Assembly (NCBI RefSeq): GCF_000337595.1
Contig: NZ_AOIL01000017.1
Span: 1-64,000 of the forward strand
Source of the DNA: Natrialba taiwanensis DSM 12281
GTDB taxonomy: Archaea > Halobacteriota > Halobacteria > Halobacteriales > Natrialbaceae
Direction of reading: 5' to 3'
DNA: 64,000 bases
Part shown: piece after piece, positions 1-64,000 of the stretch
Position numbering within the stretch: position 1 is the stretch's first letter
Layout: every line of letters begins with the position of its first letter
The notes under the pieces: model-generated
Databases searched by the model: none
Told to the model about the DNA's origin: nothing
Seen by the model: the letters and a program-made list of their open reading frames with translations, nothing else
Program-made: the position numbers and the translations under genes

Positions 1-465
1 TTCGTCAGCCTCAGCTTCAGCGGCTGTACGGCGTGGTTTTTGATAGCTCAATCCCGCTTCTTTGAGCAACCGCCGGCAACTCGGGATTGAGTACTCAACA
101 TCGTAGGTCTCGTCGAGATACTGCTGGACGAGCGCCGGCGTCCACGCCGGCGCGTCAACCCCAACTTCTTCGGGTGAGTCGTGGACAGCTTCTTCGAATT
201 CGTGTTGCTCTTTTTCTGGGAGCTTTCGCTTTCTCCCAGATCGGTGATCGTCAGTTACAGCCTGCTCAAGCGACTCGTTGGTGTCGAGTCGCTTGAGCCA
301 GCTATAGATCGTGCGTCGCTGAACGTCGTACCATTCTAGTTCAGTCTGTGTAACGCCGTTTTTGTACGCTATTGCCGCTAAGAGCCGTTTTGTCGGCTTC
401 TTTCCCTCCACGTTGCCGAGAATATCTTGCAATTCCTTGATAGAGATTTCGTCGAGATGATCCAC
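1..465 (-). CDS. IS630-type transposase, N-terminal part, cut by window edge
   Basis: Reading from a GTG at 465 toward the left edge gives 155 codons with no stop. The protein begins VDHLDEISIKEL and carries a helix-turn-helix region (about residues 25-65, with RRTIYSWLKRLD) followed by a second segment with AWTPALVQQYLDE and SCRRLLKEAG. This two-part N-terminal DNA-binding layout is that of IS630/Tc1-type transposases common in haloarchaea. The DDE catalytic part would lie outside the window, so intactness cannot be judged. The GTG start was chosen because no ATG lies upstream in frame with good coding character. A longer frame-shifted ORF over the same bases is a shadow. Family call is fairly firm; the exact IS name is not known to me. 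Confidence 0.75.
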   Translation of the reverse strand, partial: MDHLDEISIKELQDILGNVEGKKPTKRLLAAIAYKNGVTQTELEWYDVQRRTIYSWLKRLDTNESLEQAVTDDHRSGRKRKLPEKEQHEFEEAVHDSPEEVGVDAPAWTPALVQQYLDETYDVEYSIPSCRRLLKEAGLSYQKPRRTAAEAEADE

Positions 466-776
466 TACCTTCAGAAAGAATCTCTGAGTAAAAAATTTTA
501 ACGGTTACTATAGCTATCTGATAGTCGAATTGTTGGTGTATATGCATGTATTTCGAGGTGTCAGGAGCGGTGTTTCCGGACCAAAGGCGCTTTGTCACAA
601 AGGAATCTCCAGTAGCCGCTTCGAATCATCATATCGAGACGATCCCGTTTCGACCACTCTCGGGCAGTCAGTGGCAGGTAGCGATCACGGACACCTGTAG
701 CAACCACAATCCCTGATCGAACGTGTAACCAGTGAGCGACGAGGAACCACCGAATTGATGACCGATACCGGCTGTT
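466..776. other. Intergenic stretch without a recognisable gene
   Basis: About 310 bases between the IS630-type transposase start and the aminotransferase stop. The part next to the transposase is AT-rich (around 485-515) and probably holds its promoter and the IS end, but no clear terminal repeat could be matched without the other end. On the minus strand 600-730 reads a short Arg/Trp-rich frame that may be a decayed fragment; I do not recognise it. Confidence 0.5.
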
Positions 777-2099
777 TCAGTTCGCCGACGAAACAGGCTC
801 GACCGCAGCAACGGCCTCCCCGAGCAGGTCGACTGCGATATCCAGTTCGCGATCGCGAACGTCGAGCGGCGGCAGCAAGCGAAGCGTCTTCGTTCCGCAG
901 CCGAGCGTGAGCAAGCCCCGCTGCAGCGCCGCGTCCACGACGTCGTCCCGGCGGTCCGCCGTATCGAACTCGACCGCCGTCATGAGTCCGAGGCCTCGCA
1001 CGTCGACGACGGCCTCGTGTGCCGCCTCGAGATCGGCGAGTCGATCGAGTAGCGCCTCGCCCTGCTGTTCGGCGTGAGTGAGCAGGTCATGTTCCTCGAT
1101 CGCGGCGAGCGTGAGCGTCCCCTGCATCGAGGCGATGATATCGCCGGCACCCCACGTCGAAGAGAGTCGCGACTCCTCGTCCGGGAAGAGTTCAGATCGG
1201 GAGACCGTCGCGCCGACGCGAAGCGCCTTCGCGGCCGTGATCACGTCCGGTTCGAACTCGTAGTGATCCGACGCCCACAGTTTGCCGGTGCGACCGACGC
1301 CGGACTGGATTTCGTCGGCGATGATCGGAATGTCGTGTTCGGTACAAAGGTCGTCGACCGCGCGCATGAACTCGCCGTCCGGGACGCGATAACCGCCCTC
1401 GCCCTGGATCGGTTCGAGGATCAGGAAGGCGACCTGCTCGGGTGGAATGTGGCCGTGGTCGGGATCGAGTTTCTCTCGGAGGCGTTCGACGCCCTCGAGA
1501 CTGTGGGGTACGTCGTGGATGCCGCTGAGCTCGGGGAAGTCCCGCCGGTGGACCGACTTCGAGCGGTTCAGCGAGAGCGCGCCGAGGGTCCGGCCGTGGA
1601 ACGCGCCCTCGAACGTCAGCCCGTACTTCGGCTGTTCGCAGTGGTCGTAACACACCTTGATCGCGTTCTCGACCGCCTCCGCGCCGGAGTTCGAAAGGAA
1701 GACGGTATCCATATCGTAGTGAGCCGTGATCTCGGTCAGTTTGTTCATCAGGTGAGCGGGTCCCGGCAGCTCGGCCTCCTCGGGCGTCCTGCCGGTGCTA
1801 GCGTAGAAGTCCTGGCCGGCGATTTTCAGGGGGTCGACGAGATCGAATTCGCGGAGTTTGTCCGTGATCAGCGGGTTGTTGTACCCGAGCGGCGCGGCGG
1901 CGACGTGACTCGTGAAATCGAGAAGGACGTTGCCGTCTGGGTCCGTACAGAAAGGACCCTCGGCGTCAGCGGTACTATCCCAGACGAAGTCATAGACGTA
2001 CGTACTCGTCGCAGCCGCCTGCTGGTGGTACTCGACCCACTCGGATGCAACCGGTCCCGGCAACTGCGTTACATTCGGCACTGCTGTCTCACGTTGCAT
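777..2099 (-). CDS. Class III PLP aminotransferase, probable ornithine aminotransferase
   Basis: 440 aa. Family members move an omega- or alpha-amino group from ornithine or a similar donor to 2-oxoglutarate using PLP in the cytoplasm. Landmarks are SNSGAEAVENAIK (about 136-148), AFHGRTLGALS (about 166), EPIQGEGG (about 229), ADEIQSGVGRTG (261-272) with the PLP-binding Asp, and the predicted Schiff-base Lys near 291 in AAKALRVG. Length is normal for the family. I start at ATG 2099 (MQRETAV) rather than the upstream frame opening at 2237, because the extra 46 residues are Cys/Phe-rich and unlike the family, and a TATA-like element lies about 26 nt upstream of 2099. The arginase just upstream on the same strand points to ornithine as substrate. 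Other omega-amino donors (lysine, GABA) cannot be excluded. Confidence 0.83.
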   Translation of the reverse strand: MQRETAVPNVTQLPGPVASEWVEYHQQAAATSTYVYDFVWDSTADAEGPFCTDPDGNVLLDFTSHVAAAPLGYNNPLITDKLREFDLVDPLKIAGQDFYASTGRTPEEAELPGPAHLMNKLTEITAHYDMDTVFLSNSGAEAVENAIKVCYDHCEQPKYGLTFEGAFHGRTLGALSLNRSKSVHRRDFPELSGIHDVPHSLEGVERLREKLDPDHGHIPPEQVAFLILEPIQGEGGYRVPDGEFMRAVDDLCTEHDIPIIADEIQSGVGRTGKLWASDHYEFEPDVITAAKALRVGATVSRSELFPDEESRLSSTWGAGDIIASMQGTLTLAAIEEHDLLTHAEQQGEALLDRLADLEAAHEAVVDVRGLGLMTAVEFDTADRRDDVVDAALQRGLLTLGCGTKTLRLLPPLDVRDRELDIAVDLLGEAVAAVEPVSSAN

Positions 2100-2123
2100 G
2101 CCTTGGTTGTACTCACCAGGGTG

Positions 2124-2130
2124 CTTAAAA
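2124..2130 (-). promoter_or_regulatory. TATA-like element of the aminotransferase gene
   Basis: The minus strand reads TTTTAAG here, about 26 nt before the ATG at 2099. This spacing is typical of leaderless haloarchaeal transcripts. It supports the shorter start and suggests the aminotransferase has its own promoter although arginase lies just upstream. Confidence 0.5.
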
Positions 2131-2215
2131 CACGTGGATTCTGGACCCGAAACGCGCACAACCGACGCGAGAAGACGATAGAAAAGCCAAGGAAAGCAGG
2201 AAAATGGAGGAGAGA

Positions 2216-3163
2216 TTACAAAATCCGCTTCCCGCACGCGCTCGCAGCGAGTTCAGCCGCGACTTCGGCAGTCCGGTTGTCCCGATCGAGGATCGGATTC
2301 ACTTCGACGACGTCGATCGACCGCAGCAAGTCCGCTTCCCGATCGCGCTCGGCGACGAGTTCGAGTGCCGCGTGGGCTTCGCGGTAGTTCACGCCGCCAC
2401 GGACCGGCGTGCCAACACCCGGGACGACCGTCGGATCGAGCCAGTCAAGGTCCAGGCTGACGTGAATCCCGTCGACGCCGTCGGTCGCGATCTCGAGTGC
2501 ATCCTCGACGACGGCAGTAATGCCGCGCTCGTCGATTTCGCGCATGGTAAAGACGGTCGCCTCGCTCTCACGCAGCGCTGCTCGCTCCTCGTTGTCCAGG
2601 CTTCGAATGCCGACAAGGACGGTGTTTTCCTCGCTCACAGCCGGGGTTTCGGCCCACTCGACATCGGCGAACTCGCCGCGACCGTGGGCCGCAGCGAGCG
2701 GCATCCCGTGGACGTTCCCGCTCGGGGAGGTCTCGGGCGTGTTGTAGTCGCCGTGGGCGTCAAACCAGATGACCCCGATGCCGTCCTCGGCGTTCCGTGC
2801 CGCTCCGAACATCGATCCCATCGCGACCGCGTGATCGCCGCCCAGGACGAGCGGCACCGCACCGTCGTCGATCGTCCCGGCGACCTCGGTCGCGAGCGTT
2901 TCAGTTACTCGTCCGATCTCGTCCAGGTACTTCGCGTTCCCCGTCGATTCCCGGCTAGCCGCCGAACTCGTCTCGAGTCGCGGGACGTCCAAATCGCCGG
3001 CGTCGGTACAGTCAACGCCGGCAGCAGCGAGTTCAGCCTCGATATCCGCGTATCGAATCGCCGAGGGACCCATATCGACCCCGCGCCGGTTCGCACCGAG
3101 ATCGAGGGGCGCACCGAGCACACGGACCGATCGGGAAGTCGTCCGGTCGTGGTCACCCGTCAT
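2216..3163 (-). CDS. rocF: Arginase (ureohydrolase family)
   Basis: 315 aa, full length for arginase. Arginase hydrolyses L-arginine to ornithine and urea with a binuclear manganese centre. The metal-binding motifs are all present: GGDH (108-111), DAHGD (135-139) and DLD (238-240). PGVGTPVRGG (248-257) is the form typical of arginase rather than agmatinase, and SGNVHGMPLA (about 148-157) is the substrate-loop signature. Translation starts at ATG 3163. The gene lies between an IclR regulator upstream and the aminotransferase downstream, all on the minus strand, making an arginine to ornithine to glutamate-semialdehyde route likely. A second ureohydrolase in this window (28040-28897) is a different type, so the two are unlikely to be redundant. 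Confidence 0.88.
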   Translation of the reverse strand: MTGDHDRTTSRSVRVLGAPLDLGANRRGVDMGPSAIRYADIEAELAAAGVDCTDAGDLDVPRLETSSAASRESTGNAKYLDEIGRVTETLATEVAGTIDDGAVPLVLGGDHAVAMGSMFGAARNAEDGIGVIWFDAHGDYNTPETSPSGNVHGMPLAAAHGRGEFADVEWAETPAVSEENTVLVGIRSLDNEERAALRESEATVFTMREIDERGITAVVEDALEIATDGVDGIHVSLDLDWLDPTVVPGVGTPVRGGVNYREAHAALELVAERDREADLLRSIDVVEVNPILDRDNRTAEVAAELAASACGKRIL

Positions 3164-3360
3164 CGGTCTAGCCCTGCGCTGAACTCGTCTCTGTTCGTGA
3201 CGTTACCGCACCGAAAGACGCTCGACTGCTCGATCGCAACTATGTCCATCGTACGAACGACTCCGAGACACAATCATATATCTTTTTTCTCTCTACAGGT
3301 TCGCTCTCGCCGGAAAACTGCATAAGGTATCGATACATCCGTTCCACGCCGAACCGTCGC

Positions 3361-4161
3361 TTACCGGTCGAACTGTGCCGTTTCGAGGGCGACCTCGATC
3401 AGATTCGCGGTTTCGATGACCTGCTTTGGCACCGACGAATGGAATCGTTCTCCCTGGAGCCGGCTCGTTGGTCCCGTTACGCTCACCGATCCGACGACGG
3501 TCTCGGTTGGGCCGAGCACCGGCGCGCCGACCGCTCGCATCCCCCGAATCTCCTCTTCGTCGTTGAGCGCGTATCCGCGGTCCCGGATATCAGCAAGCGT
3601 CTCCCGTAGCTCGGCCGCGTCTGTAATCGTATTCGCCGTCTGGCGTTCGAACTCCAGATTCGCGATGATTTCGTCCCGCCGCGTTGCCGGGAGGTGAGCG
3701 AGAATCGCTTTCCCAGCCGCAGTATCGTGTAAATGCTGGGGCGTCTCTCGCATCCGCAAATGATAGTCCATCGCGACGGCGAACTCGCCACGACTCTCGT
3801 AAAGGACGACCTCGCGGCCGCGTTCCTCGGCGATGAGATGGGTATACTCCCCAGTCCGTTCCGCGAGTTCGTCGACCTCGTTGTGACCGGCCATGTAGAG
3901 ATCGGTTTCGTTCCGGACGTGTTCGCCGATCGTGACGAACTGAAATCCGAGTCGATACTGGTCGCCGTCTCTGGTAACGAAGCCACAGTCAACGAGCGTC
4001 TGGAGGTATGTATAAACGGTCGCCTTCGTCAGTTCGAGATCTGCTGTGATTTCGGCCAGCGTACCGCCCTGTTGCTGTTTAATGACGTTGATAACGTCGG
4101 TCGCTGTCTGCACCGATTTGATCCGGCGTGGCCCGTCGTTCCCGGTCGAACCGGCTGTCAT
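3361..4161 (-). CDS. IclR family transcriptional regulator
   Basis: 266 aa. An N-terminal winged helix-turn-helix (about residues 15-75, including LAEITADLELTKATVYTYLQTL) is followed by the IclR effector-binding domain (about 90-255), recognisable from the sequences around HDTAAGKAILAHLP, GYALNDEEEIRGMRAVGAPV and VVGSVSVTGP. IclR proteins bind small ligands and act as dimers, mostly repressing or activating catabolic genes. The gene is the first of three minus-strand genes with arginase and the aminotransferase, so control of arginine or ornithine breakdown is a reasonable inference. The start ATG at 4161 is preceded by an AT-rich stretch. Family call is firm; target genes are inferred from position only. 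Confidence 0.9.
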   Translation of the reverse strand: MTAGSTGNDGPRRIKSVQTATDVINVIKQQQGGTLAEITADLELTKATVYTYLQTLVDCGFVTRDGDQYRLGFQFVTIGEHVRNETDLYMAGHNEVDELAERTGEYTHLIAEERGREVVLYESRGEFAVAMDYHLRMRETPQHLHDTAAGKAILAHLPATRRDEIIANLEFERQTANTITDAAELRETLADIRDRGYALNDEEEIRGMRAVGAPVLGPTETVVGSVSVTGPTSRLQGERFHSSVPKQVIETANLIEVALETAQFDR

Positions 4162-5195
4162 ACCCGCGTCTACACAATGGGATGCTTAAGTATTTGCGAT
4201 TATCAAACGGCTGCGAGCGGAAATCCCGGTCGGCAGTTTCGCCCAACCGGACGGTTCAGTCGTCCTGCGTGGTGATATCGGCCGAGAATCCCTGAGCCAT
4301 CTAGATGTCTTTAGAATTGTGTATCGTTCAGGCGGTACGCTCGGTAACAGCCTCGACGGCCTCGCGAGTCGAGGGGTAGCCGTTGTAGACTTTTGACCCC
4401 GCCGAATGGCAGTGCACTTTGGCACCAATACACACATGAGCAGTAACTCGCCGTTCAAGAAGATTATACAGAGAACGTCGGTCCGGAAAACGAATAGTCG
4501 GTTTGAAACTATGAAATAGAACTCGTCCGCGGTTGCGAGGTGACACGTGGTTTCGCCAGGAGAATAAACGGTACCCGCGCTGAGAGGCACCCGGGAGGAA
4601 CAATATCGAGAATCGTGGCCGACGAGGTCATCTATGAGAGCGATTTCTTTGAGGACTGCAAACGACATCTGAATCGACTGGAGTCCGCGTGTTTGCTGCA
4701 TTGCACTTAGCGTGGGAGACAGTAGCCTCTGAAAGTCACGGTCCACCCGATCGCGCGACGGCTGTACGATCGGTCTGGAAACCGTCCCCGGTGTTACTAT
4801 AGCCGGGACACGAAGCGACGTGAGCTCTGGACGGAGATGACAGAGGCTAGGAGGAGAAAGAGCCATTGCGTACTCGTTCGCCCCATCTTCACGACGTAGC
4901 AACACGGTTGAGCGCCTCTGCCGCGTGAAATCCACCATCGCTACACTCACAACCCGCCGACTGCGCTCGAGTTCCGTTCGAGATTTACAATCCTACGGAT
5001 GTAAACTCCGCTCTGCTGATTCTTGGCTCAAGTATCACGTCATTACTATTATGTTTTGGGAGAAGTTTCTACTAACTAGTATCTACGTTCGCTGCAAATG
5101 CCCTTCGTGCAAAACCACCGGAGATCATGCAGCGATCACACCCAGTGAACAGGGCCGATTACGCCCGTATTGGTGTAAATACCGCGGTCGGAACG
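4162..5195. other. Long gap with a possible coding remnant
   Basis: Roughly 1 kb with no convincing complete gene. On the minus strand the end of one frame (about 4328-4420) reads AKVHCHSAGSKVYNGYP then STREAVEAVTERTA and a stop, which looks like the C-terminus of a real protein; upstream of it the frame turns into Arg/Ser/Phe-rich sequence typical of non-coding DNA. I read this as a decayed 3' gene end. The rest is mixed sequence without repeats that I can pair. Confidence 0.4.
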
Positions 5196-5203
5196 CTTTT
5201 TAG
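5196..5203 (+). promoter_or_regulatory. TATA box of rdfA
   Basis: CTTTTTAG lies about 25 nt upstream of the GTG at 5227, giving a near-leaderless mRNA and supporting that start codon. Confidence 0.5.
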
Positions 5204-5226
5204 ACCGACTCGACTACGCACTAGTA

Positions 5227-5853
5227 GTGACCGAGCGCACTCTCGATACAGCGGCGAGTTCATCGTGTGGCTGCAAAGTTGGTCGTATCACGGCCCAGTA
5301 CGACCTGAACGGACTCGACGATGAACTCGTCAGCTACTGGACCGATAGAACGGACGAACGATACAGCACGCGCGATCTCGCAACGCACGTCAATCAGCGT
5401 GTGCTCGAAGCGGCCCTCGACGAAGCGGGGCTCCAGTACAAGGACGGCGAGGTCGAAAACACCTATCGACTCCTGACCGGTGACGATGTCAGTAGCGGGA
5501 CCCGCGTGCAGACGAGAAAAGAACTCGAGCGAGACTCCATCCCGGTCGAGGAGGTAGAGAGTAATTTCGTCTCCCACCAGACGGTCTACAACCACCTGAC
5601 GGATTGTCTCGACACGACACTCGAATCACCGAGCGACGAGGAGCGACTCGAACGGAGCCGGGATAAACTCGGTGCCCTCCGAAATCGGACTGCTGCGGTG
5701 ACAGAGGACACGGTTGCACAGCTCGAACGAGGCGACGTACTCGACATCGGCGAGTTCAACGTCCTCGTGAACGTGACGGTAACCTGTGAGGACTGCAAAC
5801 AGCAGTATACCATCAGAGATCTGCTCGACCAGGGGGGCTGTGATTGCGAGTGA
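5227..5853 (+). CDS. rdfA: Rod-determining factor RdfA-like protein
   Basis: 208 aa from a GTG start. The protein opens with a Cys-containing motif (CGCKVGRI, residues 14-21), has a central region with YSTRDLATHVNQRVLEAAL and GEVENTYRLLTGDDVSSGT (about 80-98), a FVSHQTVYNHL segment with helix-turn-helix character, and ends with a Cys cluster (CEDCKQQY and GGCDCE) that could bind zinc. This order matches the haloarchaeal RdfA family, which in Haloferax promotes rod rather than disk cell shape. The zinc-ribbon plus HTH layout suggests a DNA-binding regulator. It stands alone: nothing nearby looks shape-related, so function is from family resemblance only. Recognition is from memory of the family, not a search. 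Confidence 0.72.
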   Translation: MTERTLDTAASSSCGCKVGRITAQYDLNGLDDELVSYWTDRTDERYSTRDLATHVNQRVLEAALDEAGLQYKDGEVENTYRLLTGDDVSSGTRVQTRKELERDSIPVEEVESNFVSHQTVYNHLTDCLDTTLESPSDEERLERSRDKLGALRNRTAAVTEDTVAQLERGDVLDIGEFNVLVNVTVTCEDCKQQYTIRDLLDQGGCDCE

Positions 5854-6491
5854 GCGCCGTCCCGAGCGGTAGTAACACCTGAAACGATTTCATACTGACC
5901 GCACACCCATCGTGCAATTCGGTGTGCACTGCTGTTCAGTAGTGCCGATAGCGAGGACAATCTGAACTCGTTTCAGTTACTAGAATCCACTCACCGATTA
6001 ACTGCGTTTCGTGGTTCTCCCCCCAAACAGGGGTTGAATTAGTATTTACTAGGACAGTATCGAACTCATCTATATTATCAGAAACATAGATTGGTATATG
6101 ACATGATAGCAGTGGTGTATGTGGGATGAGCTACTCAGGTGTGTCGCGTGAAGATTGTGGTCATCCGAGATGAGGAGTGAGGACCAGACGAAGAACACGT
6201 CGACAGCCTTAACGGATGATTCAGTTCGTTCGCTCCGAAGGAATGGCGTCTCTTGTTGCACTCATCCACTGTGTCTTCAGCACGCCTTTTGTTGACAGTA
6301 TCTGAGCAGATTCTGGTTCCATCTGGGATAACGATCCTCTTGCTGTGGTAATTGTCATACTCGTCAGCCGGTGTAATGGAGGTCAGAAATCGACTTGCAA
6401 GGGTCAGCCATGAACTGAGCCCGCGATTTATTCATCACTTCCGCTTGCTGGATCGTAAGCAGCTCTGATACTGTCGAACCTCGAAAGGTAT
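5854..6491. other. Intergenic region upstream of the iron-transport gene
   Basis: About 640 bases, partly AT-rich (around 6030-6120). Only short frames without protein-like composition are present. Nothing recognised except the promoter and iron box at its right end. Confidence 0.5.
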
Positions 6492-6509
6492 TTTTAGGCC
6501 ATCCTAAAA
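6492..6509 (+). promoter_or_regulatory. Iron-box palindrome overlapping the TATA element
   Basis: TTTTAGGCCATCCTAAAA: a perfect 7-bp inverted repeat around a 4-bp centre. The TTAGG/CCTAA core resembles binding sites of DtxR/MntR-type metalloregulators, which in haloarchaea include SirR and Idr proteins. The T-rich left arm also serves as the probable TATA element, and the ATG of the siderophore-binding protein follows at 6519, only 10 nt after the palindrome. A bound repressor would therefore block TBP/TFB directly. The palindrome is read directly from the sequence; the regulator is inferred. Confidence 0.75.
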
Positions 6510-6518
6510 TATAGCGTT

Positions 6519-7643
6519 ATGCGACGTGTAGAATCAACGCGACGAGAGTTCGTAGGGACGAGTAGTGTGATTGGCAGCATGGTCTTCGCGGGCTGTCTGA
6601 ATGGTGACCCTTCGGAAGTGGGCCAAAGAACAGGAGATAGAACCAGCTATACTGCTGGAATCGAGCCGGTGGGGGAAGTCGAGTTCGAGGGCCCACCCGA
6701 GCGATGGACCGCCCTACTGCCGACCTTCGCGGACATGGCGTTCGCACTCGGCGGCGGACAGACGCTCGGGATTCAGAACCACGACCGTTACGCGAACGAA
6801 GCCTTCGACGCTCTTCCTGGAGTTAAGCATAACCAAGACGATATCGTAGATCTCGTCAGTACCGATGTCGATAAAGAACTGTTCTATGATATGAACGCCG
6901 ATGTCCATTTCATAGATCCGAACATATTGAAACTCTGGTACGGCTGGGACCAGTCGGATATCGAAGAAATCGCGAATAACCTCGGTCCCTTTTTCGGGAG
7001 CTTCATTCGTCGTCACAGCGATGACTGGCACGACTATCGCTACTACAGCCTCTATGAGGCTTTCGAGTTGATGGCCGAGGTTTTTCAGGCCCAAGACCGT
7101 TACCAAGCGTTCGTTGAACTCCACGAGCAGATGCTCGAAACGATCGAGGAACGATTGCCACCGGCCGACCAGCGACCAACTGCCTTGCTCGTCTACCCAG
7201 CCGGCAGGTCAGGAACCTCGTTCCACCCATTCCGAATTGACGATGGTGGGGTCAGCACCAAACAGTGGCGCGATCTCGGTCTGAGTGGCGCACTTGCCGA
7301 GACGGACATAGGCCACTACAGTTACTCCGACGATGGCACGCTCGGTCCAGAAGCCTTGCTCGAAATCGATCCCGAAGCGTTACTGGTACGCAACTACGGA
7401 GGGGCATCCGAATCCAAGTTCAGGGAAGAAGTAGTCGAACCCTTGGAGGATCATTCGGTCACCAGCAATATACGGGCAGTGCAGAACGACGCCGTCTACA
7501 ACGCCGGGTACCTCGATCAAGGACCGATAATCAACTTTTATCACACCGAACTGGCGGCGAAAGACATCTATCCAAATGCGTTTGAGGATGCGACGCTCTT
7601 CGATCGTGAGCGCGTCGCCCAGATCGTTTCTGGAGACCTTTGA
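6519..7643 (+). CDS. ABC transporter substrate-binding lipoprotein, Fe3+-siderophore type
   Basis: 374 aa. The N-terminus has a twin-arginine motif (RREFVG, residues 8-13) and a lipobox ending at the Cys of VFAGC (about residue 27), so it should be exported by Tat and anchored as a lipoprotein on the cell surface. The mature part has the pattern of FecB/FepB-like helical-backbone binding proteins: a first lobe with a cluster binding region (LPTFADMAFALGGG), a long connecting helix around YEAFELMAEVFQAQDRYQAF, and a C-terminal lobe with IDPEALLVRN and a final helix. The iron box just upstream fits an iron-starvation gene. No permease or ATPase gene is adjacent, so it must use components encoded elsewhere. 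Substrate (ferric siderophore versus other metal chelate) is inferred. Confidence 0.85.
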   Translation: MRRVESTRREFVGTSSVIGSMVFAGCLNGDPSEVGQRTGDRTSYTAGIEPVGEVEFEGPPERWTALLPTFADMAFALGGGQTLGIQNHDRYANEAFDALPGVKHNQDDIVDLVSTDVDKELFYDMNADVHFIDPNILKLWYGWDQSDIEEIANNLGPFFGSFIRRHSDDWHDYRYYSLYEAFELMAEVFQAQDRYQAFVELHEQMLETIEERLPPADQRPTALLVYPAGRSGTSFHPFRIDDGGVSTKQWRDLGLSGALAETDIGHYSYSDDGTLGPEALLEIDPEALLVRNYGGASESKFREEVVEPLEDHSVTSNIRAVQNDAVYNAGYLDQGPIINFYHTELAAKDIYPNAFEDATLFDRERVAQIVSGDL

Positions 7644-7723
7644 GTGACCTCGTAACTAGTGTTGGACAGTGATATGATACACGGTTCACAGCAGGCTGTC
7701 TTTCGGTACATCGCATAACTTCG

Positions 7724-7978
7724 CGCCCATGTTGACCGCGGGCGACTGTGTCAAAATCGCCGTCTCGGCGTTGGTCCCAACCCGACTAACCGGTTTACCT
7801 CTCACTGAGCCCGCCGCTCGAGAGTGACAGTACTATTCAGCAGCCACAGAACTCACACAGTTTCTCACGCTCGTCCGATAGACGCACCGAAGAAAGCCTA
7901 AATCGACTCTAGGTTGGTGAAAGTAGCCACGGATCAACGAGAAGTCGACGCAAAACTGATTTATCCTCCGAAACTGTG
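7724..7978 (+). mobile_element. Decayed 3' end of an insertion sequence
   Basis: These bases resemble the 3' end of the transposase element at 13663-14981: the segment from CCATGTTGACCGCGGGCGA (about 7727) matches the DNA encoding the transposase C-terminus near 14730, followed by matching AACCGGTTTA, TTTCTCACGCT-like and CCGATAG blocks, and ends in TTATCCTCCGAAACTGTG (7961-7978), the same terminal motif. The reading frame is destroyed. This is a relic of the same IS family, in the same orientation. Bases 7644-7723 and 7979-8045 hold nothing I recognise. Confidence 0.7.
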
Positions 7979-8045
7979 AAGTACCACAACCTCGGAAGAT
8001 AGTTTTGATGCGTGCCTTCTATTCAGATATTGATGGCTGGATAGA

Positions 8046-9488
8046 TTATGTCTTTTCTGCATCTAGGAACGCATCAATCCCATTGAAGAGCCGCTGAATA
8101 GTATCCTCTCCGGTGAAAGGGTTCAGTAGGACGACTCGCAGCCACCGGCTGTCATGATAGGTCGGTAACGACACAAAGAGATCGTATTCAGAGAGCAGCA
8201 CCTGTTGGAGCTGGCTGTTCAGATCATCCCGCTCTTCTGGCGGACACCACTGGGGCACCGCCTGGAAGCAAACGATGTTCATCTCCGGTCTGCTGGCCAG
8301 TTCTAACGCGTTGTGTTCGACGACCCGGTCGCGAATCATGGTCGTCAACCGGTAGCTTTCGTCGATAAGCTGGTCGAGTCCGTCACGGCCGAGATGTTCG
8401 AAGGTGAGCCACAACTTCAGTACCTCTGCCCGCCTGGTGCCTTGTACGCTCAGTTCGCCGAGGTTTGGAACAGCATCGTCGCCGCGCATGTACGGCGCCC
8501 CGATTTGGAAGTCCTCTTGCAGCATGTCAACATCTGCGAACAATGCCATCGCACAGGTCTTGGCGACGTAACACCACTTCTGCGGGTTGAACGTCACCGA
8601 GTCAGCGGCCTCGATTCCATCGAGTCGATCCCGTTCGGCCTTGGAGAAGATGAGTGCCCCACCATAGGCCGCATCGACGTGGAACCACAGGTCGTACTCG
8701 CTGGTGATATCCCAGATCGCGGGCAGTGGATCGATGTTGCCGGTCGTCGTTGTACCGGCCGTTGCAACGACACAGAACGGTGCTCGCCCATCCCGTTTCG
8801 CTCGCTCGACGGCCCGTTCCAGCGCGACCGGTTTCAGCCGGGAGTTCTCGTCCGTCTTGACCGGCACCACGGCATCCGTCCCTAGGCCGAGTATCATCGC
8901 AGCCTTCTGAAGTGAAGTGTGAGCCACCTCCGAGGCGAACAGCACTGGCTTACGGTCTACCCCGGCGAGTCCCTCCGCATGGACGTCGAACATCTGGTTT
9001 CGGGCGACCGCCAGCGCGTGGAGGTTCGCGAGACTGCCGCCGCTCGCGAGCACGCCGCCAGCGTCGGGCCCGAGGCCGAACTCGGCGGCGATTCGCTCGG
9101 TCAGTTCGACCTCTAACTCCGAGAACACCGGCGACATCTCCACGCTCAGCATGTTGTTGTTGTTGACAGCCGACGCGACGAGGTCGCCGAGCACGGAGAT
9201 TGTCGTCGGCATCGTATCCATGTGGCCGATGTATCCGGAGTGGGCGGAATTCATCGATCCTTCGGCGGCCTTTTCAAGGTCCTCGAGCAGGCCACCGGGG
9301 GAGCCCGACGACTCTGGAATCGTAGCAGAGAGATCGGGCGACTCCTGAGGTAACGGCGAGCGGTCGTCGGCTGTTTCGAGTTGTGTGAGAAGCTGATCGA
9401 GGACCTCCTTCGCAAGGTCATGGACGGCCTCGGCGTTCGCTCCGGTCGGGTCGACGAACGCTGAATTCGGTAGATTGGAGCGATTCAT
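8046..9488 (-). CDS. Group II PLP-dependent decarboxylase (possible diaminobutyrate decarboxylase)
   Basis: 480 aa, complete. The PLP-binding Lys is predicted at 304 in NPQKWCY, after a DAAYGG motif (272-277) and the ring-stacking His near 190 (SEVAHTS). The sequence SGYIGHMDTMPTTISVLGD (about 84-102) is the substrate-side region of group II decarboxylases (glutamate, diaminobutyrate, aromatic amino acid, tyrosine or aspartate decarboxylases). In haloarchaeal siderophore clusters a diaminobutyrate decarboxylase of this type makes 1,3-diaminopropane for schizokinen-like siderophores; the nearby iron-box-controlled binding protein hints at that role, but no IucA/IucC or diaminobutyrate aminotransferase gene is present here and no iron box was seen upstream. 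Substrate therefore remains open. The gene is flanked by two IS ends. Confidence 0.85.
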   Translation of the reverse strand: MNRSNLPNSAFVDPTGANAEAVHDLAKEVLDQLLTQLETADDRSPLPQESPDLSATIPESSGSPGGLLEDLEKAAEGSMNSAHSGYIGHMDTMPTTISVLGDLVASAVNNNNMLSVEMSPVFSELEVELTERIAAEFGLGPDAGGVLASGGSLANLHALAVARNQMFDVHAEGLAGVDRKPVLFASEVAHTSLQKAAMILGLGTDAVVPVKTDENSRLKPVALERAVERAKRDGRAPFCVVATAGTTTTGNIDPLPAIWDITSEYDLWFHVDAAYGGALIFSKAERDRLDGIEAADSVTFNPQKWCYVAKTCAMALFADVDMLQEDFQIGAPYMRGDDAVPNLGELSVQGTRRAEVLKLWLTFEHLGRDGLDQLIDESYRLTTMIRDRVVEHNALELASRPEMNIVCFQAVPQWCPPEERDDLNSQLQQVLLSEYDLFVSLPTYHDSRWLRVVLLNPFTGEDTIQRLFNGIDAFLDAEKT

Positions 9489-10043
9489 GAGAGCACATCC
9501 CGGTGCAGCTACTTTGCGTATTGGGTCTCATCGGTCCGATAGCACCTGTTCGGCCTCCGGTCTGGAGAGGTTCCTGCCGGTAACTGGAATCACCACCAGG
9601 GAAGAACTTGTTATATCAACTTGGAGTTCTTCGAACAGCATGTCCCTACTTTCCTCGAAGAACTCCACTCAGATCAACCACAATCTAGCAGTGCCATCAT
9701 AACTGAGCCCAGTCCGAGCAAATGTGTCCCAACGAAAACGGTATCAGGATAGACAGAAATCGAGCACTTCGTTGGGAGATGAACCCGAACAGGCGGAGAT
9801 TCGACCCGAAACTGGCCTATCCTCCGAAACTGTGGAAGTACACACCACAGCGACGTGTTGCGAAGTTGGGGGATAATGCACAGGTTCAGCGGGGACTACT
9901 CATCCGTCTGAAAGTTCTCTCGCAACCCCGCTCACAAGTGAACTCGTGGTTTCTCTCAGAACGCGAAGAAGAATTCAGTCGTCGCTGTCATCACAGATGA
10001 TCTCTAGAGCCAAGTAAGTCGTAGATTCGTTGTTTAAGAAGCA
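9489..10043. other. Intergenic region containing an IS terminal relic
   Basis: About 555 bases with no credible gene. A plus-strand frame of about 90 codons (9722-10000) runs across the IS terminus at 9816-9834 and has no protein-like composition. The preceding bases (about 9755-9815) loosely resemble the non-coding 3' tail of the IS at 14880-14962. Confidence 0.5.
9816..9834 (+). repeat. IS right-end terminal motif, second copy
   Basis: CCTATCCTCCGAAACTGTG is identical to the motif at 14963-14981 and nearly identical to 7961-7978. It marks the 3' end of a lost insertion sequence. Similarity with the copy at 7961-7978 continues a few bases beyond the end (AAGTAC then CACA), and precedes it (CGAC, AAACTG). 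Confidence 0.7.
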
Positions 10044-10394
10044 TCAGATTATCTGAGGGACTATCGGATACTTCCACTCTCGGCCTTGATACGCTTTCAT
10101 ACTTGCTATTAGCGCAAAGCAGATTGTTGCCATTGCTATGATTATTGCTATTGCTACACCGGCGAGTTCACTCACTCCGATACCAATTATAACGACTAAT
10201 ATAGCCATCAAAGAGATAGGCACATGCCAATTCAATGCATTAGCTGCATTTGCTTTTGCGAACTCATCATCGGATACTAGATATACAAAGACAATAGCAA
10301 AAAAACCAAAAAAGAGGCCAGAAATATGAACCAACGCTGCAATGGTGGTATCTTGATTGCTATTACTCTTCCTTCCAGTAACGTTCGCTGTCAT
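10044..10394 (-). CDS. DUF4870-family small membrane protein
   Basis: 116 aa from ATG 10394 (MTANVTGRK). After a short polar N-terminus comes a segment with AALVHISGLFFGFF, then a membrane helix, the characteristic FAKANAANALNWHV motif (about residues 60-73), and two further hydrophobic helices rich in Ile and Ala. This is the DUF4870 layout (three to four membrane helices, function unknown). Base composition is much more AT-rich than the flanking core genes, suggesting acquired DNA. The longer frame opening at 10526 was rejected because it crosses the palindrome at 10438-10462 and adds residues unlike the family. It is divergent from the HTH gene at 10543. Confidence 0.75.
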   Translation of the reverse strand: MTANVTGRKSNSNQDTTIAALVHISGLFFGFFAIVFVYLVSDDEFAKANAANALNWHVPISLMAILVVIIGIGVSELAGVAIAIIIAMATICFALIASMKAYQGREWKYPIVPQII

Positions 10395-10437
10395 CAGTAC
10401 ACTGTATGTTATCCACCGATACAAAAGAAAGGTCAGG

Positions 10438-10462
10438 CACAGTTCCAGGTTATGGAACTGTG
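10438..10462. promoter_or_regulatory. Perfect 9-bp inverted repeat, operator-like
   Basis: CACAGTTCC, seven spacer bases, GGAACTGTG. It sits between the divergent genes starting at 10394 (minus) and 10543 (plus), where a dimeric winged-helix protein could control both. It lies just upstream of a TATA-like stretch (about 10420-10428 on the minus strand) for the DUF4870 gene. The repeat is read directly; the binding protein, perhaps the product at 10543, is an inference. A stem-loop role is possible but less likely since it lies upstream of both starts. Confidence 0.6.
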
Positions 10463-10542
10463 AATTACCACTTATTCTCTGTCCCAATGTAGCTCTGAAT
10501 ATCAATGGCAAGTAGAATGCATCCAACGAATAGATAGATACG

Positions 10543-10890
10543 ATGACCGATGAGGAGTTGAGTGACGTCTTGAAAATCCTAGGCGACGAACATTCGAGAA
10601 AAATCCTCCAAGAAACAATGAAACGGTCAATGTCAGCTGATGAATTGAGTGATGCATGTAATATATCACCACAGTCGGTCTATCGCCGGACAGACAAACT
10701 CTCGTCTTATGGCCTTTTAGATACAGAAATGGAATATGATGAAGACGGCCATCATTTTCAGACTTATACCGCCGATCCAACTCAGATTGTGATTAGCATT
10801 TCTGAAGAGAATGCTGATGTGACTATCAGTAAACGGGAAAGGATGGCCGACCGTTTCAGCGAGTTCATAAACCAAGTGAGGGATCAATGA
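10543..10890 (+). CDS. Winged-helix (ArsR-like) regulator
   Basis: 115 aa. The N-terminal two thirds form a winged helix-turn-helix: LSDVLKILGDEHSRKIL (helix 1), SADELSDACNISPQSVYRRTDKL (helix-turn-helix, about 29-50) and a wing near YGLLDTEMEYDEDGHHFQTY. The C-terminal third (IVISISEENADVTISKRE) is the extension seen in haloarchaeal HTH proteins paired with DUF7521. There is no metal-binding ELCVC-type motif, so ligand sensing by ArsR metal sites is unlikely. The stop codon overlaps the ATG of the next gene (ATGA at 10887-10890), so the two are translationally coupled. AT-rich composition like its neighbours. Confidence 0.8.
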   Translation: MTDEELSDVLKILGDEHSRKILQETMKRSMSADELSDACNISPQSVYRRTDKLSSYGLLDTEMEYDEDGHHFQTYTADPTQIVISISEENADVTISKRERMADRFSEFINQVRDQ

Positions 10891-11207
10891 TAGAAGCTGG
10901 TTCATGGCACCCAGTTGCAGTTGTTGGATTGGTCTTTTCCATCGTAGCCCTTCTACTTGGAGTCAGTACTGCGTATCTTGCTGTGCGCGGCTATCTTCGG
11001 AATGGTCAACGACCGATGTTATTCATTGCTGCTGGGTTTGTTTTTGTACTCTTGACACCATTTTTGTTATTATTCTCATTTATAATCCCAATAGCAGATG
11101 AAGTTACATTTTACGCTATTGGTGCCATCAATCATACTATCGGACTATGTTTGATATTATATGGTCTCTGGACACCACGTACTTCAAATATCTCCAAAAA
11201 AGCTTAG
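10887..11207 (+). CDS. DUF7521-family membrane protein
   Basis: 106 aa with three predicted membrane helices: VVGLVFSIVALLLGVSTAYLAV (about 12-33, with the tail GYLRNGQRP), FIAAGFVFVLLTPFLLLFSF (about 46-65) and a third around NHTIGLCLILYGLW (about 82-96). This is the usual layout of the DUF7521 family, found in haloarchaea almost always next to a small winged-helix protein as here. The four-base overlap with the regulator indicates one transcript. A membrane partner that senses or is controlled by the regulator is plausible; no biochemical function is known to me. Confidence 0.75.
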   Translation: MIEAGSWHPVAVVGLVFSIVALLLGVSTAYLAVRGYLRNGQRPMLFIAAGFVFVLLTPFLLLFSFIIPIADEVTFYAIGAINHTIGLCLILYGLWTPRTSNISKKA

Positions 11208-11332
11208 GCGAGTCTACTGAAGCCCTTAGCCGTTGATGCTTTAACTTCAATCATTTAGTACAGAACCTGCAGTTCTTGGTTAGCACAGAAAGTATAGCCC
11301 GGATATGGCCCACGGTTTCGGTTTGAAACGTC

Positions 11333-12000
11333 GTGCGGTCCAGTAGCGATCACGAGCACCAGATCGCCAAGCTCGCCAGCGAGGACAAAGACTTCGACGT
11401 GGTCGAGCAAGAGCGACTGGACGACGGGCCGACGCGGAAGGCGGTCTACCTCCCGAAGCGCGAATGGGAACGCGAAGAGGAGGGCGACGATGGGACGGAC
11501 GTGACGATTCGACAGGAGCTCATTGAGGACTTCGAAGACATCGGCGACACGACACCGCTCTCAGAGGACCGCAACGGTGACTCGCCACTAAGCAACATCC
11601 TCAACGAGGTCGCCGAAGAGGAGGAAATCGAGGAGCCGGCGCGGGTTGAAGCGCCGACGGTGCCCTTCGAGACGAATCTTCCGTGGGTGGACGTCGATTC
11701 TGCGGACGAGCGGGAGATGAAGCACCAGATCGGGCGGCTGATGGCCCGGTACAAGCAGCGCTGGGGCATCAAGAACGGCTTCAAGAAGCTGAAGACGTTC
11801 CTCGCGGAGACGCAGTCGCCCGACCACCGGTTCCGGTACTTCAACTTCGCGTTCGCCTGCGTGCTGTACAACTGCTGGCGACTCGTGGACATCCTCGTAC
11901 AGTTGGAGATGGACGGGGAGGTCGGGGACGACCGGCGATCACGGCGAACTCGTTCCTGACGTTTGCCAAGAAGAGCTACGACCTCGACCCACCCGACTAA
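11333..12000 (+). pseudogene. Transposase remnant (5'-truncated and frameshifted)
   Basis: A frame from 11333 encodes the C-terminal half of a DDE-type transposase: an acidic insert, then RYKQRWGIKNGFKKLKTF and FAFACVLYNCWRLVDILV, the conserved region around the last catalytic acidic residue in haloarchaeal IS4-like transposases. At about 11930 the frame breaks; the true C-terminus (ITANSFLTFAKK ending in DLDPPD and a stop at 12000) continues one frame over. The N-terminal half, with the first two catalytic Asp residues, is missing upstream. This is an inactive relic of a different IS from the one at 13663. Bases 11208-11332 and 12001-12186 hold nothing else recognised. Confidence 0.75.
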
Positions 12001-12186
12001 CCCTTTCGTTTCCTCTGGGCTTGCTCGGTCGTGAGCACCGGCACTGTCCTGAACGCCGATTTCTCCGCCGATTTATGAGGAAATTCTGATAGCTATCCTA
12101 GAAGCCCCTTCTCACCGAGTCTCGTACACTTATTTCAGGGGAGGAAGAGGTGAAATCTGTGCATTATAGAGGTGTCTTCGAAACAT

Positions 12187-12204
12187 CACAATTTCGGAGG
12201 ATGG
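12187..12204 (+). repeat. Inverted copy of the IS terminal motif
   Basis: CACAATTTCGGAGGATGG matches the reverse complement of the right-end motif at 14963-14981 (CACAGTTTCGGAGGATAG) at 16 of 18 positions. It could be the left terminal repeat of the element whose right end is at 14981, or an orphan end. It also lies only 35 nt before the start of the regulator at 12239, in its promoter region. Confidence 0.55.
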
Positions 12205-12238
12205 ATTCATAACCCTCGGAATACTTTCTCTACTAAGA

Positions 12239-12952
12239 ATGGCTGTGAGAAACGGAGAGGAAGGAAGTATTGAACTCACCCTTGATATTTGGCATCCGCA
12301 GTGTTGGACGCTCCACGTAACAGAAGATACTAACGCGGATCTCCTTGGACACGGCCTCTATTCAACCAACGATACAGTTCACGGCCTCTTCACAGCCTCT
12401 GCACAGTCGATTTCTGAGGTTGACCAGACAATAACAGATATTCAAGAATCGGCACTCACAGACGATGTCTGGACGATGGGTAGTCAAGACGGGGTCGAAG
12501 TACCAGCTACTACTGGGACTGCGACACGAGGATTTCTCGTCGAATGGGGCGTTGATACAGGGGAGAACATCATCGATTCACTCGTTAATCACGGCTTCGT
12601 TCCACGACGAACCTACCAGATGACGAGTGGTCGTGAGCAGTGGAGCGTGATTACCACAATGGATCGCCATGAAGCCCAAGAACAACTCAGCGATGTGAGT
12701 TCCGAAACTGATGCTGATATCAATATTCAGCGAGTCACGTCCAACAGTCGCCAGCCAAGTGGCCCGTCTCAATTGGATGTTCTTTCCCCTCGACAGCGGG
12801 AAGTGTTCGAATATGCTTGTCAGCAGGGGTACTATGACTGGCCTCGAAAGGTCTCCGCGACCGACCTCGCGGACGATCTCGGCATTACAAAGGCAACTGT
12901 AACTGAACACCTCCGGAAAGCGGAATCCCGTCTATTCACCCCTTTTCGGTAG
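12239..12952 (+). CDS. Bat-like HTH-10 family transcriptional regulator
   Basis: 237 aa. The C-terminus has the bacterioopsin-activator-type HTH (HTH-10): LSPRQREVFEYACQQGYYDWPRKVSATDLADDLGITKATVTEHLRKAE (about residues 181-228) with the typical GYY-x-x-PR pattern. The N-terminal 170 residues form the ligand- or partner-sensing region found in Bat-type regulators; no GAF or PAS motif stands out. It lies 75 bp upstream of, and on the same strand as, a LysE-type exporter, its probable target. The G+C content is lower than in the core region. A G+C-rich hairpin directly after its stop suggests its transcript may end before lysE. Confidence 0.8.
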   Translation: MAVRNGEEGSIELTLDIWHPQCWTLHVTEDTNADLLGHGLYSTNDTVHGLFTASAQSISEVDQTITDIQESALTDDVWTMGSQDGVEVPATTGTATRGFLVEWGVDTGENIIDSLVNHGFVPRRTYQMTSGREQWSVITTMDRHEAQEQLSDVSSETDADINIQRVTSNSRQPSGPSQLDVLSPRQREVFEYACQQGYYDWPRKVSATDLADDLGITKATVTEHLRKAESRLFTPFR

Positions 12953-12955
12953 TAC

Positions 12956-12974
12956 CTCGCCCGCGAGGGGCGAG
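12956..12974 (+). terminator. Hairpin after the Bat-like regulator
   Basis: CTCGCCC, loop GCGAG, GGGCGAG: a perfect 7-bp stem starting three bases after the stop codon. No U-tract follows directly, so termination is uncertain; it could also be an mRNA structure in the leader of the lysE gene. Confidence 0.4.
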
Positions 12975-13026
12975 CCATACATGTAGGGGACGGGTTCTCC
13001 CTTCTCTCGCCCAATAGTAGTTGTAT

Positions 13027-13659
13027 ATGCCTCTCACTGCATTTACACATGGAATCGTCCTCGCAATCGGTCTCATTGTTGCACTCGGTCCCCAGAACGT
13101 CTTTGTCTTCCAGCAAGGCGCAGCTCAGCCCCGCCTCACCCGCGCTCTTCCGACTGTGCTTACTGCGGGTATCTCTGATACACTACTAATCCTTCTCGCA
13201 GTTCTCGGTGTTTCGGTCGTGGTTCTCCAGTTTGCGTGGTTGCAGACCGTGCTGTTTGGGGCTGGGTTCGTGTTCTTGCTCTATATCGGATGGGCGCTTT
13301 ATTCCTCACCTGCGCTCGATGTGGACCCACATACAGAGGAGTTTCTCGGAACGAGCGAGCAGATCGGGTTTACAGCATCTGTCTCATTACTGAACCCACA
13401 TGCAATTTTGGACACTATTGGTGTGATTGGGACTAACGCATTAGCCTATCCCGGGCTAAACCGCTGGATATTCACTGCAGGTTGCCTGTTCGTGTCGTGG
13501 GGATGGTTTAGTGGGCTCGCTGTCGCGGGGTGGGCACTGGGTGAGTCTGCAAATGCTGACCGTTGGATGCGGTATCTCAATACGGTCTCGGCAGTTGTCG
13601 TCTGGCTTGTCGCGCTCTACATGGGCTGGCAGCTTATTGGATCATTAGAGATCGTGTAG
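13027..13659 (+). CDS. LysE/ArgO family amino-acid exporter
   Basis: 210 aa from ATG 13027 (MPLTAF). Six hydrophobic segments are visible, with the family signature LALGPQN-like motif (VALGPQNVFV, about 20-29) after the first helix and SLLNPHAILDT (about 120-130) at the middle helix pair, both typical of LysE/RhtB exporters that extrude basic or other amino acids using the proton motive force. The length matches the family. Its upstream neighbour is a Bat-like regulator that may sense the amino acid. A transposase frame begins only four bases after its stop, so the original downstream context is lost. Confidence 0.85.
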   Translation: MPLTAFTHGIVLAIGLIVALGPQNVFVFQQGAAQPRLTRALPTVLTAGISDTLLILLAVLGVSVVVLQFAWLQTVLFGAGFVFLLYIGWALYSSPALDVDPHTEEFLGTSEQIGFTASVSLLNPHAILDTIGVIGTNALAYPGLNRWIFTAGCLFVSWGWFSGLAVAGWALGESANADRWMRYLNTVSAVVVWLVALYMGWQLIGSLEIV

Positions 13660-13662
13660 AGA

Positions 13663-14793
13663 ATGAGAGTACGTGATGAGTCCGAAATCTGGAGAGCTAT
13701 CCGTTTAGCTCGCTCGTACGCCTTCAATTCGATTCAAACAAACCGGGCACAGAATGCTAGCTATCCAGATTCCTGTATCTTCGAGATGCAGTCGTTTATG
13801 AGCCTCGTACGATGTGGGACGGCACAGGGTGCTCATCGGTTCGCTCGATTCTCTAACAGAGAGCGAACCCATCACGGAGATACTCATCTTAGGGCGGTCA
13901 AACAATTCACTCCGGAGAACTTGCTCGAGGGATTCGATAGTGCCACGGGCCGTGTACTCTCAGTTATCGAGTCTGAAGCGTCGTTTCGCCGGCCCGTGAC
14001 GGTTGCGATCGACATTACGACCATCCCCTACTACGGGCGGACAGCTGAGATGCCGATGGTGAGCGGGACGAAAAACGGTGAGGGGCGAGCGTTCAAGTTC
14101 GCGACCCTCTCGGTTGTCGGGCGGAATATCCCGCTTGTACTGGCCGTTGAGCCGGTGCGTGAAAGTTCGTCATGGGACGAGAATCCACCGAATCAGATTC
14201 ATCGTGTTGTCCGCCGGCTCCTTCTGCGCGCAAAAGACCACGTCCCGATCGAGATGGTCCTGTGTGATCGGGAGTTCAACTCGATGCGCGTCTTCCAGAC
14301 GCTCTCGAACCTCGACGTCAACTACCTCATTCCGAAACGGATCACGAGCTCAGAACGCGAGGTAATCGAGCGAATGGACGAAGACGACCAAGAGGTCGCT
14401 GTTGAGACGGCTTCCGTTCATGTTGAGGTGGGCTCGCACCCGATGCGGTTCCTGTATATTCCGTCGACGGGTGGTGAAGGGACGACGGTGTTTGCGACGA
14501 ATCTCCGAGTCGGAACGGATGAGGCTAAGACGTTTTGTCGGCGGTATAGTCGACGGTGGCAGATTGAAAACGAGTACAAGAGCATCAAAGGCGAGTTTCT
14601 CGCGAAGACGTCCTCGAAGGAGTACCGCGTCCGGCTGTTCTACTTTGTGTTCGCCGTCCTGTTATACAATATCTGGCGACTCACGGATTTCCTGTTGAAA
14701 GTGGGTGTCGATGGAGAGATGGACTACACGCCCGTGTTGACCGCGGGCGAATGCGTTGAGCTCGTCGCGTCGCCGTTGATTCCGCCCGATTAA
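13663..14793 (+). CDS. IS4-like DDE transposase, N-terminus doubtful
   Basis: 376 aa as read. The reliable part begins near residue 65: RPVTVAIDITTIPYYG (first catalytic Asp, about 111-126), IEMVLCDREFNSMRVFQTL (second Asp, about 196-214), and RRYSRRWQIENEYKSIKGEF with the catalytic Glu, followed by LFYFVFAVLLYNIWRLTDFLL. This is a DDE transposase of the IS4 superfamily common in haloarchaea. The first ~60 residues have a poor fit and the frame starts almost on top of the lysE stop codon, so the true 5' end may have been altered or lost. Downstream non-coding sequence ends in the IS terminal motif at 14963-14981. All three acidic residues appear intact. Confidence 0.8.
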   Translation: MRVRDESEIWRAIRLARSYAFNSIQTNRAQNASYPDSCIFEMQSFMSLVRCGTAQGAHRFARFSNRERTHHGDTHLRAVKQFTPENLLEGFDSATGRVLSVIESEASFRRPVTVAIDITTIPYYGRTAEMPMVSGTKNGEGRAFKFATLSVVGRNIPLVLAVEPVRESSSWDENPPNQIHRVVRRLLLRAKDHVPIEMVLCDREFNSMRVFQTLSNLDVNYLIPKRITSSEREVIERMDEDDQEVAVETASVHVEVGSHPMRFLYIPSTGGEGTTVFATNLRVGTDEAKTFCRRYSRRWQIENEYKSIKGEFLAKTSSKEYRVRLFYFVFAVLLYNIWRLTDFLLKVGVDGEMDYTPVLTAGECVELVASPLIPPD

Positions 14794-14962
14794 CCGGTTT
14801 AATCCCCGTTAAGTCTGTTTCTCAGGAGTGGTGACGCTGTTCAGCAGCGCAGAATCCGCACAATTTCTCACTCTCTGCCGATAGTCATGCCCGCGAACGT
14901 TCGAGATCAACTCTGGATCGATGAGAGGAACCACAAGTCAACGGGGTATGACCCACAATTTT

Positions 14963-14981
14963 CCTATCCTCCGAAACTGTG
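14963..14981 (+). repeat. IS right-end terminal motif
   Basis: CCTATCCTCCGAAACTGTG, about 170 bases after the transposase stop. Same motif as at 7961-7978 and 9816-9834, and present in inverted form at 12187-12204. The sequence between the transposase stop and here (14794-14962) is the non-coding tail of the element; 14982-15107 holds nothing recognised. Confidence 0.75.
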
Positions 14982-15107
14982 GCAACATCAGCACAGCTAT
15001 TTTGTATAGTGGAATGTGATTCATCACCTGTGAAGGACACAATAGTAAACTACCCGCGCCACCAACCGAGAGCGTCTGTCGATGGGAAAAGGCCTCGAGA
15101 ACCAGGA

Positions 15108-15818
15108 TCACTGCGTCTCCTTCCACTCTCCCGCATCACCGCCTCTAAACTCACCCATCGCCTCGCGTTCACGAGGCCACAGTGAAACGACCAGCACGAG
15201 ACTATAGAAGACGCCAACGAGCCCCGTCACGACGGTCCCTGACAGGGTCCCAACGCTGGCCACAGTCAGAAAGCCGTCTCCAGTTGCAAATGCGGTAATC
15301 CGGAAAATCCAGGCGAGTAACAGAACGAGTAACAGCGCGAGGTAGATTCGTCGAAGTCGGTTCCGGAGGGCTTCCAGGAGCGTAATTTTCATCGTGGGTG
15401 TTCGGTAGTCGTTGCTCAGTTTTCGTCGCCAATCCTCGTGTTCGAGTTCACTCGCGGGATCGAGCGCGTCCGCGATGAGATTTTGCTGAATCAGGCGGAC
15501 ACGCGATCGGTAGACATCGTAGTCACGGTAGCGTCGGGCTTCGATCATCAGAAACGTCGTTACGACCAGGACGGCGATCAGAATAATGTAGTGTGGATTG
15601 TCGGCACTCGAGAACGCCCAGGTGAGGATCGCAGCCATCACGGTGACGCTCCAGGTTGTCGTCTGGTCAAGTCTCGATCGCCAGGTCGTCTCACGATCCA
15701 ATTCGCCTCGATAAGTGTCCCCGAGGACGGCGCTCATCGTCGAAATATCGGTATCGATTTCGTTCCCGAGTTCGTCGTGACTGGAGTCAGTGTGATCGTC
15801 TCCGATGTCTCCACTCAT
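15108..15818 (-). CDS. DUF2270 membrane protein
   Basis: 236 aa. An acidic, Asp-rich N-terminus (about 1-45) precedes two membrane helices (TTWSVTVMAAILTWAF and IILIAVLVVTTFLMI, about 54-90), then the family's conserved EARRYRDYDVYRSRVRLIQQNL loop and two more helix regions (LALLLVLLLAWIF and VVTGLVGVFYSLVLVVSLW). This matches DUF2270, a haloarchaeal integral membrane family of unknown function. Start at ATG 15818. It stands alone, with no evident operon partner; the Mqo-like gene upstream on the same strand is separated by about 125 bases. Confidence 0.82.
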   Translation of the reverse strand: MSGDIGDDHTDSSHDELGNEIDTDISTMSAVLGDTYRGELDRETTWRSRLDQTTTWSVTVMAAILTWAFSSADNPHYIILIAVLVVTTFLMIEARRYRDYDVYRSRVRLIQQNLIADALDPASELEHEDWRRKLSNDYRTPTMKITLLEALRNRLRRIYLALLLVLLLAWIFRITAFATGDGFLTVASVGTLSGTVVTGLVGVFYSLVLVVSLWPREREAMGEFRGGDAGEWKETQ

Positions 15819-15944
15819 GGTAGCTACTGTTGTTCACCACGGCCACGCTATAAGTAACAGAGACACCAGATCGACCGGAACACAACGCGTGGTTCAGGCC
15901 CTTGGTGGGAGAGAAGAGTGGCAGTTTGTAGACCGCGAGGCGTC

Positions 15945-17285
15945 TTATGCTGGACGGGGGAAGTTGTCGATCGTTTCCGCGCGGAATGCCTCCTCGTCGA
16001 ACTCGTACTCGCCGTCGAGGAACTCGAGGAGTGTCTGTGTGTCCTGCAGTGCGTTTTGCAGACAGGTGGACGCGCCCGGCGACGGCGTGATATTGAACAG
16101 AATGTCGTCGCCGACGATTTTTGCTTCACCCATATCGAGGGATTTGCGCGTGGTATCGACGATCTGGGGTCGAACACCGCCGTAGCCCTTCGCCCGTTCG
16201 ATGTCATCGAGTTCGACGCTCGGGACGACCTTCTGGACGTGCGGGAGGAACTCGCGCGGCCCGACTGCGGGGAGGTCGTAGACGAGGTTTCGGAGAACGT
16301 ACGGGAGAAGGATCCGGTCCGAAAGGATGTTGGCGTAGCTGAGGAACGCTGCGGCGTTCAACCCGAATACGTCGAAGAAGTCCCGTACCGTCGAGAGACG
16401 GCCGCGTTCGAGAGCGGGGACCAGTTTCGCAGTGGGGCCGAAGCGGGTGATGCTCGGATCGTGAACGTCCGCGTCGCCGTGGACGGCGGCGAACGGGAGT
16501 TTCTTCATCTGGAGCGTGTACACCTTCCCGTTGAGCAGATCGTCTGCAAGGAAGAAACTGCCCGCCACGGGGAGCAACACCTTGTCCTGGCCGTAGCCGA
16601 GTTCTTTCGCGATCTGGAGGCTGTGCGAGCCGGCGGCGACGGCAGCTGCGTCACAATCGAAGCGGCCGTTGGTCGTGGCGATAGTGTAGCCGTCGAGTGT
16701 CGGCGTGATGTCCGTGACCTTCGTACCGCTGTAGATGTCGACGTTGGGTTCCTCGCGGGCCTGTTCGACGAACGACTTCGTCGTTGCACCGTAGTCGACG
16801 ACGTAGCCGTCCGGTGTCTGCAAGGCGAACATCTCCTTCGTGGGATCGCGCCCCTCGACAACCTTGGGCTCGTACTCGGCGATTTCCTCGCGGCCGATCG
16901 GTTGGAGTTTCGGAAAGAGATCGCCGAAGCCTTCAGCCTCGTAGCGCCGCTCGAGTTGTGCGACTTCCTCGTTGCCGACGCCGAGAACCATCTTGCTTCG
17001 CTTGTCGTGCATCTCGCGGTCGGCGTCGTGGTTCTCCAGGTACCCCGCAAGGAGTTCCGCCCCTTCCTTTACCTCCTCGGCCTTCTCGAGCGTGTAATTG
17101 GTCTCGATGTCGCCGAAGTGAAGCGTCTGTGAGTTGTTCGTGTGGTTCGAGTTAATCGCCGCGGTCTCCGATTCTTTTTCGATGAGCGCGATGGAGTCGA
17201 TATCGGAGAACTTCGCGGTTGCATACAGAAGTGATGCCCCGCTGATACCGCCCCCGACGATGATGAGGTCGTACTTGCCAGACAT
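15945..17285 (-). CDS. FAD-dependent oxidoreductase, malate:quinone oxidoreductase-like
   Basis: 446 aa. The N-terminal Rossmann motif IIVGGGISGASLLYA (about 8-22) binds FAD, and a typical ESETAAINSNHTNNSQTLHFGDIETNYT region follows (about 40-66; quoted in parts: NSNHTNNSQT, HFGDIETNYT), resembling the substrate and flavin region of malate:quinone oxidoreductases. The middle has VVDYGATTKSF and a second FAD contact near AAAVAAGSHSL, and the C-terminus GDDILFNITPSPGASTCLQNA completes the FAD site. Such enzymes oxidise malate (or a related 2-hydroxyacid) and pass electrons to menaquinone at the membrane. Substrate is inferred; other DAO-superfamily dehydrogenases are possible. Confidence 0.75.
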   Translation of the reverse strand: MSGKYDLIIVGGGISGASLLYATAKFSDIDSIALIEKESETAAINSNHTNNSQTLHFGDIETNYTLEKAEEVKEGAELLAGYLENHDADREMHDKRSKMVLGVGNEEVAQLERRYEAEGFGDLFPKLQPIGREEIAEYEPKVVEGRDPTKEMFALQTPDGYVVDYGATTKSFVEQAREEPNVDIYSGTKVTDITPTLDGYTIATTNGRFDCDAAAVAAGSHSLQIAKELGYGQDKVLLPVAGSFFLADDLLNGKVYTLQMKKLPFAAVHGDADVHDPSITRFGPTAKLVPALERGRLSTVRDFFDVFGLNAAAFLSYANILSDRILLPYVLRNLVYDLPAVGPREFLPHVQKVVPSVELDDIERAKGYGGVRPQIVDTTRKSLDMGEAKIVGDDILFNITPSPGASTCLQNALQDTQTLLEFLDGEYEFDEEAFRAETIDNFPRPA

Positions 17286-17549
17286 AATTGATTTGGAAAG
17301 TCATCTCGATAACTGTCCTCCGGACAAATAACTCGTGTTTTTTCGATCTGTTTTTCGTCGATCGTCGAACCCCATGTCGGCAGTTGAACGCTGTGCGATA
17401 AAATAGCCTGTAGGGCGCGTTAGCACGGAATACTCTTCGAACAATACAGACCCACTGCAAAGAAATTGGTAGTGAACTACCGTTGCTACCGGCACTGTTT
17501 CACCAGATTCCACGCGGATAGTCGAAAGAGGCGAAGCGTACATTCCGAG

Positions 17550-17972
17550 CAGGCTTCCGTCGGCGTACTTCTCTTCGTATTCGATATCGTCGGCAACCAA
17601 CATCAGAATGCCTTCGACAATGCCGAGAAGCCAGGGAATTCCTGTTCAGAAGAAACACAGGTAGATGACGCCAAGTTTGACGTTTCTCTGATAGAACTTG
17701 TGTGCGCCAAGCGTTCCACGGAGCAGCGCCAAAATACTTGCTGCAAGCCGATCCGAATCAATACCGGATCCGCGATAGGAGGGCTGTCGAACGCCACACT
17801 CCGGACAGATCTCTGCCTATGCATTGATCCGCTCACCGCACTCGACACAGTACTTTTCGCCACCAGACCGGTCGGGCCCGCCATCGAGAGGCGTCGTCTG
17901 ATCGACCCCACAGCTGGGCCACACATCCGCTCCGTCGTCGAGTTGCTCCCCACAGTTGCTACAGTGCTTCAT
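17550..17972 (-). pseudogene. Zinc-ribbon/TM2-domain protein with two in-frame stops
   Basis: From ATG 17972 the minus strand reads MKHCSNCGEQLDDGADVWPSCG, a first zinc ribbon, then YCVECGERINA, a TAG (17817-17819), AEICPECGVRQPS completing a second ribbon, a hydrophobic ILALLRGTLGAHKFY helix, YLCFF, a TGA (17646-17648), TGIPWLLGIVEGI and a DDIEYEEKYADG ending. This is a double zinc ribbon plus TM2 domain read in one unbroken frame with two stops. At the TGA the family normally has Trp (FSWTGIP-like), so TGG to TGA is the simplest change. The right half after EEKY has no family resemblance. Probably inactive. Confidence 0.8.
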
Positions 17973-18029
17973 TCCGCTCCCGCCCGTGTTTCACACTCGT
18001 CTTAAATAGCGGCTTGTTGGATACTGCTA

Positions 18030-18473
18030 TCACCACGAGTAGTACAGCAGTATTCCCGCAAGAATCGCATATCCGACCCCGATTCCGAGGAGACCGACCA
18101 TCGCCTCGAACAGCAGATGCGCGATGGCCAGTCCGTAGCCACACCCGAGCAAGAATCCAGTCACCGTCCGAACGGGGTTATACCCACGGCAACTGCTGAA
18201 CGTCGTTACGCTCCAATCGACCAGGGAGGGAACTGGCAAAAGCGCGACCAGGAACGCAACGGTAGCAGGTGCCACCTCCGGGCCACCCAACGTGGCGAGT
18301 ACCCCCGCCCCGATCCCCGGATAGACGCCTGCACATCGAGCACAAATGTGAACTCGGCGACCGAAGACGACGGGCGAATAACAGCGATAGAACTCAGCAG
18401 GCACGTGGTGTGAAAGTACAAACCGTCCTGTTTCGGACAGTCCCTTCCGTAGTTCCGCAGTGTCGATTCTCAT
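18030..18473 (-). CDS. DUF2085 membrane protein
   Basis: 147 aa from ATG 18473 (MRIDTAELRKG). The family hallmark is present: a HVPAEFYRCYSPVVFGRRVHICARCAGVYPG region (quoted in parts: FYRCY, HICARCAGVYPG, about 29-56) with three Cys residues that may bind a metal, followed by hydrophobic helices (VAFLVALLPVPSLVDW, VTGFLLGCGYGLAIAHLLF and the C-terminal GVGYAILAGILLYYS). DUF2085 proteins are small membrane proteins of unknown function. The frame opening at 18536 adds 21 residues without family similarity and was not used. No operon partners are evident; the neighbour downstream is the broken TM2 gene. Confidence 0.75.
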   Translation of the reverse strand: MRIDTAELRKGLSETGRFVLSHHVPAEFYRCYSPVVFGRRVHICARCAGVYPGIGAGVLATLGGPEVAPATVAFLVALLPVPSLVDWSVTTFSSCRGYNPVRTVTGFLLGCGYGLAIAHLLFEAMVGLLGIGVGYAILAGILLYYSW

Positions 18474-18653
18474 GGTCTGGAAACGGATGGGCAGAGAACG
18501 GTGATCAAACCACTCGTAACTCCCGCCGGATTGCACCGACGTTCTAGGATGTGTTCATCCACGAACCCAAAGCAGTACCGATCTCTCAGTACGCGTTTGA
18601 GGATCGTTCGTACAACCGTCCACCGTCAGTTCCACCGGGAGGGGGCAATGGGA

Positions 18654-19694
18654 TTAATATTGGTGTTTGAAAGAGAGGTCGCCGTGGTCATAGGAGTAGG
18701 ATTTGATTTCCGCTTCATCACAGCGTGAATGGAGATCTGCCGGCGAAATATCCATCTGCTCGCCGAACTCTTTCTCGAGGTGTTTGCAAAATGCGATGGT
18801 AAGATTTCGATCGTCATCCCCAGTGTCTGCAACCTGAAGAACGACTGCCAGATCCGGATCGTCGTAATCCGGTTTGATGACGTAGTCGCCCGGAGTGAAC
18901 GGATTATCGGGATATTTGAGATTCGTGTGTTTGTAGGTGTAGAGCTTGATATTTTGATCGTCACAGTAGGATGCCAACTTTGCAGGATGGATCTCCCGCC
19001 AGTTCCCTGGCCCGTCATCGAGACTATTCGGAAATGCGACGCAGACCGCCTCACCATCCATCGTCTGGCCGTAGAGGTTGATATCTTGTTCCGGTGGGAG
19101 TACCTCCACGACTACCGCGACTGATGGATCGTTATCTTCCGCTTTTACTACGCGATCACCAGGCGTAAATGGGTTCTGCGGCTTTTGGTTCATATGAGCC
19201 GTATTTGGCCCTAAATCCTGTAATTCGTTCATCGGACGAGCAGCGAGGTGAGCGAGTTTTTCGGGTTTTTCACCAGAATACGCTCCCTGCGTTCTGACTT
19301 TCGATTTGAGTGTTTCAGTTCGTTCCCATCCAAGAAGGATGAGTGCATCCTCGTTATCGCGATGCCAAACCATCACAATAATGTCATCATCTGGGTCGTT
19401 TTCGAGGATCTTTGCCGGCCGGAACGCAGAAACGTCTCTCGAGGTTTTCACGTCGATCCTGTATCCGAAGACATCGAAATCGTGGCCGGAGAAACTCTCA
19501 GAATTACAGCGCCGGATCGCCGCTTCATTTTCCCATTCCCACATTTCGACAGGGAGATACTCACGACAGAACTGCTCGAATGCGAGTTCACCGAGATTTC
19601 CGATACGCTTGACGTCTAACTCGTCTGCACCTTGGATTACCGCTTGGTGGTGAGCTCGTTCTCTATCGATTTCATCCGGTGTGTAGAGATACAT
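18654..19694 (-). CDS. PD-(D/E)XK nuclease-like protein with duplicated C-terminal domain
   Basis: 346 aa. The N-terminal half has the layout of a restriction-endonuclease-like fold: a helix with GNLGELAFEQF (Glu36), then HDFDVFGYRIDVKTSRD, giving Asp74-x6-Asp81-x-Lys83, the D-(D/E)xK catalytic core. The C-terminal half holds two copies of one domain, each opening NPFTPGD-x-V-x-K (174 and 264), followed by DP-x-x-AVV and closing in similar stretches (IHPAKLASYCDDQNIK and ISPADLHSRCDEAEIK). A domain like this occurs alone in small haloarchaeal proteins, as I recall. Possible roles are DNA repair or defence; no methylase or helicase gene is adjacent. Function is inferred from motifs only. Confidence 0.65.
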   Translation of the reverse strand: MYLYTPDEIDRERAHHQAVIQGADELDVKRIGNLGELAFEQFCREYLPVEMWEWENEAAIRRCNSESFSGHDFDVFGYRIDVKTSRDVSAFRPAKILENDPDDDIIVMVWHRDNEDALILLGWERTETLKSKVRTQGAYSGEKPEKLAHLAARPMNELQDLGPNTAHMNQKPQNPFTPGDRVVKAEDNDPSVAVVVEVLPPEQDINLYGQTMDGEAVCVAFPNSLDDGPGNWREIHPAKLASYCDDQNIKLYTYKHTNLKYPDNPFTPGDYVIKPDYDDPDLAVVLQVADTGDDDRNLTIAFCKHLEKEFGEQMDISPADLHSRCDEAEIKSYSYDHGDLSFKHQY

Positions 19695-19851
19695 TAGCTA
19701 GGAATTATTCGGTTGTGTAATGTATATTCCGTACTGAAATCTACCGGCTACCTGGTAATCGCCGAAGAAGAAATCCAGGATCGATATTTTAGCCTCCCAG
19801 GAAAGTGATGCGTAGAGAAATCGAAGATCTCGGTGCTCGAACAGGCATCTA

Positions 19852-21051
19852 TTACCGGATATCGAAGTGCTGGTCGGAGTCAGTAGTCTCCGGAAGTGAC
19901 GTGTGCAATGCTCGTCGTCGACGGGCACGCCGAAAAGTTGCGTCTGGAAGCGCTCTAACCGCGAGATTTCGTATTCGAGTTCCGACTCGCGATTGAATCG
20001 TACTCAGGGCCCCGAGACGGTGGGACTCGGCTCGAATCCGATCGGCCCTGCGTTTTCGCTTGGCCTCGAAGGCCTCGAAGGCCGCCGTCGACGTTCCGCG
20101 CGTGGTGATTTCGTGGGCCAGCGTGAGCGCGTCTTCGATGGCCTGTGCCGCACCTTGCCCGGCGAACGGTAACATTCCGTGGGCCGCGTCGCCGGCAATG
20201 ATGACTGACCCGTGATGCCACCGTTCGAGTGACGGGACATCCGCCAAACCGGTACTGAACACGGTATCAGTATCAATCGACTCGACGACAGCGGGGATCG
20301 GAGCGGGGAACGCCGAAAACAGTTCGCGTAGCATCGCTTTCGTCGGCTGCGAGTCGGTTTGCCACTCCACCGCGGACTCCGACACCGTAGCGAACCAGTA
20401 GAACCGATCTGCGTCGATGGGTGCACCACCGGTGTAGGCCCCCTCGCCCCACACCTCGATCCCTCGAGTTCGGTGCTGCTCGGGTAAATCTACCGTTGCG
20501 ATGGCCCGATAGGCGATACTGTCCAGCACTCGTGGTTCGACGTTCGGCGCGACGGCGTCCCGGACGACGGAGTCGATGCCGTCCGTCCCGATGAGGATGT
20601 CCGGCTCTATGTGCGTGCCATCGGTAAATCGAACGGCCGGCGTTTCCGTGTCAGTCACCGCTTTGCACGCCATTCCGGTTCTGACTTCGGCGTCGAGTTC
20701 TTCGAGGAGTATCCGCTGCAGTTCGGCGCGGTGTATCGCCACGAAGCCGTAGCCGAAGTCGGCCCGTTCGACGCGGTCCAGATCGAATCGCGTCAACACT
20801 CGTCCGTTCGCGGACCGAATCGAACTGTCTTCGAGGGGAACGCCTGCCTCTCGGACACGGTCGGCGATTCCGAGGCGGTCCAAAATGAGCAACGCGTTTG
20901 TCTGTAGCAGGATTCCGGCGCCGATTGGACGGAACTCGGACGCAGCCTCGTATACGGTCGATGCCCATCCCCGCCGTTCGAGCGCGAGCGCCGTGGTCAG
21001 TCCACAGATCCCCCCTCCGACGATAGCGATGTCGGGCCTCTCTGTCGTCAT
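19852..21051 (-). CDS. FAD-dependent aromatic-ring monooxygenase-like protein
   Basis: 399 aa from ATG 21051 (MTTERPD). It has the three hallmarks of group A flavoprotein hydroxylases: IAIVGGGICGLTTALALERRG (GxGxxG, about 8-28; core VGGGICGL), the DG motif DILIGTDGIDSVVR (about 150-163), and GDAAHGMLPFAGQGAAQAIEDA (GD motif, about 284-305; core GDAAHGMLP). Such enzymes hydroxylate aromatic compounds with NAD(P)H and O2 (salicylate hydroxylase, UbiH and relatives). A Bat-like regulator is divergent at 21217, probably controlling it. The C-terminal 60 residues are Arg-rich, unusual for a haloarchaeal protein. Substrate unknown. An alternative ATG at 21066 adds five residues. Confidence 0.82.
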   Translation of the reverse strand: MTTERPDIAIVGGGICGLTTALALERRGWASTVYEAASEFRPIGAGILLQTNALLILDRLGIADRVREAGVPLEDSSIRSANGRVLTRFDLDRVERADFGYGFVAIHRAELQRILLEELDAEVRTGMACKAVTDTETPAVRFTDGTHIEPDILIGTDGIDSVVRDAVAPNVEPRVLDSIAYRAIATVDLPEQHRTRGIEVWGEGAYTGGAPIDADRFYWFATVSESAVEWQTDSQPTKAMLRELFSAFPAPIPAVVESIDTDTVFSTGLADVPSLERWHHGSVIIAGDAAHGMLPFAGQGAAQAIEDALTLAHEITTRGTSTAAFEAFEAKRKRRADRIRAESHRLGALSTIQSRVGTRIRNLAVRALPDATFRRARRRRALHTSLPETTDSDQHFDIR

Positions 21052-21183
21052 TGGCGCTTCCGGCACGAACTGCTGGTCATTTCGTCGCTACGGAGGTGTT
21101 CGCGGCGTCCGACGAGTTGGTTTCGTTCCATATCTGTCGGTTCGCATCGAGCCGTCGAATTTCGGCTGCCGGCTATCTACGCC

Positions 21184-21192
21184 GGTTTAAAG
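21184..21192 (+). promoter_or_regulatory. TATA-like element of the Bat-like regulator
   Basis: GGTTTAAAG, 25-33 nt before ATG 21217, consistent with leaderless transcription. It lies in the 165-bp divergent region shared with the monooxygenase. Confidence 0.45.
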
Positions 21193-21216
21193 CACGCCGG
21201 GTATCTTCTCGTACGT

Positions 21217-21873
21217 ATGCGATATCTCACGGTTCTCGTTCACCCCGCCGAGAGCGGTTCGTTCCACCCGCTCGGAGAGACACTCTCGAACGCGTCAGAG
21301 ATCGAGCGGGAGGCGATTCACCACGTCGAACATCTCGCCGACGACACGGTACTGTTATTCGCCGAGGGGAGCGGTGATCGGGACCGATACGAGGATATAA
21401 TGCGGGACTCCCCCCATGTCGTTGATTATTTCGTCTCCGGGGTGGATCGGTGGATGGCCGTCAGTCAGTTCGAACCGACGGACGCGACTCGATGTCTGCT
21501 GGAACGTCAACACGAGTCGAACGTCGTCATCGAGACGCCCATCTACTTCACCGCCGACGGTTCGCTCCGAATAACGTATCTGGGAAGCGACGCTGCGTTT
21601 CGAGAGTTGTTTCGCGGCTCCGTCGAGGAGACGGCTATCGCGTTCGATGTCGTCGAAACGGGCGACTACAACCCGGACGAAGCGGCGCTCACGAGACAAT
21701 TAACGACGCGCCAACGGGAAGTGCTCGAAGTAGCGGTCGAGATAGGGTACTACAGTGCGCCTCGGCAGTCCACGCTCGACGATGTGGCGGACGTCGTCGG
21801 AATTGCGACGTCAACTGCGGGCGAGCATCTCCGAAAAGTGGAGGAGAGCGTGTTCGGTGCGTTCGTTCGGTAA
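21217..21873 (+). CDS. Bat-like HTH-10 family transcriptional regulator
   Basis: 218 aa. The C-terminal HTH-10 domain is clear: LTTRQREVLEVAVEIGYYSAPRQSTLDDVADVVGIATSTAGEHLRKVEESV (about 163-213; core GYYSAPRQSTLDDVA). The N-terminal ~155 residues begin MRYLTVLVHPAESGSFHPLG, a pattern common in haloarchaeal HTH-10 proteins whose N-terminal domain is believed to sense metabolites. It is divergently transcribed from the flavin monooxygenase at 19852-21051, with 165 bp between starts, so it most likely regulates that gene. Complete and in a normal G+C context. Confidence 0.82.
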   Translation: MRYLTVLVHPAESGSFHPLGETLSNASEIEREAIHHVEHLADDTVLLFAEGSGDRDRYEDIMRDSPHVVDYFVSGVDRWMAVSQFEPTDATRCLLERQHESNVVIETPIYFTADGSLRITYLGSDAAFRELFRGSVEETAIAFDVVETGDYNPDEAALTRQLTTRQREVLEVAVEIGYYSAPRQSTLDDVADVVGIATSTAGEHLRKVEESVFGAFVR

Positions 21874-22573
21874 TTGTCGCGCATGTACGAGCGCTGCCCG
21901 TGGAATCACAGTTCCGGTAGTAGTTGGGCCTCGGCACTCATAGGGCTCGTCGTTACCGGGTGCCGAGTCCGGCTCGGAGCAGGTGTATCGTCATCGGCCG
22001 GACGATCGTAAGAGGGAGACGACCAAGACGGTTTGGATCGAGTTCAGTCGCGGTCGGTGTGGGCATCGGCGAAGGCGGTGTTCCACTCGTCGATGAGGTT
22101 TCGAAGGCGGTCGGTGTGAGTGGCGGAGAAGGTTGCGGGTGCGCGGGACGGCGGTTTGGTCTCGGTAGTCGACGGCTCACTTGCGGTGGTCGATTGTGAG
22201 CGAGTGGTCGAGTCGGCCTGAGTGGGTGGTTGAGTATCGGATCGAGTATCGGACGCGGTCGGTGTTGGATCAGTCGGCTGTGGATGTCGTGTGCTCATAT
22301 CGGTCGGGATGGGTGGAGTGTGTGATTCGGTTCGGCGAGAGAGTTCGGCGGTCGAAGCGGGCGGAACGAGATGCGTGAAGGCCGGCTACACGTACACGTG
22401 ACATCTGTACGCAGACCGTTACGTCCAACCATGATAAATGTTAATGATGTATGGGCAAGAGTCACAATCGTCACGACTAAACTCACGGCAGATGACCGAG
22501 CGCAGTACGTGGACGAGAGCGAGGATACCGAGGCGAATACCGGATGCGAGCGCATGCGAACCGAGAGCAAGAC
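21874..22573. other. Low-complexity gap around a doubtful small gene
   Basis: About 700 bases between the Bat-like regulator and the broken glycosyltransferase. The plus strand is rich in GGT/CGG trinucleotides (about 22040-22340). The only plausible coding content is the minus-strand small ORF at 22044-22298. A TATA-rich patch near 22430-22445 may belong to the broken gene's old promoter. Confidence 0.4.
22044..22298 (-). CDS. Small Ser/Thr/Pro-rich hypothetical protein
   Basis: 84 aa starting at ATG 22298. The first ~55 residues are almost only Thr, Ser, Pro, Gln and Asp (DPTPTASDTRSDTQPPTQAD-like), followed by a short possible helix (SATHTDRLRNLIDEWNTAF). I do not recognise it. The composition could reflect a surface-exposed linker or simply a non-coding repeat tract; the C-terminal helix-like segment is the only argument for a real gene. 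Confidence 0.35.
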   Translation of the reverse strand: MSTRHPQPTDPTPTASDTRSDTQPPTQADSTTRSQSTTASEPSTTETKPPSRAPATFSATHTDRLRNLIDEWNTAFADAHTDRD

Positions 22574-23288
22574 ATGATCGACATCTCGAGTGAACTGGCT
22601 GCCGACAACACCGATAGCACTGCCGGTGAGTCATCCGGTGTTGCCGTGAGCATTATCGTTCCGGCGCGAAACGAGGCCGAGTTCATCCGTGGCACGCTCT
22701 CGAGTCTCGCCGCGCTCGACACCGCACTCGAGTTCGAGATTATCGTCGTCGACGGGAACTCGGAGGACGAGACGCGCGCAATCGCACGGGAGTACGGATC
22801 AACGATCGTCGAAGAGGACTAGGGGAGTATCGCGACGGCGCGCAATATCGGGGCGAAACGCGCCAGCGGCGAGTGGCTCGCGTTTATCGATGCGGATACG
22901 CTGGGTCCGGGCGGACTATCTGACGGAGATGTGCGGCTTCGTCGAGGCGAACGGGTTGGCAGCCGCGAGTTCGCGCTGTCGGATGACGGGGCCGTGGCGG
23001 GCGAAGGTGATGGAGGCGACGATCAACCACGTGTTTCCGCGACTCGAGCGGCCCGTATTGCCGGGATTCAACTGCTTCGTCCATCGGCGGGCCTTCGAGG
23101 ATATCGGCGGCTTTCCGACCGTCCCAAACGAGGATACGGCGTTCAGTCGCCGGCTCGCACGCCGGTATCCGACGGCCTACGCCCCGGACGTGCTGGTCGC
23201 GAGTTCGGGTCGGCGGATCGCCGAGTCGGGGTTGACGGGAACGCTCTGGCACTACGTTCGATTGGACGCGCAACGACTGCGGTCCTAG
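22574..23288 (+). pseudogene. Family 2 glycosyltransferase, broken by a stop and a frameshift
   Basis: From ATG 22574 the frame encodes a GT2 N-terminus: VSIIVPARNEAEFIRGTL and EIIVVDGNSEDETRAIAREYG. A TAG at 22820-22822 interrupts it; the same frame continues GSIATARNIGAKRASGEWLAFIDADT with the DxD metal-binding motif. Near 22905 a single-base slip moves the frame: the rest (RADYLTEMCGFVEANG, LPGFNCFVHRRAFEDIGGFP, NEDTAFSRRLAR) lies one frame over and ends at TAG 23288. All parts of a ~235-residue glycosyltransferase are present, so decay is recent, or the base calls need checking. Original role would be sugar transfer to lipid or surface glycan. Confidence 0.82.
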
Positions 23289-23472
23289 TACTGTCGGACA
23301 GAACTACGTGAAGATTGATCTCGAATTCGCGATCAACTTCGTATTGACACCTGTCAGACAGTATAACTGCGCGTTCGTCTTCGCCCGGGTGGCGCGTCAG
23401 CGACTGTGTCTCGGGTACGGGCATGGACCCGCCAGGGAACCGCTTTTGGCCGTCCTCGTCGGTCACGGAATC

Positions 23473-23859
23473 GTGTCCACTGTCCCCCCAGAAGTCGCGG
23501 ACCGTCTCGAGAGCGAACCGCTCATGGCCCATCTCGGGACCTGTGTCGAGGGACGCCCGCACGTCGCCCCCGTCTGGTATCGGTACGAAGACGACATCGT
23601 TGAACTCGTGACGACGGGCCGAAAACTGGAGAATATCCGGACGAATCCGCGCGTGTCGCTGTCGGTGCAGGCGGACGACGAGGGCCGAACGCGCTGGATG
23701 GTGACGCTGCTCGGGACGGCAACGATTATCGAGGACGACGCCGAAACGGTAGCGGCGAGACGACAAATTAACGAGAAGTACAGCGCGAGACCGGATGCCT
23801 ACGACGAGAACACGCTCGTTCGAGTCGAGGTGGGTTCGGCGACCTACGAGACCTACTGA
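23473..23859 (+). CDS. Pyridoxamine 5'-phosphate oxidase-like flavin-binding protein
   Basis: 128 aa from GTG 23473 (STVPPEVADRLE follows). The split-barrel FMN-binding family pattern is seen: MAHLGTCVEGRPHVAPVWYRYEDD (about 18-41; core CVEGRPHVAPVWY), VTTGRKLENIRTNPRVSLSV (about 47-66), and a C-terminal strand LVRVEVGSATYETY. Members bind FMN, F420 or heme and act as oxidases or reductases; which applies here is unknown. An upstream extension of the frame to 23308 was rejected because its 55 residues are unlike the family. It follows the broken glycosyltransferase by 185 bp. Confidence 0.8.
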   Translation: MSTVPPEVADRLESEPLMAHLGTCVEGRPHVAPVWYRYEDDIVELVTTGRKLENIRTNPRVSLSVQADDEGRTRWMVTLLGTATIIEDDAETVAARRQINEKYSARPDAYDENTLVRVEVGSATYETY

Positions 23860-24025
23860 CAGCGCCGGGACGACGGCAATCCAGACCGCACCGCTCGTGT
23901 GGAATCAGAGACGGGCAGCCAGAGCCCGAAGAAGACAGGTATCCACTCAGTGAAGCAGTGAAGCGACGATCGTGCGGTGAGAGCGCATCGCGAGAGTTAT
24001 CCCGAAGACGACGATCGAGGGACGG

Positions 24026-24949
24026 CTACTCGTCGCATCGCTCACGGCTGCGATCACACGCACCCAGTGTCGACTGTAACAGGCGAGTCGGCATCGTCAC
24101 GGGATCAGCGCGTCCGATACGAACTGGAAGCGGACACGAGTTGGCGGTGGCGCTCGATCGGTCGGCGATCATCGCGCCCTCTCGAAACAGTTGCACTGCG
24201 ACCGGACCGTCGGCCGCATCGACATCGGCGGTGAAACACGTCGTCGCACCCGCCGGGACCGTTACCGTCTCGAGCGTCGCCGGATCGGGACCGGACTCCT
24301 CGTCGCTCTCGCTCTCGGCGACCCGCTCATCCGATTCGTCACCGACCGCTACCTCGCCGAAGACGGCCTCCTGACACGCATCGAACTGCGGATTCGACGC
24401 CGTAAGCGCACCGACACCGGGAACAACCGGTTCCCCCCGGAACGCCTCGACAGAGCCGATGATCGCATCATCGGGGAACTGTTCGAGTTCACGCACGTCG
24501 ATCGTCTGCTCGCCGTCGACCGCGCCGACCGGCTCGATGACGTTTCCGACTTCATCGCTGGCACCGACGAACGTCGCGGTGACGATCACATCGACGAACT
24601 CGCCGAAGACGCGAATCCGCCGGCAGTCGATGAACTCGATCCGTTCGTCGGGTGGCGACACGGCGCGCCACTCGAGTGAGACCGCGTGCTCGCTGTCGTT
24701 GGTGATGCAGAAGACCGGCCCGTCTGCCTTCTCGTCGGTATCGTCACACGCAGGGGTCAGCCGAATCGGCAGTGCACGAGCACAGATAGCGTCTGCAGTA
24801 TCGGCTTCGCTGGTGGTCTCGTCGCCATCGTCCGCGGTATCGCCGCCGGCAACGATACCTGCGGCAGTTCCCGATACGCCGCCGATCACCGCGGACGTAA
24901 CGGTGACCCTTCGCAACCACTCTCGTCTGGAAGGTATCTCTTGAGACAT
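24026..24949 (-). CDS. Tat-exported hypothetical protein
   Basis: 307 aa from ATG 24949. The N-terminus is a clear twin-arginine signal: SRREWLRRVTVTSAVIGGVSG (core RREWLRRV, residues 7-14) with an Ala/Gly-rich hydrophobic stretch. The mature part is very acidic, with paired Cys (ARALPIRLTPACDD, PVFCITND, FIDCRRIRVFGEF, FDACQEAVFGEV, TTCFTAD), and an Asp/Glu/Ser-rich linker near 225. It resembles the secreted Ig-like or 'SipW-like' extracellular proteins of haloarchaea, but I do not recognise a named family. Longer N-terminal extension to 25012 rejected since the Tat motif fixes the start. Confidence 0.7.
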   Translation of the reverse strand: MSQEIPSRREWLRRVTVTSAVIGGVSGTAAGIVAGGDTADDGDETTSEADTADAICARALPIRLTPACDDTDEKADGPVFCITNDSEHAVSLEWRAVSPPDERIEFIDCRRIRVFGEFVDVIVTATFVGASDEVGNVIEPVGAVDGEQTIDVRELEQFPDDAIIGSVEAFRGEPVVPGVGALTASNPQFDACQEAVFGEVAVGDESDERVAESESDEESGPDPATLETVTVPAGATTCFTADVDAADGPVAVQLFREGAMIADRSSATANSCPLPVRIGRADPVTMPTRLLQSTLGACDRSRERCDE

Positions 24950-25261
24950 TGATTTCTGTGATTTCTTCCCCGGGAGCCGCCCCGAGAACGCGAGTGAATT
25001 GCGACGCATCACCTATTGTTATCGACAGGCTGCAGACCGTTCACGAGAGCAAACAGTATCCTGGCGTTCGATTATCACACGCAGCAGCCGATCAATACGC
25101 AGAACCCCTCTCGCGCAGTGACAGCGGTATCTATCCACCCACCGCCAATAGTACGGTATCGCTACAGCGCCTCGTCACGGCGTATGCCGTCACATCGCGG
25201 GTCAAGGACGGCCTACACCGAGATTCCACAGCCTGGAAACTCGTGAGGAGCCCTTACCGGG
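24950..25261. other. Intergenic stretch without a gene
   Basis: About 310 bases upstream of the Tat-exported protein and downstream of the Nif3-like gene (both minus strand). No frame with haloarchaeal composition and no repeat seen. It should carry the promoter of the Tat-exported protein close to 24975. Confidence 0.5.
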
Positions 25262-26041
25262 CTATAGTCCCGTCGGCACGTCGAAGTAACTCGTCTCGAG
25301 TTCAGTCTCCCACCCCTCGACCCGCTCCTGGATCGCCCGGACGCCAAACGTCTCGGTCGCGTAGTGGCCCGCCAGCGCGACGTGAATACCTGCCTCCCGC
25401 GCTTCGTGATACACCTGCTGTTTGCCCTCGCCGGTCACGAGCGCGTCCGCGCCCGCGTCGACGGCTTCGTCCAGCCAGTCGGTGCCGCTGCCGGTGACGA
25501 TCGCAACGTCGTCGATCTCGTCGGGGCCGAACTCGAGCAGCTGGACGGGGTTGCCGTCGGGTTCGAGCGCGCTCTCGAGTCGCGAGCGCAGCTCCGCGGG
25601 CGTGTACGGCTCCGACGCGGTGCCGCGCTGGCCGATGAACTCGGGGCCGAGTTCACCGAACGGGGTTCGATTCTCGAGGTCGAGCGCGTCGGCGACACCC
25701 GCGGCGTTCCCGAGTTCCCGGTGGCCGTCGAGCGGGAGGTGCGAAACGTACAGCGCGAGGTCGTGCTCGATCAGCGGGGCGAGTCGATCGTAGGTGCGGC
25801 CGGTGACGCGGTCGAAGCCGCCCCAGGAGATGCCATGGTGGACGACCAGCGCGTCCGCGTCGGCCGCGATCGCCCGCTCGAAGGTCTCTTCGACGCCGTC
25901 GACGGCGAAGGCGACGTGTTCGACGGTCCCCTCGTCAGGGCCGACCTGCAGGCCGTTCGCGCTGGCGTCGAGGTCGGCGTAGTCGGCGGTTCCGAGCGTC
26001 TCGTCGAGGCGGTCGACGAATGTCGAGAGTTGCATGCTCAT
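25262..26041 (-). CDS. Nif3-like dinuclear metal centre protein
   Basis: 259 aa. Nif3/YbgI proteins form toroidal hexamers with a two-metal site; the biochemical role is uncertain (often labelled GTP cyclohydrolase I type 2). The metal-ligand motifs are present: ADALVVHHGISWGG (about 63-76; HHG), YVSHLPLDGHRELGN (about 98-112; Asp and His) and HVALAGHYATETFG (about 226-239; GHYATE). LDASANGLQVG near 25-35 is the family N-terminal signature. The start is ATG 26041 or the next ATG two codons on. The next gene upstream on this strand is a methyltransferase, 100 bp away. Confidence 0.88.
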   Translation of the reverse strand: MSMQLSTFVDRLDETLGTADYADLDASANGLQVGPDEGTVEHVAFAVDGVEETFERAIAADADALVVHHGISWGGFDRVTGRTYDRLAPLIEHDLALYVSHLPLDGHRELGNAAGVADALDLENRTPFGELGPEFIGQRGTASEPYTPAELRSRLESALEPDGNPVQLLEFGPDEIDDVAIVTGSGTDWLDEAVDAGADALVTGEGKQQVYHEAREAGIHVALAGHYATETFGVRAIQERVEGWETELETSYFDVPTGL

Positions 26042-26139
26042 ACTCCCGCGTTACGCCGCCGACGGCTTGTATCCTTGCGATCGAACGCGCTGTAGTCGGC
26101 GAGCGGCAAGCAGTGGACAGCCAGCGGCAAGCCGCCGAC

Positions 26140-26814
26140 CTAACGGTCAGACTCCGGTGGCTTCGGTGCATCGTCGACACGAAACGCGCGGAGCGTGTGG
26201 CGCTCGAGTTCGGTTTGCTCGCACTCGGCCGGGTGGAGTCCGCGGTCGGTGAAGACCTGGGTCCAGTCGCGAACGTAAAGCGGCACGCCGTCGACGTGGC
26301 GGATTTCGCTGGCGGACGAGTCGGCGGGGGTGGACGAAGACTCGTCTCGAGTGGGACGTTGTCCTTCGTTCTCAGCCGTCAGGAGGGTCGTGCCGGCCAC
26401 TCGAGCGAGTTCGTCGAACACCCACTCGTTGTCCGGGTGGACGTGCTGAAGCGTTTCGACCGAATAGATCACGTCGAATCGATCGTCCGAGACGGAGCGA
26501 GCCAGGCGCTCGATCGGACAGCAGTAGAACGTTCCCGCGGCGAACAGGTCGGGCGAGTGGCGTTGCATCACGTCGAAAGCGGTCTCGTTGATATCGATGC
26601 CGAACAGGTTCTCGTAGCCGTGGTCGTGAAGGTGTGCAAGGTGGCGGCCCGAACTACAGCCGAGTTCGAGCACGGTGGCATCGGGGTCGACGAAACGAGC
26701 CAGCGTTCGGCGAATCGCCTCGCTCGTCGCGTTCGGACCGTAGTACGCGTAGTATTCGGGTGAATAGGCACCCGAGCGTGATTCCCAGCGGTCGTGGACA
26801 TCGGTTACGTTCAT
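26140..26814 (-). CDS. Class I SAM-dependent methyltransferase
   Basis: 224 aa from ATG 26814 (MNVTDVHDRWESR). SAM-binding motif I is VLELGCSSGRHLAHL (about 48-62), motif II acidic residue in FGIDINETAF, and the later RFDVIYSVETLQHVH is typical post-II sequence. The N-terminal part has a short Tyr-rich region (YSPEYYAYYGPN). The substrate cannot be told; small-molecule or lipid methylation is as likely as any. A longer frame to 26838 adds eight residues. Positioned upstream of the Nif3-like gene on the same strand. Confidence 0.82.
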   Translation of the reverse strand: MNVTDVHDRWESRSGAYSPEYYAYYGPNATSEAIRRTLARFVDPDATVLELGCSSGRHLAHLHDHGYENLFGIDINETAFDVMQRHSPDLFAAGTFYCCPIERLARSVSDDRFDVIYSVETLQHVHPDNEWVFDELARVAGTTLLTAENEGQRPTRDESSSTPADSSASEIRHVDGVPLYVRDWTQVFTDRGLHPAECEQTELERHTLRAFRVDDAPKPPESDR

Positions 26815-27061
26815 GATTACATCAGCTCGGTACCGCACGTTCCGCTACAGTCGCCGCCACACCGCGACGGCGACACGTCGGCTCATCCGCTCGCCTGCTG
26901 TCCGTTATCCGCTATTCGCTTATCCGCTGTCCGCTCGAACAACGCCCGCGAGTAGCCTACCGCCGCCGCGGGTCATATAGCTGTGGTCACAGCCGGCTCG
27001 CCACCGCCGGCGCGCCGACCGCGGGACCCCAATTTACTACCAGCGCCTCGTATCACTTCCC

Positions 27062-28024
27062 ATGTCACGGCGAACGATCAGCCACGAGACGGGTGCCATC
27101 TACGAGTTCACACCTGAACTCGAGCCGATCGCGACGGTCGAGTCGGGCGCGCAACTGACGGTCGAGACCAGAGACAGTTTGGACGGCGCGATCCAGTCGG
27201 AGTCGGACGTGATCGAGTCGGTTCCCGCAGAGGTAAACGCCGCGACGGGACCGATCGAAGTCGAGGGGGCCGAACCCGGTGACGTGCTCCGGGTCGATAT
27301 CGACGACATCCGACTGACAGAGGATCGCGGCCGCGTAATCTCGATCGAAGGGTTCGGGCTACTCGACGGCCACGAGGGAATCGAGGCACCCCGGTCGCGG
27401 ATCACGCCCGTCGAGAGCGACGGGGTCGGAGTCGGAGACGGAAACGGAGAGCGAGCGGGAACGAGCGACGCCACGCTCTCCATAGAGGGAATCGACGCCG
27501 ACGTTCCAGTCGAACCGCTCATCGGCACAATCGGCATCGCGACCGAATCTGAGTCGCACACAACGCTCGTCCCGCACAATCACGGCGGCAACCTCGACAC
27601 GACGGATCTGTGCGCCGGAAACTCGGTCTACTTCCCCGTCTTTCAGGCGGGTGCCATGCTCGCGATGGGCGACTGCAAGGCCGCGATGGCCGACGGCGAG
27701 ATGTGTGGCACTGGCGCAGAGATCGGAACGGCCATCGACGTGACGGTCGCGGTGCTCTCGGATCCCGAAATCGAACTCGAGCGCCCGCTGATCGAAACTC
27801 CCGAGGCCTGGAAACCGGTCGCGAGCGCGGACACGCTCGAAGCAGCCTGCGAACGAGCGACTCGGGACGCGATCGAACTGCTGGCCGCGGAACACGAGGT
27901 CGACACGACTGACGCCTACCTGTTCGCGAGCCTGGTCGGCGACCTCGAGATCAGCCAGGTCGTGGACCCGCTGGTCACGGTTCGGAACGCGGTCCCGAAG
28001 GCGTATCTCTCCGCGCCGTTCTGA
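27062..28024 (+). CDS. Acetamidase/formamidase family protein
   Basis: 320 aa. The family hydrolyses short amides (formamide, acetamide) to ammonia and the acid. Visible landmarks are PGDVLRVDIDDIRL (about 77-90), FGLLDGHEGI, PHNHGGNLDTTDLCAGNSVYFPVF (about 174-197; core PHNHGGNLD) and GDCKAAMADGEMCGTGAEI (about 203-221), which holds the conserved active-site Asp/Glu/Cys cluster. An acidic Gly/Asp-rich insert near 121-135 (GVGVGDGNGE) is a haloarchaeal addition. It converges with the agmatinase gene, with only 15 bp between stops. Actual amide substrate unknown. Confidence 0.85.
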   Translation: MSRRTISHETGAIYEFTPELEPIATVESGAQLTVETRDSLDGAIQSESDVIESVPAEVNAATGPIEVEGAEPGDVLRVDIDDIRLTEDRGRVISIEGFGLLDGHEGIEAPRSRITPVESDGVGVGDGNGERAGTSDATLSIEGIDADVPVEPLIGTIGIATESESHTTLVPHNHGGNLDTTDLCAGNSVYFPVFQAGAMLAMGDCKAAMADGEMCGTGAEIGTAIDVTVAVLSDPEIELERPLIETPEAWKPVASADTLEAACERATRDAIELLAAEHEVDTTDAYLFASLVGDLEISQVVDPLVTVRNAVPKAYLSAPF

Positions 28025-28039
28025 GCCGACGGCCCGTCG

Positions 28040-28897
28040 TTAGGAAGACTCGGCGGCCGCGCGTTCGTAGATGAACTCGCGCACCAACTTTCCGGCGAGC
28101 GAGGCCGCCTGGCCGTCGTCGCGGTCGTTGACTTCGACGACATCGAAGCCGGTCGCCTGCGGCGCAACCGAGCGCACCGCGTCGCGCAGTTCGCGCGGCT
28201 CGAGTCCGAACGGCTCCGTCGTCCCGGTTCCGGGCGCGTAGCCCGGATCGGCGGCGTCGATGTCGACGCTCAGGTACACGTCCCGATCCTCGAAGCGATC
28301 GCCGGGGTCCCAGTCGGCCACGTCCTCGGGCGGAACGACGGTCACGTCGGCCGCCTCGGCGCGGTTCCACTCGGCCTCGCTCCCGGCGCGAGCCCCGAGG
28401 ACGAACAGTTCGTCGACCGAGTCGACCTCGTCCCCGTCGAGAATCCGGCGCATCACGCTGGCGTGCGAGAGCGGATTGCCGTCGTACTCGTCGCGCAGGT
28501 CCAAGTGCGCGTCGAGCGAGACGACGATATTCGGTTCGACGGCGCGGACGCCGGCCAGCGAGACCGTGTGTTCGCCGCCGAGCGTGACCGGGACGGCGTC
28601 GTCCCAGGCGATATCGCGCAGAACGCCCTCGAGCCACTCGAGGTACTCCGGAACGTCGTCCCACGCGCGAACGTCGCCGTGGTCGACGACGCCGAGGTCG
28701 GAAAAGTACTGGTCCGTCCGGTGGTCGTAGTCGTCGAACGGCTCCGCAAAAGTCCGAATGCGCTGGGGCCCGAATCGGGTCCCCGGCTGAAAGGTCGTCG
28801 ATACGTCCAGGGGCGCACCGACGACCACGAAGTTCGCGTCCGCACGGCCGGTCGCCGCGTCGGCTTTCTCGCGTTCGTCAGTCGCCCCGGGAAACAT
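28040..28897 (-). CDS. speB: Agmatinase-type ureohydrolase
   Basis: 285 aa. Ureohydrolase metal motifs are GGEH (about 107-110), DAHLD (about 128-132) and DIDAADP (about 213-219), followed by PGTGTTEPFG, the form usual for agmatinase rather than arginase. Agmatinase turns agmatine into putrescine and urea. The start codon overlaps the eIF5A stop by one base (28897), so the two are co-transcribed. In halophilic archaea an agmatinase-like enzyme has been proposed to act on agmatine-derived deoxyhypusine precursor on eIF5A, which this arrangement supports; free agmatine is the alternative substrate. Confidence 0.85.
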   Translation of the reverse strand: MFPGATDEREKADAATGRADANFVVVGAPLDVSTTFQPGTRFGPQRIRTFAEPFDDYDHRTDQYFSDLGVVDHGDVRAWDDVPEYLEWLEGVLRDIAWDDAVPVTLGGEHTVSLAGVRAVEPNIVVSLDAHLDLRDEYDGNPLSHASVMRRILDGDEVDSVDELFVLGARAGSEAEWNRAEAADVTVVPPEDVADWDPGDRFEDRDVYLSVDIDAADPGYAPGTGTTEPFGLEPRELRDAVRSVAPQATGFDVVEVNDRDDGQAASLAGKLVREFIYERAAAESS

Positions 28898-29271
28898 TAG
28901 ATGATCTTTCGCTGGTCTTCCATCTCGAGGTATTCGATGTTCTCGTCGGGGGAGGCGTCGACATCCTCGGGCATGCGCATCGTGATGGTTTCGTACGTTT
29001 CTAAGTCCATGACTTGCATGTCGTCGCCGTCGACGGAGACGACCTGGCCCTGTTTGCGCTCGATGATCGGGACCCAGATTTTGGCGTCGACCGGCTGGGA
29101 GAGCGAGCGCTTCTTGCCGTCGAAGACGCCCTGGGCCTCGATTCGGGCCTTAGCGCTGCCGTGTTTGCCCGGCTTGGCTGTCGAGTAGGCGTTGATCTTG
29201 CAGGCTGCGTCGTCGATGATTACGTAGCTTCCTTCCTGGAGATCGCGAACTTCTTGCTGCTGTTTCGCCAT
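28897..29271 (-). CDS. eif5a: Translation initiation factor 5A
   Basis: 124 aa, normal archaeal length. eIF5A helps ribosomes make difficult peptide bonds. The hypusination loop is [12 protein letters not shown], with Lys36 the modified residue. Two SH3/OB-like beta domains follow, with [21 protein letters not shown] at the domain junction. Start ATG 29271 is preceded by a TATA-like TTTATGG (about 29295-29303 on the minus strand). It is first in an operon with the agmatinase, joined by a one-base stop/start overlap. No deoxyhypusine synthase gene is in the window. Confidence 0.95.
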
Positions 29272-29464
29272 GTCCCGGGGTAATCAACCGACGGCCATAA
29301 ACCGTTTGGAATGCCGGCTCGAGTGTGCGAGACGTGTCACCAGTGTCCTTAGACCCCAGTATCAGGGTGGCTGACGGAGATCAAATCGGTGAAAACTGGA
29401 CAGAACGCGCGGAGAACGTTCAGTTCGACCTGCGAGCCAGTTCGCGTTCACCAGCGACGCCGGC

Positions 29465-30532
29465 TCACCACCGAAATCCGTCGGAAGCGGCGGGCGGTTC
29501 GAGCGGACTCGGTGGCAGGCCGTCTCCGACGGTAGGATCGTTGTACGCACCCGGTGCGACATCGTTGGGCGTCGTCGGGTAGCAAAGCGATGCGAGCAAC
29601 TGGATGTGGCCGCGGCCGACGCCGAGTTCGAACTGGCCGCCGCCGTACATGCTGATGTCGCGTTCCTCGCAGTAGGCGATCGTCTCGAGCAGCGATTCGA
29701 CCGATCCGAACCGGGACGGTTTGACGTTCAACCACTCGGGCTCCCAGGGAAGCGCTTCGATATCCGACACGCCGTGAATCGGTGCGTCCCAGGACACGCG
29801 CTCGCGGACGGCCGACTCCTCGAACAGCGATTCCGTCTCGTCGGTCAGCGCCGGGTCCTCGATGACGGCGTCGGGAAACGACTCGAGGACGAGTTCATAC
29901 AGCGTCGAATCGGCAGGGGAATCGACGGCAGTGCCCGTGTACTGGCCCTTGAGGTCGAGAATCTGCACTGCATCGGTACCGACCGTCTCGCCAACGCGGG
30001 TGACGAGTTCTCGATCCCACGTCGTCGTCGGGTCGAGTTTGAACTCGATGTCGGGGACCCGCTCGCGCAGTTGCTCGAGTCGGTCCGTCGTCGGCGGCTC
30101 GCCGAGTCGGGTGCTGGTGACGAATCGGACGGGGTCGCGCGACCGACCGAGTTCGCTCGCGAGCGTCGTCTCGGACTGTCGCAGCGCGAGATCGAGGGCC
30201 GCGCTCTCGAGGCCCCAGCGGCGGTAGTTTCGAAACACCTCGCGGTCCGGGGCGGTCGGAAACAAATCGAGGTCGGCGAGGGATGTGGAGAACTCCCCGA
30301 ACGTGAACTCGCCGGTCAGATCCGGGAGTCCGTGCTCGGCGAGCGTGTGGTGGTCGTCGGCCTCGTAGGTCACATCCTCGCCGACGCCGGACTCGCCAGC
30401 GCCGGTGAGCGTGAACTCCGTCGTGACGCGGGTGAACTCGCTCGATGTCTCCCGCGATAGTCTGTCGGTAGTCGTGTCGTCGATCGAGAGCGGGAGATCG
30501 GCGAGGTGGTCGGCCGCTGTCTGCAAATCCAT
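29465..30532 (-). CDS. Enolase-superfamily (muconate-lactonizing/o-succinylbenzoate synthase type) enzyme
   Basis: 355 aa from ATG 30532 (MDLQTAADHL). An alpha/beta barrel of the mandelate racemase/muconate lactonizing group is indicated by IEFKLDPTTTW (catalytic Lys on strand 2), AVQILDLKGQYTG (first metal Asp), DAVIEDPAL (second metal ligand Glu), WLNVKPSRFGSVESLLE (C-terminal catalytic Lys) and MYGGGQFELGVGR. o-Succinylbenzoate synthase in menaquinone synthesis is one candidate, but no men genes are near, and racemase or dehydratase activity is equally possible. The capping domain (first ~110 residues) is divergent. Stands alone. Confidence 0.7.
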   Translation of the reverse strand: MDLQTAADHLADLPLSIDDTTTDRLSRETSSEFTRVTTEFTLTGAGESGVGEDVTYEADDHHTLAEHGLPDLTGEFTFGEFSTSLADLDLFPTAPDREVFRNYRRWGLESAALDLALRQSETTLASELGRSRDPVRFVTSTRLGEPPTTDRLEQLRERVPDIEFKLDPTTTWDRELVTRVGETVGTDAVQILDLKGQYTGTAVDSPADSTLYELVLESFPDAVIEDPALTDETESLFEESAVRERVSWDAPIHGVSDIEALPWEPEWLNVKPSRFGSVESLLETIAYCEERDISMYGGGQFELGVGRGHIQLLASLCYPTTPNDVAPGAYNDPTVGDGLPPSPLEPPAASDGFRW

Positions 30533-30601
30533 GGGATGAGCCTCAACGGCCAGCAAAAAGTACGTTCGCCCGTTTCGTTCCGTCCTGTCCCGTTCTCGCC
30601 G

Positions 30602-32296
30602 TCAGTCCTCGCGCTGGCGCTGTCGGAGGTTCTGCCTGGTAAACTGCGGTTTTGCCTGAATGGACCGCGACTCGCGGAACGTCCGATAGAGTTGGATCGA
30701 AAGCACGAACGCGAAGACCGCCGCGATAACTGCAGCCCACGGGGCCTCGAGGGCATAGAGGACGCCCATCGAGAACAGCGCCATCGTCAACAACATGCCG
30801 TAGACCAACCGCTTTGCGAGTTGATCGAAGACGTTACCCGAATCCTCGACACCGACGCGAACGTACAGATCGTCCCGGTCGAGTCGATCGAGTGTCCGCT
30901 CGAACTTCGGGGCGATTCGAGTCAGCGACTCGCCGCTCCGACGGATCTGACCGGCGGTTTCGGCGGCGTACTTCCGGGCGGTCTCCTCGCGATACCCCTG
31001 TTCGGTGAGGTAGTTCGTCGCGGTTTCGATGAAGTCGAAATCCTCATCGAGGGTGACGCAGACGCCCTCTACGACGGTCGCGACTCGAAGGACGAGCGCG
31101 AGGTTCTTCGGCAACCGGAACGGAAACACGTAGATCGAGTCCTCGATCTGGCCGACGATCTGGTTGACGCGATACTGTTCGACATCTTCGCCGCGGGCGT
31201 CCTGGATCGCGATCTCCATCACTTCGGCCATCACGCCGCGATCCGCATCGGGAGAGAGCGTGCCGATTTCGATCAGCGCGTCGAGAATACCGTCGATATC
31301 CTGGTTGGCGACGGCGATGTAGAACTCGACGATCTTCTCCCGGACGAAGTCATCGACCCGGCCGGACATGCCGAAGTCGTAGAAGACGATCCGTCCCTCG
31401 TCCGTCACTGCGAGGTTGCCCGGGTGCGGATCGGCGTGAAAGACGCCGTCGTCCATGATCATCTGCATGTACGCCCACTGGAGGTTCTCCGCGATCGTGC
31501 TGCGGTCGATTCCCTTCCGCTCGAGTTCAGCAACGTCGTTGATCTTGGTCCCCGGAATGCGTTCCATCGTCAGCACTCGCGGCCCGGAGTGACTCTCGAT
31601 GACGGCGGGAATCCGGTAGCGGTCGTCGCCGGCGAAGTTGCCCCGGATTTCCGCGAGCATTTCGGCCTCGCGCTCGTAATCCATCTCCTCGCGGATCGTC
31701 TTCGAGAACTCGTCGGCGAGGTTTTCGAGCGAGAATGCTCGGGATTCGTCGACGAAGAACAAGATGAGCGGCAGTGACCAGCGGATCACACGTAGGTCGG
31801 CTTCGACCAGTTCTTCGATGTCGGGGCGACGGACCTTGACTGCGACCTTGCGAACGTCGTCGTCGCGGGCGTCGACCGTTTCCGAATGCAGTTGTGCTTG
31901 ATAGACCTGCCCGAGGCTCGCACCGCTTATCGCTGCCGTGTCGAAGGAGTCGAACTGCTCGTCGATGGGCCCGAGTTCGGCTTCGATGACTGCGCGGGCC
32001 TGCTCCCACTCGGCGGGCGGGACCTCGTCCTGCAGCGCAGCGAGTTCGTCGATGTACTCGGGCGGGAGCACGTCGGGGCGGGTCGAGAGCAACTGGCCGA
32101 GTTTGATGAACGTTGGCCCGAGCGTCAGAAGCGACTCGAGGAGGACGGACGCCCGATGGCGGCGTGTTTCAGGGGCGACTGATCGGGAGCGGCCAAAGAG
32201 AAGGAATCGGTGACGGTCTCGTGCATACGCGAGGAGCAGAGGCAGGAACTGCCAGGCGACGAGGACGAACCGTTTGTACGCACGGAGGGAGACCAG
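30602..32296 (-). CDS. ABC1/UbiB-family atypical kinase with a non-ATG start
   Basis: About 564 aa. The family's KxGQ motif is in GPTFIKLGQLLSTRPD (about 60-75), followed by the Ala-rich loop (SGASLGQVYQAQLH), VAVKVRRPDIEE with the catalytic Lys, EMDYEREAEM, HADPHPGNLAV and VFYDFGMSGR (metal-binding DFG). Two C-terminal membrane helices follow (YGMLLTMALFSMGVLYAL and WAAVIAAVFAFVLSI). Members support isoprenoid-quinone synthesis and have ATPase activity. The N-terminus is clearly coding up to the TGA at 32303-32305, which ends Hsp20 in the same frame, yet it contains no ATG or GTG; CTG at 32294-32296 is the best candidate. TTG start further in (32090-32092) would cut the KxGQ motif. Confidence 0.82.
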   Translation of the reverse strand: MVSLRAYKRFVLVAWQFLPLLLAYARDRHRFLLFGRSRSVAPETRRHRASVLLESLLTLGPTFIKLGQLLSTRPDVLPPEYIDELAALQDEVPPAEWEQARAVIEAELGPIDEQFDSFDTAAISGASLGQVYQAQLHSETVDARDDDVRKVAVKVRRPDIEELVEADLRVIRWSLPLILFFVDESRAFSLENLADEFSKTIREEMDYEREAEMLAEIRGNFAGDDRYRIPAVIESHSGPRVLTMERIPGTKINDVAELERKGIDRSTIAENLQWAYMQMIMDDGVFHADPHPGNLAVTDEGRIVFYDFGMSGRVDDFVREKIVEFYIAVANQDIDGILDALIEIGTLSPDADRGVMAEVMEIAIQDARGEDVEQYRVNQIVGQIEDSIYVFPFRLPKNLALVLRVATVVEGVCVTLDEDFDFIETATNYLTEQGYREETARKYAAETAGQIRRSGESLTRIAPKFERTLDRLDRDDLYVRVGVEDSGNVFDQLAKRLVYGMLLTMALFSMGVLYALEAPWAAVIAAVFAFVLSIQLYRTFRESRSIQAKPQFTRQNLRQRQRED

Positions 32297-32302
32297 TCTC
32301 GG

Positions 32303-32863
32303 TCACCTCGAGTTGGTGTCGGTATCCGTGTCGGTATTGGTGTCGATGTCGGTGTCGGCATCGGCGTCGGTGTCAGTGTTGGTATCGATGCCAGTGCCAG
32401 TGTCGGTGTCGGCGTCGATGCCAGTATCGCTGGTCCGATTCGCCGTTGTCCCTGCGTCGCCCTCTGAAGCGGTATCTCCGTTCTCATCCCCCGCAGTCGT
32501 CGTCTCGATAATATCGATCGTGGTCTCTTCGCTCCCCGGTTCGCTTTTGGGAAGCGTTAACTCCAGGACGCCCCGCTCGACGACCGCGTTCGCCTCGACA
32601 TCGGCCGCACGGACCTCGTCGGGAAGCGGCAGGTCGACATCGAGGAACAGCGAGCGGTTCTCCTCGAGATAGTGATAGTCGTCCGGAACGGCTTTCGCGC
32701 GTTGCCCGGTGATCGAGAGACGACCGTCTTCGACCGTCCAGCCGAGTGAATCAGCCGTAATTCCCGGCACGTCGAGAACGAGCAGATACGCCTCGTCGCT
32801 CTCGAGCAGATCGAAGAAGACGTCCTCGGTGAGGTCCCGCAGGGCGTCGCGGAGCGCTGGCAT
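32303..32863 (-). CDS. Hsp20/alpha-crystallin family chaperone with an Asp/Thr-repeat tail
   Basis: 186 aa from ATG 32863 (MPALRDALRD). An alpha-crystallin domain spans about 18-120 (YLLVLDVPGITADSLGWTVEDGRLSI, then VLELTLPK), the small heat shock holdase core. It lacks an IxI motif and instead has a ~60-residue tail of Asp, Thr, Gly and Asn built from a hexanucleotide repeat (32314-32428 on the plus strand). It is first in a tight pair with the ABC1 kinase: stop TGA 32303-32305, next possible start six bases on. An earlier ATG at 32911 adds 16 residues (MTATAGFF) and is possible. Confidence 0.82.
   Translation of the reverse strand: MPALRDALRDLTEDVFFDLLESDEAYLLVLDVPGITADSLGWTVEDGRLSITGQRAKAVPDDYHYLEENRSLFLDVDLPLPDEVRAADVEANAVVERGVLELTLPKSEPGSEETTIDIIETTTAGDENGDTASEGDAGTTANRTSDTGIDADTDTGTGIDTNTDTDADADTDIDTNTDTDTDTNSR
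32314..32428 (+). repeat. Degenerate hexanucleotide tract (GTCGGT-type) in the Hsp20 3' end
   Basis: About 19 imperfect units of GGTGTC/GGTATC/GGCGTC/GATGTC. In the coding (minus) sense it gives Asp-Thr dipeptides (DTDTDAD-like). Such tracts gain and lose units by replication slippage in steps that keep the reading frame, so tail length may vary between strains. Confidence 0.75.
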
Positions 32864-33033
32864 AGATACAGGTTCGAACGCCGATACGAAAAAGCCCGCG
32901 GTAGCGGTCATCGTGCGAGCAGCGTCCAGGGCCCCGGTCCGGATCCGAACCCGGGATCGAAATCGACAGAGTCGGAGCCGTGACGACCGCGTCGTCCCCT
33001 ACGCTTTTCCCGTCCCGCAACCCGCTTTCGGGT

Positions 33034-34353
33034 ATGAACGGAGCCGATCACGAGCGCACGACGGCCGGATTCAAGGTCCGGACCCCGGTCGACGAGGCCC
33101 GAGAGACGTTCAGAGAGGCCATCGCGGAGCGCCTCGACGGTGACAGACCGTTCACCGGGGCGGAACGAGTCCCCCTCGAGACCGCCGACGGCCGAACGCT
33201 CGCTGCGACCATTACGGCCGACCGGAACGTCCCGCACTACGAGCGCGCCGCGATGGACGGCTACGCCGTCCGCGCTGCAGACACCTTCGGTGCCAGCGAC
33301 CGCTCGCCCGAACTGCTTCGCATCGCTGACGGCGCTGTCGACGGTGACGACGACGGAGAAGGATCTTCCGCGAACGCGACCGTCACGCCCGGAACCGCCG
33401 CCCGCGTCCACACCGGCAGCGCCCTCCCCGACGGTGCCGACGCCGTCGTGATGATCGAACACGTCGACGAGTTCGACTCGGCGGCCGAACTCGAGGTGAC
33501 GGACGCCGTCGCCGAGGGAGAAAACGTCGCGCCGGTCGGCGAGGACGTCGACGCGGACCAGCACCTCTACGACGCGGGCCACCGGCTGCGCCCGTCGGAC
33601 CTCGGCCTCCTGCGGTCGGTCGGCCGCCGCGAGATCACCGTCGCCCGACCGCCGACCGTCGGCGTGATCCCGACCGGCGAAGAACTCGTCGAGCGCGATC
33701 CGGGGCCGGGAGAGGTCATCGAGACGAACGGCCTCACCGTCTCGCGGCTGGTCGACAGATGGGGCGGACGGGCGACCTACCGCGACGTCGTCACCGACGA
33801 TGCCGACTCGCTGCGGGTCGCCATCGAGCGCGATCTGACGAAGGACATCGTGGTGACGACCGGCGGCTCCTCCGTCGGTGAGCGCGACCTTCTCCCGGAG
33901 GTGATCGACGACATCGGCGAGGTCCTCGTCCACGGCGTCGGTCTCAAGCCTGGCCACCCGGTCTGTCTCGGCATCGTCGAGGACACGCCCGTCCTCGCGC
34001 TGCCGGGGTATCCCGTCGCCTGTATCGTCAACGCCGTGCAGTTCCTCCGGCCAGCGCTGCGCTGGTTCGAGGGAACTGACCCCGACCCGCATCCGACGAC
34101 GGCGGCCCGACTCGAGCGAAAGATCCCGAGCGAACCTGGAACGCGAACGTTCGCCCGAGTGCAGGTGTCGCGACGCGACGACGACTCGGACGCGAACGAA
34201 CCCGCAGTTGTCGCGACGCCAACGCGGGCCAGTGGGTCGGGCGTGCTCTCGAGCGTCGCGCTCGCGGACGGCTGGGTCGTCGTTCCGGACGGCCGCGAGG
34301 GGATTCCAGCGGGCGAGACGGTGCGAGTGGAAAACTGGGAGTCGAACCCGTAA
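33034..34353 (+). CDS. moeA: Molybdopterin molybdotransferase MoeA
   Basis: 439 aa from ATG 33034 (MNGADHERT). MoeA inserts molybdate into adenylated molybdopterin. Landmarks: VPHYERAAMDGYAVRAADTF (about 60-79; core AAMDGYAVR), a domain with HTGSALPDGADAVVMIEHVD, VGVIPTGEELVERDPGPGEVIETNG, then VTTGGSSVGERDLLPEVI and LALPGYPVACI. This order matches MoeA domains I to III with the C-terminal domain IV near 350-439. It is followed 68 bp later on the same strand by a second, longer MoeA. One of the pair may serve tungsten or a separate cofactor route. Confidence 0.93.
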   Translation: MNGADHERTTAGFKVRTPVDEARETFREAIAERLDGDRPFTGAERVPLETADGRTLAATITADRNVPHYERAAMDGYAVRAADTFGASDRSPELLRIADGAVDGDDDGEGSSANATVTPGTAARVHTGSALPDGADAVVMIEHVDEFDSAAELEVTDAVAEGENVAPVGEDVDADQHLYDAGHRLRPSDLGLLRSVGRREITVARPPTVGVIPTGEELVERDPGPGEVIETNGLTVSRLVDRWGGRATYRDVVTDDADSLRVAIERDLTKDIVVTTGGSSVGERDLLPEVIDDIGEVLVHGVGLKPGHPVCLGIVEDTPVLALPGYPVACIVNAVQFLRPALRWFEGTDPDPHPTTAARLERKIPSEPGTRTFARVQVSRRDDDSDANEPAVVATPTRASGSGVLSSVALADGWVVVPDGREGIPAGETVRVENWESNP

Positions 34354-34420
34354 AGAGCACCGCGATCGGCAGACGGACCGACGGACCGACGTTTTTACCG
34401 TCCGCGCGCGAAGGACCGCT

Positions 34421-36349
34421 ATGAACCGCAAGGAGTTTCGCGATCTCGCCTCGCCAGCCGAGGCGCGCGAGGTCATCGACTCGCTATCGCTCGAGGGCGG
34501 CATCGAACGCGTCCCGCTGACGGACGCCCGCGGCCGCACCCTCGTCGCACGACTCGACGCCGAACTCGACGTACCGGGCTTCGACCGAGCGAGTCTAGAC
34601 GGCTACGCGCTCACCGCTCGGGATACGTTCGGCGCTGACGAGGCCGATCCCGCCGAACTCGCGGTCGTCGGCTCGGTCCACGCCGGCGAGGAACCCGCGG
34701 TCGAACTCGAAGCCGGCCAAGCGGTCGAAATCTCGACTGGCGCGGTGATGCCCGACGGCGCGGACGCGATGGTTCCCGTCGAACGAACCGACACCGTCGA
34801 CACCGACAGCGACGGCGACAACACGACCGTCCTCGTCCGCACCGCCGTCGCCCCCGGCGACAACGTCATGTTCGCCGGCGCGGACGTCGCCGCCGGCGAG
34901 CGCGCGCTCGGCCCCGGCACCCGAATCACGCCGCGGGACATCGGCCTCCTCTCCGCACTGGGTATCGACGAAGTCCCCGTCCGAAGCAACCCCCGCGTCG
35001 GCATCGTTTCCACCGGCGACGAACTCGTCCGACCCGGCGACGAACTCGACAGCGACCGCGGCGAGATCTACGACGTCAACAGCTACACGATCGCCGCCGG
35101 CGTCGAGGATGCCGGTGGTGAAGCCGTGCTCTACCCCCACGCCGGCGACGAGCAGGACGAAATGGAGCGCGTCCTCCGGGAAGCCGCCGCGGAGTGCGAT
35201 CTCGTGCTCTCCTCCGGGTCGACCAGCGCGAGCGCGGTCGATGTCATCTACCGGGTCATCGAAGAGCAGGGCGAACTCCTCCTCCACGGTGTCAGCGTCA
35301 AACCCGGCAAACCGATGCTCGTCGGTCGGCTAGCCGACTCCGCCTACGTCGGCCTCCCCGGCTACCCCGTCTCCGCGATGATGGTCTTTCGAACGTTCGT
35401 CGCACCCGCGATCCGCGAAGCCGCGGGAGTTCCCGAGCCGGAATCCGCGACCGTCACCGGCCGAATGGGTCGCGAGGAACGCTACGGGGAGGGTCGGCTC
35501 CGCCTGATGCCCGTGGGTCTCGTCCAACGCGGTCCCGACGCGGAAGACGACCGCGACGCAGCCTCAAGTGTGGACGACAGCGACAATTCCCCCCTCGTCT
35601 ATCCCGTCGACAAAGGCAGCGGCGCAACTACCAGCCTCGCCCAGGCCGACGGCGTCGTCGAGGTCGGCCCCGAAACGGACTATCTCGAGGCGGGCGAATC
35701 GGTCCGTGTTCGGTTGTTCTCACCCGATGTTCGCCCGCCAACGCTCCTCGGCGTCGGCGAGGACGACCCGACGCTCAACCGTCTCCTCGATCGTCTGGAG
35801 AACCCCCGCTACCTCCCGGTCGGCTCCCGCCCCGGCCTTCGACGACTCCGCGACGGCGTTCCGGACGTGGCCGTCACCGCCGGCCCGATCGAGCGCGACA
35901 CCGACGCAACTGAACTCGGCGGCTGGACCCGCGAGTGGGGACTGGTCGTCCGACCCGGAAACCCCGCCGAAATCGAGGACCTCTCGGATCTGGTCGACCG
36001 CGACCTCCAGTTCGTCAACCGCACCAGCGATTCCGGCCTTCGGGTCAGTCTCGAACAGGCACTCGCCGAACTCGCCGATGACCGCGGTGCGAGGCAACAC
36101 GAACTCGCCGAATCGATCAGCGGATACGACATCGGGCTCCGCGCCCACGAGAGCCCCGCCCGGACGGTCGTTGCGGGCGAGGCCGACGCCGCCCTCGGAC
36201 TGCGCGAGACGGCTGACCACCTCTCGCTCGAGTTCGTTCCGCTCGGCGAGCAGTCGGTGCGAGTGTTTGCGAACCCGGACCGGACGGCGAAGGCGAGCGT
36301 TCGTGAACTCGAGACGGCGCTTGCGGAGAACTCGAACGAGGGCACGTAA
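34421..36349 (+). CDS. MoeA fused to a C-terminal substrate-binding (PBP/LysR-type) domain
   Basis: 642 aa from ATG 34421, with a TATA-like GTTTTTAC about 25 nt upstream. Residues 1-~430 are MoeA: FDRASLDGYALTARDTF, STGAVMPDGADAMVPVERTD, VGIVSTGDELVRPGDELDSDRGEIYDVNS (core VGIVSTGDELV), SSGSTSASAVDVIY and VGLPGYPVSAMM. Residues ~430-642 form a periplasmic-binding-protein-like domain (DVAVTAGPIE, RNPAEIEDL-like region, FVNRTSDSGLRVSLEQAL) related to the substrate-binding part of molybdate-responsive regulators. This fusion is common in archaea and may channel or sense molybdate/tungstate. The pair with the upstream MoeA suggests division of labour. Confidence 0.9.
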   Translation: MNRKEFRDLASPAEAREVIDSLSLEGGIERVPLTDARGRTLVARLDAELDVPGFDRASLDGYALTARDTFGADEADPAELAVVGSVHAGEEPAVELEAGQAVEISTGAVMPDGADAMVPVERTDTVDTDSDGDNTTVLVRTAVAPGDNVMFAGADVAAGERALGPGTRITPRDIGLLSALGIDEVPVRSNPRVGIVSTGDELVRPGDELDSDRGEIYDVNSYTIAAGVEDAGGEAVLYPHAGDEQDEMERVLREAAAECDLVLSSGSTSASAVDVIYRVIEEQGELLLHGVSVKPGKPMLVGRLADSAYVGLPGYPVSAMMVFRTFVAPAIREAAGVPEPESATVTGRMGREERYGEGRLRLMPVGLVQRGPDAEDDRDAASSVDDSDNSPLVYPVDKGSGATTSLAQADGVVEVGPETDYLEAGESVRVRLFSPDVRPPTLLGVGEDDPTLNRLLDRLENPRYLPVGSRPGLRRLRDGVPDVAVTAGPIERDTDATELGGWTREWGLVVRPGNPAEIEDLSDLVDRDLQFVNRTSDSGLRVSLEQALAELADDRGARQHELAESISGYDIGLRAHESPARTVVAGEADAALGLRETADHLSLEFVPLGEQSVRVFANPDRTAKASVRELETALAENSNEGT

Positions 36350-36435
36350 CTGGGTCTGGGTCCGCACGTTCCCAAACGAGACAGTCAGGGCAGCCTGAAC
36401 AGCGATTTTTAGGGGATGGTACTGTACATAGCGTG

Positions 36436-37089
36436 ATGTCGACGATAGCCGAGCTTCGGCTTCCAGCCACTGAGACGACCCTCGTGACCGCGTTCGAGCA
36501 CGCCCCCGAGATCACCGTCGAACTCGAGTCATCGGTCTCGAAGACCCGGCCCTGCCTCTGGGTTGCGGGCGTCGATCGAGAGCGGGCAACGGGTGCGTTC
36601 GATGTGGATCCAGCCGTAATCGAGTATGATCTTCTCGTCGAATCGGACTCCAGACTACTGTTCGACGTCGAGTTCGCCGATGGAGCGGGAACCGACCAGT
36701 TGTGTGAAGAACTGCTTATCGACGGGGGCTCACTCCTCGAGATGTGGGGCACCGACGGCTGGTGGCAGGCCAGAGTCCGGTTCCACAATCGAGAGACGCT
36801 GACGCAGGCCTATGATCGACTCAACGAGATGGGGATCAGTGTCGATCTGCGGCGGATCACCGACGTTGCCGACTCGGAAAGCGGCGAGACGCGACTGACG
36901 CCCGAACAACACGAGGCGCTGGAGGCGGCACTCGAGTACGGATACTTCGAGATTCCGCGGCGGATCTCGATGGAGGAGTTAGCAGATGAACTCGGTATTT
37001 CCCATCAGGCGCTCTCCGAGCGGTTCCGCCGTGCGTACGAAACGTTGGTCAACGAGGAGTTACAGCATGTCGAACAATCGTCGTCGTAG
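36436..37089 (+). CDS. Bat-like HTH-10 family transcriptional regulator
   Basis: 217 aa from ATG 36436. The C-terminus has the HTH-10 pattern: LTPEQHEALEAALEYGYFEIPRRISMEELADELGISHQALSERFRRAYETLV (about 156-207; core GYFEIPRRISMEELA). The N-terminal part (about 1-150) has the mixed sheet/helix character of haloarchaeal sensor domains and contains a GTDGWWQARVRFHNRETL segment. It does not sit next to an obvious target: MoeA ends 86 bp upstream and a HAD gene converges from the right. A short TATA-like element near 36405 (TTTTTAGG) supports its own promoter. Confidence 0.8.
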   Translation: MSTIAELRLPATETTLVTAFEHAPEITVELESSVSKTRPCLWVAGVDRERATGAFDVDPAVIEYDLLVESDSRLLFDVEFADGAGTDQLCEELLIDGGSLLEMWGTDGWWQARVRFHNRETLTQAYDRLNEMGISVDLRRITDVADSESGETRLTPEQHEALEAALEYGYFEIPRRISMEELADELGISHQALSERFRRAYETLVNEELQHVEQSSS

Positions 37090-37155
37090 TTGTCGTGGGA
37101 ATTGCAGTCATAGTCGTAATCGCAGTCGTAGTCATTAAGCCCACGCGCTGAGCGG

Positions 37156-37896
37156 CTAGAAGAGTTCGTCGAACGACTCGACGCGGTAGTCACCGAGGAC
37201 GCACCGACCACGACGGTCGTGGCCGACCCGTTCGACGTGAATGGCGTCGAGGCCGGCATTCCAGGCCGCGCCCACGTCGTTTGCGCCGTCGCCCGCGAGC
37301 ACGCCCAGGTGGCCGTTTTCCCCGACGCCGAGGTCGTCCATCACCCGCTGCACCGGCTGCGGGTCCGGTTTCCAGCCCGTCTGTTCGGTACAGCACAGTC
37401 GCGCATCGAACCAATCCCGAATGCCGACGTTGTCGAGGACGGGTTCACAGAGAAACTCCTGACAGTGCGTGACCAGTCCGACCGGCGCGTCGAGTTCGGC
37501 GACGAACGCAGCGTCCTCGTGAAGATAGGTCTGTTCGGCACGGACCAGCGGGTCCTCCTCTGCGTGGAAGGCCTCCCAGAACGTCGTCGGATCGACTCCC
37601 CACTCGAGGAGCTGTCGGTCGCGAGACCCGGTCAGGCCGCTCCAGAGGATATCCGCTTCCTGATCGCTGAACTCGCGGCCGAGACGATCGCCGACCCGGT
37701 CGAAGACGCCCCGGGTGTACGACCACTCGACGTCGACGAGTGTGCCGTCGAGATCGAGAAGCCAGAAGTCGTAGTCGTCATCGGCGTCGAAGGCGTCGTC
37801 ATCGACGTCGAAAGCGGATGCAGATGCGGATGCGGACGCAGAAGCGGAAGCGGAACTGGAGGTAGCGTCGACTTCGAACTCGTTCTCGGTGACCAT
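37156..37896 (-). CDS. HAD-superfamily hydrolase with a Ser-Ala repeat N-terminus
   Basis: 246 aa from ATG 37896. The catalytic motif I is FWLLDLDGTLVDVEW with Asp48 the nucleophile and Asp50 the acid/base; motif II Ser/Thr lies in VGLVTHCQEFL; motif III Lys in GWKPDPQPVQRVM; motif IV in GVLAGDGANDVGAAWNAG. This is the phosphoglycolate phosphatase-like subgroup with a helical cap. An N-terminal (Ser-Ala)n and Asp-rich stretch (residues 12-42) is encoded by a hexanucleotide repeat and has no counterpart in the family. Substrate unknown. Converges with the Bat-like gene upstream. Confidence 0.85.
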   Translation of the reverse strand: MVTENEFEVDATSSSASASASASASASAFDVDDDAFDADDDYDFWLLDLDGTLVDVEWSYTRGVFDRVGDRLGREFSDQEADILWSGLTGSRDRQLLEWGVDPTTFWEAFHAEEDPLVRAEQTYLHEDAAFVAELDAPVGLVTHCQEFLCEPVLDNVGIRDWFDARLCCTEQTGWKPDPQPVQRVMDDLGVGENGHLGVLAGDGANDVGAAWNAGLDAIHVERVGHDRRGRCVLGDYRVESFDELF

Positions 37897-38012
37897 CGGG
37901 ACACAACCGTACGAGAGTGGCGAGTAAATGTGTACCGATTTCGTGAACGACTGCTGACTCGTCGATTCGTCACGGTGGCAGTCGACAGGTCGGAATCCCA
38001 CAGCGAGATCGG

Positions 38013-38393
38013 CTATACATCCTGCACTCTGATACTCGAACCGAGGTACTTCGAGAGCGCTTCGGAGACCGTCTCAGCGTTGAACGCGTCGAGGTCGGAC
38101 GCGATGGCCGATTTCATGGCGTCGAAGTACACCGTATCGACTTGCAGTTCGCTGAACGAGGCCGATTCGACGGGCAGATCGAGCCAGTCTTCGGCGAGCC
38201 GTCGGACATGGGCCTCGTCGGCAACCTCGCCGCGCCAGAGCGTGTCCCGGAAGAAACGCCAGCCACCAGTTCCCGGTTCGGGTGCCACACGACGGACGGT
38301 AACCGTCGTCGTTTCACTGCCGGGTTCGAGCGAGATAGCCGGCTGCGCGGGTTCGAGTCGAACGCGAACCGTGAAGACGTACTGGCCGTGCAT
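38013..38393 (-). CDS. LWR-salt protein
   Basis: 126 aa from ATG 38393 (MHGQYVFTVRVRLEP). It contains the family signature GWRFFRDTLWRGEVADEAHVRRLAEDWL (about 42-69; core DTLWRGEV) and the C-terminal LSKYLGSSIRV. This is a haloarchaeal-specific family of unknown function named for its conserved Leu-Trp-Arg. An upstream frame extension to 38423 (TTG) adds ten residues that lack family character. A hexamer tract (38462-38497) lies 70 bp upstream, in the gap to the dehydratase gene. Confidence 0.8.
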   Translation of the reverse strand: MHGQYVFTVRVRLEPAQPAISLEPGSETTTVTVRRVAPEPGTGGWRFFRDTLWRGEVADEAHVRRLAEDWLDLPVESASFSELQVDTVYFDAMKSAIASDLDAFNAETVSEALSKYLGSSIRVQDV

Positions 38394-38461
38394 CGTGTCT
38401 AGAGAGACGATGGAGCCACTCAACTGTTCAGGCGGCTCATCCAGGTCCGGGCCCGAATCCG

Positions 38462-38497
38462 GGTTCAGGTTCAGGTTCAGGTTCGGGTTCGGGTTCA
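38462..38497 (+). repeat. Hexanucleotide tandem repeat, six GGTTCA/GGTTCG units
   Basis: Six contiguous units with only A/G variation at the last base. The minus strand reads as a Glu-Pro repeat (EPEPEPEP) ending at a TGA just before the LWR-salt gene, but no start-containing frame of normal length holds it, so it appears non-coding now. Confidence 0.85.
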
Positions 38498-38600
38498 GAT
38501 ACCGGTATCGGTGTCGGTACAGACACAGCTACAGGGACAGAGAGACCAGAGGAGCCCCAGCCGACTGCACACGTCCGACACGAACAGCTTTCGCAGGAGT

Positions 38601-38882
38601 TCAGGCGTTGCGCTCGGACTCGATCAGTTCTGCCATCTCGATGTCGTCGTCCGTAATACCGCCTTCCTCATGGGAGGTCAGTCGGATCTCGACCTCGGAG
38701 TAGCGGATGACGATCTCCGGATGGTGAAACTGCGATTCAGCGATCTCGCCGACCATCTGCGCGAAATTGACGCCCCGAAGGTAGTCGTCGAACTCGTACG
38801 TACGGACGATTTCGTCGCCGTCCTGGGCCCACTCGGCGGGAAGCTGTGCCTCGATTTCCTCGTCTGAAAGGATATCAGCCAT
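38601..38882 (-). CDS. 4a-hydroxytetrahydrobiopterin dehydratase (PCD/DCoH family)
   Basis: 93 aa from ATG 38882 (MADILSDEEIEAQ). The family signature is visible: FAQMVGEIAESQFHHPEIVIRYSEVEIRLTSHEEGGIT (about 43-80; core HHPEI with the catalytic His pair, then TSHEEGG-IT). The enzyme dehydrates 4a-hydroxy-tetrahydropterin in pterin recycling. Its biological role in archaea, which mostly lack aromatic amino acid hydroxylases, is unclear; molybdopterin metabolism has been suggested for some homologues. A frame opening at 38903 adds seven residues. Confidence 0.9.
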   Translation of the reverse strand: MADILSDEEIEAQLPAEWAQDGDEIVRTYEFDDYLRGVNFAQMVGEIAESQFHHPEIVIRYSEVEIRLTSHEEGGITDDDIEMAELIESERNA

Positions 38883-39045
38883 GGTCGCCCGAACGAAGGC
38901 CAATCAAATAATGATTGTGCCACGTGGGTATTCGTGACACGCCGTCGTGATCCACCCCGATATACCGAGCTGTCGACAACACAACTGAACTCGGTCTCCG
39001 AAAACCATTGTGGACGTTGCGATTCCGCGATGCCCCGCCCACTCG

Positions 39046-40404
39046 TTAATCGTCGTCGGTCGCCTCGAACTGCACCGCCGAGCGCGATTCGGACCTCGCG
39101 TTCGCAAACAGCGACGGCACCTCCTCGTCACCGAAGTCGGGATCGAACAACTGGAGTGCCGTATTGATCGTGCTCCAGTCGTCCTCGGCCGCCGCCTCGC
39201 GCAAACTTCTGGTCGGGGGGGCAAGCAACTGGTTGACCAGCGCATCCGCCATCGACTCGATAACCTCGCGCTGTGCCGGCGTCAGCGAATCGTCCTCGAG
39301 CTGTGAGATCGCCGTCTCGAGTTCACGTTCCTTGATCCGCGCTGCGGACTCGTACATCGCGCCGATGACTTCGTCGGCGCGGGCCCGTTTGTACTGGTCG
39401 CAGAGCAGATCGAACTCGCGGTCGATCATGGTTTCGACTTCGCGTGCGGCGTCGGCCCGCTTGACGTGTGTTTCCTCGGTAACGGTTTCGAGGTCGTCGA
39501 GATCGTAGACGGTGATGGTTTCGAGCGTGTCGGTTGCGGGAGCGACATCGCGGGGTTGACCGAGGTCGACGATGACACGATCGGCGTCGGTCGGAGTCGT
39601 GGCGTCCCGGTCGCCAGCCAGGTGCCGGCGTTCGAGGAGCGGCTCGTCGCTCCCGGTCGCTGTCACGATTACATCCGCCTGGGTCGCGATGGTATCGAGA
39701 GATTCGAGCGGAACGGCGCGCGTTTCGGCGTCGGTCCGGTCGCCGAGTTCGGTAACGAGGTGGTCGGCGTGAGAGACGGTACGGTTTGCGATGACGAGTT
39801 CGTCGACGCCGGCGTCCGCGAGGCTTCGGGCGGCGAGTTGGCCCATCTCGCCGGCACCGACGACGAGTGCGGTTGCGCCGTCGAGCGAGATCGTGGTGGC
39901 GGCGAGGCGCGTCGCGGCGGAGCCGAGGGAGACGACACCCTCGTTGATCGCGGTTTCGGTCCGGGCGCGTTCGCCGACGTGGATGGCCTTCGTCACGGCG
40001 GATTCGAGCATCGAGCCGATGCCGCCGGCGACGCGGGCGTCCTCGTAGGCGGTTCGGACCTGGCCGATGATCTGGTCCTCGCCGAGGACGACCGATTCGA
40101 GGCCGGCCGCGACCCGGAGCAGGTGGCGCAGGCTCTCGTCGTGGTCGGTACGAACGAGCGCCTCGTCGTCGATACCGGAGAAAAGTTCCGAGAGTGCGGC
40201 GCGGCCGACGGCGGCGTCGGTGCCGACGACGTAGGCTTCGACTCGGTTGCACGTCGAGAGGACGTAGGCCTCCTCGATTCCCTCGACCGAGACGAGGTCG
40301 GCGACGGCGTCCTGCTGACTGTCGGGACTGGCCGCTGCAAGGTCGTCGACGCTCCCGCTCTCGTGGGTGACGCGGGCGGCGGTGATGACGCCGGCTGATA
40401 TCAC
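39046..40404 (-). CDS. hemA: Glutamyl-tRNA reductase
   Basis: 452 aa. HemA reduces Glu-tRNA to glutamate-1-semialdehyde, the first step of tetrapyrrole synthesis. The active-site Cys is residue 52 in VLSTCNRVEAYVV, the GESVVLGEDQIIGQVR-type motif appears as LESVVLGEDQIIGQVRTAYEDA (about 105-126; core GEDQIIGQVR), and the NADPH fold is ALVVGAGEMGQLAARSLADAG (about 182-202; core GAGEMGQLA). Helical dimerisation region follows, then a C-terminal acidic tail. The start codon overlaps the stop of the preceding gene (ATGA at 40401-40404), so it is translated from the same mRNA as the SirC-like and siroheme decarboxylase genes. Confidence 0.95.
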   Translation of the reverse strand: MISAGVITAARVTHESGSVDDLAAASPDSQQDAVADLVSVEGIEEAYVLSTCNRVEAYVVGTDAAVGRAALSELFSGIDDEALVRTDHDESLRHLLRVAAGLESVVLGEDQIIGQVRTAYEDARVAGGIGSMLESAVTKAIHVGERARTETAINEGVVSLGSAATRLAATTISLDGATALVVGAGEMGQLAARSLADAGVDELVIANRTVSHADHLVTELGDRTDAETRAVPLESLDTIATQADVIVTATGSDEPLLERRHLAGDRDATTPTDADRVIVDLGQPRDVAPATDTLETITVYDLDDLETVTEETHVKRADAAREVETMIDREFDLLCDQYKRARADEVIGAMYESAARIKERELETAISQLEDDSLTPAQREVIESMADALVNQLLAPPTRSLREAAAEDDWSTINTALQLFDPDFGDEEVPSLFANARSESRSAVQFEATDDD

Positions 40405-41057
40405 GAACGATCACCCGCAGATGGCAACTCCTCGCCCAGCACGTCCTCGATCACTTGTCGTGTCTTTGGGTCTCCGTTACGTAAAGCTGTCCAAACGGCC
40501 GGAGAATTGACGACATCGGTGACGAGTTCACGTCGCCGCGCCGGGGCCACGTCGCGAGCCTTGAGTTCGGCCCGCAACTCACCGCAGAGCGTCGCCATTG
40601 CGCCCGCGCCGTCGAGCGTCGCTTCGAGTTCCTGGCGGAGGTACTTACTGAGCGCCGGCGCGGTTCCGCCGGTTGCGACAGAGACGACGACAGGGTCCTC
40701 GCGGACGGTCGCAGGGACGACGACGCTGCCCGGCTCGCGGCCGCCGGCGCGGTCCGCGCGGTTGACGAGAATGCCCCGCTCCCGCGCGGCCGCCACGACG
40801 GCGTCGTTGACCGCTTCGTCGTCGGTTGCGGCGACGGTCAGGGCGGGAGCCGCGCGCTTGATCCAGTCCGGCACGTCGTCCGGGTCAGGGGCAGCCCGAC
40901 ACCGCTCTGCCCCGCCGAAATCCGCGTCGCTGAACGCGGGGCTGACGACGATCACGTCGGCTTCCCGAGCGAACCGGCGCGCCTTCCGCGCGCCGACGGG
41001 GCCGCCGCCGAAGACGAGCACCGTCGCGTCCGTAAAGTCGTGAAGCAGCGGAATCAT
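40401..41057 (-). CDS. Precorrin-2 dehydrogenase/sirohydrochlorin-type (SirC-like) protein
   Basis: 218 aa. The N-terminal Rossmann domain begins ATVLVFGGGPVGARKARRFA (about 11-30; core GGGPVGARK), followed by NRADRAGGREPGSVVVPATV and VVSVATGGTAPALSKYLRQELE, the CysG/Met8 N-terminal domain signatures. These enzymes oxidise precorrin-2 to sirohydrochlorin with NAD+. No chelatase or methylase domain is attached. It overlaps hemA by four bases and follows the siroheme decarboxylase gene by nine bases, supporting a heme/siroheme operon. Confidence 0.9.
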   Translation of the reverse strand: MIPLLHDFTDATVLVFGGGPVGARKARRFAREADVIVVSPAFSDADFGGAERCRAAPDPDDVPDWIKRAAPALTVAATDDEAVNDAVVAAARERGILVNRADRAGGREPGSVVVPATVREDPVVVSVATGGTAPALSKYLRQELEATLDGAGAMATLCGELRAELKARDVAPARRRELVTDVVNSPAVWTALRNGDPKTRQVIEDVLGEELPSAGDRS

Positions 41058-41066
41058 CGAGCGCAG

Positions 41067-42155
41067 TTACTCCGTGTGCGTGTTCGCCGCAGCGCGTTCG
41101 TCGAGTCGAATCCCGGTCTTCTTCAGAATCTGCGTCGAGAACAGCGAGTCCCAGTCCTCGTCGGTCACGTCCCAGAACTCGGCCATCGTCTCGCGAACCT
41201 GCTGGATGCGGCGCTGGCTCTCGGCCTCGCTGCGGCCGTGGGTCATCGCGAAGAAGTTGTACGGCCAGACGCCCTCGTGGCGCGGGCGTTCGTAGCAGTG
41301 GGTGACGAAGGGGAGTCCGGCAATCTCGGGGCCGACTTCGGGGACGAGTTCGTCCGGAACGTTCCAGACGGTCATACCGTTCTCGGTGTAGCCGAGCGCG
41401 TAGTGGTTGGGGACGACGCCGATGCGGCGGATCTTCCCCTCGCGTTCGAACCGCTTCGTCGTCTCGAGGACCCACTCGAGATCCTGCTCGATGGCGGCGG
41501 CCACGTCCGCGTACGGCGTGTCGGTGAGCGGGAGGCCGTCCTGAATTTCGAGGACGAGGTCGCGTTCGGCGGGCGACAGCGTGGACTCGTCTCGCGGCGA
41601 GACGTCGGGACCTAGTTCCGTGAGGTCGATGCTGGCGTCGGTCGGATCGCCCGCGTCGCCCGGCGAAAGCGGACCGTCGACGTAGAACTTCGCCTCGACG
41701 CGGAACTCGTGCTGTTTGGGGAGGTTGTACGTCTCCTGTCCGGTTTCGTCCTCGATTGCGGCGAGCACTTCTTCGACACGCGATTCCTCGGCGACTGAGA
41801 CGACGAACCAGACGTTCAAGTGCGGGTGCTCGCGCTCGTAGTTGTGTGCGACCTCGCGGTGGTCGTTGACCCGCTCGACGATCTCGTCGAACCGGTCCGC
41901 GGGGGCGTGCATCGCGACAAGCGTCGCCGTGCCGCCGATCTTTTGGGCGTTGACCAGCGGGCCGAACCGGGAGAGAACGCCGCGATCGTTCAGGTCGCGA
42001 ATCGTTTCGAGGAGTTCGGTCGCAGTAATGTCGACCCCGCGTTCGCGCATGGCCGCTGCGGCGGGTTCGAACGGCCGGTCGACGACGGGAAAGCCGCCCT
42101 GAAAGGCGTTGACGACGGCCCGTTCGCGGTCCGTGAGGTCGACCTCGGGTGTCAT
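41067..42155 (-). CDS. Siroheme decarboxylase, AhbA/AhbB-type fusion
   Basis: 362 aa. Two Lrp/AsnC-like halves are joined: residues 1-~165 (LTDRERAVVNAFQGGFPVVDRP, GVLSRFGPLVNAQKIGG, VAHNYEREHPHLNVWFVV) and ~185-345 (LSPAERDLVLEIQDGLPLTDTP, GKIRRIGVVPNHYALGYTENG, VTHCYERPRHEGVWPYNFF). In most archaea AhbA and AhbB are separate proteins that convert siroheme to 12,18-didecarboxysiroheme on the way to heme; here both halves are in one chain. First gene of the minus-strand operon with sirC-like and hemA genes. Confidence 0.9.
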   Translation of the reverse strand: MTPEVDLTDRERAVVNAFQGGFPVVDRPFEPAAAAMRERGVDITATELLETIRDLNDRGVLSRFGPLVNAQKIGGTATLVAMHAPADRFDEIVERVNDHREVAHNYEREHPHLNVWFVVSVAEESRVEEVLAAIEDETGQETYNLPKQHEFRVEAKFYVDGPLSPGDAGDPTDASIDLTELGPDVSPRDESTLSPAERDLVLEIQDGLPLTDTPYADVAAAIEQDLEWVLETTKRFEREGKIRRIGVVPNHYALGYTENGMTVWNVPDELVPEVGPEIAGLPFVTHCYERPRHEGVWPYNFFAMTHGRSEAESQRRIQQVRETMAEFWDVTDEDWDSLFSTQILKKTGIRLDERAAANTHTE

Positions 42156-42235
42156 ATGGTGTACTCACGACTGGCGGTGCATAAGCCAATCGGGGTGATC
42201 GAACGACTGCTGGCGTACGTGTTCGGCCGGTTCAG

Positions 42236-42712
42236 TTACCGCTCTCGTTCGGGTGTCCGCGTCTCGTCCGCACGGTCGGCGGCGTGATTGCGACGCTTGC
42301 TCGACTCTCGTTCGGTCCCAGCGGCGGTTGCATCCGTGCCGGAAAGGAGTTCATCAACCCGTTGTTCGAACGTCTCGTCATCGATCTCGCCGGCCATGTA
42401 TCGCTCTCTGAGTGTCGCAACCCGATCGTCGGACGCGTCATCATATCGTGCACCGTGACCGCTATCGCGTTCGTCCTCACCGCCTCTCATCGCCACGACG
42501 AACGCAACGGCCGGAACGGTGACGATGGCGAGACCGAGCAGTGCGGCGAGAGCGCCGAGCGTGGGGCTCCCGAGTTCCATCCCGACGGCGATACCCGCAA
42601 ACACGATCCCGAGAACCATCGAAAGCACGGTCAGGACGACCATGAGCCCGAGTACGGAAGCGAGCACCGCCGCCCACGCCGGCAGGTCGCGGAACCGGTC
42701 GGGTAGACCCAT
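42236..42712 (-). CDS. SHOCT-domain membrane protein
   Basis: 158 aa from ATG 42712 (MGLPDRFRDLP). Two hydrophobic helices (AAVLASVLGLMVVLTVLSMVLGIVF and GALAALLGLAIVTVPAVAFVVAM, about 14-65) are followed by a polar acidic linker and a C-terminal SHOCT motif (VATLRERYMAGEIDDETFEQRVDELL, about 101-126; core RYMAGEIDDETFE). SHOCT domains are short helical oligomerisation modules with no known enzymatic role. The tail is Arg/Glu-rich. The much longer frame opening at 42955 is Pro/Asn-rich and rejected. Confidence 0.8.
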   Translation of the reverse strand: MGLPDRFRDLPAWAAVLASVLGLMVVLTVLSMVLGIVFAGIAVGMELGSPTLGALAALLGLAIVTVPAVAFVVAMRGGEDERDSGHGARYDDASDDRVATLRERYMAGEIDDETFEQRVDELLSGTDATAAGTERESSKRRNHAADRADETRTPERER

Positions 42713-43030
42713 ACTATTGACATTTGTGACAGGGGCGCATATACCTTCGGCCCCGGTCGGTTTCGACGGCTCGGCGGAGCGCTGCACGTATCGCCCGTTA
42801 CGGTGGTGAAAGTGCAGATCACCCGCGTTCGAGTTCAGGTTGAGTTCGGTTGCGGCGTTCGGTATCGGTCGCGCGTCGCGATTGCGGGCCGAGTTGTGCG
42901 GTGGTGTCGGTGGTTTCGATGGTGGTTGTGGTGGTCCTCGAACATCCACCGACAACTCGGCTGGCCGCCGCGACCCGAGTTCACCGTCGCAGGCTGCCGT
43001 GTGGCTGCGGTGAACTCGTCTCGCGGTGGC
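42713..43030. other. Intergenic stretch with a GGT-rich tract
   Basis: About 320 bases between the SHOCT and zinc-finger genes (both minus strand). The plus strand at 42898-42940 is built of GGT/TGG triplets. No gene seen; the zinc-finger gene's end and the SHOCT gene's promoter are the only expected elements. Confidence 0.45.
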
Positions 43031-43249
43031 TCAGTCGGATCGGTCGGGGACCGGCGGGGCAACGCGACAGCCGCAGGGGCCGGCGATCGCCTCGGTCGGG
43101 CCGATCACGGTGGTCCGAAGGATGGGCGTATCACAGCGGGGACAGCGCCGCCGGTCGTCCGAGTCGGCACTGCCATCTCGGTCGGCACTACTGTCCGAGC
43201 CGCTGTCCGTTCCGGCGGTCGACCGATCCGATGCGAACTCGTCGGTCAT
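43031..43249 (-). CDS. Small CPxCG-type zinc-finger protein
   Basis: 72 aa from ATG 43249 (MTDEFASDRS). An acidic Ser/Asp-rich N-terminus (1-35) is followed by RRCPRCDTPILRTTVIGPTEAI (about 34-55) and PCGCRVAPPVP, forming one zinc site from CPxC and CxC-like pairs. Small zinc-finger proteins of this size are a recognised haloarchaeal class, several linked to stress or motility phenotypes. Function of this one is not known. Starting Met five codons earlier (43261) is possible. Confidence 0.72.
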   Translation of the reverse strand: MTDEFASDRSTAGTDSGSDSSADRDGSADSDDRRRCPRCDTPILRTTVIGPTEAIAGPCGCRVAPPVPDRSD

Positions 43250-43501
43250 GTCGACTGCCACCCCGTTGCCCTGGCTCTCTCGGAGAATAGCGCCGCTGCT
43301 CGCTGTTTGTGACGATGCATCAGTCGTGCGGGATGTTTATATCCCGTGAGAATGTACGCAATCATGGCTTCAGCCGCGATTGGAAGCCACGTCTCGGATG
43401 TGCTAGCATCCGGGGCACTTTCGTACCCTGTTATGGCTTCCGTCCTAATTGTTGATCGGTAGTGACTTATATCTACCGCTGAGCGGCGGGAAGGAGCCAG
43501 T

Positions 43502-44011
43502 TCAGACGTCGACGGCCGTGCGCCGATCCGAGTTCGCGGATTGATGCGCGAACGCCGCGCCGGCAAAACCGATCAGCGCCGACTGGATTCCGAATCCGAT
43601 CGTTTGCCCGGTAACCTGCAACAGAGACAGAGACAGAGACATTCTCACCCCACCCAGCGCCGTTCCACCGTCGACCACCGACAGGACGACGACGGCGATA
43701 ACCGGCAGCGCATACCCGATCACGCTACCGAGACCAACGACCAGTGCCAACCGACGAGCATCCGCACTGAACTCGAGTTCAGCGCCGGCCCGGTAGCCGA
43801 GCGCGAAGATGCCGACGACGCCGAGGGCGAAGGTAGCGGCACCGACGACCGAATTGTACAGGATGAGCGTGTGGCTGACCGGCTCGAGTTGCGGGAACCA
43901 CCACCAAGTGCCGTCGACGATCCGCTGGATTGCGTACGGCGGTGAGAGGTGGAGGAGCGAAACGACGAGACCGAGGATGCAGGAGCCGACGCCGCTCACG
44001 TATGAACCCAT
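43502..44011 (-). CDS. Hypothetical four-helix membrane protein
   Basis: 169 aa from ATG 44011 (MGSYVSGVGS). Hydrophobic helices are predicted at about 6-24 (GVGSCILGLVVSLLHL), 52-75 (LYNSVVGAATFALGVVGIFALGY), 87-115 (LALVVGLGSVIGYALPVIAVVVLSVV) and 133-160 (GQTIGFGIQSALIGFAGAAFA). A SLSLSL motif before the last helix derives from a GACAGA repeat in the plus strand (about 43622-43641). I do not recognise the family. Isolated between the zinc-finger gene and a DUF5778 gene. Confidence 0.6.
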   Translation of the reverse strand: MGSYVSGVGSCILGLVVSLLHLSPPYAIQRIVDGTWWWFPQLEPVSHTLILYNSVVGAATFALGVVGIFALGYRAGAELEFSADARRLALVVGLGSVIGYALPVIAVVVLSVVDGGTALGGVRMSLSLSLLQVTGQTIGFGIQSALIGFAGAAFAHQSANSDRRTAVDV

Positions 44012-44095
44012 ACGCAACGGTAGGATAGACCGGCACTAAAGCATCTGCGATCCTGATTGTATCGGAAGCTAACTGGAAACGGAGATCGATCCCGT

Positions 44096-44500
44096 CTACT
44101 CGCCTTCGACACCGGTCACGTCGAAGCCCAACGCCTCGATATCTGCGAGGATCGCCTCGTGGTCGGCGCTCGCCTCGTAGTAGATCACGATGTCGAAACT
44201 CCCCTCGCGCAGCAGCTGTTGGCACTCCCAGACGAACGCCTCGTCCTCCAGCGTGAGCCCCTGGTGCTGGTTCGAGGAGAAGTCCGTGTCGTCGTTGCCG
44301 GAGTAGACATAGCAGTCCTGCGGATCGTATCCGGAATGCTCGGCGATGATGTCCCCCACGTCGATCGTCGCCTGCATCATCCGTACGTCCTCGCTGCCGT
44401 CGTACTCGGTGTGAACGATCGCGCCGTTGAGTCGAACGTCACCCGGTTCGAGCAGCGCCTTGGTTCGCTGGTACAGATCGTCGTCGATCGCGTTAGCCAT
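44096..44500 (-). CDS. DUF5778-family protein
   Basis: 134 aa. The sequence opens MANAIDDDLYQRTKALLEPGDVRLNGAIVHTEY and ends IVIYYEASADHEAILADIEALGFDVTGVEGE (quoted in parts: LYQRTKALLEPGDV, YYEASADHEAILADI). It is a soluble, acidic single-domain protein conserved in haloarchaea, assigned to DUF5778; no activity is known. It is divergent from the cis-prenyltransferase gene at 44667, with 166 bp between starts. Confidence 0.8.
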   Translation of the reverse strand: MANAIDDDLYQRTKALLEPGDVRLNGAIVHTEYDGSEDVRMMQATIDVGDIIAEHSGYDPQDCYVYSGNDDTDFSSNQHQGLTLEDEAFVWECQQLLREGSFDIVIYYEASADHEAILADIEALGFDVTGVEGE

Positions 44501-44666
44501 TGGCCGACTCGAGAACCTGCGGACTGATAGCCATCACGATTCAGTTGCAGCCCGCTCGATCGATACCGCACACCCCCTGCAGTCGAGCGTGTGTCAGAGC
44601 CGCAGGCGTTCACTGTCGGAGAATACCACACAAGACACATAATCCTCGATACCGTCTCGTCAATCG

Positions 44667-45647
44667 ATGAAGCGGTGGTTCCGTCAGCACGTCGATGCCG
44701 TCTACGAGCGGTTACTCTCCCGTGAAATCGCCGGTGCGCCGACCCACGTCGCGGTGATTCAGGACGGTAACCGCCGGTATGCGCGACAGAACGGCGGAGA
44801 CGCCCACGACGGCCACCGCGCCGGTGCCGAGACGACCGAACGAGTTCTCGAGTGGTGCCAGGATATCGGCGTCGAAGAACTGACGCTGTATACTTTCTCG
44901 ACGGAGAACTTCGAACGGGCGGACGAGGAAAACGAGGCGCTGTTCGACCTCCTCTGTGACAAACTGTACGAGTTCGCCGACGCCGACCGCGTCCACGACA
45001 ACGACGTCTGTATTCGCGTCATCGGCGAAACGGAGATGCTCCCCGACCGGGTCCGAGACGCCGTCGACTACGCCGAGGGAAAAACGCAGGGCTACGACCA
45101 GTTCGTCCTCAATATTGCGCTCGCCTACGGCGGTCGATCTCGACTGCTCGAAGCGACGCGGGGTGTCGCACACGATGTCGAGGCGGGTGAACTCGATCCC
45201 GACGAGATCGATGTCGAGACCATCGAACAACGACTGTACGATCAGCCAGTCCGGGATGTCGACCTGATCATCCGCACCGGCGGTGCCGAGCGCACGTCGA
45301 ATTTCCTCCCCTGGCACGCAAACGGCAACGAGGCGGCCGTCTTTTTCTGTACGCCCTACTGGCCCGAGTTCTCGAAGGCGGACTTCCTGCGCGGGATTCG
45401 GACGTACGAACACCGCGCGGAATCCTGGCGTCGCACGCGAGCCCGACGAGCCCTCGCCCTCCTCGGAGCCGTCAGCGAGACGGAACTAACCGAGGCCCAA
45501 TCGATCGTCAACCGGTTTCGCGACTCGCTGCCGACGGGCGAGCGCCCGCACGAGGACGACGTCGATGCGGCGGCCGTTCACGAATCGGACGACGCCGGCG
45601 GGACGGACGGGGATAGCCTCGATTCGAGTAGTCGCGCAGCTGACTGA
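44667..45647 (+). CDS. uppS: cis-Prenyltransferase (polyprenyl diphosphate synthase)
   Basis: 326 aa. Condition for catalysis is the DGNRR motif, here at 33-37 (AVIQDGNRRYARQ); GHRAGAETTERVLEWC (about 49-64), LTLYTFSTENFERADEE and IIRTGGAERTSNFLPW (about 203-218) complete the family pattern. The last part (about 265-326) is an acidic tail without the C-terminal RxG motif, and the usual WQ-x-x-Y-x-E-x-x-F stretch is divergent (WHANGNEAAVFF). It should make long-chain cis-polyprenyl diphosphate for dolichol-type carriers used in protein N-glycosylation. A second, complementary cis-prenyltransferase lies 560 bp downstream on the other strand. Confidence 0.9.
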   Translation: MKRWFRQHVDAVYERLLSREIAGAPTHVAVIQDGNRRYARQNGGDAHDGHRAGAETTERVLEWCQDIGVEELTLYTFSTENFERADEENEALFDLLCDKLYEFADADRVHDNDVCIRVIGETEMLPDRVRDAVDYAEGKTQGYDQFVLNIALAYGGRSRLLEATRGVAHDVEAGELDPDEIDVETIEQRLYDQPVRDVDLIIRTGGAERTSNFLPWHANGNEAAVFFCTPYWPEFSKADFLRGIRTYEHRAESWRRTRARRALALLGAVSETELTEAQSIVNRFRDSLPTGERPHEDDVDAAAVHESDDAGGTDGDSLDSSSRAAD

Positions 45648-45734
45648 TCCGGTATCGTTTCGCCCGTCCGTCCTCAGAGCTATCGCCGGAGACGCGATGA
45701 GTTACCGACGATACGTCAACTAGATAACCAGAAG

Positions 45735-45744
45735 TATTTTATTA
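45735..45744 (+). promoter_or_regulatory. TATA element of the DUF7344 gene
   Basis: TATTTTATTA lies 24-33 nt upstream of ATG 45768, in an otherwise G+C-rich region. Confidence 0.5.
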
Positions 45745-45767
45745 ATTAGTATGACAATAGTAGCTGA

Positions 45768-46163
45768 ATGTCGTCTCGCAGTGCTCCCGTCGACGTCCAA
45801 CGGTTCGTACGATTGACGGACGTGCCACTCGACGAGGCCTATACGCTCCTCGCGAACGTCCGGCTTCGTATCACACTCCACGTCCTCTCAGCGTGTGAAA
45901 CGCCCGTTTCGGTCGACTGGTTGAGCGAGACGCTCGCCCAGTGGGACGACGACTCCCCCGAGTCGATCAAGATCGAACTCGTCCACACTGTCCTGCCGAA
46001 ACTCGAGGATTTCGGTATTCTCGAGTACGATGCACGCTCGGGTATCGTTCGAATGGATCAACCTGTCGTCGCGTTCGACCATCCACGCGCAGAAAGCCTG
46101 CTCGCTCCCGTCGACGAAACCCGTGACTCGACTGCCTCGACGCGGTCTGATTACGCGTACTGA
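45768..46163 (+). CDS. DUF7344-family winged-helix protein
   Basis: 131 aa. The core is a winged helix: LDEAYTLLANVRLRITLHVLSACETPVSVDWLSETLAQW (about 20-58) then ESIKIELVHTVLPKLEDFGILEYDARSGIVRM (about 65-96), the DUF7344 layout (HTH with a LPKL-x-x-x-G-I-x-x-Y motif). The C-terminal 30 residues are a disordered acidic tail. It is probably a transcription factor. It lies between the two cis-prenyltransferase genes but on the opposite strand from the second, so a regulatory link is possible yet unproven. Confidence 0.75.
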   Translation: MSSRSAPVDVQRFVRLTDVPLDEAYTLLANVRLRITLHVLSACETPVSVDWLSETLAQWDDDSPESIKIELVHTVLPKLEDFGILEYDARSGIVRMDQPVVAFDHPRAESLLAPVDETRDSTASTRSDYAY

Positions 46164-46211
46164 CCGCCCGGCGTGCCAAGCCAGCAAGTCGCGGAGAAAC
46201 GACCCGACGAC

Positions 46212-46817
46212 TCAACGGCCGAACCGTCGCGACCGATTGCAGTACTCCCGAACCGCTCGCAGGAAGTCCCGCTTGCGAAAGTCCCGCCAATTGATGTCCG
46301 TAAAGTACAGCTCCGAGTACACCGACTGCCAGATCATAAAGTCCGAGAGGCGCTCTGCACCCGTCTTGATCACGAGATCCGGCTCCGACGGAAACACCAG
46401 ATGGTTCTCGACGCGCTCGTCATCGATCGCCTCCGGCTCGAGTGTAGCGTCGTCAACACGCTCTGCGAGCGTCCGGACCGCGCTCGTGAACTCGTGTTTG
46501 CCGCCGAGACCGATTCCGATCTGGATGGGGGCATCAGCCGGCGTTCGGTCGTCGGGACCGCGGACCGCAACGTCGCGCGGGGCGTCGATCGTTTCGAGTT
46601 CACGACGGAGCGCCGGGACGGCCGCGGTGTCGAGGACGCTGACGTAGACGGTCAGTTGGGTGGCGTACTCAAAGGCCCACTCGAAGAAGTCGACGAGCGT
46701 CTCGTAGGCACCGCGCTCGAGGAGATCCCGCTCGGTGATGACGAGCGCGATGTGCTCGGGTGGAGCGGCATCGTACTGGCGAATTCGACGGGCGAGATAC
46801 CGTTCGTACAGTCCCAC
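46212..46817 (-). CDS. Non-catalytic cis-prenyltransferase-like subunit (NgBR-type features)
   Basis: 201 aa. The family fold is recognisable, but the N-terminal DGNRR active-site motif is replaced (HIALVITERDLLERG, about 22-36), whereas the C-terminal half keeps IKTGAERLSDFMIWQSVYSELYFTDINW (about 150-177; core WQSVYSELYF) and the chain ends in RRFGR, an RxG motif at the C-terminus. Loss of the Asp-Gly-Asn site together with an RxG end is the hallmark of the NgBR/Nus1 subunit of heteromeric cis-prenyltransferases; archaeal heteromers are known. It ends 49 bp from the DUF7344 gene. Probably partners with the protein at 44667. Confidence 0.8.
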   Translation of the reverse strand: MGLYERYLARRIRQYDAAPPEHIALVITERDLLERGAYETLVDFFEWAFEYATQLTVYVSVLDTAAVPALRRELETIDAPRDVAVRGPDDRTPADAPIQIGIGLGGKHEFTSAVRTLAERVDDATLEPEAIDDERVENHLVFPSEPDLVIKTGAERLSDFMIWQSVYSELYFTDINWRDFRKRDFLRAVREYCNRSRRFGR

Positions 46818-46972
46818 ACGTCGGCTTCTTTGTGAGATGCCATACAGGTTACGGGTCCAGTTGACGGCGTCACTCGTCCCAGATCACAGGTACAGGAACT
46901 GTCGCCGGTGAAACACGGGAAGAAGCGTGTTCGGGAACCTTCAAGTAACCGCCACAGAAAGACACCGATATC

Positions 46973-48352
46973 GTGACATCACCCGTTCGGCGAGCCGGCG
47001 TCTTCGCGGCCCTCAGTACGCTCTCGCTCGCCGTACCGCTTGCCGGGCCGGCGATTGCAACGGGCGTCGCAGCCGTCGTTCTGCTCGGTGCCTTTCTCGT
47101 TACCGACGTTACCGGCCCGGCGTTCGAGGCGCTTGCCTACCCCGGTGACTACGAGGACGGCCGCCTCTACGGACTCATCACGTTCGTCCTTTCGGCCGTC
47201 GTCCTCGGCCTTCTGGCGGTCAGGTCGTCGATGCCGCTTTCTGTCTTCGTTGGGACCGTCGTCCTCGTCGGCTACGGCAACCTCGCCGAGCGGCTCGTCC
47301 GCGCTCGGACGGCGACGGGCACAGACGCGGACAGCGAAACCGGGACCGACAGCGGTACCGACAACGAAATCGCCGCCGTCACCGGATTCTGCCTGATCGC
47401 AACCATCGCTGCCGTCGCCAGCCAGGCCGCCGTCTACGCCCTGACGAACGTCCCCATCGAGTCCCAACTCCCGACCATCCTCTTTCTCGCCGCAAGCGGT
47501 GCGCTCCTCGCCGCCCTTCTTCGTGATGCCTTCCTGATCTACGACGACCCCGTCGTCATGCTCTCGGTCGGCCTCCTGCTCTGGCTGCTTGCCGAACTCG
47601 AGCCCGGGCTCGGAGCGATCGAAATCGTCGGCGCACTCGCAGTGACCGTGGCGCTCGGCTACGTCTCCTACGCCCTCGATACCGCCTCCATCGCCGGCAT
47701 GATCACCGGCATCCTCCTCGGCCTATTGACGGTCGTTCTCGGCGACTACAACTGGTTCGTCGTCCTCATCGCCTTCTTCGGCATCGGCGGCCTCTCGACC
47801 AAATTCCGCTACACCCGGAAAGAAGAACTCGGCGTCGCCGAGGAGAACAACGGCGCTCGCGGCAGCGGCAACGTCCTCGGCAACGCCGCCGTCGCCATCG
47901 CCGCCGTCCTCGGCTACGCCGCGAGTTCAACCGCCCTCCTGTCGATCAACGCTGAACTCTTTCTCTTTGCCTTCGCCGGCTCCGTCGCAACCGCGATGAG
48001 CGACACGCTCTCGAGCGAGGTCGGGAGCGTCTTCGAGACGCCGCGATTGATCACGACGCTCGAGCCCGTCGATCCCGGCACCGACGGCGGCATCACCTGG
48101 CAGGGCGAAGTTGCCGGTCTCCTCGGTGCAGCCATCGTCGCTGGCCTGAGCTACGTCCTCTTTCCCGTCGTCGATCCTATCGGCGCAGTGATCATCGTTG
48201 CGGCCGGCATCGCCGGCATGACAGTGGATAGCCTACTCGGGGCGACCCTCGAAGGGTCGGTCCTCGGCAATCAGGGCGTCAACTTCCTCGCGACGTTAGC
48301 CGGTGCGCTCGTCTGTGCGCTGTTGATGATCCCGATCGCCGTGCTCGGGTGA
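46973..48352 (+). CDS. DUF92-family integral membrane protein
   Basis: 459 aa from a GTG start at 46973. Many hydrophobic segments are present, and the C-terminal 250 residues follow the DUF92 pattern: AGMITGILLGLLTVVLGDYNWF, FFGIGGLSTKFRYTRKEELG (about 262-281), ARGSGNVLGNAAVAI, ATAMSDTLSSEVG (about 341-353) and TWQGEVAGLLGA. DUF92 members include VTE6-type isoprenyl-phosphate kinases (phytyl phosphate to diphosphate). Next to a cis-prenyltransferase pair, a role in polyprenol phosphate recycling is attractive. The first ~120 residues plus a DSETGTDSGTD-type insert are additional to the core family. Divergent from the 46212-46817 gene. Confidence 0.85.
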   Translation: MTSPVRRAGVFAALSTLSLAVPLAGPAIATGVAAVVLLGAFLVTDVTGPAFEALAYPGDYEDGRLYGLITFVLSAVVLGLLAVRSSMPLSVFVGTVVLVGYGNLAERLVRARTATGTDADSETGTDSGTDNEIAAVTGFCLIATIAAVASQAAVYALTNVPIESQLPTILFLAASGALLAALLRDAFLIYDDPVVMLSVGLLLWLLAELEPGLGAIEIVGALAVTVALGYVSYALDTASIAGMITGILLGLLTVVLGDYNWFVVLIAFFGIGGLSTKFRYTRKEELGVAEENNGARGSGNVLGNAAVAIAAVLGYAASSTALLSINAELFLFAFAGSVATAMSDTLSSEVGSVFETPRLITTLEPVDPGTDGGITWQGEVAGLLGAAIVAGLSYVLFPVVDPIGAVIIVAAGIAGMTVDSLLGATLEGSVLGNQGVNFLATLAGALVCALLMIPIAVLG

Positions 48353-48499
48353 TGTGGGATATAGGCAGATGCTGCTTCGCACACCGAAGTCGGCAGTGAC
48401 GAGAATGTCATCCATATTCCAGACGGGAGAGTTCCAGCCAGTCTCGAGCCGACGACGCCGGGAACGTCAACCGTGTGTTGCCGACTCTCGTCCCAGCTA

Positions 48500-48784
48500 T
48501 TACGATACCACTCTCTGTAGCGACAGTATCACCAGCATCGCGAGTATGCCGATTGCAGTTACCCGTAAGGCGCTCGCTACGTACCGTTGGTCCGTCGGAA
48601 GCAGTTCAGCAATCCCAGACAGCCCCGCTGCGAACGCGATCACAAGCGTAGCGACTAATCCGCTAGTATGCAGGAGTTCGAAATAGGCGTATATACTAAC
48701 GAGTGCAAGTGCGGTTCCAAGCGATATACGAGCCGATTCCCATCCACTCGGCTCGGAAAACAGCTCCTTTGGCTTGATTTCCAT
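48500..48784 (-). CDS. Small membrane protein
   Basis: 94 aa from ATG 48784 (MEIKPKELFSEPSGWE). Three hydrophobic stretches are evident: ISLGTALALVSIYAYFELL (about 20-38), GLVATLVIAFAAGLSGIAELL (about 42-62) and VTAIGILAMLVILSL (about 74-88). Arg/Lys residues between them suggest a cytoplasmic loop. No family recognised. Downstream of DUF92 on the opposite strand; codon use normal. Confidence 0.6.
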   Translation of the reverse strand: MEIKPKELFSEPSGWESARISLGTALALVSIYAYFELLHTSGLVATLVIAFAAGLSGIAELLPTDQRYVASALRVTAIGILAMLVILSLQRVVS

Positions 48785-48942
48785 TTCGACGACCTAGTTA
48801 AAATGCTCTGAAACTGAATTGATAAATATACCGTTCTGACACCGTTCTCGTGTCTGGTGACGAGACATCCGTCCACAGTACGGATCGACGAGCCGTAATC
48901 GAGATGGGAAGGATTTTCTCGCTCGGAAGCTACGCCACCCGG

Positions 48943-48950
48943 TATATATA
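48943..48950 (+). promoter_or_regulatory. TATA box of the exported protein at 48972
   Basis: TATATATA lies 22-29 nt upstream of ATG 48972, one of the clearest promoters in the window; the transcript is predicted to be leaderless. Confidence 0.6.
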
Positions 48951-48971
48951 CGCCCGGTCGAGACATCGGGT

Positions 48972-50054
48972 ATGGGATCGAGACGTGCATTCGTTCGGCG
49001 CGCGACCGCGGCCCTTGGCAGTCTTTCATTGATCGGCCAGGCCGCCGGCAGCGACCGAACGCAGTCGTCCGCACAGGACAGTCCGAACGCAAACACGGCG
49101 GCGCGCACCGCTTCACGAGCAACCGGTCAGACCGACCGTTCGTCGGCCGGAACGACTCTTACCGCCAGCGCCAACCGCACCGCCCTCCAGGCCGCCCGCA
49201 TTCCGGCCCACCTCAGGCCGCTCATCGCCGAACTCGAACGGCGACTTGACGGCGTTTCACTCACCGATCTCGAGCACGCCACCGGCACTGCGACCGTTGC
49301 AGGTGCCACCCCCCTCGCGGGCGCAGCCGTCGTCACTGGCTCGCTCTCTCGAGCCGCCCTCCGTGCGGAACTGACCGACCGCGAGTTCACCGCCGTTGCA
49401 GAGCGCGGGGACGGCCAGCCCTCCTCTCAATCCACCGAGCGGTTCGTCGATGACGAGTTCGCCGTCGCGCTCGCGGACGATGCAGTCGTCCTCGGCTACG
49501 ACGCGCGGTCGGCGACCGGAACGAGAACGCAGTCACCCGCCCTCACACACGTCGACGCGGCCCTCGAGAGTCGTGCGGGCGAGTCGTCGCTGTCGGCAAC
49601 GGCGTCCGCGTCGACGACCGCCTCGACGCCGACGGCAACGACCCTCCCACGTCGGACAACCGCCCACAAACTCGCAGGGACGCTATCGGGAGATGTTGTC
49701 GGTGCCGGCACACTCGACGGCCGAACTCGCGCCCTCCTCAAATACGCACTCAACGGGGCGTCCGAAACGGACGCACTATTTGCCGTCATCGATGCAGCTG
49801 AGGCCATCGGAACCGCCGCGACGGTGCACTCCGCCGACCGAACGACGGTAACCTACGGCGTCGTCGCCGATCCGTCACAGCTATCGACCGACACCGTCGC
49901 AGCAGCACTCGAAACGGACCGTGAGGACGCCACTGCGCTCCGGAACGTCCGCGTCGAGCGAGAGCGCGGCAGCCGCCTGTTCCGCGCTACCGCCACCGTC
50001 GACACCGAGACGGCCCTGCAGGCTCACGCCACGACCATCGGCATCCAGCGCTGA
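48972..50054 (+). CDS. Tat-exported hypothetical protein
   Basis: 360 aa. The N-terminal SRRAFVRRATAALGSLSLIGQAAG (about 3-26; core RRAFVRRATAALG) is a twin-arginine signal. The mature chain is acidic, Thr/Ala-rich and lacks Cys, with repeated ADR-style stretches (VTYGVVADPSQLSTDTVAAAL) and a linker of SATASASTTASTPTATTLPR type (about 200-220), typical of haloarchaeal cell-wall-associated proteins. No catalytic motif seen. Expressed from its own strong promoter. Function unknown. Confidence 0.65.
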   Translation: MGSRRAFVRRATAALGSLSLIGQAAGSDRTQSSAQDSPNANTAARTASRATGQTDRSSAGTTLTASANRTALQAARIPAHLRPLIAELERRLDGVSLTDLEHATGTATVAGATPLAGAAVVTGSLSRAALRAELTDREFTAVAERGDGQPSSQSTERFVDDEFAVALADDAVVLGYDARSATGTRTQSPALTHVDAALESRAGESSLSATASASTTASTPTATTLPRRTTAHKLAGTLSGDVVGAGTLDGRTRALLKYALNGASETDALFAVIDAAEAIGTAATVHSADRTTVTYGVVADPSQLSTDTVAAALETDREDATALRNVRVERERGSRLFRATATVDTETALQAHATTIGIQR

Positions 50055-50219
50055 ACTCGACTACAACAGCGACAACAGATAGTGACGGATGGAAGACACG
50101 AAGTAGATCTTTCACAGCGGGTTGAGCCGTATATAGCCGCGCGTGATCTCTCCATCCATCGTTCGCCTCCGATAGAGAGGGATGGAACGTACACAACGCG
50201 GAGAGCCGCCACCGAGATC

Positions 50220-51695
50220 CTACTCCGGCGGTTCGGACGCGACGTCTTCTACCGCGTGAATCTGTACGCTCGTCGGTCGCTTCGTAAACTGTCCTAGCGA
50301 CCGCGTGATAATCCGCTCGACGCCTCGATCGGCCGCCAGATCGAGCACCTGTTGACTGAGGATCCCATCTAACACGATCGTCGTCGGGACCGACTCGAGT
50401 TCAGCGAGTTCGTCTCCCACTGAACTCGCGTCCGCTTCGGCGATGATATCGTTCTCGGCATCGAGAAACCGGACGCGGTCGGTGTTCGAGCGGATAATCG
50501 CCGTTGCGTGTTCGTATACGGTTTCGAGCGACTGGTCGTCGGCCGTTGCCGAGTCGGGCTGACGGGCGTGGGCGTGTGTGTTCGGGGTGGACGAGGTCGT
50601 TGTGTCGGCGGTGCCGTGCGTTTCGGTTTCGGCATCGTCCTCGGTCGTCGAGGGGTGGGTAGCCGTTGTGGGTTCGGCGAGTGCGTTCTCGGCTGTGTTC
50701 TGGGCATCGGCCGCCTTTGCGGACGAGGGAGGTCCAGATGTGTGGGAAGTGCCTTCGGCGGTGGTGTTGGATGCAGTATCAGTATCCGTACCGCGGGGGG
50801 ATTCGACGGGAGACTCGCTGTTGAGACCGGGGGCGGGAGCGGGACTCGTACTGCCGTCGGTTGCGGCGATGGCTTCGCGGGGTTCATTGAGCCCCGAAAC
50901 GGTATCGTACGGGACTTTGTTCCGGAGGGCGGTAAACAGTTGGTGGTGGTCGAGTTCTTCGACGGAGGTGCCCGAGGGGGCGAAGGCGACGTAGTCGACG
51001 TCGCCGACCTGTGAGAGTTCTTCGAGGATGAGGTCGCCGCCGCGGTCGCCGTCAAGGAACGCGGTGACGGTGCGGTGGGCCGTGAGGTCGGCGATGGGGT
51101 CGGGGACGTTCGTGCCTTCGACGGCGATGGCGTTTTTGACGCCGTACTTGAGCAGGGTAAGGACGTCAGAGCGGCCTTCGACGACGATGATGGCGTCGCT
51201 GTCGGTGACACGCGGACCGGCGGGGAAGCCGTCGTATTCGGTGATGTCTTCGACGCGGACGTGTTGGCGCACCTCGGTGAGGATTTCTTCGGAGGACATG
51301 ACGGAGTCGTCGAAGCCGGTCCGGAGCAGTTCCTTCGCGCGGTCGACGACTTCCTTGCGTTTGGCTGCCCGTACGTCTTCGATTTCGCTGACGTCGAGGG
51401 TTGCCCGGCAGGGGCCGACGCGAGTAATCGTTTCGAGCGAGGCGGCGAGCGTCGCGGTTTCGACTTTGTCCAGACTCGTCGCAATGGTGACGTTGCCGTG
51501 GGATTGGCCCTGCGTGCTCGTGATTTCAACATCGATACGGCCGACTTTCTGTGATTGGCGGAGATCGCGCAGATCGAGTTCGTCGCCGAGCAGGCCTTCG
51601 GTCTGCCCGAAGATAGCGCCGACGACGTCGCTGCGCTCGACGACCCCGTCAGCCGTGACGTCCGCGTGAATGAGGTATTTCGAGGTGTCTTCCAT
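50220..51695 (-). CDS. dnaG: Archaeal DNA primase DnaG
   Basis: 491 aa. Archaeal DnaG has a Toprim domain and associates with the exosome as well as with primase. The Toprim motifs are AIIVVEGRSDVLTLLKYG (about 168-185, Glu173) and TAFLDGDRGGDLILEEL (about 211-227, Asp215 and Asp217). The N-terminal part (MEDTSKYLIHADVTADGVVER) and the central VMSSEEILTEVRQHVRVEDI match the family. Residues ~270-400 form a long low-complexity Thr/Ser/Pro/Ala stretch (STTEDDAETETHGTADTT type), longer than in non-halophilic homologues. The C-terminal domain resumes near 405 (YEHATAIIRSNTDRVRFLD). Confidence 0.93.
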   Translation of the reverse strand: MEDTSKYLIHADVTADGVVERSDVVGAIFGQTEGLLGDELDLRDLRQSQKVGRIDVEITSTQGQSHGNVTIATSLDKVETATLAASLETITRVGPCRATLDVSEIEDVRAAKRKEVVDRAKELLRTGFDDSVMSSEEILTEVRQHVRVEDITEYDGFPAGPRVTDSDAIIVVEGRSDVLTLLKYGVKNAIAVEGTNVPDPIADLTAHRTVTAFLDGDRGGDLILEELSQVGDVDYVAFAPSGTSVEELDHHQLFTALRNKVPYDTVSGLNEPREAIAATDGSTSPAPAPGLNSESPVESPRGTDTDTASNTTAEGTSHTSGPPSSAKAADAQNTAENALAEPTTATHPSTTEDDAETETHGTADTTTSSTPNTHAHARQPDSATADDQSLETVYEHATAIIRSNTDRVRFLDAENDIIAEADASSVGDELAELESVPTTIVLDGILSQQVLDLAADRGVERIITRSLGQFTKRPTSVQIHAVEDVASEPPE

Positions 51696-51919
51696 GGGAG
51701 ATCTGCCCCGGTATGGGGCGCGGTGACGCGAGAGACGCGTACAGAGACCGGTTTACTGAATAATTGGTTCGTGAGCGGCAAATAGCTGTTGACATGCGAA
51801 ACTACCGTTCGGTCGGTTGGGGATCGAACGACGTGTCGAGGATCAACACACAAAAATATAGATGAACTGAGCGGTTGTGTACGGAGTCGGCAGAAGGGCG
51901 ATCGTTCCGAGCCGGCCGG

Positions 51920-52933
51920 TCAGCGGACGGGGCGGGGAGAGAACCAGTACCAGTAGGCCGTGACGGCGAGCAAGACGGTGAGTCCGCCGAGGAAAAAGAG
52001 CAGTCCCGGCGGCATGTTCGTCAGAAGGGGGTCCGTAACGTCGGTTGTGAACCCCTGTACGTGATCGACGATATCGGTCGCGAAATCGTGAACGCGATCG
52101 ATGATCCCGTCGTTGCCTCCGGTGTCGCCGTGGGATGCGCCCGGATCGGACGCGTCGGTGCCGGTAGCGTTGTGCGAGTCGTTCGGAGTGACGTCGGTGC
52201 CGGCACCGCCGTCGGCCGCGTCGGCCGTTCCGTTCGAATCGGCGGTTCCGTTCGAATGGCCGCCGTCGGTTCCCGCGATCTCGACGTCCGTCTCATCGGC
52301 ACCGCTACTGTTCGAATCAGTTCCGACGCCGGTATCCGCATCGCCGCTCGTCGACTCCGCCTGGTTTCCGCCCCCACTACCGCTTCCCTGTTCGCCGGCC
52401 TCCCGGCCCGACCCCGGCGAATCGGCCTGATCCGGTGAAGCCGAATCGTCCGAAATCCAAAACGGTGCCGACTGCCCGCCGGTGGACGATGCTCCGGCCC
52501 ACCGAGCCACGCCGTACTGAACGAGCAGGCTTCCGCCGACGAGCGCACCGACTCCGCCGATAAGGCGCGAAAGAGCCGTTTTGAGTCGCGAGCCGGTCGA
52601 CTCGTCGCTCGTCACGATCAACGGGCCGTCGGTCGTGGCGTAGACGCTCATCTCGTTGCCGCGCGAGGAGTACCAGGTGTCGACAACCTCGACGAGACCG
52701 GCGTCCTCTAAGTTCTCCAGGTGGTACCGAACGTTCTGGATCGACGAATCGATCGCTTCGGCGATATCGCTCGGCGTTCCAGGCTCCCCATCGAGACAGG
52801 AGTAGATTTGGCGAGCCGTCGTCGAAGACAGCGCGCTGAACACCGCGTCAGCGTCCTCGCCCTCGAGGTCGACGATTCGGGGTTGCCCGTCCTGGGCGGG
52901 TGTCTCGCTCCGGCGTGGAAACAGACGGGCCAT
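51920..52933 (-). CDS. Winged-helix regulator with membrane helices
   Basis: 337 aa from ATG 52933 (MARLFPRRSETP). An N-terminal ArsR-like winged helix (DAVFSALSSTTARQIYSCLDGEPGTPSDIAEAIDSSIQNVRYHLENLEDAGLVEVV, about 26-81; core IDSSIQNVRYHLENL) is followed by a wing and a membrane helix (GGVGALVGGSLLVQYGVARW, about 127-146), a ~150-residue acidic Asp/Ser/Gly/Asn-rich linker, and a C-terminal membrane helix (GLLFFLGGLTVLLAVTAYWYWF). A membrane-tethered one-component regulator is indicated. Divergent from the DUF3311/SSS pair at 53109, which may be its target. Confidence 0.8.
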   Translation of the reverse strand: MARLFPRRSETPAQDGQPRIVDLEGEDADAVFSALSSTTARQIYSCLDGEPGTPSDIAEAIDSSIQNVRYHLENLEDAGLVEVVDTWYSSRGNEMSVYATTDGPLIVTSDESTGSRLKTALSRLIGGVGALVGGSLLVQYGVARWAGASSTGGQSAPFWISDDSASPDQADSPGSGREAGEQGSGSGGGNQAESTSGDADTGVGTDSNSSGADETDVEIAGTDGGHSNGTADSNGTADAADGGAGTDVTPNDSHNATGTDASDPGASHGDTGGNDGIIDRVHDFATDIVDHVQGFTTDVTDPLLTNMPPGLLFFLGGLTVLLAVTAYWYWFSPRPVR

Positions 52934-53108
52934 ATCGGTTGTATTCTCATTCTCTCGCCGACACATATACTCCTTTTCCTACGTGAAAGAGCGATTTTAC
53001 CTACGAGAAAACGCAAGAAGGAGTCGACCTGCCGTATCGAAGATCATCTGTCTTCAATACCGGCTATCGAAGGAAAGTTATTACTCGTCGAGGCTGCGAC
53101 CAGCGAGT

Positions 53109-53426
53109 ATGGGGTCTCTCGAACTCGCCGGCTGGATCACGGTCGGTGTCGTCCTCTGTGCGCTCGCAATTCCGTGGTTCCTGTGGGGGAACAGCACCGT
53201 CGTCGCCGGCTTGCCTGTGTGGCTCTGGTGGCACGTCGGCTGGATGGGACTCGCGTCGGTTGTCTTCTGGTATTTCGCCCGCCATGCGTGGGGACTCGGT
53301 ATCGGCATTGATCCGGGGCCGAATTCGAGTCCGGGTCCGGATCCGGAACCGAAACCGGAACAGAAATCGAAACCAAAACCGGCCGACGCTGAACTCGAAT
53401 CTGAACGGCGAGGTGAGCCACCGTGA
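53109..53426 (+). CDS. DUF3311-like small subunit next to a sodium:solute symporter
   Basis: 105 aa from ATG 53109 (MGSLELAGW), with a TATA-like ATTACT 25-30 nt upstream. Two membrane helices (AGWITVGVVLCALAIPWFLWG and LWWHVGWMGLASVVFWYFA) precede a Pro/Glu/Lys-rich tail encoded by a degenerate six-base repeat (GIDPGPNSSPGPDPEPKPEQ). Short two-helix proteins of the DUF3311 type are normally encoded directly upstream of SSS-family transporters; here the stop overlaps the symporter GTG by four bases (GTGA at 53423-53426), giving tight coupling. Confidence 0.82.
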   Translation: MGSLELAGWITVGVVLCALAIPWFLWGNSTVVAGLPVWLWWHVGWMGLASVVFWYFARHAWGLGIGIDPGPNSSPGPDPEPKPEQKSKPKPADAELESERRGEPP

Positions 53427-54907
53427 CGCTGTCGGCACAACTCGGGATCGTCGTCGGCTATCTCGTCCTGGCGCTGCTGATCGGACTCAGCGCGTACCGG
53501 CTGACGGATCGAACCGCAGCAGACTTCTACCTCGCGAGCCGAACGCTCGGAACGGTCGTTCTCCTCTTTACGACCTTTGCCACGCTACTCTCGGCGTTTA
53601 CGTTCTTCGCCGGCCCGAACATCGCCTACCACGAAGGACCGGAGTGGATACTGGTCATGGGGCTGATGGACGGCATCATCTTCGCCATCCTCTGGTACGC
53701 CATCGGCTACAAACAGTGGCTCCTCGGCCAGCAGTACGACTACGTTACGCTGGGCGAGATGCTTGGCGACCGATTCGGCTCCGGGCTGCTTCGGGGCCTT
53801 ATCGCGGCCGTCAGTCTGCTCTGGCTCTTTCCGTACGTCATGCTTCAGCAAGTCGGTGCCGGCACGGCCCTGGAAACGCTGACCGACGGCGCGATACCGT
53901 ACTGGGCGGGCGCAGGGCTGATTACGGCATTTATGATCCTCTACGTCGTTCTCGCCGGGATGCGCGGGATCGCCTGGACCGACACCCTGCAGGGCGCGTT
54001 CATGCTCGTCGCCACCTGGGTCGCGATGCTCTGGCTCCTGACCGTCGTCGGCGGACCGACCAGCGCCACGGCGGCGCTCGAAACCGAGGCGGCCGCCCAC
54101 GTCGCGCTCGGAAGCGACCACTACACGCCCCAGTGGATGCTTTCGAGGGCGCTCGTGATCGGCTTCGGCGTCGCCATGTTCCCGCAGGTCAACCAGCGCT
54201 TTTTCGCCGCCGGCTCGCGGACCGTTCTGAAGCGATCGTTCGCGCTCTGGCCGATTCTCTGCGTGCTCCTGTTCGTCCCCTCGTTCATGATCGGTGCATG
54301 GGCACACGGTCTCGACGTGACGGTTCCGGCCGACGGAAACGTCCTCCCTCTCGTCCTCACCGAGTTCACCCCAGGCTGGTTCGCCGCGCTGGTCATCGCC
54401 GGCGCAATGGCCGCGATGATGTCGTCCTCGGACTCGATGTTGCTGTCCGGCTCGTCGTACTTCACGCGCGATCTCTACCGCCCGCTCGCCGAGTTCAGCG
54501 AGCGCGACGTGTCCGAGCGTCGCGAGGATCTGATCGCCCGCGTCGGCGTCGTCGTCTTCGCGACGGCGGCGTTCCTCGTCAGTCTCGTGAACCCGGCAAC
54601 GCTGTTCGAACTCGGCGATGCGGCCTTTAGCGGGTTCGCCCAGCTCGCACTGCCGGTGTTGGCCGCGCTCTACTGGCGGCGGACGACGCGAGCGGGGATC
54701 GGAGCCGGAATCCTCCTCAGCCAGGCGTTCTACCTGTCGAGTCACTTTACGACGGTCGTTCCCGGCACGTACGCGGGATGGTCGGCTGGGGTCGTCGGCA
54801 TGGCACTCGGACTGGCCGCGACCGTCGCGGTGTCGCTGGTGACGACGCCGGCGGCGGCCGAACGACGCGCACTGTACTTCGACCGGAACGAGACCGGCGC
54901 GGAGTGA
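53423..54907 (+). CDS. Sodium:solute symporter (SSS) family transporter
   Basis: 494 aa from GTG 53423. Thirteen or so hydrophobic segments are spaced as in SSS transporters; signature stretches include FAGPNIAYHEGPEWILVMGL (early), AVSLLWLFPYVMLQQVGAGTALETL (helix 4-5 region), GAGLITAFMILYVVLAGMRGIAWTDTLQG (core AGMRGIAWTDTLQG, the family signature) and AGAMAAMMSSSDSMLLSGSSYFTRDLY. It moves an organic solute inward with Na+, which suits a salt-in halophile. Substrate not evident; panthothenate, proline or a carboxylate are usual. Paired with the DUF3311-like subunit. Confidence 0.9.
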   Translation: MTLSAQLGIVVGYLVLALLIGLSAYRLTDRTAADFYLASRTLGTVVLLFTTFATLLSAFTFFAGPNIAYHEGPEWILVMGLMDGIIFAILWYAIGYKQWLLGQQYDYVTLGEMLGDRFGSGLLRGLIAAVSLLWLFPYVMLQQVGAGTALETLTDGAIPYWAGAGLITAFMILYVVLAGMRGIAWTDTLQGAFMLVATWVAMLWLLTVVGGPTSATAALETEAAAHVALGSDHYTPQWMLSRALVIGFGVAMFPQVNQRFFAAGSRTVLKRSFALWPILCVLLFVPSFMIGAWAHGLDVTVPADGNVLPLVLTEFTPGWFAALVIAGAMAAMMSSSDSMLLSGSSYFTRDLYRPLAEFSERDVSERREDLIARVGVVVFATAAFLVSLVNPATLFELGDAAFSGFAQLALPVLAALYWRRTTRAGIGAGILLSQAFYLSSHFTTVVPGTYAGWSAGVVGMALGLAATVAVSLVTTPAAAERRALYFDRNETGAE

Positions 54908-54951
54908 CGAGAGCGACACACCGAAAGGACCCACCGCCGTATCCACGGGCG

Positions 54952-55665
54952 ATGCCAACCGATCTCCCTGCAGCCCTCGCCGAAACCTGGCGACCGCTCG
55001 GCACCCGAACCGGACAGACCACCGTCCTGGTGGCGTCGATCACCGCCGAGACGACGCTGTACGAACCGGTCGAGACGACGCCCGCCGCCTCGCTCGGTCC
55101 GAGCGACGTTCCGCTCCGATCGCTGTTCGCCGTCGATCTGTCGATTTCCCCGTCGCTGTCGACCGTCGGCATCGCGCCCGACGCCGTGCTTTCGAAAGCC
55201 GCGCCGAAGGCGAAAGCGCAGTTCGTCGATACTCTCACGGACGAGGGACTCACGATCGACGGCACCCGGGAGACGCTCGAGTTCGAGGGCCCGAACGGGA
55301 AGGCGGGACGCTGGTACGTCCTCGACGTGGCCTATCCGGTCCCCGCCCCGGCGAGCGATCGAGGCGACCGGGAGCACGGTGACAGAGCCGAAACCGAAAC
55401 CGAGTCCGAGTCCGAGAGCACGGACAACGCGACGGACGGAACCGGACTCACACACCTCGACGCCGAAGCCAACGTCGCCGTCTGGCCGACCGAAACGAGC
55501 TACGGCGTCGCCGGCGGCGTCCTCCCGCTCGAATCGACCACCGTCGCAAGCGGGACCATCGAAACCGCTCCCGAACGCGACCGCGAGACGATTTCCGAAC
55601 TCGTTCGGACCGTCGAGTTCAGCCGGGACGCGGACGAAGGCACGGAGGAACACACCGACGACTAG
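54952..55665 (+). CDS. Hypothetical acidic protein
   Basis: 237 aa from ATG 54952 (MPTDLPAALAETWRPLG). A single-domain protein with DVPLRSLFAVDLSISPSLSTVGIAPDAVLSKAAPKAKAQFVDTLTDEGL (about 50-98) and GRWYVLDVAYPVP (about 117-129), an acidic linker (TETESESESTD, about 145-160) and a C-terminal AEANVAVWPTETSYGVAGGVLPLE block. This block order is seen in several haloarchaeal proteins of unknown function. No signal peptide or membrane helix. Follows the symporter by 45 bp and may be co-transcribed. Confidence 0.72.
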   Translation: MPTDLPAALAETWRPLGTRTGQTTVLVASITAETTLYEPVETTPAASLGPSDVPLRSLFAVDLSISPSLSTVGIAPDAVLSKAAPKAKAQFVDTLTDEGLTIDGTRETLEFEGPNGKAGRWYVLDVAYPVPAPASDRGDREHGDRAETETESESESTDNATDGTGLTHLDAEANVAVWPTETSYGVAGGVLPLESTTVASGTIETAPERDRETISELVRTVEFSRDADEGTEEHTDD

Positions 55666-55748
55666 TCCGGTATGGATAGTCCCGGCGCACCAACGCGGTC
55701 CCGCCGGACACCAATACTGTTAGGGGCGAACCCGCCCAAGTCGGGGCC

Positions 55749-56660
55749 ATGCAAACCCACATCGTCCCGGTCGGCTTCGACTACGACCGGCTGATCGCCC
55801 CGCTCGTCCGCGATCAGATCGACGTCGACAGCGTCATCCTTCTCGAGGGAGCCGTCGGCAGCGAGGCCAACGTCGAGTACTCCCGGCACCTCTCGGAGAA
55901 ACTCGAAACCGACTTTCGGAGCCTGCTGGGGGCCGAAACCGAGCGGTTCGTGCTCGAAGACGTCTACGACTACGACGAAGCCTTCGAACAGGCCTACAAC
56001 CGCATCACCGCCGAACTCGATCGCGGCAACGAGGTCTGGGTCAACGTTGCCGCGATGCCCCGAACCGTGAGCTTCGCCTTCGCGACCGCCGCGAACTCGC
56101 TGATGGTCGAACGGGAGGACGACCGCGAGCAGATCCACACCTACTACACCGCCCCCGAGAAGTACCTCGAAACCGAACTCGCGGAGGAACTGCGCGAACA
56201 GATCGACCTCCTCGAAGCGATCGATGCCGACAGCGACGCCACCGACCTCGATGCAGAACGGCTTACAACCCGTCTCGAAAGCGCCCGTGACCTCCTTGAC
56301 GAGTTCGACGAACGCGGCACGACGATCGGCGCGAAGGAGATCGGCGGCAGCCACATCGTCGAACTTCCCGTCACCTCCTTTTCGAACGTCAAACCGTTCG
56401 AGGAACTGATCCTCTACAAACTCGGCGAAGACGGCGAGTTCGACTCCGTCTCTGAACTCGCGGAGTCGCTGGCCCGGGAGTTGAACGAGGAGTACACCGA
56501 TAGCTTCCGCTCGAAAGTCATCTACAACGTCGACCGGCTTGGCCCGGGCGGCAAGGGGTACATCGAGCGCGAGGAACACGGTAAGTCCTACCGAACGCGC
56601 CTCTCCCGGATCGGCGAACTGTGGGTGCGGGCGCACTCGGGGAGCTCGGAAGCGCAGTGA
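55749..56660 (+). CDS. HFX_2341-family (DUF6293) CARF-like transcriptional regulator
   Basis: 303 aa. The N-terminal ~130 residues form a Rossmann-like domain (MQTHIVPVGFDYDRLIAPLV and LLEGAVGSEANVEYSRHLSEKL), resembling CARF domains that sense cyclic oligoadenylates in CRISPR-associated regulators; the C-terminal part (about 205-300) has winged-helix character with FEELILYKLGEDGEFDSVSELAESLARELNEE. It matches the haloarchaeal DUF6293 family. It stands far from any CRISPR array, and none is in this window, so a role outside CRISPR immunity is likely. Upstream is the hypothetical acidic protein, downstream the ValRS gene. Confidence 0.8.
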   Translation: MQTHIVPVGFDYDRLIAPLVRDQIDVDSVILLEGAVGSEANVEYSRHLSEKLETDFRSLLGAETERFVLEDVYDYDEAFEQAYNRITAELDRGNEVWVNVAAMPRTVSFAFATAANSLMVEREDDREQIHTYYTAPEKYLETELAEELREQIDLLEAIDADSDATDLDAERLTTRLESARDLLDEFDERGTTIGAKEIGGSHIVELPVTSFSNVKPFEELILYKLGEDGEFDSVSELAESLARELNEEYTDSFRSKVIYNVDRLGPGGKGYIEREEHGKSYRTRLSRIGELWVRAHSGSSEAQ

Positions 56661-57005
56661 CCGCCGGGTCGGAGTTCGTCGACGACCGGTGACGGGCACG
56701 GTGTCGACGACGACAATCGGGCGGCGACCGGGCCGCTACGACGCGAAACACCTAACACCGATCCACTGGAATGACACTATATGACCGATTCCGTCGCGGT
56801 CGTGCCCGTGGCCAGTCAGTCTGATGGCCCGCGCGAGACGGTGTTCGTAGGGGCCCCGTAGCCCCCCTATCCCCCCCCTGTTTCGACGGATGTATTGTCG
56901 GCGACCAGCATTCACCGAGCAACGACCGGTATCAGCAATGGATCACAGTCACTGCTACATCGCACTGACGACGTATCGACGACGCCCGATTCGGGCGGTG
57001 AGAGC
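56661..57005. other. Intergenic region upstream of ValRS, with C-runs
   Basis: About 345 bases. A striking G/C-run region occurs at 56849-56880 (GGGGCCCC, then CCCCCC and CCCCCCCC blocks separated by two to three bases). An in-frame extension of the ValRS frame begins at 56895 but its 37 residues do not resemble the enzyme. No tRNA-like or hairpin structure beyond short stems was found. Confidence 0.5.
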
Positions 57006-59678
57006 ATGAGTATGGACGCACAGACGGACGAAGACGACGAGCCATCGCTCGAGGGCGGCTACGACCCCGACGCGGTCGAGGCGCGCTGGCAGGACCGCTG
57101 GGTCGACGAGGAAACCTACGCCTACGAGAGCGACCCGAAACGCGATCCGAACACCGTCTACGCCATCGACACGCCGCCGCCGACGGTCTCAGGGAGCCTG
57201 CACATGGGCCACCTCTACGGCCACACGCTGCAGGACTTCGCCGCCCGGTTCCAGCGGATGGCAGACGGCGATGTGCTGTTTCCCTTCGGCTACGACGACA
57301 ACGGGATCGCGAGCGAGCGCCTGACCGAGAAAGAACTCGACATCCGCCACCAGGACTACGAGCGCCGCGAGTTCCAGGAACTCTGCCGCGAGGTCTGTAC
57401 GGAGTACGAGGCCGAGTTCACCGAGAAGATGCAGGGACTCGGTTGCTCGATCGACTGGTCGAACACGTACAAGACGATCGAGCCGCGGGTCCAGCGCGTC
57501 TCGCAGCTTTCCTTCCTCGACCTCTACGAGAAGGGCCGGGAGTACCGCAAGAAGGCCCCCGCGATCTGGTGTCCGGAGTGCGAGACGGCGATTTCCCAGG
57601 TCGAGATGGAAGACGACGAGCGCCACTCGCACTTCAACGACATCGCGTTCGACATCGTCGGTGACGGTGCGGACCGCGACGAGTTCATCATCTCCACGAC
57701 GCGACCTGAACTCATTCCGGCCTGCGTCGCCGTCTTCGTTCACCCGGACGACGAGGACAATCAGGAACTCGTCGGCGAGACGGCTCGCGTGCCGATCTTC
57801 GGCCACGAGGTGCCGATCATCGCGGACGACCGCGTCGACATGGAGAAGGGAAGCGGCGTCGTGATGTGCTGTACCTTCGGCGACCAGAACGACATCGAGT
57901 GGTACCAGGCCTACGACCTGCCGCTTCGCGTCGCCATCGACGAGTCGGCGACGATGACCGACCTGGCGGGCGACTACGAGGGCCTCTCGACGGAAGAAGC
58001 GCGCGAGGCCATCGTCGAGGACTTAGACGACGACGGGTACCTGCGCGACCGCTGGGAGATCACCCACGCCGTCGGCGTCCACGAGCGCTGCGATACCCCC
58101 GTCGAGTTCCGCGTCTCCAAGCAGTGGTACGTCGAGATTCTGGACCACAAGGAGGAGTATCTGGAGGCCGGCCGGGAGATGGACTGGTACCCCGAGAAGA
58201 TGTTCACCCGCTACAAGCACTGGATCGAGGGCTTGGAGTGGGACTGGCTCATCTCGCGCCAGCGCGACTCGGGGATTCCGTTCCCGGTCTGGTACTGCGC
58301 CGAGTGCGACCACGAGATCATGGCCGCAAAGGAAGATCTCCCGGTCGATCCGCTCTCGGACGAGCCGCCGGTCGATAGCTGTCCGGAGTGCGGCCACGAC
58401 GAGTTCGTCGTGGAGGAGGACGTCTTCGACACCTGGGCGACCTCCTCGCTGACCCCCCTCATCAACGCCGGCTGGGACTGGGACGAAGCCGACGAGACGT
58501 TCCGGATGGAGAAACCCGAACTCTACCCGTTCGACCTGCGCCCGCAGGGCCACGACATCATCTCGTTCTGGCTGTTCCACACCGTCGTCAAGTGCTACGA
58601 GCACACCGGCGAGGTGCCCTTCGACGCGACGATGATCAACGGCCACATCCTGGACGAGAACCGCGAGAAGATGTCCAAATCGAAGGGCAACGTCGTCAGA
58701 CCCGACCGGGTGCTCTCAGAGTACCCAGTGGACGCTGTGCGCTTCTGGGCGGCGAGCGCCGCCGTCGGCGACGACTTCCCGTACCAGGAGAAGGACCTGC
58801 GCGCCGGCGAGAAACTCCTTCGCAAACTCTGGAACGCCTCGAAACTCGTCGACACGCTCGCGCCCGCCGAACCCGGCGAACCCGAGGAGCCAGCTGAACT
58901 CGAGCCGATCGACCGCTGGCTGCTCGCCGAATTAGACGACGCGGTCGACGAACTCACCGCGCAGTTCGAGGACTACGAGTTCGCCAAGGCGCGCGACCGC
59001 CTGCGGACGTTCTTCTGGAACACCTTCTGTGATGACTACCTCGAGATCGCGAAGGGCCGCGAGGACAACCCCTCGACACAGTACGCGCTGCGGACCGCAC
59101 ACCGGACGTTCCTCGAACTCTGGGCACCGTTCCTGCCGCACGTGACGGAGGAGATCTGGCAGGCAGTCTATGCAGGCGGGTCCGCGACGGCCCTCGACAG
59201 CATCCACACCCGCGACTGGCCCGCGCCGCAGGGCTACGAGGCCGACCTCACGGCCGGCGAAACCGCACTCGAGGTCATCGGGGCGCTCCGGCGCTACAAG
59301 AGCGAGCACCAGTTGCCGCTGAACGCCGACCTCGAATCCGTCGCCGTCTACGGCCCGATCGAGGGCTTCGAGGACGCCATCCAGAACGTGATGCACGTGC
59401 AGGATCTCACCGTACTCGAGACCGAACCGGAGGTCACCACCGAAGTCGCCTCGATCGACCTCGACTACTCGACGCTCGGCCCGAAGTTCGGCTCGAAGGT
59501 CGGCGACATCGACGCCGGCCTCGAAAGCGGCGAGTACGAGATCGACCGCGACGCTGACGTGCTCCGCGTCGCCGGCGAAGAACTCGATGACGAATTGTTC
59601 GACGTTGAACTCGAGCGCACCTACTCCGGCGAGGGCGACATGATCGAGACCGAGTCGGCGGTCGTCATCGTCGACTAA
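57006..59678 (+). CDS. valS: Valyl-tRNA synthetase
   Basis: 890 aa from ATG 57006 (MSMDAQTDED). Class I synthetase: the HIGH motif is SLHMGHLYGHTL (about 64-75) and KMSKS is in NREKMSKSKGNVVRPD (about 554-569). The editing (CP1) domain includes STTRPELIPACVAVFVHPDD and GSGVVMCCTFGDQNDIEWYQAYDLP. Two zinc-ribbon sites are visible: IWCPECETAISQVEMED and WYCAECDHEIM with DSCPECGHDEFVVEED. The C-terminal anticodon-binding region is present (ALRTAHRTFLELWAPFLPHVTEEIWQAV). Normal archaeal length. An in-frame extension to 56895 was rejected. Confidence 0.96.
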   Translation: MSMDAQTDEDDEPSLEGGYDPDAVEARWQDRWVDEETYAYESDPKRDPNTVYAIDTPPPTVSGSLHMGHLYGHTLQDFAARFQRMADGDVLFPFGYDDNGIASERLTEKELDIRHQDYERREFQELCREVCTEYEAEFTEKMQGLGCSIDWSNTYKTIEPRVQRVSQLSFLDLYEKGREYRKKAPAIWCPECETAISQVEMEDDERHSHFNDIAFDIVGDGADRDEFIISTTRPELIPACVAVFVHPDDEDNQELVGETARVPIFGHEVPIIADDRVDMEKGSGVVMCCTFGDQNDIEWYQAYDLPLRVAIDESATMTDLAGDYEGLSTEEAREAIVEDLDDDGYLRDRWEITHAVGVHERCDTPVEFRVSKQWYVEILDHKEEYLEAGREMDWYPEKMFTRYKHWIEGLEWDWLISRQRDSGIPFPVWYCAECDHEIMAAKEDLPVDPLSDEPPVDSCPECGHDEFVVEEDVFDTWATSSLTPLINAGWDWDEADETFRMEKPELYPFDLRPQGHDIISFWLFHTVVKCYEHTGEVPFDATMINGHILDENREKMSKSKGNVVRPDRVLSEYPVDAVRFWAASAAVGDDFPYQEKDLRAGEKLLRKLWNASKLVDTLAPAEPGEPEEPAELEPIDRWLLAELDDAVDELTAQFEDYEFAKARDRLRTFFWNTFCDDYLEIAKGREDNPSTQYALRTAHRTFLELWAPFLPHVTEEIWQAVYAGGSATALDSIHTRDWPAPQGYEADLTAGETALEVIGALRRYKSEHQLPLNADLESVAVYGPIEGFEDAIQNVMHVQDLTVLETEPEVTTEVASIDLDYSTLGPKFGSKVGDIDAGLESGEYEIDRDADVLRVAGEELDDELFDVELERTYSGEGDMIETESAVVIVD

Positions 59679-59845
59679 TCGGCGACGACGAACTCGCTGG
59701 CCTCGCTTCGCTTCGAGTTCAGCAACGGAACCGACGGACGGTTTCCGATACTGTCGCTGACCGAAGCCAGGCGCGAAACCGCGACAGTCAAACCGTTCTT
59801 TCAGCTATCCGTACTCTCTTGAAGACAGGTTTCGTTCGCGACACT

Positions 59846-60859
59846 ATGCAACGAGTCACCCGCCGCCGCGTGCTCGGACTCGGCGCGGCGAGCCTCGGGG
59901 CCGTCGCCGGTTGTCTGGACGAAACGCCGGGAACGGCCTCCGAAGACGGACCGAACAGCACTGGGGGAGACGAAAACGGAGACGGCGACGGCAACGGAAA
60001 CGGAAAGGCGGACGGCGAGTTCCCACCGTGTCCGGACTACGGCGACAGCGTCGACCGCGTCGTCTGTTACGACGGTGTCGATACCGAGACCGAACCGGCC
60101 GTTCTCGAGCCGTCGGCTCGAACCGTCGAAGAGGGCGGGACGATCGAGTTCACGCTCGCGAACGACGCGGACGAGCGACTGGCGACGAACGTCTACAACT
60201 GGCGCGTCGACAAGTACGTCGACGGCGAGTGGGACCGCGTCGCACCGCGCGGCTACAACGCGCCGCTGATGTACCTCGAATCGGGCGAGGCCCACACCTG
60301 GGCCGTCACGCCCGACAACGACGGGATTGCGGACGGCGGCTACGTCTCGTCGACGGGCGGGACGGACGAACTCACGCTCGAAGGTGTCGGGCCGGGGACG
60401 TACGCGTTCCGTGCTCGCGGCTGGTTCGAGGACCGTCGGGAGGCGGAGCAAATCGCGTTCGCGACGACGTTCGAACTCGAGGCCGAGGAGTTGACACTGA
60501 CGCCGACGGACGCGATCGCGGACACCGAACTCGATGACGAGGGCGACGGCGGCACCGACACGCTCGTCGCCACCTCGACGCGCGGCGATCCCGACGACGA
60601 GTACCAGCGACTGTGCGAATTCGAACTTGAGGTCGTCAACGAACCGGGCGACGGGACGGAGCCACAACGACTGCTCACGGAGCAACTGCTCCGGCACAGC
60701 CAACTCTGGGATGCGGTCGCACTCGCAGCCGAGCGCGACGTATCCACCGTTCGCATCGAGGAATACAACGGCACACACCCGGCGTTCGGTCACGACAGCG
60801 ACGGCCTCTACGGGTTCCAGGAACAGTACTACCGCGTTTGGACAGCTGAACTCGAGTAG
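59846..60859 (+). CDS. Tat-exported lipoprotein of unknown function
   Basis: 337 aa from ATG 59846 (MQRVTRRRVLGLGAAS). The twin-arginine motif (RRRVLGLG, residues 6-13) and lipobox Cys near 25 (AVAGC) indicate Tat export and lipid anchoring, followed by an Asp/Gly/Asn-rich linker (about 40-58; NGDGDGNGNGKADG) and an Ig-like beta domain (VEEGGTIEFTLANDADERLATNVYNWRVDKY and GPGTYAFRARGWFED). No enzymatic motif. Typical of haloarchaeal cell-surface lipoproteins. An upstream Met at 59819 adds nine residues. Confidence 0.75.
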   Translation: MQRVTRRRVLGLGAASLGAVAGCLDETPGTASEDGPNSTGGDENGDGDGNGNGKADGEFPPCPDYGDSVDRVVCYDGVDTETEPAVLEPSARTVEEGGTIEFTLANDADERLATNVYNWRVDKYVDGEWDRVAPRGYNAPLMYLESGEAHTWAVTPDNDGIADGGYVSSTGGTDELTLEGVGPGTYAFRARGWFEDRREAEQIAFATTFELEAEELTLTPTDAIADTELDDEGDGGTDTLVATSTRGDPDDEYQRLCEFELEVVNEPGDGTEPQRLLTEQLLRHSQLWDAVALAAERDVSTVRIEEYNGTHPAFGHDSDGLYGFQEQYYRVWTAELE

Positions 60860-60916
60860 TCGGGCGATGAACTCGGTTTCCAGAACTCGTTTTCGAGAAT
60901 GTGTGGCCGCCGTCCG

Positions 60917-61690
60917 TTACGGTCGCGTCGTGCTCTCGACGCCGCCAGCCGGTTCCGTTTCTGCATCGGATGCCGCTTGAGTCGCCCGCTCCCGGTCGAG
61001 TTCGCGTTCGCAGTGCTTGATGCGCGTCGCCAGCGCGAGAAAGAGAGCGAGGAGGGTGAACGTGACTTCGCCGCCGGCGACGACGCCGAGCGCGTCGGCT
61101 CCGAGAAACATGGGTGTCTCACGCGCGACGGGGATGATCGTGTGATGGAGGTCGCCGGCGACCGGGACGAAGTAATCGACGAGGAGGTTACTCGTGTACC
61201 AGACGAGTGCGATGGCGACGGCTCGAACGGGGAAGTCGGTGATGCGGTGAAGGACGAACGCCTGGACGACCATCGCGAGGTGGCTCCAGAACAGGAACTG
61301 GTACATGAGCGGATCGAGGTAGGCGTAGGCGTCGGCGAACGCGAGCAGCGTGTACGGCGTCCAGAGGCCGAGGATCACGTTCCCGAAGAACGCGAGTGCG
61401 GTCAGCCACGGGAGTTCGTGGCCGAGTTTCCAGGCGGCGATCGCGAGCGCAATGAGCAGGGTCGCCATCGGACTGTCGGGAACCCACGGCCACAGTGCCG
61501 GTGGCGTTCCGGCGAACTGGCCGGAGTAGTACCAGAAGCCGAAGCCCGTCCCCGCGAGGTTGATCGCCACGACGAGCCAGGCGAACCGCAGCCCGAGGTC
61601 CTCCACCGTCTTCGGTACGGGCGCGAGATAGTGCGGCAGCGACCCGCGGTCGGCCGCCGCGGAGTCCGCCAACTGAGTCGACGCGGTCAT
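60917..61690 (-). CDS. DUF1405 integral membrane protein
   Basis: 257 aa from ATG 61690 (MTASTQLADSAAAD). About six membrane helices, with the family pattern AWLVVAINLAGTGFGFWYYSGQF (about 38-60; core GTGFGFWYYSGQF), LGHELPWLTALAFFGNVILGLWTPYTL, MYQFLFWSHLAMVVQAFVLHRI and YTSNLLVDYFVPVAGDLHHT (core NLLVDYFVP). DUF1405 is a bacterial/archaeal membrane family without known activity. Divergent from the acetoacetate decarboxylase-like gene at 61811 with 120 bp between starts. Confidence 0.85.
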   Translation of the reverse strand: MTASTQLADSAAADRGSLPHYLAPVPKTVEDLGLRFAWLVVAINLAGTGFGFWYYSGQFAGTPPALWPWVPDSPMATLLIALAIAAWKLGHELPWLTALAFFGNVILGLWTPYTLLAFADAYAYLDPLMYQFLFWSHLAMVVQAFVLHRITDFPVRAVAIALVWYTSNLLVDYFVPVAGDLHHTIIPVARETPMFLGADALGVVAGGEVTFTLLALFLALATRIKHCERELDRERATQAASDAETEPAGGVESTTRP

Positions 61691-61810
61691 CGTTCGGCGC
61701 GACGGACGGCATGCGCAAAACAGTAGCGGTACCGGGAGCTGTGGCGGGCGCGTTTCGGACCGCGACACCGCACCGATATCACTACGATCATCCCGGCCGT
61801 AGCACCGCCT

Positions 61811-62599
61811 GTGACCACGGTGGACGAACGGACCCGACGCCGGCTTTCGACCGGCCACGTCGTCGAGCTCCCGCTCGACCTCTCGTTTGCGATGGGCGGC
61901 GTCACCGTCCCCGCGCGCCGGAAGCGGCTCGCGACGGTCCTCCCGAGGGGGCTCTCGTCGCTCGCGATCGCACCGGGCGTCGGCTGCGTTGCACTCGTCG
62001 GGATTCAGTATCATCGAGTGGGTCGCGAGACAGGACGAGCGAAAGACGGAGCGGACGGGGCTGCGGAGACAGGACTCGACCCCTACGACGAGTTCGGCGT
62101 CATCGTCCCGGTCGTCCGCGGGAGTCGAACGGACCTTCCCCTCGCGCAACTCGCGGACGGCGAGGTTGGCGGCTACGTCCACTGGCTGCCGGTGACGACC
62201 GATCCGTCCGTCGCGCTCGGCCGAGAGATCTGGGGCTTTCCGAAGGAAGCGGCGGACGTGACGGTGACCGATGGGTCGGATCGAATCCGCGTCACCGTCG
62301 CGGGAGACGGCGATCGCGAGCCGATCCGACTCGATATCTCCCACCCGCGATTCGGACCGACGGAACGCGACTGGACGCTGTGGAGCTATACGACGAAAGA
62401 CGGCGACCTCCTGCGGACGAAGGCTCGCATTCGGGGCGACGTCGCGTTCGGCGTCGGGTCGGCGATCGGGACGCGCCTCGACGCGGCGTCCGGTCTGGCG
62501 GATGAACTCGGTGTCTGGAGACGACCGCTCGGGCGGCTGTACGGATCGAACGTTCGCGCGCGCCTGTTTGCCGGCGAACTGATCTGCGATGACGGATGA
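61811..62599 (+). CDS. Acetoacetate decarboxylase family protein
   Basis: 262 aa from GTG 61811 ([12 protein letters not shown] follows). The family pattern is visible: [10 protein letters not shown] (about 95-104), [32 protein letters not shown] (about 119-150; core [12 protein letters not shown]), with the Lys of GFPKE being in the position of the Schiff-base/substrate-binding region of ADC-fold enzymes. ADC-like proteins catalyse decarboxylation, aldol or dehydration reactions, so exact activity is open. It precedes pdxS by 110 bp; the start of the pdxS frame overlaps its end in another frame only as a shadow. Confidence 0.78.
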
Positions 62600-62708
62600 C
62601 GGCGGACGACGGTCGGAATCGGACGATCGGAGCCGAACGTCTTCGGCCGCTGAGACGTTTTACTCCCCAAAGGACACGCGTAAGTGCGGTGACTCCAAAC
62701 CGGGTAGT

Positions 62709-63617
62709 ATGACCGAGGAAACCGATCTCGAGGAACTGCGGCGCGGGACCGACCTCGTCAAGCGCGGCTTCGCACAGATGCAAAAGGGTGGCGTCATCAT
62801 GGACGTCGTCAACCCCGAACAGGCCCGTATTGCCGAGGACGCCGGTGCAGTCGCCGTCATGGCGCTGGAAGCTGTCCCCGCAGATATCCGCAAGCGCGGC
62901 GGCGTCGCCCGCATGGCGGACCCCGCCGATGTCGCGGAGATCGTCGAGGAAGTCTCCATCCCGGTGATGGGCAAGGCCCGCATCGGTCACACGAAGGAAG
63001 CCCAGATCCTGGAGGCCGTCGGCGTCGATATGATCGACGAGAGCGAGGTGCTCACGCCCGCCGACGACGCCTACCACATCGACAAGCGCGACTTTACGGC
63101 ACCCTTCGTCTGCGGCGCGCGCAACCTCGGAGAGGCGCTGCGCCGAATCAACGAGGGTGCGGCGATGATCCGCACCAAGGGCGAAGCCGGCACCGGCGAC
63201 GTCAACCAGGCCGTCCACCACCAGCGGACGATCAAGGGTGCGATTCGCGAGTTAGAAGGCATGACTCACGAGGAGCGCGAGGCCTACGCGCGCGAGATCG
63301 AAGCACCCGCCGAGTTGGTCCACGAAACCGCGGAGATGGGTCGTCTCCCGGTCGTCAACTTCGCCGCCGGCGGGATCGCGACGCCCGCAGACGCGGCGCT
63401 CATGATGCACCACGAGTGCGACGGTATCTTCGTGGGCAGTGGGATCTTCGGCGCAGAAAATCCACCCGTGATGGGCGAGGCGATCGTTCAGGCGACGAAC
63501 AACTGGGACGACCCCGAAACACTCGTCGAGATTTCGAAGAACCTCGGGAAAGGGATGAAGGGCGACGCGAACGCCGACCTGCCAGAAGAGGAGAAGTTGC
63601 AGGGACGGGGCGTCTAA
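62709..63617 (+). CDS. pdxS: Pyridoxal 5'-phosphate synthase subunit PdxS
   Basis: 302 aa from ATG 62709 ([13 protein letters not shown]). PdxS makes PLP from ribose 5-phosphate, glyceraldehyde 3-phosphate and ammonia, the ammonia coming from PdxT. Expected active-site residues are Asp32 ([10 protein letters not shown]) and the Schiff-base Lys89 ([11 protein letters not shown]); [17 protein letters not shown] and [14 protein letters not shown] (phosphate site) also fit. Complete. PdxT is not encoded in this window. A frame opening at 62589 is a shadow extension. Confidence 0.95.
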
Positions 63618-63693
63618 GACGAGTTCATCGTCAAGTTAGTACCGAATCACCCGTCGACCTGGGGGTCTCGGTACAGATGGCCCCGCCAGTCGA

Positions 63694-64000
63694 TTACTGT
63701 TCATTATCGATCTGCCGTTCGAGCAATCGAATGCGCTGCTCGAGTTCCTCGAGTCGAGTAACCTTCCGCCCGAGAGAGGTGCCGAAAACGACGCAAACAG
63801 CGAGCCCAAGGGCGACCGAGTTCTGTCACCAACTCGATCGCCTGCGTTCGGCGAGCGTCAGTCCCAGAAATCCGAGATACGTCACCAGCGCGCCCGCCAT
63901 CGCCGAGAGGACGGGCGAGGGTGCGACCGTCGCCCCGCCGACGATCGCGAGGAGTGCAAGGCCGACCGCCGTGACCTGCACGGCCGGCCGCTCCCAGTAC
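63694..64000 (-). pseudogene. Membrane protein gene interrupted by an in-frame TGA, cut by window edge
   Basis: On the minus strand from the right edge one frame reads a membrane helix (AVGLALLAIVGGATVA), a second (VLSAMAGALVTYLGFLGLTLA), ERRRSSW, then TGA (63826-63828), then the same frame resumes with QNSVALGLAVCVVFGTSLGRK, a further helix, and a C-terminal coiled-coil-like TRLEELEQRIRLLERQIDNEQ ending at TAA 63694-63696. The coding character on both sides of the stop suggests a single gene broken by one TGA; two separate genes are less likely because the second part lacks a start codon. The 5' end lies outside the window. Family not recognised. Confidence 0.6.

Follow-up and report, generated by a model that had tools for sequence, protein, structure and literature searches.

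We analysed a window of 64 kb from Natrialba taiwanensis DSM 12281 (NZ_AOIL01000017.1), in which an earlier note, made from the sequence, had placed an open reading frame at 18654-19694. This reading frame is real, single and intact, lies on the minus strand and encodes a protein of 346 amino acids, which matches the profile of PHROG 18072 (phrog_18072) over its full length (residues 2-343; E 1.2e-175). The gene is AT-rich, with a GC content of 50% against 61% for the window as a whole, and sits in a replaceable slot, in agreement with its earlier placement in an accessory zone. The principal features of the locus are as follows.

18646..21926, strand not applicable: replaceable cargo slot; homology to the same-genus genome G043 stops at 18645 and resumes at 21927
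18654..19694, minus strand: protein-coding gene, with an N-terminal PD-(D/E)XK-like domain, a conserved linker and two C-domains
19720..19728, minus strand: TATA-like box (AATATACAT), 26-34 nt upstream of the ATG (upstream sequences inspected by eye)
21927..21999, minus strand: sR-tMet C/D-box sRNA gene (Rfam RF02163, 65.6 bits), the 3' edge of which is the exact slot boundary

The genome G043 lacks the gene, and carries approximately 2.4 kb of other sequence between the positions that correspond to 18645 and 21927 of the window. Homologues begin 106-353 bp downstream of sR-tMet in several other Natrialbaceae genomes and genera, and the sR-tMet sRNA gene is possibly an integration hotspot. The adjacent genes in the window encode an FAD monooxygenase and an HTH regulator, neither of which is a defence gene. 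We additionally noted by eye a transposase-like reading frame at window positions 13663-14793, a few kb from the nuclease-like gene, which fits an accessory region. A match elsewhere in the same genome (G000:C19; 28% identity, E 0.12) was rejected as chance, as the matching stretch reads as a B-family DNA polymerase.

An A/T-rich, TATA-like element was found by eye 25-35 nt before the start codon in most homologues. The upstream sequence suggests that the gene may have its own promoter and a leaderless mRNA.

The nuclease-like N-terminal domain

The first 140 residues of the protein form a nuclease-like domain (the N-domain), with three groups of conserved codons.

19275..19694, minus strand: N-domain, nuclease-like, residues 1-140
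19587..19589, minus strand: E36 codon; helix glutamate in the GNLGE motif, in 42/42 homologues and all aligned distant relatives
19479..19481, minus strand: D72 codon; probable first metal-binding Asp, in 42/42 homologues and kept in haloarchaeal distant relatives
19446..19454, minus strand: D81-V82-K83, (D/E)xK motif; D81 and K83 in 42/42 homologues, D-V-K or E-V-K in distant relatives

Not only E36, D72, D81 and K83 but also most residues of the GNLGE and D-V-K-(T/S)-S-R-D motifs that surround them are invariant across the 42 aligned homologues. GNL(G/A)E, D72 and D-V-K are retained in more distant haloarchaeal proteins, the C-termini of which are unrelated, and the GE and (D/E)-V-K-T signatures recur in two small proteins from elsewhere in the phylum. 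At the level of sequence, this pattern of conserved residues is that of PD-(D/E)XK nucleases, with a helix Glu, an Asp and a (D/E)xK on adjacent elements, and it was found in all 42 rows of the alignment and in the distant haloarchaeal relatives. Of the nuclease motif proposed earlier, E36, D81 and K83 were borne out, but Asp74 was not: this position is E in 40 of the 42 homologues, and in distant homologues that retain the E, D and D-V-K it is occupied by A, T or K. On grounds of conservation, D74 was rejected as a catalytic residue, and the acidic residue before D-x-K is instead D72.

The AlphaFold model of the protein contains a helix (residues 26-46), two strands (72-75 and 78-85), a second helix (88-99) and two further strands (105-112 and 117-125), which is the order of elements expected for PD-(D/E)XK, at low pLDDT (approximately 33-69 over this block). 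Modelled alone, the N-domain gave a worse result than in the full-length protein (pLDDT 51), and a Foldseek search of the model against the PDB matched no PD-(D/E)XK structure. Among weak viral matches, one protein carries the label restriction endonuclease and another the label PDDEXK-like. The alignment gives good support to the motif; the PD-(D/E)XK fold is putative, the model being of low confidence. Directly upstream of a PCNA-like gene in a member of the phylum outside the haloarchaea, we additionally identified a protein of 180 aa (L190 2903-4166) that is remotely related to the nuclease domain.

The N-domain evolves under strong constraint, with dN/dS values of 0.016-0.05 in most pairs. 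Such extremely low values, and the many invariant residues, suggest a constant substrate, and would suit a nuclease of DNA repair or recombination, directed at a DNA structure and hitchhiking in accessory regions, as would the position of the remote relative beside PCNA. The gene, however, is absent or broken in most haloarchaeal genomes, is carried by viruses and has neighbours enriched in defence genes, and we consider a role in repair unlikely.

The linker and the duplicated C-terminal domain

The remainder of the protein consists of a linker and two tandem copies of a second domain (the C-domain).

19179..19274, minus strand: linker, residues 141-172 (LAARPMNEL-DLGPNTAHMNQKP); conserved like the N-domain, pLDDT < 50
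18909..19178, minus strand: C-domain copy 1, residues 173-262; profile match E 1.5e-39
18657..18908, minus strand: C-domain copy 2, residues 263-346; faster evolving, missing from single-domain homologues

Linker identity is 72-100% in nearly all homologues, and 59% in the most divergent one. As the linker is as conserved as the nuclease domain, although the model leaves it disordered, this suggests that it has a function.

The internal C-terminal duplication reported from the sequence is genuine: the two copies align with 37.5% identity by BLASTP (E 1.6e-16), and by HHalign at 99.6% (E 2.8e-24). Copy 2 is 36-80% identical to its counterparts in homologues, against 61-92% for copy 1, and has a dN/dS of 0.065-0.35, against 0.04-0.06 for copy 1, being higher in every pair that was computable for both. 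It is absent from 9 of the 42 aligned homologues, and a tree of the shared part of the protein requires, on well-supported branches, three or more switches between the one-domain and the two-domain form. One copy of the C-domain evolves faster than the other, and was lost or gained on several occasions.

The tandem C-domains were modelled better than the N-domain, with pLDDT mostly between 70 and 92. A structural search of the PDB returned many matches to Tudor/Agenet domains, all of them weak (best E 0.011, TM-score 0.12-0.13 on the query); going by the model, the C-domain is perhaps Tudor/SH3-like.

Profile searches identified the C-domain in other contexts: on the N-terminal side of HNH nucleases, next to ParB-like domains, and in small proteins, the last of these being haloarchaeal proteins with single copies, in line with the earlier note. 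An HNH protein with the C-domain adjoins a homologue of the gene, in convergent orientation, in two Natrialbaceae genomes (G118 and G079). Since the C-domain is common to HNH nucleases, and these adjoin the homologue convergently in two genomes, it is a nuclease-associated module. A tblastn search of the phage collection with the HNH relative gave no match, although this protein matches the PHROG model phrog_2118. The ParB-like proteins are haloarchaeal and of approximately 240-260 aa, with the C-domain N-terminal to the ParB-like domain (L121, L126, L127, L129 and L213). In the tailed virus HHTV-2, gp83 (144 aa; L191 2842-3276) carries the C-domain alone (33 bits), and is conceivably a decoy or a regulator.

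We tentatively propose, as a possibility that we rate rather low, that the C-domain represents a haloarchaeal reader module not described before and different from the SRA, EVE and winged-helix readers, which would read a mark on viral DNA or nucleoprotein, and which would be common to at least two types of nuclease (PD-(D/E)XK and HNH) and to ParB-like proteins. Lone domains of the HHTV-2 type would then possibly be decoys against these nucleases.

Distribution, mobility and genomic neighbourhoods

The protein had been described as an orphan, which is wrong, as the family is present in more than a quarter of the sampled genomes of the order. Protein searches identified relatives in 50 of the 125 genomes sampled from the family Natrialbaceae and, at E <= 0.001, in 112 of the 392 from the order, the latter figure taking in fragments and four distant relatives. 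By hand count, 85 of the 392 genomes hold an intact copy, 23 a broken copy only and 4 a distant relative only, so that broken-only copies make up approximately 21% of the genomes with a recognisable copy. The broken copies comprise stops, truncations and split genes; in one split copy (L074), the interrupting sequence has a reading frame that reads like a transposase.

Across 41 aligned loci, homologues are 64-90% identical, and are located on chromosomes, on megaplasmids and in Halfgib1, an induced pleolipovirus of Haloferax gibbonsii Ma2.38 (PMC7911831), which is the sole representative of PHROG 18072 in the phage collection. Host families are intermingled in the gene tree of the shared part, the pattern that horizontal transfer would produce. 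The gene is under strong purifying selection, is horizontally exchanged and is often broken. Sequence searches of Pfam, NCBIfam, PADLOC and the PDB with the protein found nothing convincing, the PADLOC defence models giving 0 families at E <= 10, and IMG/VR scans with the protein, one distant relative and the alignments recovered no relatives. The family is haloarchaea-wide, undescribed and without a named function, and combines a nuclease-like domain with a putative reader.

The one-domain form is mainly pleolipovirus cargo, and lies between the NTPase and wHTH/integrase genes. In Halfgib1, this slot (L080 8994-14219) holds a type II endonuclease and a cytosine methyltransferase, the homologue, and a SIR2-TPR protein, placing the homologue between a type II restriction-modification pair and a defence-like protein. 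In related proviruses, the same slot contains PycC-like or predicted-defence proteins, but also an MCM-like protein. These slots were read by tblastn and direct listing of reading frames, as gene calling by codon bias misses AT-rich genes, such as the restriction-modification and SIR2 genes of Halfgib1.

Its presence in integrating pleolipoviruses next to integrases, its exchangeable slot at sR-tMet, its patchy distribution and its horizontal spread would also be consistent with a selfish, homing-type endonuclease, or a nuclease for the maintenance or integration of mobile elements, that spreads for its own sake, and the C-domain additionally occurs with HNH nucleases, the fold of which is common among homing enzymes. 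No fixed insertion site, however, is found across the family, which occupies plasmids, proviruses and many different islands, and we saw no interrupted host gene, intein or intron, making such an element an improbable explanation.

No partner gene recurs in most of the loci surveyed. The neighbours of the two-domain form include McrBC, Mrr endonuclease, D12 adenine methylase, Type I R-like proteins and DISARM/BREX-type helicases, and on a Halomontanus plasmid the homologue lies beside a BREX system. The survey of genomic neighbourhoods that the earlier note had called for revealed strong enrichment in defence genes: 136 PADLOC models were matched (E 1e-10) among 121 proteins within three genes of a homologue, whereas an equal number of proteins, drawn from 19 arbitrary loci of genomes in the same family, matched 7. 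As many models may be hit by a single protein, and as the control loci were unmatched for accessory regions, this comparison shows enrichment without fixing its exact size. On a Salinigranum plasmid (L155 1-9465), the homologue has deazaguanine-type genes (queC, queE, folE and TGT-like) and an E2/ThiF pair nearby.

The neighbours also include proteins of the abortive-infection type (SIR2 and PycC-like), and the same anatomy would serve a suicide nuclease, in which the C-domains would sense an infection signal and the N-domain would degrade host DNA or RNA instead of cutting the invading DNA. We saw no sign, however, of an activating partner or antitoxin, the gene standing alone with its own promoter-like element, and we consider this reading quite unlikely.

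In the loci surveyed, no cognate methyltransferase travels with the gene, as in type IV and not type II restriction systems. A Dcm gene adjoins the homologue in the Halfgib1 provirus alone, next to a REase_II of its own, and the D12 methylase is a neighbour only in a Halorubrum subgroup. A type II restriction-modification system was rejected for lack of a consistent methyltransferase partner.

Function of the family and comparison with known systems

On balance, we favour the reading that the product is a DNA nuclease that acts alone, moves horizontally and resembles type IV enzymes, and that would serve antiviral defence or the exclusion of one virus by another. The earlier note had proposed a nuclease fused to a recognition module, possibly as a single-gene defence or repair system, and its defence proposal is the one best supported by the conserved catalytic-type residues, the module common to HNH nucleases, the defence neighbours and the pleolipovirus cargo; it was mistaken in D74, and the fold is unproven by the model.

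We infer a mechanism in which the N-domain, through E36, D72, D81 and K83, would act as a PD-(D/E)XK-type nuclease that cuts DNA, and in which the C-domain module, in one or two copies, would bind a feature that marks the target. Binding would license cleavage via the highly conserved linker. As no methyltransferase travels with the gene, and as the gene moves between hosts, the target would most likely be a modification or structure on invading DNA that is absent from the host, rather than simply an unmethylated sequence. Taken together, the absence of a methyltransferase, the mobility of the gene and its strict conservation point to a type IV-like enzyme directed at a constant feature of invaders, and not to an ordinary type II enzyme. 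The gene is carried by cells in defence islands and by integrating pleolipoviruses as cargo, where it would serve to exclude competing viruses.

Several considerations weigh against this reading, among them the low-confidence model of the nuclease domain, with no PDB match, and the non-defence genes adjacent in the window. The association with defence genes is guilt by association, as defence islands and proviral cargo slots hold other accessory genes too, and a sequence-specific restriction enzyme engaged in an arms race would not usually be conserved so strongly. The natural one-copy and two-copy variants, and a laboratory strain that has lost the gene-bearing plasmid, make the idea directly testable. 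In the type strain of Halorubrum lacusprofundi, the plasmid pHLAC01 bears a homologue (HLAC_RS16180); this plasmid is missing from strain ACAM34_UNSW, which is sensitive to the virus HRTV-DL1 (PMC10544981). Knowledge of antiviral defence in haloarchaea comes largely by inference from bacterial models, and no PADLOC model matches this family. If protective, it would constitute a widespread single-gene archaeal defence nuclease, carried by viruses themselves to exclude rivals, and would put a name to a new recognition domain common to several nuclease types.

Among known families, PHROG 18072 is the same family, with a full-length match, and its entry has no function, domains, distribution or role. 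The protein resembles the type IV enzymes Mrr and McrBC, which are often its neighbours, in having no cognate methyltransferase and in combining a nuclease with a separate, here putative, reader domain, but it matches neither their Pfam nor their PADLOC models, and its putative reader domain is a different one. The tandem Tudor/Agenet proteins AGDP1, ADCP1 and SETDB1 provide the best, though weak, structural matches in the PDB to the tandem C-domains (E ~0.01); no sequence similarity to them was found, the TM-score is 0.12-0.13, and their methyl-reader function is not transferable. With the haloarchaeal HNH proteins that match phrog_2118, the protein has the C-domain in common, and these are its convergent neighbours in two genomes, but they carry HNH with the domain at the N-terminal side, whereas here a PD-(D/E)XK-like domain is combined with the domain at the C-terminal side.

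Finally, the pleolipovirus HHPV4 (Haloarcula hispanica pleomorphic virus 4) encodes HHPV4I, an m6A-dependent endonuclease with homologues in haloarchaea, for which its authors suggest a role in the exclusion of other viruses (PMC10101028). HHPV4I consists of SRA, winged-helix and HNH domains, in contrast to the PD-(D/E)XK-like domain with one or two copies of another domain in the family described here, and is modification-dependent, a property for which the present family is a candidate. The two are alike in being stand-alone nucleases borne by integrative pleolipoviruses.
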